Notes under the pieces: model-generated | Told to the model about the DNA's origin: nothing | Databases searched by the model: none | The model's input: the letters and a program-made list of their open reading frames with translations, nothing else | Translations under genes and position numbers: made by a program | Shown here: piece after piece, positions 1 to 64,000 of the stretch | How positions within the stretch are numbered: the stretch's first letter is position 1 | Layout: every line of letters starts with the position of its first letter | NCBI GenBank assembly: GCA_025786725.1 | Contig: JAHLTZ010000014.1 | Span: 557,139 to 621,138 of the forward strand | Direction of reading: 5' to 3' | DNA length: 64,000 bases | Origin: Syncephalis fuscata | Lineage: Eukaryota > Zoopagomycota > Zoopagomycetes > Zoopagales > Piptocephalidaceae

Positions 1-761
1 GTAATCCATCGCTGGAAACAAACGAGTCGATCAACAGCTGGTTTTAATTGATGCTCTTTACAAATATTAAAAAAAGCTTGTGGGTCTGCGTAAACCTGGT
101 TAAAATAAATCAAATACATTACATTATAGTGTGATTAATACAGATAACTAGTATAATGATGGAATGCACTAAATATACCTCTTTTCTCCATTCAACTAGT
201 TGCTCATCGGAAAATCGACCAGCAATCGATGGTTCAGTAATTAGAATGCCTGATTCTTCAAATGTTTCACGTAAAGCACAAATACGATATGCCAAATCCA
301 TAGCGTCTGTTATCTTTGACGTAGTCATTAATGCTGACCAGTTGTCATGCTGATCGGCCAGTTCCATAGCACCACCTAGACACTGTGTTATTATCAGTTA
401 GTCAACCAGTTGATTGACTATTTACCTGGAAAGGCATGCATATTGCTAAACGCACCACGCGCCGATCTATAGCCATTAGGTCAATATTGACATTAAAATG
501 GTCATTTGCTAAATACTTGCCGTTTTAACATTAAAATACGATAGTTTGTCTCTATGGTTGATGAATGGTAAGTCTTGTTCTGCCAGGGTGCAGCAATCAA
601 TAGTCTAGGTGCATATTTAAATGCGTCATTATAATTCATATTAACATTATTATTGTTGAGTAATTGACAAGGATAGTAATAATGCAGCCTGTACATCAAA
701 CTTACGAGGCCGATGGTCGTGGCAATGGAGCCTTTGTCGTGTCAATTGTACTAGACGACAT
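1..761 (-). CDS. NUDT19-like Nudix hydrolase (5' part; continues beyond the window)
   Basis: Nudix hydrolase of the NUDT19 (RP2p) type, a family of CoA/acyl-CoA diphosphatases usually found in peroxisomes or mitochondria. Exons read on the minus strand: 761-706, 604-521, 466-426, 375-179, 95-1 and onward. The joined product reads ...LLIAAPW...YRILMLKRS, then FSNMHAFPGGAMELAD, then the Nudix box core AYRICALRETFEESGIL and EWRKEVYADPQAF. The order (RRS, HxFPGG, REtFEExG, D..F..C, RWI) matches NUDT19. The 467-520 intron needs a GC donor (gcaagt). The ATG at 761 starts MSSSTIDTTK. The frame stays open upstream to 923 with a basic, acid-free stretch, so a longer mitochondrial-leader form is possible. 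The C-terminal part is missing because the window ends. Family call is firm; location in the cell is inference. Confidence 0.85.
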
Positions 762-1265
762 GTTAGGAATATAGATAATACCGCGTAAAAATGTTAAAAA
801 TGGCTTTGCTGGACGAGTAGCAATAAAGGGAGACAATAGTGAATGTGTTAGCAAGGGACGAGAGATGCAGTTAGTAATAGCAGCGCGACAATGAACAGTC
901 CTGGGTCCGATAGTTGTCCACATGAGAAAACGGCAATATATAGAGAGAGTAAACTAGGATATATAAGAAAGAGCAAGTACGTGTGGGGAATTAACCAATA
1001 TTTCCACGCCTACGGGTCATATTACATCCGACCATTGTAATTAGAAATGTATGCGTGTAACCATTACTAGATTTACTTTGGTCTTGCATCTCCATATTTT
1101 TGAGTCATAATGAAAACCAATGAGACATTTTTCGTTATATGATGATACTTCATTATCGTCAACTGGTTAAATAGAGCTAACTTTATGGATTAATAATTTA
1201 GAACAAGCATACGTTATTAAATATTTGTTGATTTGTCTTCGTTATTAGTTATTTCTCTTACAAAT

Positions 1266-2091
1266 ATGACTGTACGTAAAAATAGCGGAAAGGTATGTTT
1301 TACACTAAATATTAATAATAAATATTATTATTTACACTGTGCATTATTTTAGCCGATGGCGGCTGGTAGCTCTGCAATCTCGTGTTCATCCGATGTGGCT
1401 TCACGTAAAAAAAATTGTTCATCCGACAAGCCAGTGTATGTCAATATTCCTACATCCACTGTAACACGTAAAACTTCACCACAAAATGACAATCTATCTC
1501 ATATGAAAGTGTCGACCAACTACAGTACATCCGATGGATCAAGTGACATTCTAGCCTACAATGACTATCTGCCTTATAAGTTTCATACTATCCAGACGCA
1601 TCAACGTTCTCGCCCAGTCTTATCGCTCGTATTGCGGATCAATATATGATCGACAAGAAAGATCAATGGGAAACATTTCGGTAATATTAGCTTGTTTTAC
1701 TAATTATGCCATTGTATTAACACTGTTCATTACACTTTATATATTTTATATAGAATGCCCATACTTGAAATGTCTGCTCAAGACATTTATTTAGAAGAGC
1801 GCCATACACGCCATGCACTGCGCTTAGATCTGGTGCTATTTGAAAAGGTATGGAATCCGAATAGCTAGCTAGCACGTTGACATGCTAATTCGCCACTAAA
1901 CTTAATAGAATTTATCGATTTCCCTCCATCAGCTTTATCATCTACAATTCACTAATTATATGGATGTTCAGAAGATGTGTGATCAATATCTATCTGAACA
2001 GTTAACAAGACTATTTGCGATCGAATGGAAGATTGATTTGCTCAGCCAACCCAGTGTAGGTAGAGCAAATAACGCTTATCATCGATACTGA
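1266..2091 (+). CDS. Hypothetical protein, spliced, about 200 aa
   Basis: Not recognised. Exons: 1266-1292, 1353-1680, 1754-1847, 1909-2091; introns start GTATGT, GTAATA and GTATGG. The N-terminal half is Ser/Thr/Lys-rich and low in complexity (begins MTVRKNSGK). The C-terminal half looks folded and helical: IADQYMIDKKDQWETF, then EERHTRHALRLDLVLFEK, then LHQLYHLQFTNYMDVQKM and LTRLFAIEWKIDLLSQ. Inside exon 2 the reading frame changes near 1,575. A 38-bp intron at 1543-1580 (weak donor gtgaca, acceptor ataag) would restore it; a 1-base assembly error would also explain it. Stop TGA at 2089-2091. Coding is supported by consistent splice sites only, so confidence is moderate. Confidence 0.5.
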
Positions 2092-2255
2092 TATAAAATA
2101 CAGGCACCTACACCGCGTGATTCGCTGTTGGATACAGCATTTGGCAACATGGAATATCCAAGCTATTGATCTATAATCTAGTAGAATAAAAAAGGGAATT
2201 GTAATACAAAGGTGTTGCTGGTGTAGTAACAGTAGTAGTAGGCTAATATTTACTT

Positions 2256-3672
2256 TGATTTCCCCAAAGCAGCAAATCTTTTTACTCAATCAATTGTAAT
2301 GATTTGAATAGTTGAATTATGTTTAAATGCCATCTACAATAAACACTAATGTTAGTACATTACATTACCATTTTCATAAAATAAAATGTAACGGAGCATT
2401 GTATCGCTAGCTGCTATTTTAAACATTTAAATAAATAATGTAACATACTATTTGATTCCATTGAAATGTTTGAGGTTGATCATTGTTGTTGTTGGCCATG
2501 TGTAGAAAGGTTGATCAAATATTAATAAAAGCCATTGATTGCAATTCCATAACGTTCCGCAGCTGTTATTGTTGTTACTATGACAGTGTGGTTTCTTGCA
2601 TCTAAATGGTCTGTTCTATTTTACAATCTTCTAATGTTGCATTTTGGGCAGATTTACGCTGTAAGATACTCGCCTATGGTGACAAAAGGTAGAATGATTA
2701 GCATTTCTGATGTTCACCATTTTCTTGAGCATTTTTGATATCAACTTGGTAGGCGCAGTTTATTTGCCGACCACTGATCAAGCAAATGGCCTCCCCATAT
2801 GCAATAATGATAGGTTGAGTGTCTTCACCAGGAAGATCTTGTGGCGGCAGTTGTAACCAGAATATACGGCATGCCGTTGATGCTACTTGAACAAATGTTA
2901 ATGTGAAATAAGAGAAATAAAAACCAGAAATTGAATAACGTTTTTTATTGATGCTCAAATACGCATGCTATTTATATTGTTATATTCAACATTATCACAT
3001 AATATATTACTGAATAGAACAACAAGATAGCGATAGGAAAAGATGACGAAATGGATAAATAAAATGCGGGAGTCAAAGTACAATAGAAACATTAAAGCCA
3101 TTTAATACTAAAGTTGTTGCTATAAAACATACTACCAATAAATTACTGAGTGTAGTAGGAAATACAATCAAGCCAATGTTTCTTAAAGACAAGTGTAGCC
3201 ATAGAAAGCGTCGTTATTGAAATAATGAAACATAGTCATATTCTAGACGATGAAGCAATAGACCAATGGTTTATATGAATGAATAAATAGTGCGATGTTA
3301 ATGCCAGCAGAAACATGCACAGTATATTCAGTACAATGGCCAGTGGTGAACCAAGGCCTTCTGATTTCTTACCATCTATTAGTATAAGAAATCAAACTGA
3401 CGCTGTTGCATCAACATCATAATTAAATGTAATATTCTATTTAAGTAACATGAAATACTATTTAACATTTATTAACACTAATATTGAGTATTGAAATAGT
3501 GTGGACTGGCTCAACTTCAACTAATTCAATCGGAGCTGATATGACACTGCTTCAACAAACCCCTTCTCAGTAGTAAAAACTGGTTGACGATTTATTATTC
3601 GAGTTATGGATATTTTTGTCCTAGTTTGAAGCTAGGGGCTCAAAGGGAAGTAGCTTTGTAGTAGTAGTAAAT
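2256..3672 (-). repeat. Repeat family A, left copy (inverted relative to 42.96-44.37 kb)
   Basis: About 1.4 kb that matches the reverse complement of 42,960-44,366 almost base for base across most of its length. Landmarks are the string around gcagcaaatctttttactc at one end and the run agcccctagcttcaaact at the other. It holds an open frame at 2698-2958 (-) that differs at only two of about 86 residues from its partner, but the frame has no ATG (it opens at TTG). It may be an exon: an acceptor-like tttgttcaag precedes VASTACRIFWLQLPP. No transposase is visible. Best described as a dispersed or duplicated element of unknown type. Confidence 0.7.
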
Positions 3673-3977
3673 TTGCAACGGTTTCATTATTAATTTGGCA
3701 ACCAAGTCAACGGTGTTTTAATGTGATCTGTGTGTGATTGTGATTGTGTGTGTGAGTGACGACACAGTTACGCGTGCCCGTTTATCATTATGGCCATGGC
3801 CATTAGTTGTATTATTAGTTGCACACATGGTTGCCTTGTTTGAGTTCTTGGCAATACACGCACTTCATCACAGCTCATTACTTTACCACTCTTAAGGCAT
3901 TTGACGCCTTCTATTCTTTGTTCAACGTTTTATTACCATAACCACAGTGTTTTTACTGCATAAATATTACTGCAATC

Positions 3978-6412
3978 ATGTCGCTGACTGTTAACTTTTT
4001 CACTCATAGTCATGAGCTTACCGAGGTGTACCAACAAGTGCGCACGGGCGACCCTACAAAGGAATGGGCTATCTTTGGCTACGATAAAGGTACCAATGAT
4101 CTTAAAGTTCTTGAGACGGGCGGTAAGTAGCGATACTTTATATAAAAGTGCTGTTTATTAATAATACAACGACTGCTATTTGTATAGTTGGTTTGGAAGA
4201 GTTGTCGGAAGAATTCAGCGACGGTAAAATTCAATATGCATTTGTACGCGTTATTGAACCCACCAGTGGTCTGCCCAAACTTGTACTTATTGGCTGGGTA
4301 AGATGACGGATGGTCTGTAGCCAGGAATGACGTTTAATAGGCTTGCATGTTATTTAGTGCGGTTCAGGCGTGCCAGTGGAGAAAAAAGGCTTATTTGCCT
4401 CACATTTAACTGATGTAGCTTCATTTCTAAAGGCAAGTTACATAACAATGATTTAACAATGTGCTGTATTTATTAATTATTGCTAATAACAGGGATATCA
4501 TTTACAAATTAATGCACGTACTGAGGTAAGAAGTACAAAATAGGATTGAATTAGTATTGTTTGCTTATCAATCAGCATGAATAGGCCGATGTAGAGCCTA
4601 GCTTTATTATGAAGCGTATTAACGAAAGTACTGGCGCAAAATATACAAGTCTACGTGAATTAGCAACAGAGCGTCCAGCACAATCAAAAATCACGGTAAT
4701 AACAGACGAATCACAAACAAAGAAACTTGGCTGACGGTAGCTATTACAACTAGTCAACAGGTACATACACACCAGTAACAGCATTGGTTAGCGCTGGATC
4801 AGTACGTAGTACGGTAAGTAAAATTAAAGATGTTTGGTGTAATAATGAATATTAATAAGTGATAAATTATTGATATAGCCACCCGCTACACGAAATGTAC
4901 CTCAGACACCACCACGTCCACAGCCGGCTACTGCTACATCCCCAAAGAAAACAATTACAGAGGATCAGGTGTCTGCAGAACATTTTGCACGAGAGGAGGA
5001 GCTAAGGCGCCAAGAAGCACGACGCGAACAAGAACGCCAAGAGTTGGAGAAAAAAGAGCAGGAGCTACGTGAGGCACGGTTTCAACGTAACCGTAGCGAT
5101 GTCGATCGACGCGAGGCTGAGATTCAATCAAGAATTAAACGGCAGGATGAGGAAAGAAAGGAACAGGAGAGACGCGAGACTGAAATGCAATCTCGACGTG
5201 ACCGACAAGCGAAAGAGCAAGCTGAACAGGAAGAACGTGAAAAAGAACTACGTGCACAGCGTGAACAGATCAAACTAAGCTCCGCCAATGAACAGACAAG
5301 CCAACGTGAGGCAGAACTTGCTAAACAACAAAAAGAACGCGAAGACAAAAAGCGCCAAGAACGAGAAGAGCAAACGAGAAAAGAAGCCGAACTACGAGCG
5401 AAAAAGGCACGTGAAGAAGCAGAGAAACGAGAAGAAGCAGAAAGGACACGCTTAGCACAAGAAAGAGCGGTCAAAGAAGAGGCAAGTAAACGAGAAGCTG
5501 AAGAGAAGATACGTAGAGAAGAACAAGAAAAATCAAAAGCATTAGCAGAAGAACAGCGTAAACAAGAAGAAGCAGCAGCAGCAGAAAAAGCACGCCAACA
5601 AAATGAAAAAGAAGCAGTAGAAAAAGCACGCCAACAGAAAGAAAAAGAAGCAGCAGAAAAGGCTAGTGCAATGGCCGATTACAATGCAGCTAGAAATGAA
5701 CTTCATTATGTAAGTTGTCAATATTATTAGTCATCAATTAACTAATAGCAATATTATTAACAGCAAACAGGTGCACCTACAACAAATGGTACATCGGCTA
5801 CAACAAATTCTAGTACCGAACAACGTGCAGTTGCTCTTTATGACTATGAAGCAAGTATGTATTTGTATTAACTATATGATCTACAATTTACTGACTTGTC
5901 CATTTAGTGGAAGCCGATGAAATGCCATTGACAGAGGGAGAAACAGTTATTATTACAGATAGAGTGGATGCCGACTGGTGGATTGGTACAGGTGATGGTG
6001 GTAAATCTGGTCTATTTCCTGGTAAGCTTTTAATAATAATAAAAATAATAGTGTTTAGTGATGTTAATAATGTTAATATCAATAATATCATAATTAGCAT
6101 CATATGTTAAACTGTTAACAGAAGTTGCCGATATTTCACCAACACCCATTCCAGTAGCACCTAGTTTACCACCAAGAGGAAAGACAGCCAAGGCACAGTA
6201 TGACTATGATGGTGTTGAAAATGACGAGCTATCCTTTAAAGAAGGCGATTTAATAATCAACATAACTACTGAATCTGATGATTGGTGGCGTGGTATGGCA
6301 CCAGATGGCAAACAAGGTCTATTTCCTGGTGAGTATTAATCAAACATTTCACAGTTACGTCAATATTAATCATCAATTGGTAGCAACCTATGTCACATTG
6401 AACTCGACATGA
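3978..6412 (+). CDS. ABP1: Actin-binding protein Abp1 / drebrin-like
   Basis: Cortical actin-patch protein that links F-actin and Arp2/3 activity to endocytosis. Eleven exons: 3978-4122, 4188-4297, 4358-4432, 4493-4525, 4585-4695, 4754-4813, 4879-5709, 5764-5854, 5908-6021, 6098-6328, 6384-6412, giving 609 aa. Residues 1-135 form an ADF-H domain ([50 protein letters not shown]). Residues 214-445 are a Glu/Arg/Lys/Gln-rich coiled coil. Two SH3 domains follow, about 476-535 (ALYDYEA, DADWWIG, GLFPASYV) and 552-605 (AQYDYDG, DDWWRG, GLFPATYV). Yeast Abp1 and animal drebrin-like proteins usually have one SH3. Intron 4433-4492 uses a GC donor (aag|gcaagt). RAD52 follows 139 bp downstream in the same direction. 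Confidence 0.93.
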
Positions 6413-6551
6413 TACACTTTGTATTATGTGTATGTATGACGCGCATTTTATATATAAAATTTACCTTTTTCCCCCCAACTATTGCTCGTTTATTTCAAAC
6501 CATTGTTTTTTTATTTGTTCTATAACTAATTTGTCTTCACTTATACTCGCC

Positions 6552-8163
6552 ATGCCATTTGGACAAGTACCATTTAAAGACGAGGAACGAGAAGAACTAA
6601 GCCATGAACTTAGTCGTTACTTGAATTCGGACTGTGTGGCATCTCGTAGTAATGGTGGTGGATGTAAATATAGTTGTACGCGTTGTAATTCATCGTCTAA
6701 TGCCTAGTCATCGACTATTTGACAGCCAAGCTATATTACATTGAAGGCTGGAAGGCAATTAATCTAGCAAATGATATCTGGGGCTTTGATGGCTGGTCAT
6801 CGTCTATTGTTGAGGTCACTATTGACTATGTAAGTCTATGAACGAGTACACTGTTGTTGCATTGTAACAACAACTATTCCTGTTTAGATTGATAACGTCA
6901 ATGGACGTATTTCTGTTGGTGTATCAGCCATTGTTCGTGTCACTATCAAGAATGGGACTCATCATGAGGTAGATTAATATGTGGGTTTAATTATAGGCAC
7001 AAATATTAATTATGGCTATGGAATGTAGGATATTGGATTTGGAGTGGCAGAAAATATGAAATCAAAAGGAATGGCATTGGAAAAGGTAAATAAAGTGATA
7101 TTGGCTATAGTCCATTATATTTATAATAATCATATGTGGTGTTGACCAGGCAAAAAAAGAGGCGGTCACTGATGGTTTAAAGCGAGCATTACGTGGATTT
7201 GGTAATGTTCTCGGTAATTGTTTATATGATAAGAACTATATAAAGGCCGTAACACGTATGCCACCACCCAAGGTAAAAAAACTGTTATGTAGATATTTAC
7301 TATGGCGATTGACTTGTAATGATTAGCCAACAGAAATTAACCCAGAATTGGCTTATCAGTTTAAATTTCATGGTGGTCAGCGAGTGGTGTCTCGAACACA
7401 ATCTCATGCTATTCGAGAAGCATCGCGTCCTTATCCATCTACGTCCACGTCTTCAGTGCCCAAAGTAAATGGTGTGAACAATATGACAACTGCAACACGC
7501 CAACCTTCTCGCTCCAATAGCATTAATGAAGTGATGGGTTCAACCTCTGCATCAACTTCAGCTATCCCACCTAGTCGAAAATCACCAGTAACACGTAGAT
7601 CAAGTATGAAAACAAGTACAGCACAATGTAAGATTAATTATTGTAGATTGGTCGGGTAATATACATTATCTAGATAGATAGAAATATATAGAGTATGTCT
7701 AATGATTAGTTATTTATCATTGCAGTGAATGAACCATCAATAGTGTCAAATAACCTTACTACTAAAGCAAATTTGGTTAACACATCGACAAAAAAATTGT
7801 GCAAGGCTGTAGCAAATAACCGAATTAAATCGATGGGTAGCGATGAAATGTTTCCCGGTAAGTTTGTTTTATCTATGTTGTATCAGCTAACGATGCTTAT
7901 TATTATGTATAGAGGATGTTGATTTCTATAACATTGCTGCCGAACAATTTGAATCCAATCGAGACATTAGAATTGAAAGCCCACCGCGTTTTGACCCGAC
8001 CTTAATAGAGTAAGCGAGCAATTAAAATAAGAAATTTAATAGATTCTAATGGTATTACGTACAATTTAGAAGCAATCTAACTGGTCTAGATGGAGCAGTT
8101 TTTGCTAACGAAGAAATTGTAGCAACCTCCGCGGTTACCGATGAGAATATAGGGTATTACTAA
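6552..8163 (+). CDS. RAD52: DNA recombination mediator Rad52
   Basis: Single-strand annealing and Rad51-loading protein of homologous recombination. Nine exons: 6552-6663, 6726-6829, 6888-6968, 7029-7085, 7150-7272, 7327-7627, 7726-7857, 7913-8009, 8073-8163; 365 aa. The N-terminal ring-forming, DNA-binding domain fills residues 1-175: [58 protein letters not shown], then [20 protein letters not shown]. These are the most conserved Rad52 blocks. The C-terminal half is Ser/Thr/Pro-rich and poorly conserved, as is normal. The ATG at 6552 starts [13 protein letters not shown], the usual Rad52 lead-in. A tgacgcgca string about 110 bp upstream resembles an MCB-type cell-cycle element, a weak inference. 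Confidence 0.95.
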
Positions 8164-8942
8164 TTGAACAAAGTACCATTGCTAGTATTATAGATAACAT
8201 GGTAAAATGATAGTCATTATTAATATTGCGCTACTAATCATTGTTAAATAGATACTAAATTTATTAAACTGCCACTAATCAGCATGGTTAAATTTTAGCT
8301 ATTTTAAGCAAAACCTTAAATAAGATCATGATGGTGCCTTTATAATTACATTAGTCACCACCTCAGCTAAAACTAAAAATAAGCAGGCTCACAAGCGGCC
8401 GATTTTTAATATTCATTTTTAATACATATAAAATATTAGTTATTATTTTACATTGCACTAAAATACTGTATATTTAATAAATACTTTAAACAAGTGCCCA
8501 ATCATGTTTTGCTAATACAAAATAGTTACTGGTAAAGTTATTAAATATTAAGTCACGTCATCTAAATTAATCAGATAAAAACAGAAAAAGGTTGACTAGT
8601 GGATGATATAGCAATTTTATTTAAAAACGTTTTTACAATTACAATAATTTATGTTTGATTGGTTGCTGTTTGCTAATATTGGGGGAAATCAAACATGAAT
8701 ATACATATAACAATCTAAGCAAATATTTTAAAATAGAATCATATGTTTATTACTACAAGTTTGCATAGCTGAATAGAAAGCTAAATACAGACTTGTCGAT
8801 AACATAATGGCGCCATTGATTGAAAGCGAATAAACCGAAACATTGGACAGAACTTGATATGTAAATGGACTGAACGGCAGTTGCCAAATGATCTTGCTTA
8901 TTGATGAATGTATACCTAAAATATATCAAACTAGCGGCTCAA
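8164..8942. other. AT-rich intergenic DNA and 3' flank of the micro-exon gene
   Basis: No convincing ORF. From about 8,830 to 8,942 the minus strand is the 3' UTR of the micro-exon gene. It matches the plus strand at about 24,393-24,500 (shared strings such as gctagtttgatat / gttagtttgatat and ggcaactgcc / agcaactgcc). The rest is low-complexity AT sequence between the RAD52 stop and that UTR. Confidence 0.6.
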
Positions 8943-10848
8943 TCATGCTATCAATTTTAATGTTTTGGAAGATCCAATTATTCTATTTTATAAATACATA
9001 AAAAACATGTCGTATAATTAGCATATAAATTAGCAATATATATATATAGCATCACTTACAAACTATTAATGTCAAATTATTAAATACACAGCGTATAGTA
9101 TATAAATAACTTAGGGATAATCAAGACTTAGCAACACTTACATCCTATCAATGCTCAAATTATTAAAATGAATAATGTATAATCAATCGATATACAAAGT
9201 AACTTACCAGCTATCAATGCAGATTAATGGACATATAGTGCGCATAATTTAGTTAGTGCATATTTGATACATGACATTACTTACGAGCTATCAATACAGA
9301 TTATTAAACATGCGGTAAACACTATATCATTAGTAAATAGACACTTGATATAAAATGCTACTTACAACCTTTCAATGCAAATTATCAAAAAACACAGTGC
9401 ACAGTGCATAATTAGTATATAGTTAGTTAATATTCAATGTCACTTACCGGCTACCAATACAAGTTATTAAGACAGAAAGTATACAGGATATAGTTAACAT
9501 ATAGCTAATTAATATAAAATACCACTTACAAGCTATTAATGCCGAATTATTAAACAAATAACGAATGATTTTTTTTAATATATATAGGTAACTAATACAC
9601 AATATTACTTACTAGCTATTGATATTAAGTAATTAAACACACACGCAACACACAGATGCGTTAATGCACAATAATTGGTGTACGAGGCCACTTACGAGCT
9701 GTTAATAGCAAATTATTATACAATGTATAACATATGTTTAATACTTAATTACTTAGTACAAAATATCACTTACTATCTAGTAATACAAGTTATTAAACAC
9801 AGATAGCGCGTAGTATGTAATCAGTGTATAGCCAATTAATCTATTAAATCGCTTACTCTCTGCCAATATAGCATATTAAGCACAAAAATCGCATTGAATA
9901 TGTTTAATTTATAGTTAATTGATATATATGTTACTTACTAGCTATCAATGTAATATTATTAAGCACGTAAAGTACATAGTATTTGTTTAGTGTGAGGCTA
10001 TCTAATCTACTATGTAACTTACAAGCTATTCGCACAAGTTATTGCGTACACACAATGCATAGCGTTTATTTAGCGTATGACTAATTAACATAAAATATTA
10101 CTTACTTCCTATCGATGCAATTTATTAAACAACAGAGCATAACGCGTGATTAATGCATGGTATTTGGTATACAACAAAGCTTACTATCTATTAATAACAA
10201 AGTTAAACACACGCAATATATGACACTCAATTAGTACATAATTAGTAAATATATAATAGCACTTACCGTCTATTACCAAAAAAATATTAATAACACGCAG
10301 TATATGGCATATGTTCAACGGACATCCGATTAATATACACATTACTTACCACCTGTTAATATTGATTTGTTGATAAACACGATATATAGCATGTAATTAG
10401 CTTATAGTTGAGTAATGTGCAATAACACTTACCAACTATTAATATTAAATTCCAAACACAGGTAATGTATAGTATATGTTTAGCGCATATTTAGTTGATA
10501 TACAATACTAATTACCGGCTATAAATACAAGTTATTCAACAAAAACGAGATATTACGCGTGTTTAGCACGTAATTGATCATATAAAATGCCACTTACCAT
10601 CTATTAACATCGAATTAGCAAACATACGTGATATATAAAATATTTAGTAAATAGTCAATCGGCAGACAATACCACCTACCAGCTATAAATATTATTTGGT
10701 AATAAAAACAATATTTAGTTGGATGACTAATTAATTGTTGTAACTATAACATACCACGGCGGGCTAAAATTGGCCTAGCATCCACAACGGCTGTAATAGC
10801 CACCAAGGCCACGACGATGGTGTAGATAACGACAATAGAAAGCTTCAT
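8943..10848 (-). CDS. Secreted prepropeptide gene with 21 consecutive 3-nt micro-exons
   Basis: No family recognised. Exon 1 is 10848-10755 (94 bp). It encodes a signal peptide (MKLSIVVIYTIVVALVAIT...), a short pro-piece RPILARR, and ends in phase 1 before GTATGT. Then come 21 exons of exactly 3 nt, each between an AG acceptor and a GTAAG-type donor: 10680-82, 10598-600, 10516-18, 10433-35, 10350-52, 10267-69, 10185-87, 10106-08, 10023-25, 9939-41, 9857-59, 9774-76, 9696-98, 9613-15, 9530-32, 9448-50, 9366-68, 9285-87, 9208-10, 9142-44, 9060-62. The last exon starts at 8947 and reads into TGA at 8945-8943. Fully spliced, the frame is open and gives a 53-aa product. Its 22-residue tail begins ADAVGDDRTS, ends PTSGSPGFS, and follows a dibasic ARR. 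All micro-exons are symmetric (phase 1-1), so skipping any of them keeps the frame and the stop. Splicing is inferred from sequence only. Confidence 0.75.
8948..10754 (-). repeat. Tandem array of about 82-bp intron + 3-nt exon units
   Basis: Twenty-two introns in a row. Intron 1 is 72 bp, the next twenty are 63-81 bp (most 79-80), and the last is 112 bp. Each starts with GTAAGT or a close variant (GTATGT, GTAGGT, GTAATT, GTAAGC) and ends in TAG, CAG or AAG, usually as attgatag or attaatag. The introns are related to one another: most carry, in the same order, an AT-rich block after the donor, a taattagctata-like block, a gcgttgtgtgttta-like block, and aataacttgtattgatag before the acceptor. 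The period of about 82 bp is visible on the plus strand as cttac...ctatcaat recurring 21 times. The array therefore arose by duplication or repeated insertion, not by chance. Confidence 0.85.
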
Positions 10849-11060
10849 GGTGATATTGATTTGTTAAAACAAACAAGTAGAATAGACAATAGACTGTAGT
10901 AGTATAAAGTGGCTAGTAGTAAGTATTTGGCAGAGAGTAGAATGTGATGCTGATATTGCTGGTTAGTTGTGTGTATCGTATGGGCTATTTAAGTGCATAA
11001 TTATGCTGAGATACCAATATGTTGTGTTGTATAGATTATACCATTGATGTACAATGTGAA
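10849..11060 (-). promoter_or_regulatory. Upstream region of the micro-exon gene, conserved in the paralogue
   Basis: Read on the minus strand, this matches the DNA directly upstream of the broken paralogue at about 23,380-23,582. A 20-bp block is identical (plus-strand 11002-11021 against 23417-23436), and shorter blocks (acattctac, acacacaact / atacacaatt, caaatca) keep order and spacing. This is probably promoter plus 5' UTR duplicated with the gene. No defined transcription-factor site is claimed. Confidence 0.5.
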
Positions 11061-11642
11061 CCAATGACGATGCATCTACATGGAGGCATGAAATACGCGT
11101 ATACCAACATATCAATGATGTGATATCATGCTGCCCAGCCTTTATTTCAATCTGCTCGGTATTGGCACAGATAATGGGAAAATAGCAATGGTCCAATACA
11201 CGTGCGGTGGAAATGCACCTATAAAATTTTGTTTTATTGTTACACAATTCAATACTGCGACACAAACTAACTATATTGGTTATACACCGACAGTAATGCC
11301 GCATCGCTTTGTATTTGCTGCTGTTTTTGCTGAAAACGCATTCTAACCAAATTTTAAATTCAATGTAACAAAAACTTTAACTTATTAAACTTTATTTTTT
11401 TTAATAAATAGCTACTGTTATGCATAAACTAGCTATATTCCTTTAAGCCATAAAAATTACTGGTTGGTTCACTCATGCATTCAATTCAGCATGTAATTAT
11501 TATTTAAAATGTCTATTTTTGAATTTACAAAAGGCCTTACATTCATGCATATCGCTGCACTTCCTATAAAGCCGTCTCCATTTCAAGTAACAATTCGTCA
11601 GAGTTAGTCATGCACTATGGAGTGCATGGAATATAGTCTGTA

Positions 11643-13232
11643 ATGGCATTTCTAGTAATAAATCATTTCATCCAATTCCAGCGATATTCAATTAAAACCA
11701 ACAAACTGTACACTAATTCTCTAGTTGCCATGAGCTCTTTGCCTAGTGTGCTGCCACAAACTAGTAGATTGTCGATACTAGTAAATCATATTCCAACTAG
11801 TGATCTGCATTTATTTGTTTCATATCTCGGTAATACTGCGATTAAACTGATTCTGTGTTGTCGTTCGTTATATAAAAGCATTAGAAATAACTATTCTTTA
11901 TGGAAACGCCTGTATCATTATCAGTTTCTCGCTAGTTTAAACAAAGTCAAAGAGTGGGATTTCGTCTACTGGTGTGCTCGAGATCAATTTAAAACTGACC
12001 TGATGCCAATTAAATCGTCATTAATTCTGAACAATCTCGATTGGTTTGATGTCTATCGCTGTCGTGTGCTAACCGAACGTAATTGGCGTTATGATCGCTC
12101 AAAACGTACAGAAACACCGTGTCCATGCATTTGCGAATACGTAGAATTGTATAACTCTCAAGTGCGTGGAACGGCTGTGACATTTTTTACTATATACAAA
12201 ACTCTTAGTGATCATGTTCAAAGTGGAGTCATGCTAACAGAAACTACGGCATTTACATCCAACGCAGACCAATCTAAACTACAAAAAACGACAATTAATA
12301 TGTTGATGCCAGCAGTGAAATTAGTAGAGCAACCGGGAATACATGAAAAACCAGAAGTACATATGAGTGAACAATTTGTAATTGCAGTGCTGAGTATTAG
12401 CCACCACTCCGTAATAAAAGTATATACGCGTAAAGACTATAAGCTGCGCTATACCATATCGTTATGCAATAATCCCAGATTTCTTGCAATCCAGGGCCAA
12501 TGGGCATTATTTATGTATGTAAATAGACAAACGAATGCGCAAACGTTGCTTATGGCGTGGAATTTGGAGCAAAATCAAGAATACTTCATAAAACTTGATA
12601 TAAAATTAGAAGACGCGTATATTTACGATGCAACCGGTAATACAATGCTGGTTTACACCGCACACATTATTGACTATCAGCATGGCATAGTCGAATGGAA
12701 TATGTACCAATTTTCAAAAGGTAACTCGGTAAAATGACAAAAGCGAGGGCAACTGCAATTAAGACTTCAGCTTAACAGCTTTCTTATTACAACAGCGGAA
12801 TTTGGCCGTATGCAATTTAGCGTAAACTCCAAAAAATGCCATCAGGCAATCTTTCTACATACACTGCTATTAGCAAAAAATTCGAGTATCCAATCGGATA
12901 AATTGCACGTAATACCACAAGAAATTGTAAATACTGTATATTGGAGTGGCGTTTATAGCCAAGTATTTACAGAGCAAGAAGATAAGCTGGTTTTTAAGAA
13001 CAAGTCACGCTGGTCGATGGTCTGTAAATATAATCACATTATTGGTAATATTTTTTTCATTTCTAGTCTACAAGGCAACGGCCTACAGCATTTCTTAATG
13101 GATGCAAGCAGCGAAGAAATAGTGAAAGACTTTAAAAATACTGGTATAAGAGATTATTCCAAAATTCTGACAACCGGCATTTCAACATCAACCAAGTCTA
13201 TAATAACAATGTTTAATTATGGCTCTGCCTAA
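11643..13232 (+). CDS. F-box-like protein
   Basis: Two exons, 11643-12720 and 12796-13232, joined by an intron (gtaact...caacag) in phase 1; 504 aa from the first ATG. A second in-frame ATG at 11730 (MSSLPSVLPQ) is an equally likely start and would remove a weak hydrophobic leader. An F-box-like segment follows: LHLFVSYLGNTAIKLILCC, then RSLYKSIRNNYSLWKRLY, the usual shape of the Skp1-binding helices. F-box proteins recruit substrates to SCF ubiquitin ligases. The remaining 400 residues show no repeat I can name, though strand-rich stretches with spaced hydrophobics (FVIAVLSISHHSVIKVYTR, FLAIQGQWALFMYV) could form a beta-propeller-like substrate domain. Substrate unknown. The intron is supported only by frame restoration. 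Confidence 0.6.
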
Positions 13233-13268
13233 ATCGAGTAAGAATGTGCACTGGATTATGTACTTGCA

Positions 13269-13289
13269 TATATATATATATATATATAT
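13269..13289. repeat. (TA)n microsatellite
   Basis: Uninterrupted alternating TA run of about 20 bp, 36 bp after the F-box gene stop. The rest of 13,233-13,830 is AT-rich intergenic DNA and the SLA1 5' flank, with CT-rich stretches at 13,690-13,790 and no other ORF. Confidence 0.8.
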
Positions 13290-13830
13290 TACTTATTCAA
13301 CTTTAATTATTTGTTAATGTAAATCTAAAGCATTACTAAAATAAAATGATAAAACAATCTTGTTAATATAATTTTTACTAGTTTAGCGTAGAATATTCAA
13401 TATCAATATTTCTACGACAAAAAGCAAGAATGATTGGCTAAAAAGATAACATTTTAAATTATTAAATCTAATAACCGACTATACGGAAGTGTAATACGTG
13501 TTATTATTGATATGTAGATAAAATCACTCAACAATTTAATAATACGCTGCAATAATACAGAATCAATTTTAAATATCCATTTTGTATCACAGTGTGATTA
13601 TGTGCATCAATTAATTAATTAATAAATTAATCGTCGGTTAAATACCATGCCTATTCCAGATCATAACAACAGTCAACTCTATCACGTCGTCGTTACTTTT
13701 ACTTTCATCAGTGAATCTTTCATTTACTGAATGCCTTTATTACATGTTACTACCTCTGTTACTACTACTACCACACCTTCTAGCATCTAAATTCATTACA
13801 TTGGTCAAGACAATCTAGCTAATTGCTGCC

Positions 13831-16800
13831 ATGCCTTTTCTTGGCGTTTGTCGAGCGGCGTATGATTACGCTAGCCAAGAACAAGATGAGCTCGATTTAC
13901 AGCAAAATGACGTTTGCTATATACTGGAGAGGGTGGATGCTGATTGGTGGCGGGTAAGAAGAAAGACAGCTGACGATGAAGCGGCCGGTGAAGTAGACGG
14001 TATTGTGCCTAGTTCTTATTTGGAAGAAGTAAGTATAAATGAGTTATTTTATTGTAGATAACCATACGATACGATTAAATGGTATGTGCATGTATATTTA
14101 TATTAATACAGATGCCAGCCATTGGATCAGTACAGGCCATCTATCCTTATGAAGCCACGAACGACGAAGAGTTGACGATGGCAGACGATGATATATTGGA
14201 GACGCTGAATACAGAGGACCCCGACTGGATATTGGTTAGAAAGCACGAGGAGGCCGGATTTGTCCCTGCCAGTTATGTTCAATCAGTCACGCTTCCAAGC
14301 CACGCGGATAATAGCAACAGTAATAATAATATATCGGCCACAGAGCATATGGCGCCAGAAGAGGTAGTAGAAGCTGAACCACACCCTATGGTGAGTAACT
14401 CGTGCCAATTTAAATGGAATATTATAATTAAGTTAAAATTACATATACAATTAAATAATTTAGAAACAAATGCCTCCTAAAATTAAATTGGATGATATTC
14501 AATACTGGGATGTAACGGTATGTTATTTATTTATAGATAGATAGATAGATAGGTAGATATAAGTGAGCAATAGATATTAATATAATAGCAAATAAATAGG
14601 AAATGGAAAAGAAGAAGAAAACGAAAAAGAAAGGCCGATTAGGCATTGGCAATGGACTTGTCATTTATGCCAGTAAAAGCGATAAAGTAAAACTATAATA
14701 TTTGTAATTAGTAGTATGTATTGATTAGTATACTTATTAATAGGCACCAGTTCAACAATGGCCAGTTCAAAATATTGTATCTTGTCAACATGATGGCAAA
14801 CATGTGACGTTTAATATTAACGGTACTCCACCACAAATTGAATTTCATACTGGACATAAATCCGATGGAGAGGCAATTATGACAAAGGTAGTAAATGGTC
14901 AGCAGTTATGGCGAGAAGCACAAGCATCGATGCAAACAACAGCCGCAGTAAATAATGAGCAACATTACAAACACCGTCAATTATGACAAATGCTCCTAGT
15001 GCTGTAGAGGCAGCTATACCAATTGAACCAGAGCCCGCTATTGTTATTTATGACTTTGAAGCACAAGATAGTGATGAATTAACTGTTAAGGAGGGAGATA
15101 AAGTCTGGATATTAAATCCATCACAAGAAGAAGAGTGGTGGCAATGTCAGATCACTGACTCTACTACTGGAGAACAGCGTACTGGTGTTGTGCCATCAAG
15201 CTATCTGCAAGTAAGTGTCAATTAAATATATAATGTAATAAAATGTAGATTAGTTAACTAACTATTTATTCATTGATTGAATTAGATGGTAACTGTAGTA
15301 GAAGGTGAATCAGAAGAAGCGGCCGAACAATCGGCTGATATTTCTACTAAACATATACAATCTGCAGCGACTACGGCAGCTCCTATTCCGCCAGCACCTC
15401 CATTACCGCCTACAAATGCCAATATACCACCAGCACCTCCATTACCGCCTACAGATGCTAATATACCTCCGGCTCCTCCGCTACCTCCGCCACCGTCTAA
15501 CAATACTAGTATCCCGCCTGCACCACCATTGCCGCCTTCACTATCCAACAAGAATGACAGTATACCGCCTGCGCCACCTCTACCGCCGCCACCGCCCAAT
15601 AACGCTAGTATACCACCTGCACCACCATTGCCACCAGTAATCCAGACTCCAGTGCCTACAATAGCTTCTCAACCACCCAAAGCACAAAGCACGCTGTCAA
15701 CAACAGCAACTAAAGTAGCACAGAATCAAATGGCAGTTGCAGCATTTAATTTCATACCTGAAAATGACGATGAGTTACGACTTCAAGAAGGCGATCAAGT
15801 AATTATTCTCGATTCAGTTAGCAGTGATGAGTGGTGGCACTGCAGAGTCATTACTGGACATCAGCCAGGTCAAGAAGGCGTAGTACCGGCCAATTACTTA
15901 CAGATAGCTGATATGGAGGCCATTAGTCGCCAAACAACACCAACTATGCCAGCTAGTCCAAAAGAGACTATTTCAGCACCTGTTACAACAACAACAGCGT
16001 CCATTCCAGCACCGCCACCTTTACCTATTCCTACTACTTCCGCTGCCACTGCTACAGAAACTGTTCGACCAGGTAATTATGTACATTAGCAAATACTGTT
16101 TTTATTAATAATCGGGTAAACAAATGTTAATTTTACTTTTTACAGCTCCACCAGTGCAGCCTGATTTGCCACAGCGACCAGTGCAGCCTGATTTGCCACA
16201 ACGGCCAGTGCAGCCGGCATTAGCTGTTCCAGGTAATAATAATTGTATTCATATTATTTATAGATAACTTATTAGTATTATAATAATAGCATCACCAAGT
16301 ACCAGAACACCAACTAAAGCTAAACCAAGTAGGTGCTACATTTATTATTGTAGTAATTATATTAATTATAGCATTTTATTATAACAGAGGTATTACCCAA
16401 GACAACACGAGCCTGGAAGGATCGTACAGGCACATTTGAAGTTAATGCTGAATTCCTTCGACTTGATGATGGCAAAGTACATTTACATAAAGAAAACGGC
16501 GTCAAGATTGCCGTACCACTTGATAAACTAAGTGAAACCGATGTAGAATACGTACAACGTGTTACGGGTCAGGCATCAGATCGACCTGGATCACCATTAC
16601 CGGCTGCATCCACGCCTGCTGTTGTACCGCCACCATCTCAAACACCGGCTGCTCCACCAGTATCGGCACCCAGACCACCACCAGCACCACCTATTGCTGT
16701 AACACCGGCAACTAGTGCAGCACCTGTAGTTACAGCAGCACCAAAACCAGCCTACGAAGCCAAACGATACAATGCCGACTTTGACTGGTTCGACTTCTTC

Positions 16801-18888
16801 TTTACTGCTGGTATTGATCAAGTGGATGCAGCTCGATATGCCAGAACATTTACCAAGGAACGACTCGATGATAGTGCTATATCGAGTATGTCACCGGATA
16901 TGCTACGTCAAATGGGTCTAGCCCAAGGTGATATTGGACGCGTAGGTCGATTTGTCAATTCAGGTCAAATTAAAGAAAGTATGCCAAAGACACAAGTGGA
17001 AAAAGACGAAGAATTTGCACGCCGCCTTCAGGTAATCTATTCGGTATTAGCACTAACTATATTAATATACTAATACATAATATATTAATATATTAATATA
17101 TATTTATAGGATGAAGAATATGGCGTTGTGTCACCAAAGCCACCTCCATCACTTACTCGTGTATCCTCAGTGGGCACTACATCTACTTCAACCACTGCCA
17201 CCGATAACAAGGATCCATATGCTCATCTATCATTAGTGATTAAATCTGATGCTAATTCAGCCAAATCATCATCATCTAATGCATTTGATTTGGATTCCAA
17301 TTTACGTCGATCAAGTAAGTGTACTGATGTTTGGTAGTCTTTATTTAACATATCACCTACTTTATATTAGTTAAACGACCATCACCTAATACAGCAGCCC
17401 CTAGCCGTGTTGATCCTAATGCACTTCGTCAACATACAACGAGTGGTTACAGCTCACAATTTGAAGATGATGCAGCGTGGCTACCATCTAAGCCGCCACC
17501 TAGTGAAAATAAAACAACCACTCAGAGTCCAATGAATCTATTCTCGTCATATACCACTAGTGGCACTTCTAGCAATGCTATGGTTGCCTACACACCACCA
17601 TCAGCTTCAACTGCCCAGGCTGCTCCAGCTGCTCCTCCACCGTTACCGCCACCACGTAGAATTAATCTACAAGAGGTACTGCCACCGCCATTAGTACCTA
17701 CATCAAGTCCTGCATTAGGACAAGGTCTTGGATTTGTACCGACTCATTCACGTCGACCACCACCACCACCACCTCAAGCTGCCATTGCACCACCACTATC
17801 GTCGGCTATGATGCACAATACAGGTGGCTATCCAGCTGCTTATGCTCCTTCTAGAATGGATGGATTTACTCCAGTGAATACTTTAATGAATTCACAAATA
17901 ATGCCAGCACAGAATATATCTAATATATCTAATAATAATGATCATTTGGCACTTATGCTAACACGACGAGCTCCACCACCACCACCACCCCAGCAACAAC
18001 AGCCATTTTCATCATTTCATCCTCAGCCATCAAGTGGTGCCTTCAACCACTATACCGGTCAAGGTCAGAGTGGTGGAGGTGCATCATTAAATACACTATC
18101 CCATCGACCACCACCGCCACCGCCACCTATGGCTTCATCGTCAGCCTTGGTGTTGGCATCTAATAACATAAATAACATGAATAATAGTTACCGGCCATCA
18201 GTAAATAACTTTATGCCACCATCTTCATTACAAAGACCGACACCGGTAGATAACCCATTTGTGGTTCATCGGCCTACACCACCAGTGCCTCGTGGTGGCT
18301 CTAATATATCCACATTATGGGCTCAGCCTAGTAAGTACTATACGTTTATTCATAACTAGTCATTGATATGTTATATGTTATATGTTATCTATAGAAAATA
18401 GGCCAAATCCTTTAACATCGACCAACTTTTCCCAATCTCCTGGTGGTGGTATTACAATGACAACCACATCCATAAGTAGTTTTGGACCAAAACCTCCTCC
18501 AATGCAGATGGGCACTACAATGTTGAATCAGCCACCTACGTATTCTACCAATATAGGTGGTGGCTATAATAATACATTTATATCACACCAACCCCCTATG
18601 AATACTATGAATACTATGACTCAGTCGTATGGACCACCAGCCAATGGATCTATGATGATGATGTCATCAACAGGTGGCCCCGTCAATATGAACTACAACG
18701 CCATGAATATGAATCCATCAGATCGATATGCGGTATTACAACAGATACAGTCACAACCACTGCAACAAGGTGCCCAGATTCTGAATCCAGCCAATCCGAA
18801 CTACTATCAGCAACAACAGCAACAACAGCAACAACAGCAACAGTACCCACCCAATCGACAACAACCGTATGGTGGATATCCATTTTAG
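13831..18888 (+). CDS. SLA1: Endocytic adaptor Sla1
   Basis: Fungal endocytic coat adaptor that binds NPFxD cargo and regulates Las17/WASP. Thirteen exons: 13831-14028, 14112-14390, 14464-14517, 14600-14686, 14744-14947, 15010-15210, 15286-16072, 16146-16232, 16290-16328, 16388-17031, 17110-17314, 17371-18330, 18395-18888; 1,412 aa. Order: SH3-1 (4-62), SH3-2 (71-123), PH-like domain (DIQYWDVT, KKKGRLGIGNGLVIYA, about 165-255), SH3-3 (283-341), Pro-rich linker with APPLPP repeats, SH3-4 (about 490-548), SHD1 (WKDRTGTFEVNAEF...GVKIAVPLDKLS, about 650-705), SHD2/SAM-like (DFDWFDFFFTAGID...LRQMGLAQGDIGRVGRF, about 772-838), and a Pro/Gln/Met-rich tail with poly-Pro tracts and a poly-Gln run. Yeast Sla1 has three SH3 domains, so the fourth is notable. 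The tail has a DNPFVVH string but no clear yeast-type LxxQxTG repeats. Confidence 0.95.
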
Positions 18889-19011
18889 GCAATTCCTCTA
18901 TGAATAAAATGACGTTGCTATTTGCTTCGTGTCTAATTTACCACTAGTTGTTACTTTTCATTCTATTTCATTTTATTTGGCTTGTTTCTATTTCTATATT
19001 GATAGTAAACT

Positions 19012-21144
19012 ATGGCATCACTTTATACTGTATACCCAACATTAGCTGCGGCTTCAGACAAGCATCCAAAGCCGGCCACTACGGTATTTGCTTATGGTAC
19101 GGCGGGCTTTCGTATGAAGTAAGTGGTTGTAGATGATAGACGTATGTGCTTAAATGTCCAAATTAGAGCCGACCTACTTGATTCGGTTATTTTCAGAGCA
19201 GGTGTATTGGCTGCATTACGCTCTAAAAAGTTATCTGGTCAATGTATTGGTGTCATGATTACCGCATCCCATAATCCAGCTCGCGTAAGTAGTGTTTATT
19301 CATTGGTGTATTTATTAACAAACAATAATGCTGTACTATGATAGGATAATGGTATTAAATTAGTGGATCCCATGGGTGAGATGCTTGAGCAGTCATGGGA
19401 AGCCTATGCCACTCAATTGGCCAATGCATCAACCACTGATGAGTTTACAAGTGCCGTTGAGCAGATTATACAAGTAACCCGTGTTGATCTAAGTCAACCA
19501 TCTCGAGTGATTTATGCTCGTGATACGCGGTAAGTATTAATAGGTATATCAGTAGTTATATCGATAATAATGGATTATTTTATTAGGCCAAGTGGACCGG
19601 CATTGGTAGCAGCACTTGTTGATGGTCTAGTCGCCCTTGAAGTGCAACATACTGATTATGGTGTGCTATCGACCCCACAACTTCATTATCTTGTACGATG
19701 CATCAATACAAGTAATACCAATGATGCTTATGGAGAACCAACTGAGGCTGGCTACTATGCAAAATTGTCCAAGGCTTTTGTTAAGCTAGTAGTAAGTAAT
19801 ATGAATAGTGTTTATTAATGTTTATATTTATGTGTATGTGTATTAATAGGAAGGTAAACGTCGCCTACCGAGCTTCCAAGTTGATTGTGCCAATGGCGTT
19901 GGCGCACCCAAACTACGAGAACTCGCTCAAGCTATTGGAGAAACCCACATTGATGTATCCGTGGTGAATGACCATATTGACGCTGCTGAACGTCTTAATG
20001 ATCAGGTAATATCTATTATAACAATAATCAATAACATTAATAACAATGGACTAACTGTGTATATGTGTATATGTTTATATAGTGCGGTGCTGATTACGTA
20101 AAACCAATCAACAAAGTCCGCCCAATGTTGAGATGCAGTTAAACCAGCGCTATGCCTCATTGGATGGTGATGCTGACCGTATTGTCTATTATTACAAAGG
20201 AGAAGGTAAGTAAATAGCTAATACTAGTGGTGTATTTACTATTGTTTCTAATTGGTCTATTACTAATATTTGTATAAATAGATGGCGTATTCCATCTTTT
20301 AGATGGTGATAAGATCTCGGGATTGGCTGCCATGTTCTTTAAGGATTTGATACAATCCGCTAATCTTGATAATATTCAAGTGGGCGTGGTACAGACAGCT
20401 ATGCCAATGGCAGTTCTACTAGTTATCTTAAAAATGGCCTGGTAATTGATATAAACGTATTTGGCACTAAATAACTAATAAGCATTATTAGCAAGTACCT
20501 GTGTCTTGTGTACAGACAGGTGTCAAGCATTTGCATCATGAAGCTGAAAAATACGATATTGGTGTTTATTTTGAAGCCAATGGACATGGTACTGTGCTGT
20601 TTAGTCCAGTTGCTTTACATGCTATCCATAATACACAAGGGTAATATAATTGTTTTATAGTTTTATTAACGTATAACTGACATGTTGAATTAGAGAACGC
20701 CCAACACAAGTACTGGCTATTGAGCAACTACGTGCTTTGACCGAACTGATTAACCAGACAGTTGGTGATGCACTTTCGGATCTACTTCTTGTTGAGACGA
20801 TTCTTACACATAAACAATGGACACCTGCACAATGGGACCATGCCTATACCGATTTGCCTAGTCGATTGGTGCGTGTTGTTGTAAAGAATCGCGGTATTTT
20901 CGAAACTACCAATGCCGACCAGCAGTTAACATCGCCAGCCAACTTACAAGCACTTATCGATGCAACCGTGGCAAAGTTTACGCTTGGCCGCTCGTTTGTT
21001 CGTCCATCCGGTACTGAAGATGTGGTGCGAGTCTATGCCGAGGCTGCTACACGCCATGAATGCGATGAACTGGCCTTCCGTGTGGCCGGTATTGTATTCG
21101 ACAATGGTGGTGGTGTTGGTGAACGCCCAGCTGAATTTCTCTAA
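19012..21144 (+). CDS. Phosphoacetylglucosamine mutase (two 1-base frame gaps)
   Basis: Interconverts GlcNAc-6-P and GlcNAc-1-P for UDP-GlcNAc, the precursor of chitin and N-glycans (human PGM3/AGM1, yeast PCM1). Nine exons: 19012-19118, 19167-19284, 19345-19529, 19587-19791, 19850-20005, 20083-20205, 20282-20441, 20492-20640, 20694-21144. Seen: YGTAGFR at the N-terminus, catalytic loop TASHNP (Ser70), sugar/metal region DCANGVG, metal loop [31 protein letters not shown], and phosphate-binding loop [15 protein letters not shown]. The frame breaks twice: at the A-run 20100-20103 (between CGADYVK and the DGDADR exon) and at about 20400 (after VVQTA). Each is explained by one missing base. Exon total is 1,654 nt, and adding two gives exactly 552 codons. 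Since all motifs are intact, assembly error is likelier than a pseudogene. Confidence 0.9.
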
Positions 21145-21415
21145 GATTTATGCCTAATTAATCGCTAAAGTGACAAAAAGGCTAAATAAATCTTAATTAC
21201 CCATTAAATAAGCCATTGTATTAGTGATAGCAACAAACCATTGCTCCAAAATTAAGGAGATAGATGTTGATGGCTGCTTATCAGTACAGACTATTATCGC
21301 TCGTGTGATTGGATCGGCTTTTATTTATGTGCCCCAACCGTTTACAAGCGACTTTCTCTGTTTATTCTTGTATTCTCGTTCATATACAACTATTTGCTCT
21401 GACCTATAGACCACT

Positions 21416-22115
21416 ATGGCTACCAGTGCAGTTACTCGACGTTTACTAAAGGAATTGCACGAGCTGTCTCGTGATCGCGATACTTCACCTGAACTGGCGC
21501 GATTAGAACCAGTCACGGATGACAATTTGCTCGTTTGGCAAGCTATTCTATGTGGACCGCAAGGCTCGCCCTACGAAGGTAGGCTCAAGTGTTATTGATA
21601 GCTTTATAGCTGTATATAGTTACGTGCAATGCGTCTAATACTTGGAATAAAGGCGGTCAGTTTAAATTGCGCATTCAGATACCTGAACGATATCCGTTGC
21701 AGCCACCCCATATTGAGTTTATTACGCGTATATGCCATCCAAATGTGCGATTCACGGCAAGTATAAGCGCGATAGTCAATCTATTGCTTATTCGCAACAA
21801 TAGAATTTATAATAGTAATATGGTACTAATTATAAGTGATTTAGACTGGTGAGATTTGTTTGGATATATTAAAGACGGCTTGGAGTCCGGCTTGGACGTT
21901 AAGATCGACTTGTTTGGCCATTGCTCTACTGTTAAATCATCCCGAGCCCAGCAGTCCGTTAAATGTCGATGCCGGTAAATATAGTCATTTAACATGTGTG
22001 CATTTAATCATACTTTTTATTTTTATTAGCCAATTTATTACGATGTGGTGACCATTTGGGCTACCACTCATTGGTACATATGTATACGGTGCGTTATGCC
22101 ATGTCACAGCTATAA
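21416..22115 (+). CDS. PEX4: Peroxisomal ubiquitin-conjugating enzyme Pex4
   Basis: E2 enzyme that, anchored by Pex22, monoubiquitinates the import receptor Pex5 for recycling. Exons 21416-21578, 21653-21756, 21845-21974, 22030-22115; 160 aa, a normal E2 length. The core reads [58 protein letters not shown] with catalytic Cys94, then [26 protein letters not shown] with the following LLLNxPEPxSPL points to Pex4 rather than a general Ubc. The junction RFT|TGEIC needs intron 21757-21844 with a GC donor (acg|gcaagt). A nearby GT at 21761 would put a stop codon in frame. The C-terminus ends TVRYAMSQL. Confidence 0.88.
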
Positions 22116-23379
22116 CATTGTGTAGATGCCTCACGGTCAATAGTAGTACAAGTGTGGTTTAATAGAGATTACAAGTTTTAGTCATAAAATATGGCTAAGA
22201 AAATAATACCTATGATCAAGTGCATAATGTTTGCATTTAAACGCCTTTAAAATTATTTTAACACATTTTAATTAATATTGTTTAATGGTTTATTTTGATT
22301 GATATTAAAAATGAATTTAAAAGTATTTGAAAAGAAAGAAAAATACAATTTATTAAAATATGAAGGAGTCACCAATCAGTAAAGAATTGTAGGCATTTGC
22401 ATGGTGGCATTGATGATTAGTTTATATTTTATTATAAAATGAGCAAATTATATGTGTATTTATATTGGTGCATGCTACACAGATATCCAAATATATATAT
22501 GTATGTCAAGCAATCTTCAAAAGCTCCATGTTTTTTTGAATTTAATATAATATTTATTGTTTAAGGTACATTTATACAAGCAGAATAACGCACACAAAGC
22601 TGTTTGTAATCACTAATAAAATAATCAATGCGTAATTGTCATGCAGGCAAAGACCTTACACGATTTACAAAGTGGCTAGTCAGCATTACTACGTAAACGG
22701 CTAAATTATTACTGACAGCACTTATAGTAATATGCAATGTATATATGATGCATTGCAATATCAATCCGATAATCATATACTGGTGTTGATATAACAACAA
22801 ATGTTTAAACAGTTTACGACATCAATGCACAACCCATTGCTTTATTATCAGCGATGCTATTGTGCAACATCTAATAATTAGTATCAATAATAGATTGTTA
22901 ACGATATAGCTGGCAGTAGCAATTGACAGCATGACGTTAACATGAGCTGTTTATTTATATAGTCAAACGACAATGTCAAATTAAATGCATGAGTGAGCCA
23001 ATTAATATATATTCATTACTTAAAAACTATAACTAGTTTATGCACCATAATATATACTTGTGAAGAAGTACAAGTCTGATGCACTAGTTTTGTTGCTGCA
23101 TCGGTGTTAGATGGTGTTTAGAATGCATGCAGATATTAAGGATTGGGATTGCCGGTGAAAGTAACAGTAAAGATGTAGTGATGTTTTTAAAATGCAATGT
23201 TTTTAAAGGTACTTTGCGATAATTACCAAAGTATAAATAAAATAAAATTATAATAATCTTTAATTATGAGGAGAGTACCTTATAATGATGTAGCTATCAT
23301 GAAAATGATTTGTATATAAAGCCATTGTGTATACAAAATGAGTTTATATAAGCCATCAAGTAGATATGCTGTTATTAGT
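22116..23379. other. AT-rich intergenic DNA
   Basis: About 1.26 kb with no ORF showing coding character, no domain match and no tRNA-like cloverleaf I could see. It contains A/T runs and short ATATAT tracts. Its last part leads into the upstream block shared with the micro-exon gene. Confidence 0.6.
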
Positions 23380-24500
23380 TCACATCGCGCATAAATGGCA
23401 TAGTCTATACACATAGCATATTGGTATCTCAGCATAACCATAGAGTTAAATATCTCACACAATATACACAATTAGCTAGCTGTATTACTACCACATTCTA
23501 TCCCCCCCGTTAAATACCCGCCACCTTATACTATTGCACTCTATTGCTATTCTACTGCTTGTTTCAACAAATCACTATTACTATAAAGCTTTATATCATC
23601 GTTATCTACATCATAGTCGTGGTCTTTATGGTCAACATTTCTATTATAGATACTACGCCAGCTCTAATCCGTCGTGGTACTGAATTTCTTAAGCAATGTT
23701 GAGAAATCAAACCAACACTGGTAAGATTAAGGAACGTGGATAAGACACGAGAACAATAAAACAAAACTTAATAAAAGAATTGGAGTAGGGATAATGCCGA
23801 TGTCTATTATTACGGAAGTTATGCGTATTTATACTAACTGATTAAAATATCCACGCATATTTTAAGTAATCAACGTTGTACATGAGTACGTCGTTGATTC
23901 TCATATTAAAAATAGCTCGCGTTACAGTATGTTGCAATAACAAGAAATATTTGATAATATTATATTTATTAAAATTATGTCTAATTATTGTGATTATTAG
24001 CCAGTAAGTCGTGATTATATTTGCTTATTGATGTTTTAATTAATGATTGCTTATTAATATATACTGTGTAATCAACACCATTTGGTAAGAGTAAACTTAA
24101 CATTAAACAATAAATTAAATGTTACATTAAAATATTAATATCCTAATTTAATTAATAAGAGGTAAATCACAATGAAGATTGCTAGCTATTTAACTAAATA
24201 ATTATGTCTAAATTACCAATCTAATGCTACTAGATTGTAAGTGATGCGTATATTAATTAGTTATGCATTAACTGAATGCTATAAACTGCGTGTAGTAATA
24301 TCAATGAGACTTAAGTGGCATTGAGTATAAAGTATGTATTTATAAATACAACGTAATTAAATCTTTCAAAATATTGGCATTGGAAGTGTAATTAAACCGT
24401 TAGTTTGATATGCTTTAAATATAAGCTTGGCAAAAAAGCAAGATAGTTTAGCAACTGCCATCCAGTTCATTCCCATATCAATCTTTATCCAATGCTTCAA
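23380..24500 (+). pseudogene. Broken paralogue of the micro-exon secreted-peptide gene
   Basis: Matches the micro-exon locus from promoter to 3' UTR in opposite orientation. The exon-1 equivalent, 23583-23676, is also exactly 94 bp and reads KLYIIVIYIIVVVFMVN...ALIRR, aligned with KLSIVVIYTIVVALVAI...ILARR, but the ATG is ATA and the donor gtatgt is gtactg. Downstream, a few array units survive: ttattag|cca|gtaagt at 24001-24003 and actag|att|gtaagt at 24234-24236 are intact in form. Others are damaged: ttg|gtaag at 24081-24086 lacks the AG, there is a 2-nt version at 24160-61, and gag|act|taagtgg at 24309-11 has lost the GT. The 3' UTR match resumes at about 24,393. The missing start codon makes it unlikely to encode the same product. 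Confidence 0.7.
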
Positions 24501-24539
24501 TCCATACACTTTTAACTACTGACTTAATTATATTACAAA

Positions 24540-25358
24540 CAAGCTTGCATTTAGCTGTCTATTCAACTATGTAAACTTGTACTAATAAGTATATGGTTTC
24601 AATTTAAGTATTCATAATCAGATTGCTATGTCTATGATTATGTATGACGTACACAATAAATATTAATAGCAGACATATATAATTATAACGCATTGCACCA
24701 GCATGAGCCGATTCAATAACAGAAGGCATCATTAGATAGAGGAAGACAAGTAGAGCATAAAATGAAATAGATGAAATTGAACAGCTGAACATTATTTAAT
24801 TGAATATGTGGTATAAAAGTAGTTGCTACTTACTAATTACTATGTTCTGTTTTCTCATGCAAGCATTGCTGGATGCATGGTACAATTTGGATTAAATACT
24901 TGAATCAACAACACTGCAACAAATTTAACTAAGCAATAACAAAATATAGCATAAATACCAATGCTATATTAAGATAGTCATATGCATAAGTATTTGTGTG
25001 CATATCAATGTATATCTTTTATGGCCAGTAGTCATTTGGGCTGAAGACTTAGCCTACGGCATATCTAAATTATTTATATCATAGTATTACTTTTATTAGT
25101 TTTTTGATAATTAAATAAAATTAATATTCTGTAAATCTACATACATATTATCATTTCTGATATATGGTTTATTCGTTTTATTAATAAAATAAAAATAAAA
25201 GTTTGCTAGTAAATCTGATGGTCTCTTTGTTGTTTGATAGAAATGTGCGTATATCTATATTTGAAACAAAATAAAACTTAAATTTAACTAAATTAGAGCT
25301 TCCACAGCATGTGGCCTAAACGTGAAGAGTAAAGCAAGTTAATGCTTGATGCGTGTTG
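24540..25358. other. AT-rich intergenic DNA
   Basis: No ORF with coding character. Mixed AT-rich sequence with short direct repeats and no recognisable RNA gene. Confidence 0.5.
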
Positions 25359-25808
25359 CTACAGCTGTTTATAGCTGTAAGGTTGGCAGATAGTTGTGAT
25401 GATATTAATAAATTCGTGGTGTAATTTCCATATTAAAAATAGATTGTAAATAATATTTTGCTTAGCTTTTGGAATATTTTGACTGCATCGGTTGCACTCC
25501 AGTTGACAAAGATGGTAATAGTTTATAAACATGGAATACGCAAATAGCACCCAAATAACATGAGCAACTAACGCTTGGATGGTTTTAGCTATTTGCTTGT
25601 TTTTACAAATGGATTTTACTCTGGTCTTAACTACTGAAGCACTGGAAACTTTATACTTTACTTTGCCGGTGAGCATTGATGCTTTTATGCCAATGTTTCT
25701 AGTGTAATTACAATATTATAAACATATTTAATTAGTTTTTTATCTAAATCATTACATACCTTTTTTAGCTTTGCTTTTTTTACAGGCTGAACTGGATTTA
25801 CGCTTCAT
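25359..25808 (-). CDS. Possible small Lys-rich protein, two exons
   Basis: Not recognised. An ATG at 25808-25806 opens a 49-bp exon (MKRKSSSACKKSKAKK) ending at a GTATGT donor. The next exon starts at 25681 after an aaaag acceptor and continues in frame (SMLTGKVKYKVSSASVVKTR, then NKQIAKTIQALVAH) to a stop at 25359, 123 aa. The first 55 residues are strongly basic; after that the sequence becomes hydrophobic and AT-driven (VIWVLFAYSMFINYYH), which may be a membrane segment or read-through into an intron. Only the splice geometry supports it. Confidence 0.3.
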
Positions 25809-27119
25809 AGTGTCGATACAAGCGCAAATATACAAGAGTGTTTACAATATTTATGAATTTGTACTTATAGTGTGTACAAATAACAATAAAGGTAGAACGT
25901 GTAGCCTTTATTTTATTAAAATAAACCATGACATTTATGTAAGGCAGTTACGCGTAGAATAGCAGAGTGAGCTTGTACTATATTCTTGCATCTACTGTTC
26001 CATGTACTACTGCATTATTTGATCCTCTTATTACTACATCTCTATTTTCATTTTCACATCAACTTGCTAATATGCAAAACCAAAGCAGTATTTGTCTTAT
26101 ATAGTTTAATAGAAATGTATTTTATTTATATTGAGCACAATGACAATAATTGAGACGATTAAATTAATTTATTTTTAGTCGCTATTTGTCATTTGCATCC
26201 ACTCTTATTACACTTGGTTCTTTTAACCAATTCTTTTATTGTGCTTCTAGCTTCATTTATCTTCCGTTTTTCTACTATCATTTCTTTATAGTTTTGTTTA
26301 TTTCTTGTAGAAAATTATAAATAACACAATGCTTAATTGATGCATAATGATTTTAATGACTTGAACATTCTAGTATCTGTTGGATTTAAATACTTGAAAA
26401 CAGCTGCCGTTTCCCTTACATAATACTAATATTCTTTCAAAAGGTTTGATAGGATAATTGGCACAATGATAGTGCGCAATTAATAATGTTTGATATAATT
26501 ACAGTACCATCAAAACAAACCACTCGGATCAAGTATTCGAACTGCTGCTATACGATTTATTTGTCTATTTATAATAAAATCGTTATTTTAATCTATAAAT
26601 TTAAAATTGGTTTTTTATTATATTCATGTCTTTAGTAATACAAAATATTTGGCTATATGCTACAATTTATATAAACAGTGTAATGTTTATGGCACAGTTT
26701 TTAGCAATAATCAATTTTATTTGCTTTTTTGGATATTTATGCTTGCAAAAATAATAGCCACACAAAGATGATAATGCTACAATAAACCACAAGTGTATTT
26801 TGCACAATTCAATATCTATAGATAGAAATGAAAATGTTGCTTTAAAACATTTGTAGTTTCAGGATCTTATTGAGATGTGGAGATTAGTTGCTTATGACCT
26901 AATCCATGTGCTCCTTTCACGTTTTTCATACATAAATGTATATACCATATTTTTCCAATCTAAGAGTAAATGCATCGGCTATTGCGTGCTATATTTTGCT
27001 ATAAATATCTGCATTTTCGGCATATCTATTCGTCTAATCATCACATCATACTTTTCTTCTCACGTACTAGCTTCATAAAAAGTACAGCCTTTTAATCGAA
27101 AATTGAACCTTGACAAGAC
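25809..27119. other. AT-rich intergenic DNA
   Basis: About 1.3 kb without convincing genes. A 67-codon frame at 26875-27078 is hydrophobic and has no start context or splice support. No RNA gene seen. Confidence 0.5.
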
Positions 27120-28284
27120 ATGTTTACGATAAAGTTCATTTTTGCTATCACTACCACTGCACTCATGCTAGTGTCGATTACCAAGTCACACCCGCTAATG
27201 GCATGTAGGTTTATTCAGTTCCGGACCCACTGCAAGTGCTTATTACAATTCGTCTGTATTATTTACTAACAGTATTATTCATGTAGAGTTTATGACGATT
27301 AAATTGGATGGCAAAACTGATCCATTTGCCATGCATAATCTCAAGCTTATAGGCAAAGAATCCAATATTAGGGGCGTACATTATATTGACGGAATGCAAA
27401 GAGAAGATCCGATTCAACTTGCATGTGGATCAACTTCAAATACAAAAACTACGCCCTTCAGGTATACGAGGCAAGTCTTATAAAGCAGCAAACATACAAA
27501 ACTGACGAGTATAATCAATTACAGGATTTATTGAAATCCAAATTGTTATACAAACCCTACAAAGATTTTGAAGTTTTGTTACCTAAAGAGCAATTTATAT
27601 TACCTGGATATGTTAAATGCTATATTTTACCATATATGAAATGTGAATCAAAATACGATCCTGTTTCTCAAGACTTTGGAAGGTATGTCAAATTTAATAG
27701 CCATCGCTTTTACATAGTAATAGTTATTCTAAATTTTCAATTAGTCATGTGGTTAGTAACTTAGAATATCTAAATCATATATGGAAAAAAATTGAAGAAG
27801 GTAAAGGCTTGGATTATCTATATATTGTAAACTAAACCATGATTAGCGCTAGATATTATAAAAAAAGAGGGATGGTACGCCAACGGGGATATTGGAAGTA
27901 AGTAAAGCATATTGCTGTTGCTGTTATTTATATTAATGTTACTGTTAGATATTTGCTTCACTGGGAAGGAAGAAAACTCCAAAATGCTCTTTACCGGATT
28001 TGATTATACTTTTCCAGCAAAAAAGCTTACTGAATTTCAAGAAAGTGATAAAATCCGAGAAATCAATGAGCATATTACAGGACAAACTTTAGATAAACTC
28101 TCTCTCTCTTTAAGATACGAATTTATATATGCGCTTGGAAAAAAGAGAGATATAAAACGGAAACACTCTTGGGCCCCCCAATAGCCGTGAACGCGAACCA
28201 ATTTCGGTACTGATGTCATTATACAGGTACACTAAGTATCTAGAGCCATTTAACAATTTGTTATTGCCTCTACGTGAAGAATAA
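27120..28284 (+). CDS. Putative secreted protein with frame breaks
   Basis: Not recognised. The ATG at 27120 begins a signal peptide (MFTIKFIFAITTTALMLVSI, then TKSHPLMAC). Likely exons: 27120-27208, 27273-27682, 27745-27800, 27847-27897, 27949-28284. Conceptual segments: MTIKLDGKTDPFAMHNLKL, then YEASLIKQQTYKTDEYNQLQ, LLPKEQFILPGYVKCYILPY, LEYLNHIWKKIEE, ALDIIKKEGWYANGDIGN, ITGQTLDKLSLSLRYEFIY. The frame changes near 27,440-27,470 and again near the C-run at 28,171-28,176. After the second break a coherent tail (NSREREPISVLMSLYRYTKY) runs to TAA at 28282-28284; without it the frame stops at 28184. Either an assembly-damaged gene or a young pseudogene. A cysteine-poor secreted effector or enzyme is possible, but function is unknown. 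Confidence 0.45.
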
Positions 28285-29189
28285 CGAGTTTTACAAATAA
28301 TTAATGTTTGTTCAATAAAACAATATCATGTTATAATTCAATTGCTACAGCTGTGTAATATTTAATGTTGATTATTTGTTTATTAAATAATGGCATTTCA
28401 TGACTTTTGTAGAAACTATGGATATGTAATTGTCAGTATTTTTGTCTGGTTTAATCGAGTCGTTGCATTGCATAGCTAGTTTCCAAAAAAGTTTGCTTGT
28501 CAACTATAATGTTTTTGGACTGAATACTATATATGTGTGATAATGTAATATGTACGCGAAAAAGTCATATTTTTATAAAATAAAGGGACATATATGAACT
28601 TTGTTGGAGATTTATTTAAAATAACTATGGAGAAATATTCAAGTATTTTCACATAGCTATTTTTGTAAATGTAACAATATGCATATTACACACTCCTTAT
28701 TTTCATTTGTTATATTTCAATTTATCCTCTTGCATTCTTTTCTGCTTAATAGCTATAATAAACTTGTAAAAAGATAATACTATAAAGCTTTAAAAGTAAA
28801 AATATAACAGCAAAAGCGAAAAGATAGTATGATGTAAAAACAAATAATATTTAAATTTAATACGCTTCTTTTATTATGTATTTCCGCTACTCCTTATTGT
28901 TGTATTTCCAACTATTTTCTATTGCTATATCGTTGTTTCTTCTAAACTGCACTTTTTAATTATTTTATTGCTGCGCCCCTGTATTTCTATTGTTGCATCA
29001 ACTGTATATGGTAAATGGTGTGCATTGCATTTGCCAACAAGGTTATGTTTACTTGTTTAATACAAAACAAATGATTTTACTTTAAGATAGTTATTGCACT
29101 AATATAGTGTGTTGTGTGCCATTTCGCATTATTGTTAGCATCGACGTTTTATAAGCATTTTTATCAATTATTTATTATCGTTTGAGGTC
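28285..29189. other. AT-rich intergenic DNA
   Basis: No coding signal. A/T-rich with a CT-rich stretch near 28,900-28,990. Confidence 0.5.
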
Positions 29190-29440
29190 AAATGACTAGA
29201 TTTAATAGAATTCGCGTAATTGAATTAGACAATCAATCTATTGAACATGAGCCGGGTGAGTGACATATGTTATCAAAATATTTATCGTTGTAGAATTATT
29301 ATCCAGTACACCTATATCACTCCCACTATGTATCATTCTATGATATACTAGAGACAGTTATGTCTATTATAGACATTAACGAATCTCATTGTCATGTACA
29401 TTGTAATCTCATTATCGGTATTGACACCTTTGCTTGCTCA
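29190..29440 (-). repeat. Repeat family B copy
   Basis: The reverse complement aligns with 36,960-37,220. Shared strings include tatatcatagaat, actggat, catgttcaatag and tgattg, in the same order. Related pieces lie at 47,060-47,250 and 47,690-47,830. Diverged and without coding capacity. It lies in the upstream region of EMC6. Confidence 0.5.
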
Positions 29441-29656
29441 GTCATAGCACTGAATTATTTATATTATCACACTGTCATCCCTTTGATCATCAACTGGTAT
29501 TTGATGACGTTTAGGTAAGTGTGTTTAGTAGACAAACAAATATAATTATAATTTTACACCATTTGTTCTTCACCCATCCATCTTTTTTGTTGTACGTGCG
29601 GCATCTTGACTCTTCAAGCTATATTCATACCGTTATATACCATCTTTACCTTCAGT

Positions 29657-29989
29657 ATGTCAAGCACCACTGCCTCTGATGAGTCGCGTTACGTATTGGC
29701 ATATGTGACGCAGAATCAACGCGTCATTACTTATTGTCGCAGTGGCTTCTCGGCCGTTTCTGGCAGTGCAGCAGGTATTCTTGGACTAACTGGTCTATAT
29801 GGCTTTTATTTTTACGTCGTAACAACCATCATCATGTCGGGATTGCTATGGTCGCTTAAAACTGCCGGCCAACCGTTGCGGTATTTCCGATCAACAAGCG
29901 AAGTTGTATGGGACGGCGTTATGGGCGGTCTATTCTCATACGTGCTCTTCTGGACGCTATTATACGGCATTGTTCACGTTTACGACTAG
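29657..29989 (+). CDS. EMC6: ER membrane protein complex subunit 6
   Basis: Core subunit of the ER membrane insertase EMC. Single exon, 110 aa, the normal size. It begins MSSTTASDESRYVLAYVTQN; the ATG at 29657 is chosen because the frame upstream has no other ATG. The family pattern is present: NQRVITYCRSGFSAVSGSAA, GILGLTGLYGFYFY, a second hydrophobic segment TTIIMSGLLWSL, then the loop RYFRSTSEVVWDGVMGGLFS and a last membrane segment YVLFWTLLYGIVHVYD. These are the three transmembrane helices of EMC6. It lies convergent to WDR3, 163 bp between stops. Confidence 0.9.
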   Translation: MSSTTASDESRYVLAYVTQNQRVITYCRSGFSAVSGSAAGILGLTGLYGFYFYVVTTIIMSGLLWSLKTAGQPLRYFRSTSEVVWDGVMGGLFSYVLFWTLLYGIVHVYD

Positions 29990-30152
29990 CGCTTGTTAAT
30001 CATTCACACTAAAAACAAACGCACACTTAATAGTAATCAACATGGCGATAATAGCAAAATATCTGTGTTTAAGAAATAAATCCACCGTGAATATAATAAT
30101 AGTAGTAATAAAGCAATTGACGATTTATTAATAAGAGACATGTTAGCAGTGT

Positions 30153-33100
30153 TTAAACTGTAACAAATTTACGCTTTTTAGCAGATTTATCCTCATTCTC
30201 ATCTATATTTTCAATATCATAAAAGTCTGCCTGATGATTGGCCTCCCAGTCACGTCGAATATGCTGTAAGGCAACTGTATTATAGCCGAGTATATCCTAT
30301 TTAATAAACCTCTATTAATATCGCTACTTTTTGTTTGGTCAAGTCATTGTGGTCTACCTTTTGTTTGCGTAGTCCTACACGCAAATGTTCACGAATTGAA
30401 TCGAGCATGCTACGCATTAATCGATTTGCTACAATTGGTGCATGGAAGGTCCGTAGAATAAAGAACAGAACACGACATGTCAACGCAGTATTCCATTCCT
30501 GTAATAATGTATCAATATAATGTAAACTATACTAATTCAGCCTCTTACTTTACGAGCCCATATATCAAGATAAGACATAAGTGACATAATCTTCTCGAAA
30601 GGTAACACGAGTAATGCTTCATCTAAATCACTCGATCTAATCTGTTCCAATGTACGAAGAACATATCGATCGGCCGATATATCGCCCATAGCCAGTAGAA
30701 TAGGATTACGTGGCGGTGGTGGCGGGTCTTGTCCTTTACTTAACATCTAATAACACAATTGATATTAATATTTATCATACTATATAGTCTATCTATGGAT
30801 ACTACTTACCTCTTCATAGGCATTGGTTGTTGCTTTATCTTCATCGGCAAGTTCGATTGCTTCTAAAAGTCGTTCACCTGCCTTTAAAGTCTCCATTGTT
30901 TGTTTACCAGCGGTGTCCACTTGATCATCCCCATCTCCAGGCGATGCATCATTAAGATTGGTTTTTTCTAATGCGTCTGTCAATGTTGTCTCGTATGCTT
31001 TATCCATTTCACGTTCACGCTCTTCTTCCAAAAACAGCTAACAACATGGTTAACAAAGCTGTTACATCATTACAACTAGACCGTACCTGCTCATCGGTAC
31101 GTGTCCAAACACGAATAGACCGATCTTGAGAACCGGAACAAATGAACGCTCCATGCTTAGCAATAGCCAATGACCATACTTCTCCGTGATGTCCTTCCAG
31201 TTGCATAATATTCTCAAACTATATTTATTAGATTAGTTATTACTATTATTATTATCATTATTATTTACCTTATCACCATCCCAGTATTTAACAACATGAT
31301 CTTTACCAGCTGTAAAAAAGTAATGCGTTCCATGGACAAATTGAACTCGCATGATACTTTCTTGATGAGCAAATATCGATTTATGACAATCACCAAAATC
31401 AAGACCCCATAGTTTAACATTCTTATCGGCTGAACATGTCACTAGCAAGTTGCTGTCACTCGAAATATCCATTGATAATACTGGTAGCTATAAATAATAT
31501 AATTAACAAACAGTATAGAATAAACACAAATGAACCACTTACCTTATGGCCATAAAGAGAAAGAAAGAATTTAAGTGTATCGTGATAAAACACCTTAACG
31601 GTAGCATCTAATAAAGCCACGGCGACCAATCGCTGATCTGGACTATATCGTACACATAAAACATCATCCGACATTTTTAGAGTGCGCATAAGTGTTAAAG
31701 TAACACGTGCAGGGCCCTATTACATTATTATTATTATTATTAAGACTGTTATTAACACAGCTATTACTTACATCTTCTAATGGAGTTCGATCGAAATCCC
31801 AAAATTTAACGGTTTTATCCGCACTGCCTGATACAATGCCCTTCTTGTCTGGACGCATAGCTATTGACCAAACAGCTCCTTGATGTGCATCAATGGATTC
31901 GAGTAATGACGATGAAGCAATATCGTATAGTTCTAATTGACCGGTTTTTGTACCAATTAATACCTAAATAACTGTTAAATGGCTGTATCAATACATAAAT
32001 ACTTTTTTGTAATTACATGCTTATTATTGGGAAGAAATAGACTGCACAAAGCATAGCCACACTCCATTGATCGAATACATGTATTGGTGTGAACATTCCA
32101 GATTTTTAACATATCTAATAGATGGCATAGTGTGCTTAGTATTGCTTATTACACTACAGCCAATTGACATCACTTACTATTAGAGGCGGAGCATAAAAGA
32201 TCGTCATCAGAGCTAAGTGCTAGTGTACGCACATCAGAACGGTGACCTTGCATATCTGTAGTATATAATTTAGATGGTCCAGGTGTTTCTACACTTTTGT
32301 CTTTAGAAGGGAATGGTACGTTGTAAACTTCGAGCATATTATTATTTAACGATACAAGAATCTAATAACAGTTATAGCTATAGTTATAGTTATTACAAAT
32401 TATCCCATCCATTTACCTGGGATGCTTGAACACGACTTGATTCTTTTTTGGGTGAGAAATCAGCAGATCTAATTTTAGCCGGTGCATGAATGATCTGGAA
32501 TGCAGTAATACGATCAGATGCCGTAACTTGTTCTGTAGACATTACAGCATCTTCTTCATTATCGTCTTCTTTTCCAGATTGGCCAGCCTTTTTACGCTGC
32601 TTCTCTCGATGACGTTTAGCTCGTCGTTGTTGTTTCTTTTGTATTTCCTCTTCTGTACGAATTCTAAATACTTCAATTACTTTATCGGCTGATTGGCACA
32701 TTAAAAATCGTCCCTTGGGATGAAATTGCAGCGTGGTTGCTCTTTCTCTACTTTGTCGTTGAATTGCTCCATAGAATTGAATGACTTTTGCATCCTAAAT
32801 AATAAACATATGCTATTAATTATACAGCTGTTATTTCATATCGACGACTTACTGCGTCCTTTTCCATTGCCATATTCTCTTGATGAAGTAGTTCACCATT
32901 TAAGTGCCAAGCCTTTAATTCTGCATCCACACTAGCTGTTACCATTAACATTGCTGTTTCATCAATATCCATCGACCAAATCTCGCCACGATGTGCAACA
33001 TGTGTCTCCAAACAATGCTGTGTCGTCAAATCCCATAGCTTCAATAGTGTATCCTTGCCCGTTGAAATAAGATAGCCGTCGCGGCCAATTGATAGAAACT

Positions 33101-33624
33101 TTACTGCTGTAATCATATCACGATGGCCACGCAAACGATAGAGTCCAACCTCACCAACAATATCCCATACAATAAGATTTGTATCACGAGATCCAGATAC
33201 AAGTCGATTACCGCTGGCATCGAATGATAAAGCGGATATAGCACTCTTATGTCCATTAAATACTACTGAAGAGCTATGTGTCGTTAAATCCCAAATACGA
33301 ATAGCACCATCGGTGTATCTAAAGAGCGCAAGTAGATGTATAGATATAGCTATTAGTTGTCGGCCTTTATCAGTATACAACTACTTACCCCACGGCAAAG
33401 TCTTTATTATTAGGACTACGCGCAATACACGATACTTGAGCCTTATTATCGCTATCGTGCCAGCGTTCAGCCTGTATACCTTTCTTAAGATCCCACACGA
33501 TCACATCTTCCAACGCAGGCGCAATAGCCAGTTTACCCGTAGCATCATAGACAGCATTACTCAAGCCACTTGTAATAACGCCAAATGAGCTTGTTTGCTC
33601 GTAACGTAAATACGCTTTAACCAT
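30153..33624 (-). CDS. UTP12: WD40 protein WDR3 / Utp12 (Dip2), SSU processome
   Basis: UTP-B subcomplex subunit needed for 18S rRNA processing in the nucleolus. Thirteen exons (minus): 33624-33389, 33318-32853, 32794-32417, 32361-32178, 32114-32017, 31963-31772, 31716-31543, 31487-31269, 31218-31087, 31037-30810, 30746-30549, 30498-30328, 30296-30153; 939 aa, close to human WDR3. Starts [17 protein letters not shown], typical for the family. Two beta-propellers of WD40 repeats follow (IRIWDL, LIVWDI, LLKLWDL, LKAWHL, LKIWNV, VKFWDF, VKLWGL, VKYWDG, IRVWTR), with a Lys/Arg-rich insertion ([17 protein letters not shown]). The C-terminal Utp12 domain is about 780-900 ([36 protein letters not shown]). 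The last intron is only 31 nt. Paired divergently with LCP5/NGDN. Confidence 0.95.
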
Positions 33625-33766
33625 AACGAGAACAAGCAAGCCAATGAATGCTTGTATATGTGCGTACACGTAAAATGGAATAACAAAGTGTAGAAAAAGA
33701 AAAATGTTTTTTCTTTTTTTTAATAGTAACTTTCTCCTCTCACTTTAATAATTCCTCTCATTCACG
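33625..33766. promoter_or_regulatory. Shared divergent promoter of UTP12 and LCP5/NGDN
   Basis: Only 142 bp lie between the two start codons, so both ribosome-biogenesis genes must draw on this interval or on each other's 5' ends. It contains a poly-pyrimidine/poly-T block (ttttttctttttttttaa) and CT-rich flanks. No PAC or RRPE element of yeast type is seen. Confidence 0.6.
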
Positions 33767-35297
33767 ATGGCGAGTGTGGTTATGGTCAAAGGTAGTGCGT
33801 TAAAGACGACCGATGGCTTATAGTATATTTAACATGATTCATTTAGATGATAGCCAACGGTTTGCGACAATTGTAGAGGAATTGGGTCAGCATTCTGATG
33901 CATTAAAAAAACAAATTGCCGAACTTCGAAAGCGGTAAGTAGTCTATAACCGTAGCAAGTATATTTATCAATAGTATAATAATTATTGTTGTTTAAATAA
34001 ACAGCGTTTTAGATGGAGAATTATCAACAAGTAATGGTATTAGCTTACTTGAAGTGAAATATCGTAAGTAATAGCCACTGTTACTAGCTATTTAGCTAAT
34101 AAATCATTTAATAGACACACTATTGCAATATATTACGCAACTAGTCTATGTAATTGGTAGAAAACTACATGGCGAGCCATTGGAGAATAGTGCAGCTATT
34201 GATGCGCTGATCCATGATCGTATTATACTTGAGAAAGTGAAGCCGATTGAGCAAAAACTTAAATATCAATTAGATAAATTGATTCGAGCGGCTAGTCTTG
34301 GCGCATCAGCAGGCGGTAATGAACAAGGTTAGTATTATATAAATATAAAATACAAGATATACGAATAAATACCAATGACTTTGTAATAGTCAATCCATAT
34401 AGCTTTAAACCAAATCCACAACAATTGGTGGGCGCCAATGACGATAACGATGCTGAAAAGGGACAAGGTAATATTTTAACAATTAATAGGGGAAACAAGC
34501 TTATCAAAGCGATTGTATTAGGTGGCGATAACGATACAGACGATGAAGGCTCCAAACTATACCGTGCACCACGTCTGGCACCTGTACATTATGATGAGGG
34601 CGCTGGTAAGTGTACTAGCCAGATAGTTATATAATCTATCATTCTAAATGCATTCAATTTAGATGCTAAAGAGAAGCGAAAGAAGCATGAACAGCGTTTA
34701 CTTGAAAAGGCCGCCAAATCACGCTTGATTCAAGATTTGGTCGCTGAATATGATGATCGACCTGAACAGATGGGTGTAGAAGGAGGTGCTCGAGATGGAT
34801 ACGGTGGCGATGATGCGCTTGAAAAGCGCGAGAAAGAGAGGACCCGCTACGAGGAAGATAACTTTACACGTCTTTCGCTTTCTAAACAAGAAACCCGCCG
34901 TATGCGAGATGGTGGCTTACATCGATTTACAAATGAATTCAAGGTATAGTTTGTATTTCTGATGATATACTATTATGTCTAATTTTTTAAATAGAATCTT
35001 AATGATTTTTCAAATCTGGCTGGTATTAATGCCGTTGAGCAAGATGATCGCCAACGACATAATCTACTTGGTCGTAAGGAGCGTCGTCACGAAGAACGAG
35101 CGAATATGGAAAAGGTCAGCTTAATAGTATTTATATGGCTATTTATTAACCAATACGCGCATTGTTTTATTTAGATGGGAGCGAGAAAACGCAAAGGAGG
35201 CGTTGAAGCGGTCGTTGAAGATGATCGTATTGGTTCTGGTTCTGGTGCCTTCCAGCGAAGCAGAAAGAATGAAAGCCGACGTAAGCGTCGTAAATAA
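33767..35297 (+). CDS. LCP5: Neuroguidin / Lcp5, Sas10-Utp3 family
   Basis: SSU-processome factor of the Sas10/Utp3/C1D family. Eight exons: 33767-33791, 33847-33934, 34005-34063, 34115-34327, 34390-34605, 34663-34943, 34995-35114, 35175-35297; 374 aa. Family features in order: ISLLEVKYHTLLQYITQLVY, the signature IILEKVKPIEQKLKYQLDKL, the short NPYSFKPNPQ motif, YRAPRLAPVHYDE, LIQDLVAEYDDRPEQMG, YEEDNFTRLSLSKQETRR, FSNLAGI, and a basic tail NESRRKRRK. This matches neuroguidin almost block by block. A possible intron in exon 5 (34,468-34,490) is left unspliced because reading through keeps the frame. Convergent with the NDUFAF3-like gene, 100 bp between stops. Confidence 0.93.
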
Positions 35298-35397
35298 AGG
35301 CCATTTGATGATTTTACTATTATCATCAATGCTACAGCGATTAGAAATAAATAGCATAAATCAATAGACATGGTGTACTAGTAGTCGTATACTGTAT

Positions 35398-36042
35398 TTA
35401 TAGTGTTATTGGCAATAGCATGGCCATGACATCGCGTCCCTCTTCAGCTAGAATGTTAAATGTCGAACAGGCCTGTTTCGTATCGAGTTGCTCCACGCTA
35501 ACACCAAGCTCTTTTAGCGCAGCTATTGTATCAGGAGTAAGTACGCGTAATTGACGACCCGTACCAAGTACGAGTAACTCGGGACGTGGCTCGGTTGCCC
35601 TCATTACTTCAAGGACCTGTTTGTTCCAATGACCTGTATCGATTTGGCCGTCCTTACTGTTAGTGACCTCCCAGGTCCAAGCGTCGTCAGGAGCAGCAAT
35701 CAACGGACCAGTTACCGTGACTTTTTGTTCAGCATCGCCATGCTTCCATAAAATAAATCCATCGTCGATTACCTTTCCAATAACAATCTCAGGCGGTGCC
35801 GTCTCACCAAGAATACTTTGGAATGGATCGCGATCTTGTCGCGTTGTTGTTGTGGCTAGACTGCGACGAAACAAGAATGCCGACGAAGCCATTGTCGCAT
35901 TCGGTCGCACTACTGGCCAAACAGGACACGGCCTAGACCGCCAACTAATTATCGGCGTCGTCGTCGTCATTGTCGTCGCTACAGCTCGCGCTTTTAGCGA
36001 TACTTGTCGTGCAGCTGTACCCAGACGCTGTAATGACATCAT
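35398..36042 (-). CDS. NDUFAF3-like mitochondrial complex I assembly factor
   Basis: Single exon, 214 aa, from ATG 36042 (MMSLQRLGTAARQVS). The N-terminus is rich in Arg, Ser, Thr and Ala and nearly free of acidic residues for about 75 residues, a mitochondrial targeting sequence. The DUF498/Mth938-like domain follows: PPEIVIGKVIDDGFILW, VTGPLIAAP, RPELLVLGTGRQLRVL, LKELGVSVEQLDTKQACSTF, then NILAEEGRDVMAMLLP. The GTG and the DTxxAxxTFNxLxxEGR ending are the family marks. NDUFAF3 with NDUFAF4 assembles the Q-module of complex I, which suggests this organism keeps complex I. Confidence 0.88.
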   Translation of the reverse strand: MMSLQRLGTAARQVSLKARAVATTMTTTTPIISWRSRPCPVWPVVRPNATMASSAFLFRRSLATTTTRQDRDPFQSILGETAPPEIVIGKVIDDGFILWKHGDAEQKVTVTGPLIAAPDDAWTWEVTNSKDGQIDTGHWNKQVLEVMRATEPRPELLVLGTGRQLRVLTPDTIAALKELGVSVEQLDTKQACSTFNILAEEGRDVMAMLLPITL

Positions 36043-36959
36043 GCTGTTAAACACAAAAAGAAAGCAGAGCAACAAGTTACTAAAAACAATTGAAAATGAT
36101 ACTAATAATAAAGTGTCGATAAGGATGCATCTGGTTATCTGTATATCATTTCATTATTAAAACTATGAACATATCCTATAATCGCACCTGTTTTTAAGGT
36201 AAATTAACTTTTATTATACTAATTTAACGCTTTTAATATATTTACTATTTACAGATAACTCGTTTTATGATAATGAGTAGTTCTAGTGTTAAATGATACC
36301 AGTATTAGTTTACTCATAACAACACAACATACAATCTACGTCATCACATTTCCCTTTCCTTTCTTTACACTTGACAATATATACCCATTGTATATACTAC
36401 TTATTACGCATCATATATGCTACCTAGATAGTGTTAGTAGTTGACTGACTACTAATCAAGTGCAGCACCTTCTGTACTATGTACTTGTATTGCTCTTTTC
36501 CGTTATATATTCCACCAGTCTACAGTTTAAGCATGTGCCATTTTTTAAATTCTCAAGTAAATTTTGCTACAGTTTACTAAATTTAGTATGTATTCTGTAA
36601 GCATAACGGTATCATGCAAATAGCCTTGTGTGATTTTATAGCACAGTTTAAAGCACTCTTTTTATGTACCTCACTAAGGAAAATAAAACTATTATAATCA
36701 ACTTTACCATTACCATTTAGTTGTATACTGTAAATATATTAGCTAAATGTATAGATGTACTAACAATATTCATAACTAGTAATCTAATGTATTATCACTT
36801 TTGCTAGCTAATGGTGAATATAACTAGTAGTAAAAAATAGCTTTTACCAATAGTGCTCAATCAGTAAACGATAGAAAGATATTGAGCAGAATGAATATGT
36901 AATGATAACAGTATATAAAATAATGTTAAGGTTATAGTGCATATAACGCAATGAGTGAA
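36043..36959. other. AT-rich intergenic DNA
   Basis: No ORF with coding character between the NDUFAF3-like start and the family B repeat. CT-rich at 36,340-36,380. Confidence 0.5.
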
Positions 36960-37220
36960 GTGTATTGGGACATATAAACAATAGAATATGTCTAATATAT
37001 CATAGAATAATCTATAGTAGTGCGGGATATAATAGGAATTATATATACGTATATGTATACTGGATATATGCATTCTGGATAATGAATCTACAATAATGAG
37101 TATTTTGAACCCTGATATCATTCACCGCCCATCATCATGTTCAATAGGTTGAATGTGCAGTTCAAACGTAATCATTTAATTCTCAAATCCTACTATTAAA
37201 GATTTAGTAGACGTGTTTAA
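36960..37220 (+). repeat. Repeat family B copy
   Basis: Aligns with the reverse complement of 29,190-29,440 and with 47,690-47,830 (shared tactggat, gaatct, gatgagtat / aatgagtat, tgttcaatag). It ends just before the PCNA promoter palindrome. Confidence 0.5.
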
Positions 37221-37240
37221 ACGCGAAATCGAATTCGCGT
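37221..37240. promoter_or_regulatory. Near-palindrome with ACGCGAA arms upstream of PCNA
   Basis: Arms acgcgaa and ttcgcgt surround a 6-bp spacer, followed by a related aatcgaattcacgt. ACGCG/CGCGAAA-type elements are bound by MBF/SBF (Mbp1, Swi4) at S-phase genes in fungi, and PCNA is a standard target. It lies 180 bp upstream of the PCNA ATG. Binding is inference. Confidence 0.35.
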
Positions 37241-37419
37241 AATCGAATTCACGTAATCAAGTTTTTTTTATTTTTCCTCTGTGCTCCTCCTCTCACTTTC
37301 TTGCATTTATTTTTCGTCTCTCGTGAATTATTGCCTACACACGTTTGGTAAGCAATTAGAATAACATCTCAACTAAATGCCGGCTAATAATTAGTATTTA
37401 CAGCGTTTAACAAGAAATC

Positions 37420-38386
37420 ATGTTTGAAGCACGTCTCAATCAAGGTGCAGTTTTAAAGAAGCTGATTGATGCCATACGTGATCTGGTTACCGAAGGCAAC
37501 TTCGACTGTAACGAGAATGGTCTAGCACTACAAGCTATGGATTCTGCTCATGTAGCACTTGTGGCTATGCTTTTGCGTCCTGATGCATTTGAACCATATC
37601 GCTGCGATCGTAACATGTCGCTTGGTATTAGTTTGAAATCGTTGAGCACCATTCTTCGCTGTGCATCCAATGACGATGTCATTACTCTTCGCGCTGAGGA
37701 TACAGCCGATCAATTGGCATTAACATTTGAAAGTCCACGTAAGCTGATCTAATTTAACAAACTTACCGATAAGTAATACAAAGACATAAATATGACATAT
37801 GTTTCTAGAAAGCGATAAGATTAGCGAGTATGTGCTTAATTTGATGGATATCGATAGTGAGCATCTAGGCATTCCTGAGACGGCTTATGACACTGTTGTG
37901 CACATGTCATCCTCTGAATTCCAACGTATTTGTCGCGATCTTCAGCAAATCAGTGATTCAGGTACAATAGAACGTAGAACATCAATATAACAATTTACTA
38001 ACGTATTATTACTCTTGTATTTTTATTATTAGTGACTATTGATGCATCCAAAGAAGGTATCAAGTTTATGGCAGCCGGTGAATTAGGCAATGGACAAGTT
38101 ATGCTAAGACAGAATATGAATGTCGATCGGGTCAGTATTGTATAAATGCTGTGGATAATTTATGCTAACTGTTTTGCAGGAGGAGGATTCTACAGTAATT
38201 GAATTACAGCAGCCTGTTCAGCTTACATTCGCTGTCAAGTATCTTAGCATGTTTGCCAAGACTACACCACTATGCAATCGAGTTACACTGTGCTTATCGA
38301 ACGAAGTACCCTTATTGCTCGAATATAAAATTGATGAAATTGGTTATATTCGCTACTATCTTGCACCCAAAGTGGATAGCGAGTAA
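37420..38386 (+). CDS. PCNA: Proliferating cell nuclear antigen
   Basis: Sliding clamp for DNA polymerases delta and epsilon. Exons 37420-37738, 37809-37961, 38033-38130, 38180-38386; 258 aa, the normal length. Seen: [21 protein letters not shown] at the N-terminus, [20 protein letters not shown], the interdomain segment with [30 protein letters not shown], and the end [20 protein letters not shown]. The third intron uses a GTCAGT donor. Neighbours are transcribed independently; the ACGCGAA palindrome upstream suggests cell-cycle control. Confidence 0.97.
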
Positions 38387-38592
38387 CAAGATAATCTATC
38401 CATCTATCGGGTGTTATTGAATTCAATTTAAAAGTAACAAGATTAACATGTTCAACTTTTCAATGAATAAACTATTCATTTATTGCTGTTATTATATATG
38501 TTCACAAAACGGAGTAGATTAAGGATAAATATCACTTATTATAAATAAATTATGCGAATGATGATAATTGTTGCTGTTGTTGTCGTAATTGT

Positions 38593-41548
38593 TTAATACC
38601 ATCCTAGAACCTTCCACCATAACAAGCCTGGGCCAAAGTAGATAGCAAGGTAGAGTACAGCAACCATGGCACCAATACCAAACCATTGTCGTTGCGGTAC
38701 ATAACCTTGTGCGAAATACAGTACCAGTGCACCTAAATAAAAAATGTTAAAAGATATAATACAGAATTGTAAATAGTACTCACCTGAAGAGTAGTTGGTC
38801 TAAATAATAAATAATAAATAATAATAAACAATTAGTTAGTTATACTCGTCAAGTAACTAAACATCTATAGATGCTGTAATGTGCAACTTACTAGACAACC
38901 GCCCAAAGCACTGAAATAAGACAGAAGAGCCACCAAGACATAAGGTGGACAATTAAGTGCTTGGCCAGCCGCTAAGAATGGGCCGGCAAAAGCAACAGCA
39001 TGTGCAGTAATAGAAGAAAAACAAAACATGGTAAGAAAATAGAGCAATGCTAAAGTAATACAAGCGGCCAATGGACTTAGCGAGCCTAGTATGCTTGCTA
39101 CAAAACGGCCAAACCATCCGGACAGACCGAGTGCAGTGAATTGATCGGCCAATACTAAAAATCCACCTAACCAGAAGAAACTATCCCACTATTCATTGGT
39201 ATTAACAACAACATGATAATACAAATATGGAGTAATAACAAACATGATAATACACAATAGTGGAGTAATAATAGTATAATAATAGCCATAATAAGTAGAT
39301 GTTCAATAATAATATTCTAATTAACTTACTGCTTTAGCATTACGAAGTATATCTTCCCATTCAAGAATACCCGACAAAAGAACAAGCACTAAGGCAAGGA
39401 ATGTAACTAATGATGCACCAACACCAGTATATGATTGGGCTATCCACAAGGCAAGACAAAGGGCGAGGATGGCCATAAGCATCTAAATGATTGACGTGCA
39501 CAGTGGTGGTATGATGGTTAGTGACATTAATTACATTTGGATGGTTGCATGTGTATAATTACCCATTCACGTAAACTAGTAGGCGGGGCAGGTTCCGGGG
39601 CAGGCGGGGCATTTGTGTTACTCTCCACCTTACTGCGATTGTCTTCGCCTGCTTCAAGGTCTTTTTCGTTTTCAAAAAGATTAGATGAACGTCGACTACG
39701 ACTGCGATTACGCTTGCTTTTTGAGCCATTGGGTCGCACAACAAGATACAGCAGTAAAGGCGTTAGTACGGCAGCTAATAAGCCAGGAATGACCGCGCCC
39801 TTAATCCAGACAGCAAACGTGAAATCAACACCAGTAATTGTACTGGCCTTATCACGAACAATTGGATTCGGTGCTGAGGCGGTTAGAAATAGTGAAGCAC
39901 TGATAATGTTGGCATGAGAGCCGCACAGAATAAGAAAGGCGCCAGAACGACGATTTTTGGTAGGTGTTGAATTAAGGGTGCGGGCCAGCGACATAACCAC
40001 CGGTTGTATCACACCGCCACCACGAGCAGCATTGGATGGAATGAATGGAGAAAGACATAGCTCTAATAGATACGAATACCGGTTAATCGATGGATTATTG
40101 CGCCATAATAACACCAAGACTGTTTTCCTTACCTGCAAAACTAATTGCATAACCAAGGCCGAGTAAAGAGCGTCCAAACAAACGTACTAGTAGCATGGCG
40201 ACTCGTTGGCCCAATCCAGTTACCTGTATTGCTATAGCACAACCAGTGCATCAGCGAAGTTTCCATAAAATGACTTTGGTGCCACCATAATAGCAATCTA
40301 CTTACCTTGACCCAAGTGAAAGGCACAAAATACCTAATAATGCAATTATAGCGCAAATCATAACCCAATAATCATCATTAATTAGTTGGCGTGTGTGACA
40401 TTGCAGAAATTCGCTCATTTTCATTTGCTTACCAGCCAATTAACTTCATTGCTATAACCAGAAATGACTGTATTGAACGCGCCCTAATATTGCCACAGGC
40501 GTAATTGGTTAAAATATTCTTGGTGGTTTACGCGTTTTTTCCTTTTATATTAGCTTACCTCAAATCCTTTACATTTATTGCTGTCTGATGATGAGTGAAT
40601 ATCACACTGATCACAAGGAATTATTTTGCCGTCGGCCGTCTTACAAGTAACGGATCGCGTCATGGCCAATATAGTAAGGGCCATAGCAATAAGAAAGGCA
40701 ATTTCAAAATCTGTGCTAAGTAAAGCGATGATAACACTAATAAATAATAAACGTTAGTGATTCATTAACTACAATAGATGCTACTTACGCGGCAAATACA
40801 CCAAGTAGTCGCATACTGGCGTGGTCAGTCCACTGGGAATAGGCAAATTCCATATAACAATGCAAACAATAATCGCGGGCAATAGCATGAGAAGACGGGC
40901 AATACGACCTTTCACCACAGCCGCGTGACCGGTCAGTTCGCCTGTGTTTTCAGCTTCTTGTGGTCGGCCTGTGGTACAATTTCAGGATGCAATAATAGCC
41001 GTGGTAAAGTAAAACATTTTTTATCATTAGTAAAAAAAACAATAGGTACCTGCAGGCAGGCCTTTATTCTTACCTGATCGTCTTGAGGCAAGTGAAACTC
41101 GCGACACCGCACGGGAAAGCGTATGTTGGCTGGCCCAACCTACAGGCTGAGAACGCCATCCGGCATATTCGGATGGAACAAGCCAATTTTCGCCTCCGGA
41201 TAATCGATAGCGTAAGCAATCGGGCCCCACCTCGCTAAGTCGACGGACTTCAGCCACCGCGAGACTTGCTTCGTTTTGATCAACGACTACAATGGCATCA
41301 GCATCAGAGCCCGAGTCGCTATGGCTGTCATTTTCTTCGCTACTATCATTTTGACTAATAATTTGATCGTCGTTAGGCTCGTCGTTAGTATTGTTTTCGT
41401 TGACGTCGATGTTGGTAAGTGGTGCTTGATCAACTTCGATACGAATGATATCGGATTCAGTTTCGATAATGGGTAGCAAGGCATTGTGGATTTCATCAGC
41501 TATCAGCATACCTCCTTCAGTACGGGAGTCGTTGGTAGGTACAGACAT
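38593..41548 (-). CDS. DASS/SLC13 anion transporter, DiT1 / bacterial SodiT1 type
   Basis: Membrane carrier for dicarboxylates; plastid DiT1 exchanges 2-oxoglutarate for malate. Eleven exons (minus): 41548-41074, 40968-40789, 40736-40559, 40483-40433, 40333-40306, 40223-40133, 40062-39563, 39482-39330, 39188-38892, 38799-38784 (16 nt), 38732-38593; about 702 aa. An acidic, Ser-rich cytosolic N-terminus of about 160 aa precedes the carrier: VISGYSNEVNWL, VTGLGQRVAMLLVRLFG, LSPFIPSNAARGGGVIQPVV, SLFLTASAPNPIV, WDSFFWLGGFLVLADQF, and the family-typical end YVPQRQWFGIGAM...LLWWKVLGWY. A basic linker (SKSKRNRSRSRRSS) splits the carrier. The frame is inconsistent near 40,835 (one base missing before TDHASMRLLGVFAA) and around exon 40333-40306. 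Fungal DASS proteins are usually SPX-linked Pho90 types, so this subtype is unusual. Confidence 0.8.
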
Positions 41549-42329
41549 TTTCGTTAATGGTTAATGACGAGAAGTAAAAGTGTAAGCGGATAGAGTGCAA
41601 AAATAAAGATATGCTGTGTCTAGTGAACAAAATAATTCTCACCATTAAGGCAGCTTATAAAGAAACGGCGGTGATCTAATTGTGTTCATTAGTTGAATGA
41701 TGATAAGTGGTGCCCACCTAACACCCGGATCGGAATTAATTTCATCCATTTGCGTTACAGTGTATTGCAAACAAATAACCGCTACTGACCTTTACTATTC
41801 ACGGCTTAACAAACTATGCAGTTGTCCTAATAGATACAAGGACTATCGGTTTCTCCAAGTCAACATGGGCGATTAGGAATACAGGGAAGAGAACACCTAT
41901 GGCTTGTCGGAGAAACGTTAGAATTAGGAGATTAATCTGTTGTGTGCGCGTGCATAGACTAGATAACACTCATTGTGATCCAGATCAATTATAGAACAGT
42001 CGTCATGCATATCGTATTCACTGTTAAACCAAACAGCTGGTACAACTCTCGGCAATACACAATGTGACCATGTGCATAACAACTAAGTAATTATTGCACA
42101 ATGATGGTATTCATGTGAGCTGGTGCATAACATCGTTACACTTTGAGTGAGTATAGCTGTCCAGCAATTGGCAGCAATTAAAAAAAACGCAAATCAATAA
42201 CTGGTTGGGTGATTGAATTTTACTTTGTGATCCTTATTTTGAGTCCCCAAGCAAAATTCGTTCCAATTGAAGTTGTGCTGTTATGCGCAACAAACGTGGC
42301 TATATTGCTTCCTATTAGAATGTTGTTAA
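41549..42329. other. Intergenic DNA upstream of the DASS gene
   Basis: No ORF with coding character. A family A-like segment begins near its right end. Confidence 0.5.
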
Positions 42330-42570
42330 TAAATTAATTTGAATAAAGAACATGACATACTATTAGATTTCTTTGAAACGTTTAAAGCCAATTATTGTTG
42401 TTGGCCATGTGTAAAAAAATTGATCAAATATTAATAAAAGTCATATGTTTTCGATTCCATATCATTCCGCAGTTGTTGTTATTGCATCTACGTACATTAT
42501 GAATTATTGTATCTGAATGGTCTCGTCTATTTTCTAATATTTTACTATTGCATTATGGGCATATCTGTGA
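42330..42570 (+). repeat. Diverged fragment of repeat family A
   Basis: Aligns in the same orientation with 2,430-2,672. Shared pieces include catactatt, ttgttggccatgtgta, ttgatcaaatattaataaaag and ttccgcag in the same order. Clearly more diverged than the 42.96-44.37 kb copy. Confidence 0.65.
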
Positions 42571-42959
42571 TGTAAGATCGATATTAATATAAATATTATA
42601 AATGTCGTTTATTAAACAGTCACTTTCCTATAGCCAATCTGACTAAATAAATGACATTTTAAACAATTAATATTATAATGGCAATATATATATTAAAGCA
42701 ATAATAGAAATAACTAATTAATTACATTATTATATATGTTATAGTAATGAATGGGTGTTTAATTGTGTCTAAAAGTATTAAGGGGTGAAATAAAAAATGT
42801 AAAATCCAAAATACGATAGCTTCAGTTAGATAAACGATAACAAGGCCCATTCGAAAAGATTGAATGATAGTGGGCCTATGCTACTGATCAGGTGATGTGC
42901 TTGTTTATTGATATTTACAATTATGTGGAACCAAAACATTCGGTATAATTATTTGAATT

Positions 42960-44366
42960 TTACTACTACTACAAAGCTACTTCCCTTTGAGCCCCTAGCT
43001 TCAAACTGGGACAAAAAGATCATAATTCGAATAATAAATCGTCAACCAGTTTTTACTACTGAGAAGGGGTTTGTTGAAGCAGTGTCATATCAGCTCCGAT
43101 TGAATTAGTTGAAGTTGAGCCAGTCCACACTATTCCAATACTCAATATTAGTGTTAATAAATGTTAAATAGTATTTCATGTTACTTACAATAGAATATTA
43201 CATTTAATTATGATGTTGATGCAACAGCGTCAGTTTGATTTCTTATACTAATAGATGGTAAGAAATCAGAAGGCCTTGGTTCACCACTGGCCATTGTACT
43301 GAATATACTGTGCATGTTTCTGCTGGCATTAACATCGCACTATTTATTCATTCATATAAACCATTGGTCTATTGCTTCATCGTCTAGAATATGACTATGT
43401 TTCATTATTTTAATAACGACGCTTTCTATGGCTACACTTGTCTTTAAGAAACATTGGCTTTGATTGTATTTCCTACTACACTCAGTAATTTATTGGTAGT
43501 ATGTTTTATAGCAACAACTTTAGTATTAAATGGCTTTAATGTTTCTATTGTACTTTGACTCCCGCATTTTATTTATCCATTTCGTCATCTTTTCCTATCG
43601 CTATCTTGTTGTTCTATTCAGTAATATATTATGTGATAATGTTGAATATAACAATATAAATAGCATGCGTATTTGAGCATCAATAAAAAACGTTATTCAA
43701 TTTCTGGTTTTTATTTCTCTTATTTCACATTAACATTTGTTCAAGTAGCATCAACGGCATGCCGTATATTCTGGTTACAACTGCCGCCACAAGATCTTCC
43801 TGGTGAAGACACTCAACCTATCATTATTGCATATGGTGGAGGTATTTGCTTGATCAGTAGTCGACAAATAAACTGCGCCTACCAAGTTGATATCAAAAAT
43901 GCTCAAGAAAATGGTGAACATCAGAAATGCTAATCATTCTACCTTTTGTCACCATAGGCGAGTATCTTACAGCGTAAATCTGTCCAAAATGCAACATTAG
44001 AAGATTGTAAAATAGAACAGACCATTTAGATGCAAGAAACCACACTGTACATAGTAACAACAATAACAGCTGCGGAACGATATGGAATTGCAATCAATGG
44101 CTTTTATTAATATTTGATCAACTTTCTACACATGGCCAACAACAACAATGATCAACCTCAAACATTTCAATGGAATCAAATAGTATGTTACATTATTTAT
44201 TTAAATGTTTAAAATAGCAGCTAGTGATATGATGTTTAGCATTTTTATTTTATGAAAATGGTAATGTAATGTACTAACATTAGTGTTTATTGTAGATGGC
44301 CATTTAAACGTAATTCAACTATTCAAATCATTACAATTGATTGAGTAAAAAGATTTGCTGCGTTGG
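42960..44366 (+). repeat. Repeat family A, right copy
   Basis: Inverted partner of 2,256-3,672, with very high identity over about 1.4 kb and scattered single-base differences plus short indels. Its open frame 43673-43933 (no ATG; opens at TTG) differs from the left copy at two residues. It ends at 44,366, where the sequence gcagcaaatcttttt is lost against unrelated flank. No target-site duplication or terminal inverted repeat was found by eye. Confidence 0.7.
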
Positions 44367-44879
44367 GGATTAGAGTAGATAGTCAATCAATAATAAATTT
44401 AAATTTAAATATCAAGTGAAAACGAAAAGTGTAATAAAATGAGTTCAAATGACAAATAATAATTTAAATATAAATAAATTTAATCGACTTGTCAATTGTT
44501 CAAGTCTTTATAGTTAATCTCGTAAAATAAGCAATTTATTTGGCATTTTTGACAAACTTAATGTTCAGTTAATAAATAAATAAATAAAGGTTACTTTGTT
44601 GTAATTTGTTACGTTTATGCAATAAAAATAGTAATTACATTAATTTAAGAATTGGTCAGGGTAGTCAGGGATTGAAAAAAGCTTAAATATTTTATTGATA
44701 ATATTAGATGTCTTCTTATTAGTGTTTTCTATGTAATGCCATATCAACACTTGGAACATTTAGTAGGTAATTCTGGATTTTTATAATACAAAGAACTGTA
44801 TACCATAATGATTGTATTTTATGACTACACTTTTTAAAAGCTGTGAAGTATGAATAATTATTTATATATAATTAAATAG

Positions 44880-45389
44880 TGATCCACCAAGAGAGAAAGA
44901 AGGATGGTGTCCAGCAAGATTACAAACAGCTGACAAAATGCCACTTATTGTATTCGGCGATGCAGTGTTTGACAAGCAGAGCAATGTATACAAGGGCCAT
45001 CGATCTGCTGTTGTCAACAGGTGCTGGCAAATGTTGAAACGACGAGAGCATCGTGGAGACCTTGTTGCCATTAAGATTGATGAGAATCTTTCTTCAGGTA
45101 AGTATTTAATATAATCACTATTTTATTTAACAATTTAACAATTTAATAGATTTGTCATGTCTGTAAGGAAAAAAGTCTGATAGAAAAGATTGCTGTAAAT
45201 GGTCATACCCATCACACCACCTTAGTCTGCCAAAACTGCCAGGTGGTGTGGAATCGGTATGTCATGGCAAGCAAAAATGTTTTCCATATCGCCGAATCAA
45301 TCTGGGATGGAAATGGCAGACCAGCTGAGTTTGCCAGACCATCTCAGGCCAGTACAATCATTGCAGAGAACGCGGGTTCGTCTCAATGA
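44880..45389 (+). pseudogene. Decayed Fanzor (TnpB-like nuclease) C-terminal fragment
   Basis: Two blocks, 44880-45097 and 45150-45389, with a GTAAGT...aatag intron between. Block 1 reads MPLIVFGDAVFDKQSNVYKG, then RCWQMLKRREHRGDLVAIKI, then DEN, the RuvC-II-like region with the acidic residue of the xxExxxS motif. Block 2 reads ICHVCKEKS, TTLVCQNCQVVWNRYVMASK, then NVFHIAESIWDGNGRPAEFA. This is the C-x2-C...C-x2-C zinc ribbon followed by the WNRDxxAxxN RuvC-III motif of Fanzor/TnpB proteins. Here the catalytic Asp of NRD is Tyr. The two blocks do not join in frame (1 nt off), and the N-terminal and RuvC-I parts are absent. So this is a dead remnant of a transposon-associated RNA-guided nuclease. 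The family call rests on motif recognition. Confidence 0.65.
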
Positions 45390-45423
45390 GACTTTTCAGA
45401 TTTTAAACGTAAGTTTTATTCAA

Positions 45424-45610
45424 ATGTTTAAAATAGCAACTACTAATACAATGTTCTGTTACGTTTAATTATATTTTATGGAAATGATACTGTTATTACA
45501 CTACATTAATGTTTATTATAAATAATGATTTGAACACAAATTAATCGAATCAAATTACTACGATCGATTGCGTAAAATGATTTGCTGCTTTAAGAATCAA
45601 AGTAAATATC
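45424..45610 (+). repeat. Diverged copy of the repeat family A end
   Basis: Direct repeat of 44,205-44,366: caaatgtttaaaatagca, ttttatg.aaatg, aatgtttatt, aaatcaaattac / aaatcattac, gattgcgtaaaatgatttgctgct. Together with the right copy of family A it brackets the Fanzor fragment. Confidence 0.6.
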
Positions 45611-47059
45611 AGCCATCTAAAAAAATATCGTATCTTTTTCACTTTATTCGGTTTATTTTATTGTTGAATTAAGATAGTTATATATATTATTAAACTTATT
45701 CAATATCTTTATTGTATAAAATTACAATTTATTAATAGTTGATTATAAATTAAGTATTAACAAACCTAGAAAAGTATTGGTGTGCATGAATACATTGTTT
45801 TGTAGGCTTTTTTAGTAATGTAGAGTTAGTTATCCATTCATTGTTTATATAATTTTACTAGCATGCAATTACATATTTGGTATAAATAAAAGCATTGATT
45901 TATGACTTTGACAACGTCATTGCTATAGATATTACATATAGTTATTTAATGTAATTTATTAGTAATAAATACTTGTAGCAATACAGCCCCCTTATTTATG
46001 TTTTATAGTTGCTTTGTTGTCTATTTTTGCTATTGGTAATGTTTGGTAATTTAGTTTGTATAACAAAAACTTGTCCGAGTATGTTGCATTATAGGTGTTG
46101 TTTAATAAAATTACATGATTATTTTAGTATATATACATATATTATAAACACCCGCTGTGTATTCTAATAAAACCAACTTGTTAGAGATGGATCTATTGCA
46201 TACATGTTTATTTTATTACTCTAAATGTGTAACATAATGTGTATTCATATAAGCTAGTGATTCAGCGCCTTACCTTTTGGATTATATTGCTTTTGCATTA
46301 TTTAAAACGGTGTTACTATTCCACTGAGAGTAGAATAATAAACGGATTACTAATATTATGCTTGATCTTGAATGACCTATAATATTAGTAGTTAGTTTTA
46401 TCTAAGACTTACTTAATTGTTTTTATAAATAAAGGTTATTAATTCTTAATTAATAATTTCCACAGAAGTAAAATAGATGACTAAAATAGTGTTAGTTTTA
46501 AGATAAGAGAATCAGCTCAGTCTAGCAATCACTGCAAGACTGGGATGATCAAAAAGGTTCACAATTCAAATAATAATAAAAAAGAATTTAAAACCAAGAT
46601 AAGCTAATTTTTATTAAGATTAAGAAATATGGTTGCCATTTTATAGTAAATGGTCTTGAAATACTGCAAAGGAAGAACTTGAACTGCTTGTCCGTTCAAT
46701 TCCTTCTTCAAGCAATATGGGTACTGCCTTTACTGTAATAAGTAATATGGCACCCATAAATTATATTTGGCGCGGGTATTTGTAGGCGTTATACTTTTCG
46801 CCAAGAGTTTGAAGTGGTTGTAATAGTAGGATCGCCGTATCTTTGGCTGAAAAAACGACAATCTTTGTAAGGACCCTGACGATTACCAGAAATGGGAACA
46901 ATCACGTGATGTAATTATTGCTAATTAAGTTATTTACCACATTTAGTAAATAACGCAATTTACACCATAGTTATACAGGTGAATTAGTAACAACATACTA
47001 ACTAATTATTAACTAATTAAATAAAATGATTTTGCAGTCATTTAACAGTTTATTAATCA
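45611..47059. other. AT-rich intergenic DNA with degraded repeat traces
   Basis: No gene found. At about 46,535-46,575 a short stretch (actgggatgatcaaaaaggttcacaattc) resembles the family A end at 43,000-43,040, suggesting another very old copy. Confidence 0.4.
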
Positions 47060-47250
47060 CTATAGTATTTGTTTGTGGTCAAATGATCAAATCTAATAAT
47101 AATCACACAATTGAACTATACATTCGTCCTGTTAAACATGAAACTGAGTGGTGAATAGCATCAGTCATCAAAATGCGTTTTATTGCAAATTTAATATTCA
47201 GTACGCAGATATCCTCTATTCGCATATATCAATATATGATATACTGGTTA
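47060..47250 (-). repeat. Diverged repeat family B fragment
   Basis: Resembles 29,180-29,350 in the same orientation (gtttgtggtcaaatga / gtttgaggtcaaatga, aattgaa, gatatact). Confidence 0.4.
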
Positions 47251-47689
47251 AATTACATTTATTATGTACTTTAATACAACCATTCATTCCACTTATTACG
47301 CTATATGCAGTATAACATCAACATCATTGATTGTACAAGTACCATAATATATTTATTCTAATACACCATTTTATGTTTAAATAGCCTTGTTTGTCCAAAA
47401 TTGTTTTTTCTTTTTTCTAGCTTTATTATTAATAAAATTTGCCCAGTTTCGCTCATTGGATTATATTGGTAAACCGAAAAATACAAGTATTTGTAACATT
47501 ATTGCTTTATTAAAAGTATTTATTGGTTGGAATTGATCAATACCAGTTGACTAAGACTTTGATGATATTTAAGTCAAGTAATAAAATATAGAAATATAGA
47601 AATAAAAGATACCAAAAATAAATAAAAACGATGTAAATATTAACAGCACAATAATATGAAGATGTAATAATATAACTGTATTTAAAATA

Positions 47690-47830
47690 GAGTATATATA
47701 TATATACTGAATATATGCATACTGGATAACGAATCTATGATGATGAGTATTTGATGATTAATTTCACTCACCATTCATCCTTATGTTCAATAGATTTGAT
47801 GTTATCCAATTATTAAATAAATATAAATTT
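47690..47830 (+). repeat. Diverged repeat family B fragment
   Basis: Aligns with 37,070-37,150: tactg(a/g)atatatgcat(a/t)ctggataa.gaatct, gatgagtatt, catcattatgttcaatag-like end. The remaining DNA up to 48,328 is AT-rich and serves as the 3' flank of the giant gene. Confidence 0.5.
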
Positions 47831-48328
47831 TAATTTAGTTTGTAATTTGTTTTAATATTTCATAAAATCATTCATATACACATATATATGCATGTGCATT
47901 GTAAGCAGTAAATTTTGAATTAAATTAAAAAATGTACAAAATAAAGTAGAATTATTGATAATTATAAACTTTTTATATAAAATGGACTAATGCGCTAAAT
48001 TCAAAAATACATAGCTCAACTAGCTAGATTTCAGTAACATATCAGTAAAGCAGTACATTATAATAATACTTTGGAAGGTGAAAAAATGGACTAATAGCTT
48101 AGCAGAATAAAATACTGCTAATGTGTATTTGTATTATATATGTAGAGCAATACAGTAATTATGTGCATAATAGATTTATTTTTAGCGATTTAACATGGTT
48201 ATCATACACATTAATTGTGTACATAGAACATGTTTGTTATTAAAGTAATAAATTCCAGTAACAATAATTTATTTAATTAAACAATGAACAAAATAAAGCT
48301 ACCAGTTAATAATTCGTTTGGTCAGTAA

Positions 48329-51300
48329 TTATCCAGAGGTTTGCCATTCAGTCTTTTGACCATTGGCCGTAGTCTTAGTATAATACTTGGTCACGGTTAC
48401 TTTGTCGCCATCTGTTACGGTCTCAGTACGGACAACCAAAACAGTACCGTCAGAATCAGTGCTTTCCTCAATGACCTCCTCAACAATTGGACCATCTTCT
48501 TCCTCGCCTTCAATAAATTGAACCTCAGAGTGAGTTGTTTGTTGTTGCTGTTGAGCAGGTGCAGCCACTGTAGTAGCTACTGGAGCTGGAGCTGGGACTG
48601 AGACAGTCTCTTGCATCACTGGCTGCTCCTCAGTAGTTGACCATTCAGATACTACGCCATTCAATGTCTTAGTAAAGTATTTGGTGATACGGCAACTAGT
48701 AGCTCCAGTAATGGTCACAGTTCGAATAACAAGACGGCCACCATCAACGTCAACGGTCTCTTCGATACCTTCTTGCATTGCTTCTCCTACACCAGCTACC
48801 GGCTGAGCGGCGACGTTAGCCTGTGCCGTTTGAGTAATATCAGCAGCAATAGAAATGGTTGCAGTAGCGGCGGCAGTAGCGGCAGCAGCAGCAGCATCAG
48901 GACTTGGACCGGCAGGAACAGCAACCCAAACACCACCAGCGTTCAGTTGTTCAACATCACTAGTAACCCATTGGCTTATTTGACCGTTCAAGTTTTTAGT
49001 AAAGTACTTGGTAATACGACGAGTATGGCTATCGGCAATAGTAACAGTGCGGATTGTCAAATGACCTCCATCAGTATCGGTAGTTTCTTCTGTGGATTCT
49101 TGAACAGCATCATTAGCAGCACCAGCTGCAGCACCGTCTTGAGCACTAACCGCCGCAGTAGAAGCGGCACCAGCAGGAACGGCTTCCCAAACACCATCAG
49201 CATTTAATTGCTCGACATCGCTTGTCATCCATTGGCTTATTTGACCGTTCAAGTTTTTAGTAAAGTACTTGGTAATACGACGAGTATGGCTATCGGCAAT
49301 AGTAACAGTGCGGATTGTCAAATGGCCTCCATCAGTATCGGTAGTTTCTTCTGTGGATTCTTGAACAGCATCATTAGCAGCACCAGCTGCAGCACCGTCT
49401 TGAGCACTAACCGCCGCAGTAGAAGCGGCACCAGCAGGAACGGCTTCCCAAACACCATCAGCATTTAATTGCTCGACATCGCTTGTCATCCATTGGCTTA
49501 TTTGACCGTTCAAGTCTTTAGTAAAGTACTTGGTAATACGACGAATATGGCTGTCGGCAACAGTAACAGTGCGGATTGTCAAATGGCCTCCATCAGTATC
49601 TGTAGTCTCTTCGGTAGTTTCTTGAGCAGCATCATTAGCAGCACCAGTCTCAGGACCAGGACCAGGTGGCACAACTTCCCAAACGCCTTCAGCATTAAGT
49701 CGTTCACTATCGCTAGTAACCCATTGTGTAGTTTCGCCATTAAGTACCTTGGTATAATATTTTGTAACTTGACGAATATACGTGTCGGCATTAATAACAG
49801 TGCGAATGGTTAGCTTACCACCATCAGTATCGGTCTTTTCTTCAGTAAAATCTTGAACACCAACAGCGGTATTAGCAGCAGCGCCTGCGCCTACGCCAGC
49901 AGCAGCTGTTGTGGTTTGACCAATGACACCTGATGATTGAATGGCTGGCCCGGCTGCTTGTGTAATCTCTTGATGAGCTGCATGGGCTCCAGTCTTGATA
50001 CTGCCTGATGCACCAACAACTGACGTCGATCCATCGGCATTAACAACAATGTCGCCAGCTACTGATGTCTCGCCTTCGGCCTTAGCTACAATTGGTTCAA
50101 CATCGCTCGTCATCCACTGGGTAACTTGACCGTTAAGTGTTTTGGTGAAGTATTTGGTAATACGACGAACTTGAGTATCCGATATGATCACAGTGCGAAT
50201 GGACAAATGGCCGCCATCAGTGTCGGTCTCTTCTGTGGTAAACTCTTGAATACCACCTGATGGTCCAACAATGGTGACATCTTGTGGAGCTGGTGCAACT
50301 GGAGCGGCTGGCTGTTCAAGTGGCTGTTCTTCAGTATTCGACCATTCAGTGACTTCACCATTCAATGTGCGAGTGTAGTACTTGGTAATGCGGCGACAAC
50401 GACGTGTACGAACAGTAACTGTGCGTGTTACTAAACGGGCTCCTTCGGCATCAATGGTCTCATCAACTGCTTCTTCCGGCTCTCCAATCACCTCTTCATC
50501 AATTTCAGTGGCAGCTGTTGTGGTAGTGCTCGAGTCTACAACAACATTTTTATCATCACAGGTAGCTGACTTGGTGACTGCATCAGTGACTGCGCCTACG
50601 CCAGCAGCAGCTGTTGTGGTTTGACCAATGACACCTGACGATTGAATGGCTGGCCCAGCTGCTTGTGTAATCTCTTGATGAGCTGCATGGGCTCCAGTCT
50701 TGATACTGCCTGATGCGCCAACAACTGACGTCGATCCATCGGCATTAACAACAATGTCGCCAGCTACTGATGTCTCGCCTTCGGCCTTAGCTACAATTGG
50801 TTCAACATCGCTCGTCATCCACTGGGTAACTTGACCGTTAAGTGTTTTGGTGAAGTATTTGGTAATACGACGAACTTGAGTATCCGATATGATCACAGTG
50901 CGAATGGACAAATGGCCGCCATCAGTGTCGGTCTCTTCTGTGGTAAACTCTTGAATACCACCTGATGGTCCAACAATGGTGACATCTTGTGGAGCTGGTG
51001 CAACTGGAGCGGCTGGCTGTTCAAGTGGCTGTTCTTCAGTATTCGACCATTCAGTGACTTCACCATTCAATGTGCGAGTGTAGTACTTGGTAATGCGGCG
51101 ACAACGACGTGTACGAACAGTAACTGTGCGTGTTACTAAACGGGCTCCTTCGGCATCAATGGTCTCATCAACTGCTTCTTCCGGCTCTCCAATCACCTCT
51201 TCATCAATTTCAGTGGCAGCTGTTGTGGTAGTGCTCGAGTCTACAACAACATTTTTATCATCACAGGTAGCTGACTTGGTGACTGCATCAGTGACTGCGC

Positions 51301-54300
51301 CTACGCCAGCAGCAGCTGTTGTGGTTTGACCAATGACACCTGACGATTGAATGGCTGGCCCAGCTGCTTGTGTAATCTCTTGATGAGCTGCATGGGCTCC
51401 AGTCTTGATACTGCCTGATGCACCAACAACTGACGTCGATCCATCGGCATTAACAACAATGTCGCCAGCTACTGATGTCTCGCCTTCGGCCTTAGCTACA
51501 ATTGGTTCAACATCGCTCGTCATCCACTGGGTAACTTGACCGTTAAGTGTTTTGGTGAAGTATTTGGTAATACGACGAACTTGAGTATCCGATATAATCA
51601 CAGTGCGAATGGACAAATGGCCGCCATCAGCGTCAGTCTCTTCTGTGGTAAACTCTTGAATACCACCTGATGGTCCAACAATGGTGACATCTTGTGGAGC
51701 TGGTGCAACTGGAGCGGCTGGTTGACTATCAGCCTGCTTTTGTTCTTCGACAACGATGTTTTTAGTGGCAGTGGTTTCAGAGCAGCTTGAAGTATCTACA
51801 TCTACATTCACAGCAGCAGCTTCAGTTGCAACATCGGAAAGCACTGTCTCCTCAGTAGTTGTGATTATGGTCTTAGACTGCAAATCTGTCTCTTGTCTCG
51901 TTGTAGAGCAATCAACTTCCTGAATAATAGAAGTATCATGCTGTTCAATTGAGACTGTAGTTGAGTCGACGTGCTCTTCTACTGTAGTAGAAGTTTCTGC
52001 CTGGCACTCCACTATAGCACTTGTTTCTGTCGAAGTTGCAATGTCGTCTGACTCTGTTACAGTCTTCACAATCTCTACTGAATTATTGGAAGTCTGTATA
52101 ATAATTGTACAATTAATTCAATATAATAAATATATTTACATATTTACTTACCTCAAACGATTCTTGTTGTTGAGTGTTATTCTTAGTAGCAGAGCTCTTG
52201 GAAGAAATGATGGCAGCTCCGGCAGCAACTCCAGCGACAGCAGCAATACCGGCAACGACGGCAGCCGTTTTAGTCGCACTCGACGTCTTTTTAGTAGTCG
52301 ATGAAGAACCCGTTGATCTTGTTGATTCAATTGGCACTGGTGTAGAGTCGGCTGATTTGGTCGACTCCATCGACGCCGAAGCAGAACCCGTTGATCTAGT
52401 TGTTTCAACTGGTACTGGTGTAAGACCGGGCTCTTTAGCCATGGCGGGGCGGTTAGAGCGATGACGTCTACGGCGTCTCTTGCCAGTACCTGTGCCACTA
52501 GCTTCAGTAGAAGCTGGCTGCTCTCCAGATTTGGCCTTGCGGTTCTTCTTGGCACGATGCTTCTTGTGACGATGCTGCTTCTTACGACGAAGTCTCTTCT
52601 CTTTACGCCGTTCCTCACGTGCAGCCACCGCCTCTGGCGACATATCTTTAGGACCATCACCTTCCTCTTCATCGGAAGATATATCCTCACTGTCCAATGA
52701 AGCATCAGACAATAATTCCTCGTTGCTTTCATCAGCATCAGAAAGGCCAATGTCATTTTCGCTATCTTCTTCAGATTCAGGTTCCGGTTCAGGGACAGCA
52801 ACTGAAGCCTCTGGTTTAGCTGTTACAGCGGCCGCAACAGCAGCTGTAGTTGCAGCCACAGCAGTTGCAGCAGCTACAACACCCTTTTGGCCGTGGTTCT
52901 TGCGACGGTTCTTCTTCTTCTTCTTTCGTCGGCCACCAGCGCCACTAGCACCGCCATCGGCACCTTGTGGCAAGTCAGTTTCTGAATCACTTTCCTCCAA
53001 CTCCTGGCTGTCTGAAGCTGTATCAGCACCAACTTCAATCTCAACTTCATGCTCCTCAGGCACATCTAAAGCAACTTCAACAACTTCGATCGACTCTTCG
53101 CTGCGCTCTACATTCCAAGTCAAAATCAATCGATAGATAAAGCGACGTCCAAATCGAACAACAACTTGTTGCTGTTGTGTCTCTTCAGTCTTCGTCTCAG
53201 TATCAGCTTCAACCAACACACTACGCTCAACAGTTCGACCTTCTGCAGTAATCCATACATAGATTGTACGACGAATAAACAGTATACCGCCGCGAGTAAT
53301 TGAATCGGCAGTGGCCACTTGACGGTCAATAGATAAATCGGACTCAACCAAATCGACTGTTCTAAAACGCTCCTCGCCAGTAAGTTCATCCCAATAAAGA
53401 ATCTGCCAAATAACACAGCGACGTCCGTCGCGAGTAACAATAATAGCATCGTCAAATTGTTGGTCCGGATATACAGCAGCAGTGTGGACTACATCGCGCA
53501 CAAATTGTTCAGTGGCAACATTCCAACGAACAATAGCTCGGCGTACATATTCTTGTCCAGAGCGAATTAGACAAGTAGGAGCACTTCGAGTTAATTGTGC
53601 TCGATCATATGTTACATTGGCACTCTCAACCAAATACTCGATAGTACGTGTAATAATTGTCAAGGTAATAACGCACCAAATGGTAATTGTACGGCGAATA
53701 AAGCGACGACCGTCACGTACCACGATCTCTGATGTTACATCAGCATCTGATGAATCGCTATCAGAAGCAATATCAATTTCCTCACGGCGCGTAGTTCTGG
53801 TAGTTTCATCCCAAACATAAACAACACGACGAAGGAAGCGGCGTCCATTGTGAGTGACTGGCGTTACATGTCGTGCTACTGGATTGCCTGGTCGATTATA
53901 GGACTCGTCGGGAACCTCTATCTTATCATTAATAAACGATTTAGTTATTACATCCCATCGAATAATGTAACGAATAACATAATAACGACCATTACGCTCT
54001 ACCGTGGTGACAGTATCTGTGTTTTCAAGTACATCGTCCGTTATATGAACAAATTCTCGAACTTCACGTTGTTGCTGCACATCCCAGCGAACGACTAGAC
54101 GCCGTGTAAATGTACGACCTTCAACTACAACACCAGATGCAGCTGCCAAAGCATTTGGTTGTGCTGCAACATATGTAAGAGCATTGTAATCGTCGGCATC
54201 AATTTCAACGACTTCTTCAATCTCCGTGGCCTGAACTACACTCCAGCAGTATATAACAATACGAATGAATCGACGACCATTACGAACAACTTCTTCGACT

Positions 54301-57300
54301 TGCTTCATGGCCAATTGGTCGGCGCTAATAGAATCGGCAGCAACTTCAATCTCCTCATTAACTTCTTGCTGTTGTGATTCTGACCAACGAGTAATAACAC
54401 GGCGAATATAGCGCTTGCTGTCATTACGAATAACCACATCAGTAGCTCCATTGGAAAATACTTGACCAGTACAATGATAGACATCGTCAGCAGAAAGTTC
54501 AACTTCTCTTGAAACAGCTGACTGCGTGCTGTTATCCCAAAAAGTAACCACATAACGAATAAAGCGTTTTCCATCACGAACTACTATAGCGTCGTTCTCT
54601 TCTTCTACAGTAGCGGCTGATTCTAAATCGTCCAAAGCAACTTCATATGCCTCATTTACAATTGAGCTAGAAATAATATCCCATCGTGTAAATACTCGAC
54701 GAACAAATCGTCGCTGCGAACGAACAATAATGCCAGATTCAATAGATACATTATAAGCATCTGCTGATAGTGATTGCTCAATGTCTATAGTAGGCAATAA
54801 CAAGGCGGCTTCTGTAGGTCTATCAGCTTGAGCTTGGGCAGCTTCTTCAGCAGTCAAATTCATTGGCATATTAATAGGTTTACGCAAGCTCTTCTTTTCG
54901 TCATCAGCTTGCGTAGAATGGTCATGAACGCCAAATAGCTTGCTAAAGAATCCAGACTTGCGAGACGAGTGTTTCTGTTGTGATAGTAACACACCAGCAA
55001 TAACCGCACTAGCAGCGGCAGTAGATACTGCCGTGGCAGCCACTGCAGTCGTCAATATAGAGCCGGACTCGGCCTCGACCTTCACCACTTCGTCGGTGAC
55101 TTGCTGCACATCGTCCATAGCAAGTTCGACTTCTTCGGTCGCTGTCTTGTTTTCTTCGATGCTCCAGTACGTAAATACACGACGCACGAAGCGGCGGCCA
55201 TTGCGCTCAACAATCGTCTCGGACTCGGCATCGACGCTGGCTGCTTCTTTAATGTCTTCTACCGCAACTTCGACTTCTTGCTGCACTTCCTTGTTTTCTT
55301 CAACACTCCAGCGAGTGAATACGCGACGAACAAACACGCGGCCTTGTCGGACAACTACGCCAGATGTTGCAAGTGCCGATGTCGTCTCCGACTCGACCTT
55401 AATGACCTCGCCGTGCACTTGCTGCACCTCATCGGCAGCTACCTCTACATCTTCGCTAACCGTTGTGTTCTGTTCGGTGCACCAACGGCTGATGGTGCGG
55501 CGTACGAAGCGGCGGCCATTGCGAACAACAATTGCCTCAGAGCTGGCTTCAACACTTGCGGCTTCTTTAACGTCTTCAACCGCGACTTCAGCTTCACGCT
55601 GGACTTCTCGGTTCTCTTCAACGCTCCACCAAGTGAACACACGACGTACAAACAAGCGGCCATTGCGTACAACTACGCCAGATGTAGCAACAGTGTCGGC
55701 TGCTACCACAGTGGCAAGCGTAGAGCCAGACTCGGCTTCTACTTTGACTACTTCGTCGCTAACTTGCTGGACATCATCCACGGCAATCTCGACCTCGTCA
55801 GTGACCGTCTTGTTCTCTTCAGCACTCCAGCGTGTAAATTGGCGGCGTACAAAGCGACGACCATTGCGCTCAACAATCGATTCAGAGTCGACATCAATAC
55901 TAGCTGCTTCTTTGACTTCATCGGCAGCCAACTCGACTTCAACCTGGACCTCTTCGTTCTTTTCAGCGTCCCAATGCGTAAATAGACGACGAATAAACAC
56001 ACGACCATCACGAACGGCTGAGCTGGCAACAATGGCGACGGCTCCGGTAGCTGCTGCAACACCAACAACGGCAGCTGTCGTGGCTGCAGCGGCACTTGTA
56101 GTGATTGCTGTCACAAGTCCACTGCCGGCTTCCGACTCGACCTTGGTGACCTCGACTGTAGCTTCTTGCACTTCATCCACGGCAAGTTCGACTTCTTCGG
56201 TCACCGTCTTGTTTTCTTCGATGCTCCAGTACGTAAATACACGACGCACGAAGCGGCGGCCATTGCGCTCAACAACCAATTCAGATGTCGACTCGACAGT
56301 AGCTGCTTCTTTAATGTCTTCTACCGCAACTTCGACTTCTTGCTGCACTTCCTTGTTCTCTTCAACACTCCAGCGAGTAAACAAACGACGAACAAATAGA
56401 CGGCCTTGACGGACTGCAACTCCAGCTGAAGCTGCTGTGGCAACTGCGGCTTCGGTCAATATGCTGCCAGACTCGGCCTCTACCTTAACCACTTCTTCAC
56501 TGGCCTGTTGCACCTCATCAACGGCAACTTCGACTTCATCGGTCACCGTCTTGTTCTCTTCAACGTTCCAGTGCGTGAATTTACGACGTACAAATCGACG
56601 GCCATTGCGCTCGACAACGGCTTCGGCCTCGGCCTCGGCGGTGATGTTGGCTGCTTCTTTGACTTCTTCAGCGTCAACTTCGACCTCGACTTGGACCTCT
56701 TCGTTCTTTTCAGCATCCCAGCGCGTAAACAAGCGACGAACAAATAGACGGCCTTGACGGACTGCAACTCCTGCTGCTGCTGTGGCAACGACTGCTGTGG
56801 CTGCTGTGGCTGCAACTGCTGTCGTCAATATCGAGCCAGACTCAGCCTCGACCTTCACCACTTCGTCGGTGACTTGCTGCACATCGTCCACAGCTACTTC
56901 AACTTCTTCAGTCACGGCCTTGTCTTCTTCAACACTCCAGCGTGTAAAGTAGCGACGCACAAAACGACGGCCATTGCGCTCAACAATCGTCTCGGACTCG
57001 GCATCAACGCTGGCTGCTTCTTTGACTTCATCGGCAGCTAGCTCGACCTCGTACTGGACTTCCTTGTTCTCTGCAGTATTCCACCATGTGAATACGCGAC
57101 GAACAAACACGCGGCCTTGTCGGACAACTACGCCAGATGTTGCAAGTGCCGATGTCGTCTCCGACTCGACCTTAATGACCTCGCCGTGCACTTGCTGCAC
57201 CTCATCGGCAGCTACCTCTACATCTTCGCTAACCGTTGTGTTCTGTTCGGTGCACCAACGGCTGATGGTGCGGCGTACGAAGCGGCGGCCATTGCGAACA

Positions 57301-60300
57301 ACAATTGCCTCAGAGCTGGCTTCAACACTTGCGGCTTCTTTAACGTCTTCAACCGCGACTTCAGCTTCACGCTGGACTTCTCGGTTTTCTTCAACGCTCC
57401 ACCAAGTGAACACACGACGTACAAACAAGCGGCCATTGCGTACAACTACGCCAGATGTAGCAACAGTGTCGGCTGCTACCACAGTGGCAAGCGTAGAGCC
57501 AGACTCGGCTTCTACTTTGACTATTTCGTCGTTAACTTGCTGGACATCATCCACGGCAATCTCGACCTCATCAGTGACCGTCTTGTTCTCTTCAGCACTC
57601 CAGCGTGTAAATTGGCGGCGTACAAAGCGACGACCATTGCGCTCAACAATCGATTCAGAGTCGACATCAATACTGGCTGCTTCTTTGACTTCATCGGCAG
57701 CCAACTCGACTTCAACCTGGACCTCTTCGTTCTTTTCAGCGTCCCAACGCGTAAATAGACGACGAATAAACACACGACCATCACGAACGGCTGAGCTGGC
57801 AACAATGGCGACGGCTCCGGTAGCTGCTGCAACACCAACAACGGCAGCTGTCGTGGCTGCAGCGGCACTTGTAGTGATTGCTGTCACAAGTCCACTGCCG
57901 GCTTCCGACTCGACCTTGGTGACCTCGACTGTAGCTTCTTGCACTTCATCCACGGCAAGTTCGACTTCTTCGGTCACCGTCTTGTTTTCTTCGATGCTCC
58001 AGTACGTAAATACACGACGCACGAAGCGGCGGCCATTGCGCTCAACAACCAATTCAGATGTCGACTCGACAGTAGCTGCTTCTTTAATGTCTTCTACCGC
58101 AACTTCGACTTCTTGCTGCACTTCCTTGTTCTCTTCAACACTCCAGCGAGTAAACAAACGACGAACAAATAGACGGCCTTGACGGACTGCAACTCCAGCT
58201 GAAGCTGCTGTGGCAACTGCGGCTTCGGTCAATATGCTGCCAGACTCGGCCTCTACCTTAACCACTTCTTCACTGGCCTGTTGCACCTCATCAACGGCAA
58301 CTTCGACTTCATCGGTCACCGTCTTGTTCTCTTCAACATTCCAGTGCGTGAATTTACGACGTACAAATCGACGGCCATTGCGCTCGACAACGGCTTCGGC
58401 CTCGGCCTCGGCGGTGATGTTGGCTGCTTCTTTGACTTCTTCAGCGTCAACTTCGACCTCGACTTGGACCTCTTCGTTCTTTTCAGCATCCCAGCGCGTA
58501 AACAAGCGACGAACAAATAGACGGCCTTGACGGACTGCAACTCCTGCTGCTGCTGTGGCAACGACTGCTGTGGCTGCTGTGGCTGCAACTGCTGTCGTCA
58601 ATATCGAGCCAGACTCAGCCTCGACCTTCACCACTTCGTCGGTGACTTGCTGCACATCGTCCACAGCTACTTCAACTTCTTCAGTCACGGCCTTGTCTTC
58701 TTCAACACTCCAGCGTGTAAAGTAGCGACGCACAAAACGACGGCCATTGCGCTCAACAATCGTCTCGGACTCGGCATCAACGCTGGCTGCTTCTTTGACT
58801 TCATCGGCAGCTAGCTCGACCTCGTACTGGACTTCCTTGTTCTCTGCAGTATTCCACCATGTGAATACGCGACGAACAAACACGCGGCCTTGTCGGACAA
58901 CTACGCCAGATGTTGCAAGTGCCGATGTCGTCTCCGACTCGACCTTAATGACCTCGCCGTGCACTTGCTGCACCTCATCGGCAGCTACCTCTACATCTTC
59001 GCTAACCGTTGTGTTCTGTTCGGTGCACCAACGGCTGATGGTGCGGCGTACGAAGCGGCGGCCATTGCGAACAACAATTGCCTCAGAGCTGGCTTCAACA
59101 CTTGCGGCTTCTTTAACGTCTTCAACCGCGACTTCAGCTTCACGCTGGACTTCTCGGTTCTCTTCAACGCTCCACCAAGTGAACACACGACGTACAAACA
59201 AGCGGCCATTGCGTACAACTACGCCAGATGTAGCAACAGTGTCGGCTGCTACCACAGTGGCAAGCGTAGAGCCAGACTCGGCTTCTACTTTGACTACTTC
59301 GTCGCTAACTTGCTGGACATCATCCACGGCAATCTCGACCTCGTCAGTGACCGTCTTGTTCTCTTCAGCACTCCAGCGTGTAAATTGGCGGCGTACAAAG
59401 CGACGACCATTGCGCTCAACAATCGATTCAGAGTCGACATCAATACTGGCTGCTTCTTTGACTTCATCGGCAGCCAACTCGACTTCAACCTGGACCTCTT
59501 CGTTCTTTTCAGCGTCCCAACGCGTAATAGACGACGAATAAACACACGACCATCACGAACGGCTGAGCTGGCAACAATGGCGACGGCTCCGGTAGCTGCT
59601 GCAACACCAACAACGGCAGCTGTCGTGGCTGCAGCGGCACTTGTAGTGATTGCTGTCACAAGTCCACTGCCGGCTTCCGACTCGACCTTGGTGACCTCGA
59701 CTGTAGCTTCTTGCACTTCATCCACGGCAAGTTCGACTTCTTCGGTCACCGTCTTGTTTTCTTCGATGCTCCAGTACGTAAATACACGACGCACGAAGCG
59801 GCGGCCATTGCGCTCAACAACCATTCAGATGTCGACTCGACAGTAGCTGCTTCTTTAATGTCTTCTACCGCAACTTCGACTTCTTGCTGCACTTCCTTGT
59901 TCTCTTCAACACTCCAGCGAGTAAACAAACGACGAACAAATAGACGGCCTTGACGGACTGCAACTCCAGCTGAAGCTGCTGTGGCAACTGCGGCTTCGGT
60001 CAATATGCTGCCAGACTCGGCCTCTACCTTAACCACTTCTTCGCTGGCCTGTTGCACCTCATCGACGGCAACTTCGACTTCATCGGTCACCGTCTTGTTC
60101 TCTTCAACATTCCAGTGCGTGAATTTACGACGTACAAATCGACGGCCATTGCGCTCGACAACGGCTTCGGCCTCGGCCTCGGCGGTGATGTTGGCTGCTT
60201 CTTTGACTTCTTCAGCGTCAACTTCGACCTCGACTTGGACCTCTTCGTTCTTTTCAGCATCCCAGCGCGTAAACAAGCGACGAACAAATAGACGGCCTTG

Positions 60301-63300
60301 ACGGACTGCAACTCCTGCTGCTGCTGTGGCAACGACTGCTGTGGCTGCTGTGGCTGCAACTGCTGTCGTCAATATCGAGCCAGACTCAGCCTCGACCTTC
60401 ACCACTTCGTCGGTGACTTGCTGCACATCGTCCACAGCTACTTCAACTTCTTCAGTCACGGCCTTGTCTTCTTCAACACTCCAGCGTGTAAAGTAGCGAC
60501 GCACAAAACGACGGCCATTGCGCTCAACAATCGTCTCGGACTCGGCATCAACGCTGGCTGCTTCTTTGACTTCATCGGCAGCTAGCTCGACCTCGTACTG
60601 GACTTCCTTGTTCTCTGCAGTATTCCACCATGTGAATACGCGACGAACAAACACGCGGCCTTGTCGGACAACTACGCCAGATGTTGCAAGTGCCGATGTC
60701 GTCTCCGACTCGACCTTGGTGACCTCGCCGTGCACTTGCTGCACCTCATCGGCAGCTACCTCTACATCTTCGCTAACCGTTGTGTTCTGTTCGGTGCACC
60801 AACGGCTGATGGTGCGGCGTACGAAGCGGCGGCCATTGCGAACAACAATTGCCTCAGAGCTGGCTTCAACACTTGCGGCTTCTTTAACGTCTTCAACCGC
60901 GACTTCAGCTTCACGCTGGACTTCTCGGTTCTCTTCAACGCTCCACCAAGTGAACACACGACGTACAAACAAGCGGCCATTGCGTACAACTACGCCAGAT
61001 GTAGCAACAGTGTCGGCTGCTACCACAGTGGCAAGCGTAGAGCCAGACTCGGCTTCTACTTTGACTACTTCGTCGTTAACTTGCTGGACATCATCCACGG
61101 CAATCTCGACCTCATCAGTGACCGTCTTGTTCTCTTCAGCACTCCAGCGTGTAAATTGGCGGCGTACAAAGCGACGACCATTGCGCTCAACAATCGATTC
61201 AGAGTCGACATCAATACTGGCTGCTTCTTTGACTTCATCGGCAGCCAACTCGACTTCAACCTGGACCTCTTCGTTCTTTTCAGCGTCCCAACGCGTAAAT
61301 AGACGACGAATAAACACACGACCATCACGAACGGCTGAGCTGGCAACAATGGCGACGGCTCCGGTAGCTGCTGCAACACCAACAACGGCAGCTGTCGTGG
61401 CTGCAGCGGCACTTGTAGTGATTGCTGTCACAAGTCCACTGCCGGCTTCCGACTCGACCTTGGTGACCTCGACTGTAGCTTCTTGCACTTCATCCACGGC
61501 AAGTTCGACTTCTTCGGTCACCGTCTTGTTTTCTTCGATGCTCCAGTACGTAAATACACGACGCACGAAGCGGCGGCCATTGCGCTCAACAACCAATTCA
61601 GATGTCGACTCGACAGTAGCTGCTTCTTTAATGTCTTCTACCGCAACTTCGACTTCTTGCTGCACTTCCTTGTTCTCTTCAACACTCCAGCGAGTAAACA
61701 AACGACGAACAAATAGACGGCCTTGACGGACTGCAACTCCAGCTGAAGCTGCTGTGGCAACTGCGGCTTCGGTCAATATGCTGCCAGACTCGGCCTCTAC
61801 CTTAACCACTTCTTCACTGGCCTGTTGCACCTCATCAACGGCAACTTCGACTTCATCGGTCACCGTCTTGTTCTCTTCAACATTCCAGTGCGTGAATTTA
61901 CGACGTACAAATCGACGGCCATTGCGCTCGACAACGGCTTCGGCCTCGGCGGTGATGTTGGCTGCTTCTTTGACTTCTTCAGCGTCAACTTCGACCTCGA
62001 CTTGGACCTCTTCGTTCTTTTCAGCATCCCAGCGCGTAAACAAGCGCGAACAAATAGACGGCCTTGACGGACTGCAACTCCTGCTGCTGCTGTGGCAACG
62101 ACTGCTGTGGCTGCTGTGGCTGCAACTGCTGTCGTCAATATCGAGCCAGACTCAGCCTCGACCTTCACCACTTCGTCGGTGACTTGCTGCACATCGTCCA
62201 CAGCTACTTCAACTTCTTCAGTCACGGCCTTGTCTTCTTCAACACTCCAGCGTGTAAAGTAGCGACGCACGAAGCGACGGCCATTGCGCTCAACAATCGT
62301 CTCGGACTCGGCATCAACGCTGGCTGCTTCTTTGACTTCATCGGCAGCTAGCTCGACCTCGTACTGGACTTCCTTGTTCTCTGCAGTATTCCACCATGTG
62401 AATACGCGACGAACAAACACGCGGCCTTGTCGGACAACTACGCCAGATGTTGCAAGTGCCGATGTCTCCGACTCGACCTTAATGACCTCGCCGTGCACTT
62501 GCTGCACCTCATCGGCAGCTACCTCTACATCTTCGCTAACCGTTTGTTCTGTTCGGTGCACCAACGGCTGATGGTGCGGCGTACGAAGCGGCGGCCATTG
62601 CGAACACAATTGCCTCAGAGCTGGCTTCAACACTTGCGGCTTCTTTAACGTCTTCAACCGCGACTTCAGCTTCACGCTGGACTTCTCGGTTCTCTTCAAC
62701 GCTCCACCAAGTGAACACACGACGTACAAACAAGCGGCCATTGCGTACAACTACGCCAGATGTAGCAACAGTGTCGGCTGCTACCACAGTGGCAAGCGTA
62801 GAGCCAGACTCGGCTTCTACTTTGACTACTTCGTCGCTAACTTGCTGGACATCATCCACGGCAATCTCGACCTCATCAGTGACCGTCTTGTTCTCTTCAG
62901 CACTCCAGCGTGTAAATTGGCGGCGTACAAAGCGACGACCATTGCGCTCAACAATCGATTCAGAGTCGACATCAATACTGGCTGCTTCTTTGACTTCATC
63001 GGCAGCCAACTCGACTTCAACCTGGACCTCTTCGTTCTTTTCAGCGTCCCAACGCGTAAATAGACGACGAATAAACACACGACCATCACGAACGGCTGAG
63101 CTGGCAACAATGGCGACGGCTCCGGTAGCTGCTGCAACACCAACAACGGCAGCTGTCGTGGCTGCAGCGGCACTTGTAGTGATTGCTGTCACAAGTCCAC
63201 TGCCGGCTTCCGACTCGACCTTGGTGACCTCGACTGTAGCTTCTTGCACTTCATCCACGGCAAGTTCGACTTCTTCGGTCACCGTCTTTTTTCTTCGATG

Positions 63301-64000
63301 CTCCAGTACGTAAATACACGACGCACGAAGCGGCGGCCATTGCGCTCAACAACCAATTCAGATGTCGACTCGACAGTAGCTGCTTCTTTAATGTCTTCTA
63401 CCGCAACTTCGACTTCTTGCTGCACTTCCTTGTTCTCTTCAAACTCCAGCGAGTAAACAAACGACGAACAAATAGACGGCCTTGACGGACTGCAACTCCA
63501 GCTGAAGCTGCTGTGGCAACTGCGGCTTCGGTCAATATGCTGCCAGACTCGGCCTCTACCTTAACCACTTCTTCACTGGCCTGTTGCACCTCATCAACGG
63601 CAACTTCGACTTCATCGGTCACCGTCTTGTTCTCTTCAACATTCCAGTGCGTGAATTTACGACGTACAAATCGACGGCCATTGCGCTCGACAACGGCTTC
63701 GGCCTCGGCCTCGGCGGTGATGTTGGCTGCTTCTTTGACTTCTTCAGCGTCAACTTCGACCTCGACTTGGACCTCTTCGTTCTTTTCAGCATCCAGCGCG
63801 TAAACAAGCGCGAACAAATAGACGGCCTTGACGGACTGCAACTCCTGCTGCTGCTGTGGCAACGACTGCTGTGCTGCTGTGGCTGCAACTGCTGTCGTCA
63901 ATATCGAGCCAGACTCAGCCTCGACCTTCACCACTCGTCGGTGACTTGCTGCACATCGTCCACAGCTACTTCAACTTCTTCAGTCACGGCCTTGTCTTCT
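48329..64000 (-). CDS. Giant repeat protein (3' part; 5' end beyond the window)
   Basis: Not recognised. Exon 2 is 52093-48329 and the upstream exon runs from beyond 64,000 to 52152. The 58-bp intron 52094-52151 (gtaagt...tatacag, phase 0) joins ...QQQESFE to TSNNSVEIV, so the long frames on either side are one gene of more than 5,000 codons here. The large N-terminal part is built from pairs of units around xGRRFVRRxFTRWxxEENKxV (a likely beta-hairpin), a charged EVExAxDEV segment and Ala/Val/Thr-rich spacers. About twelve diverged units follow (53.1-54.8 kb), then a basic/acidic linker (KKKKKNRRKNHGQ, LRRKKQHRHKKHRAKKNRK) and an Ala/Gly/Val helix (AAVVAGIAAVAGVAAGAAII). The C-terminal part repeats DxDGGxLxIRTVT...RRITKYFTKxLNGQxxxW. 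From 59.5 kb on, single-base losses interrupt the frame. Role unknown; a wall, surface or scaffold protein is conceivable. Confidence 0.8.
48947..49640 (-). repeat. 261-bp in-frame tandem repeat in the giant gene
   Basis: 48947-49207 and 49208-49468 are nearly identical 87-codon units (TDTDGGHLTIRTVT...RRITKYFTKNLNGQISQW, then LNADGVWEAVPAG). A third, more diverged unit follows. The length is a multiple of three, so expansion leaves the frame open. Confidence 0.85.
49887..51720 (-). repeat. 705-bp in-frame tandem repeat in the giant gene
   Basis: Copies begin at 49887, 50592 and 51297 (exact spacing 705 bp, 235 codons); the third is partial. Each full copy carries two hairpin units of different subtype (DADGGHLSIRTVIISD... 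and DAEGARLVTRTVTVRT...) plus a TTTAAAGVGA-type spacer. Copies differ at only a few bases. Confidence 0.9.
54980..64000 (-). repeat. 1,773-bp higher-order tandem repeat in the giant gene
   Basis: The same landmark recurs at 56974, 58747, 60518 and 62284, i.e. spacings 1773, 1771 and 1766; the shortfalls equal visible small deletions. One period is 591 codons and contains ten GRxFVRR units in five pairs, with one long Ala/Val/Thr-rich segment (AAVVGVAAATGAVAIVASSA). The 3'-most copy (54,980-55,450) is a hybrid: units 5-10 are collapsed into one fused pair, a footprint of unequal exchange. The array continues past the window. Confidence 0.92.

Follow-up and report, generated by a model that had tools for sequence, protein, structure and literature searches.

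Can a gene be built from exons that are each a single triplet long? The question is raised by a locus on the minus strand of the 64-kb window, the whole stretch of 64,000 nucleotides of Syncephalis fuscata DNA analyzed here, for which a sequence-only reading had proposed 21 consecutive exons of exactly 3 nt behind an ATG exon. A pattern count and a gene model both bear out this proposal. AG-N3-GTAAG occurs 20 times on the minus strand of the window, 19 of them within 8943-10848, and 4 times on the plus strand, with none in that interval. The model is a dynamic programming procedure that leaves the length of internal exons free between 1 and 30 nt, with a mild penalty away from 3, and makes no use of the reading frame (hereafter frame-blind). 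For this gene it returned a first exon of 94 nt (10848-10755), internal exons of exactly 3 nt in 21 of 21 cases, and introns spanning 63-81 nt. Exon 1 (10755-10848) begins with ATG, encodes MKLSIVVIYTIVVALVAITAVVDARPILARR plus 1 nt, ends in phase 1 at a GTATGT donor and, by direct reading of its translation, holds a signal-peptide-like leader with a hydrophobic stretch and an ARR site. On the same strand there follow, from the first 3-nt exon to the twenty-first, CTG (10680-10682), ATG (10598-10600), CCG (10516-10518), TTG (10433-10435), GTG (10350-10352), ACG (10267-10269), ATA (10185-10187), GAA (10106-10108), CTT (10023-10025), CTA (9939-9941), AGA (9857-9859), ATA (9774-9776), CTC (9696-9698), CTA (9613-9615), CTT (9530-9532), CCG (9448-9450), GTT (9366-9368), CTC (9285-9287), CTG (9208-9210), GAT (9142-9144), and TTT (9060-9062). 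All but the first and third, whose donors are GTAGG and GTAAT, are placed by the pattern as well as by the model, so that 19 of the 21 donors are strict GTAAG.

The end of the gene required a correction. The original proposal of an open frame in the joined pieces stands, since the joined triplets contain no stop and give ADAVGDDRTSKNTPTSGSPGF behind the leader, a peptide without Cys. A last exon opening at 8947 and closed by TGA does not stand as well, because that acceptor needs a last intron of 112 nt, whereas an acceptor at 8982 leaves 77 nt and meets a stop, T/AA, immediately. The sequence that starts at 8982 is AATAATTGG, and relatives have AATAACCG (L069 and L041) or AATAATCG (L052 and L043) at the start of their terminal exons. 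The terminal exon first proposed is therefore probably wrong and 8982 the true last acceptor. From the length of the last intron and the likeness to relatives, we place the predicted terminal exon, consisting of the stop and the 3′ UTR, at 8830-8982 on the minus strand, with the low end at 8830 carried over as the earlier guess. Taken by itself, the window gene makes a weaker case for coding and leans on its family, in which stop avoidance across introns, a shared Cys pattern, and intron-free relatives all lend support to a gene of consecutive 3-nt exons.

Judged by its sequence, the window gene is one member of a large family, which is more than the earlier reading had said. In the 28.95-Mb S. 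fuscata genome, at least 150 places match its leader at E<=0.001 (150 of 274 candidates scored), some of them on small, possibly redundant contigs. Genome-wide, AATAG-N3-GTAAG is found 3442 times (control 86), AATAG-N4-5-GTAAG 239 times (control 250), and AATAG-N6-GTAAG 112 times (control 72). The strong excess is thus at 3 nt, as only this spacing lies far above its control. Adjacent pairs of 3-nt units number 3109, in contrast to a single pair for a reversed-pattern control. Because 409 of the 552 three-nt exons in our modelled set fit the strict pattern, 3442 minus 86 translates into an estimated genome total of about 4500 single-codon exons. A search of proteins with a family profile recovered 11 annotated proteins at E<=0.01, all 11 from S. 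fuscata. P0121 and P0124 are intron-free Cys-rich members, P0127 and P0130 look like translation running into an intron, and none of the 11 is a recognizable array product. Gene finders thus seem to miss array genes, and similar genes may be hidden elsewhere. The profile returned no schistosome or aphid proteins, a distant relation being beyond the reach of such a search, and a near-mode search of a plasmid collection gave no match. Closely similar array genes lie on one contig at G000:C1:475325 and 534307, at C1:576392 and 609265, and at C2:225326 and 244718; both C1 pairs are in inverted orientation.

Twenty-five array genes were modelled, comprising the window gene and 24 loci that came from three locus searches (17, 2, and 5). 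Loci L051, L057, and L067 are intron-free; L055 was left out as truncated at a contig end; no leader was found for L062, L065, and L066; L059-L061 repeat loci already included; and L008 is outside the modelled set. With the near-copy L040 removed, the frame-blind models contain 560 internal exons, of which 530 are 3 nt long, so the coding region behind the first exon is mostly in very small symmetrical exons. The longest run of 3-nt exons is 49, in L050. For L043 and L046 the model yields a single exon apiece, as it is halted by a long insertion. In array genes with a modelled chain, the length of exon 1 is 94 or 97 nt, which corresponds to phase 1. With L040 counted, there are 585 internal exons, and 12 of them have lengths not divisible by three. 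An upstream AG accounts for two of the 12 (in L068 and L072), another two fall within an insertion in L058, and the rest belong to L039, L040, L044, L047, L056, and L063, a group in which some genes appear broken. The 6-nt exons of several genes have an acceptor three bases upstream, with TTAG replacing TTAATAG. A second, frame-aware set of models forces open frames and skips at least one unit in L039, L040, L044, L047, L056, L063, L069, and L071; it was used for peptides, cysteines, and paralogue comparisons, and never for the stop test described below. Several irregularities were seen along the way. Frame-blind models of L039, L040, L044, and L047 have units of 1, 2, 7, or 13 nt or disturbed splice sites, and these genes look broken. 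In frame-aware models of L043, L046, L044, L045, L054, and L058, one or two array introns are swollen to about 480-900 nt; several of these have TTGAAGAGCTTGTGA... in common by eye, and in L043, L045, L046, and L058 the array resumes in frame beyond the swollen intron. Locus L073 (G000:C242:93900-96300, minus strand) has a different leader followed, by pattern, by 13 candidate 6-nt exons and a few of 3 nt, which makes it a candidate two-codons-per-exon array. Its leader matches only itself in the genome, and in this assembly the leader frame is interrupted before it reaches the RR site.

Does the mRNA contain the triplets joined to one another? In phase 1, one base of a codon comes from the end of a triplet and the other two from the start of the triplet that follows. 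Such codons straddle introns and exist only when neighboring triplets are spliced together. Among 482 cross-intron codons, which are not independent because the genes are related and only the near-copy L040 was removed, we found no stop, whereas 20.0 were expected when the order of triplets was shuffled within runs (2000 shuffles, minimum 10). Cys codons across introns numbered 58 versus 37.5 expected on shuffling. A smaller set, without L040, L044, and five later loci, gave 0 stops in 314 codons (13.6 expected), and the main group, with 19 entries but no run from L067, L043, or L046, gave 0 in 375 (18.05 expected). The six genes without Cys, when pooled, have 0 in 107 versus 1.88 expected, which is too few expected to be informative by themselves, and the window gene has 0 in 20 split codons versus 0.66 expected, a comparison with no power. 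Read as whole codons in phase 0, the triplets contain only 2 stops in 530, a shortage that may reflect interference of stop triplets with splice signals, and a frame shifted one base further contains 31 in 482. Since triplets in phase 0 are poor in stops too, only the order-shuffling comparison is specific to joining.

The joined products provide a second line of evidence. Examples of joined peptides are GDPAQCAACVENCKRRTGLDWGKCRNGSCRTIC for L042 and GSYEECKACMVVCKDRGELSKEQCQGKCYNQC for L072. Exactly six Cys are present in 10 of 25 joined models (L043 and L046 being close copies), L050 has eight, seven models have between 1 and 5, and the other seven lack Cys; the frame-aware models behind these counts skip units in eight genes, and nothing in them favors Cys. 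Eight of the ten six-Cys models fit C-x(2-3)-C-x(2-3)-C-x(5-14)-C-x(2-4)-C-x3-C, with L052 and L068 departing from it. The RR before the mature part is presumably a Kex2-type site. L071 and P0126 have a second dibasic site behind the leader (AVAPLAKR and AVEPLAKR, respectively), as in twice-cut precursors. In database searches, nothing exceeded curated cut-offs for 16 proteins in Pfam or 4 in NCBIfam, and a search of PDB sequences with the family profile gave 0 matches. The joined peptide of L042 resembles the scorpion short toxin family Toxin_2 (E 2.5e-4, 21.7 bits, below the cut-off of 25.1), which is a hint at most, and Toxin_2 matched none of the other 15 proteins tested against Pfam. Weak matches to Toxin_2, Cys_box, Arch_flagellin, Importin_rep_4, DUF4245, and Syntroph_Cxxx, all below curated cut-offs, were rejected. 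A structure prediction for the intron-free relative P0121 with P0124 was set aside for its low mean pLDDT of 56.8. Syncephalis, of the Zoopagales, is a genus known as mycoparasites, and peptides that are often Cys-rich, bear a leader, and change fast suggest effectors or toxins against the host fungus.

The intron-free relatives supply a further view of what a joined gene may look like. L051, L057, and L067 run from the common leader through a Cys-rich body to (C/G/A)ATAATC(G/A)ATGG without introns. A sequence like this last one directly follows the last acceptor in 4 of the 15 array genes compared (L042, L043, L052, and L058); the starts of the terminal exons in the remaining genes have diverged, and most have sequence in common further on. 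The 300-nt 5′ flanks of L051 and L057 are 83-90% identical to those of five array genes, and such flanks are 85-87% identical among array genes themselves (three pairs). With the same leader, a body in the position of the array, and matching terminal sequence and flanks, the intron-free relatives look like fully joined array genes. They may have been copied from spliced RNA or may represent the ancestral state.

Comparison of paralogues indicates how the arrays change. Paralogues differ in whole units, as in L047 with 30 (one of them damaged) and L048 with 26. Microexon sites also diverge more than introns in nine of ten paralogue pairs. Microexon versus intron divergence is 0.277 versus 0.061 in L048/L047 (with exon 1 at 0.000), 0.232 versus 0.122 in L052/L044, 0.333 versus 0.187 in L069/L064, 0.464 versus 0.105 in L049/L048, 0.461 versus 0.095 in L049/L047, 0.667 versus 0.216 in L048/L070, 0.564 versus 0.182 in L054/L058, and 0.762 versus 0.267 in L054/L045. 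The close pair L046/L043 has a small excess (0.042 versus 0.026), and the exception, L041/L040, is another close pair with none (0 of 81 versus 0.011). Exon 1 divergence in the ten pairs ranges from 0 to 0.117. For 231 unit pairs chosen for like flanks, the triplet difference is 0.481, and the same test on 35 pseudo-exons inside introns gives a mean of 0.103 and a maximum of 0.259. Selection on amino acids is a likely cause of this triplet change.

Taking these results together, we consider it very probable that the window gene belongs to a large family that codes for small, putatively secreted peptides, with the mature part spread over exons of one codon each and all exons joined. Exon 1 would provide the signal-peptide-like leader and the RR site, probably for Kex2-like cleavage, and would end in phase 1, so that each 3-nt exon completes one codon with two bases and opens the following codon with its third, until the terminal exon supplies the stop. 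The array genes would be transcribed, and ordinary short introns (GTAAGT...TTAATAG, about 78 nt) would be removed by intron definition with every exon kept, probably 5′ to 3′ with the exon growing stepwise. Intron definition would be the natural mode, as the exons are too short for recognition and the introns are short with good ends. The 530 array introns have GT donors in 516 cases and GC in 14, with a median length of 78 nt. Another gene in the window has two candidate introns of 56 and 64 nt with ends of the same kind (a third, at 43 nt, is a questionable candidate), and the array introns, like these in their ends and not far from them in size, fit removal by intron definition. The window also contains a very long repetitive coding region on the minus strand at 52113-64000, with a recurring NGRRFVRRxFTxW motif and units of about 1770 nt as measured from 24-nt repeats at 56765, 58538, 60309, 62075, and 63839, and a 261-nt tandem repeat at 48908-49647 (2.8 copies, 94% matches) within a 1262-aa open frame. 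Across the family, whole exon-intron units are duplicated and lost singly or in blocks, adding or removing amino acids without a frame shift, and the triplets outpace the adjoining introns, as expected under diversifying selection on, for example, host-directed effectors or toxins. The sequence itself shows the arrays, selection for ordered joining of neighbors, the Cys pattern, the gain and loss of units, and the rapid change of triplets, whereas transcription, the mode of splicing, secretion, processing, and role are inferred. On this reading, constitutive splicing appears to assemble the single-codon exons into mini-proteins that evolve fast.

Several alternatives have to be weighed against this reading. 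A donor immediately after an acceptor is the hallmark of a ratchet point, and the 3-nt units could be recursive-splicing points or decoys through which the array is removed stepwise as one long intron, leaving no triplet in the mRNA. Acceptor does adjoin donor in these units, and many terminal exons stop within a few codons, so a leader spliced to the terminal exon would also make a tidy short peptide. However, an mRNA of that kind would give no reason for stops to be absent from codons that require joined neighbors, for a Cys pattern to emerge in the joined reading, or for the Cys-rich body of the intron-free relatives to sit at the same place, and we regard this explanation as highly improbable. 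Combinatorial exon skipping, by which the array would yield many peptide variants, is suggested by the fact that nearly all exons are multiples of three in one phase and can be skipped without loss of frame; schistosome micro-exon genes (MEGs) are said to operate by skipping (PMC4350168). Yet stops occur at chance level at junctions where one exon is skipped (23 of 438, 19.0 expected) or two (23 of 411, 17.9 expected), and skips would alter the Cys spacing. Consecutive joining thus appears to be under selection and the products of skipping not to be guarded against. Skipping as the function of the array is improbable, and occasional skipping is compatible with the data. For the window gene, a decayed or inactive state is rather unlikely. 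Its peptide contains no Cys, and its neighboring introns are only 64% alike, the lowest value among the 11 arrays measured. Against decay, AG, exactly 3 nt, and GT are kept in 21 of 21 units despite the divergence of the introns, no joined stop has arisen, and the leader is intact. Moreover, the gene groups with four array genes that also have no Cys (L040, L041, L064, and L069; support 99/95), so the absence of Cys would be a feature of a subfamily.

Two further alternatives concern how the arrays came about and why their triplets change. The arrays could have originated by insertion, with an intron-free Cys-rich gene receiving a copy of an introner-like intron in every codon; the introns would be alike because they are copies and the triplets unlike because they are old coding sequence. 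Intron-free relatives do exist, and within arrays it is the introns that are alike, with neighbors 64-81% identical in 11 arrays. Distant introns are only slightly less alike than neighbors (0.81 at distance 1 and 0.72 at distance 12 in L049; 0.64 and 0.63 for neighboring and distant introns of the window gene), and triplets differ at 1.55 of 3 positions over the full set of 97 within-gene unit pairs whose flanks are alike. Insertion into every codon, always in phase 1 and up to 49 times consecutively, is nevertheless hard to obtain, and paralogues differ by entire units. Among the 40 closest unit pairs, all six that lie within one gene (L049, L052, and L004) have the same triplet, which argues for duplication of exon and intron together. 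The three intron-free genes are also scattered over a tree built from leaders and 3′ sequence (3 changes, one group in 0% of 200 bootstraps), although this tree is poorly resolved and a single grouping is not rejected by an AU test (p 0.33). On balance, we find origin by insertion unlikely. As for the fast change of the triplets, targeted mutation, or gene conversion that keeps introns alike, could take the place of selection on the peptide. Exon change is spread evenly over the three codon positions (22/110, 22/109, and 24/112 in four pairs), and with no concentration at non-wobble positions, selection on amino acids is not separable from a mutational cause by this measure. One unit of L047 and L048 even has identical 60-nt flanks on both sides of different triplets. 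On the other side, the genes compared conserve their leader exon and avoid stops, which points to selection on a translated sequence. Targeted mutation or gene conversion is the less likely cause.

How does a proposed family of secreted peptides with one codon per exon compare with known systems? MEG exons are 6-36 nt long and of mixed length. In the account drawn on here, MEGs encode secreted parasite proteins with a coding region mostly in very small symmetrical exons, and their mature parts have a higher dN/dS than their signal peptides, exceeding 1 in three families (PMC4350168). The S. fuscata family shares the small symmetrical exons and the fast change in putative effectors; it differs in that nearly all of its exons are 3 nt, and its stop test speaks against the skipping that MEGs use. 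Exons of aphid bicycle genes encode 5-20 amino acids each, and paired CYC motifs characterize the family. These genes are described as a large, fast-evolving family of putative effectors with many small exons, nearly all starting at codon position 2; they average about 17 exons, and one relative has more than 100 microexons (PMC9168663). Internal exons of the window gene likewise start at codon position 2, given a phase-1 exon 1 and 21 exons of 3 nt, whereas bicycle exons hold several codons and the organism and protein are different. To our knowledge, single-triplet exons are not the rule in MEGs or bicycle genes. Isolated 3-nt micro-exons occur in animals and plants and share the single triplet, but as single cassettes among normal exons rather than in arrays of up to 49. 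Introners and stwintrons are repeated introns scattered among genes, and introner copies sit in genes unrelated to one another, often flanked by a target-site duplication. Many near-identical introns per genome are described for them in fungi (PMC8469720). In contrast, the S. fuscata introns examined here follow one another in tandem within one gene family and seem to spread together with the exon by unit duplication. Recursive splice sites have the same succession of acceptor and donor, without the three nucleotides between that, per the stop test, appear to be kept. A full-text literature search, with most subscription papers and bioRxiv outside its reach, turned up neither a 3-nt exon array nor a paper dealing with the S. 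fuscata family.

If transcripts confirm the arrays, the spliceosome joins up to 49 consecutive single-triplet exons with fidelity enough for selection to act on the products, and the lower bound of exon size across a whole gene family would be one triplet. Exon definition can hardly work on 3-nt exons, so that the family would offer a natural setting in which to test pure intron definition and the order of splicing. It would also link micro-exon architecture to fast-evolving secreted proteins for a third time, after schistosomes and aphids, and here in a fungus. A bolder proposal, on which we are evenly divided, is that some 150-200 secreted-peptide genes use the single codon as their coding unit, that their exons are all joined in order, and that homologous introns between every two codons enable single amino acids to be gained, lost, or swapped by recombination with the frame preserved. 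If true, this would be exon shuffling at one-codon resolution, a standing device of S. fuscata for the rapid diversification of peptides against its host.
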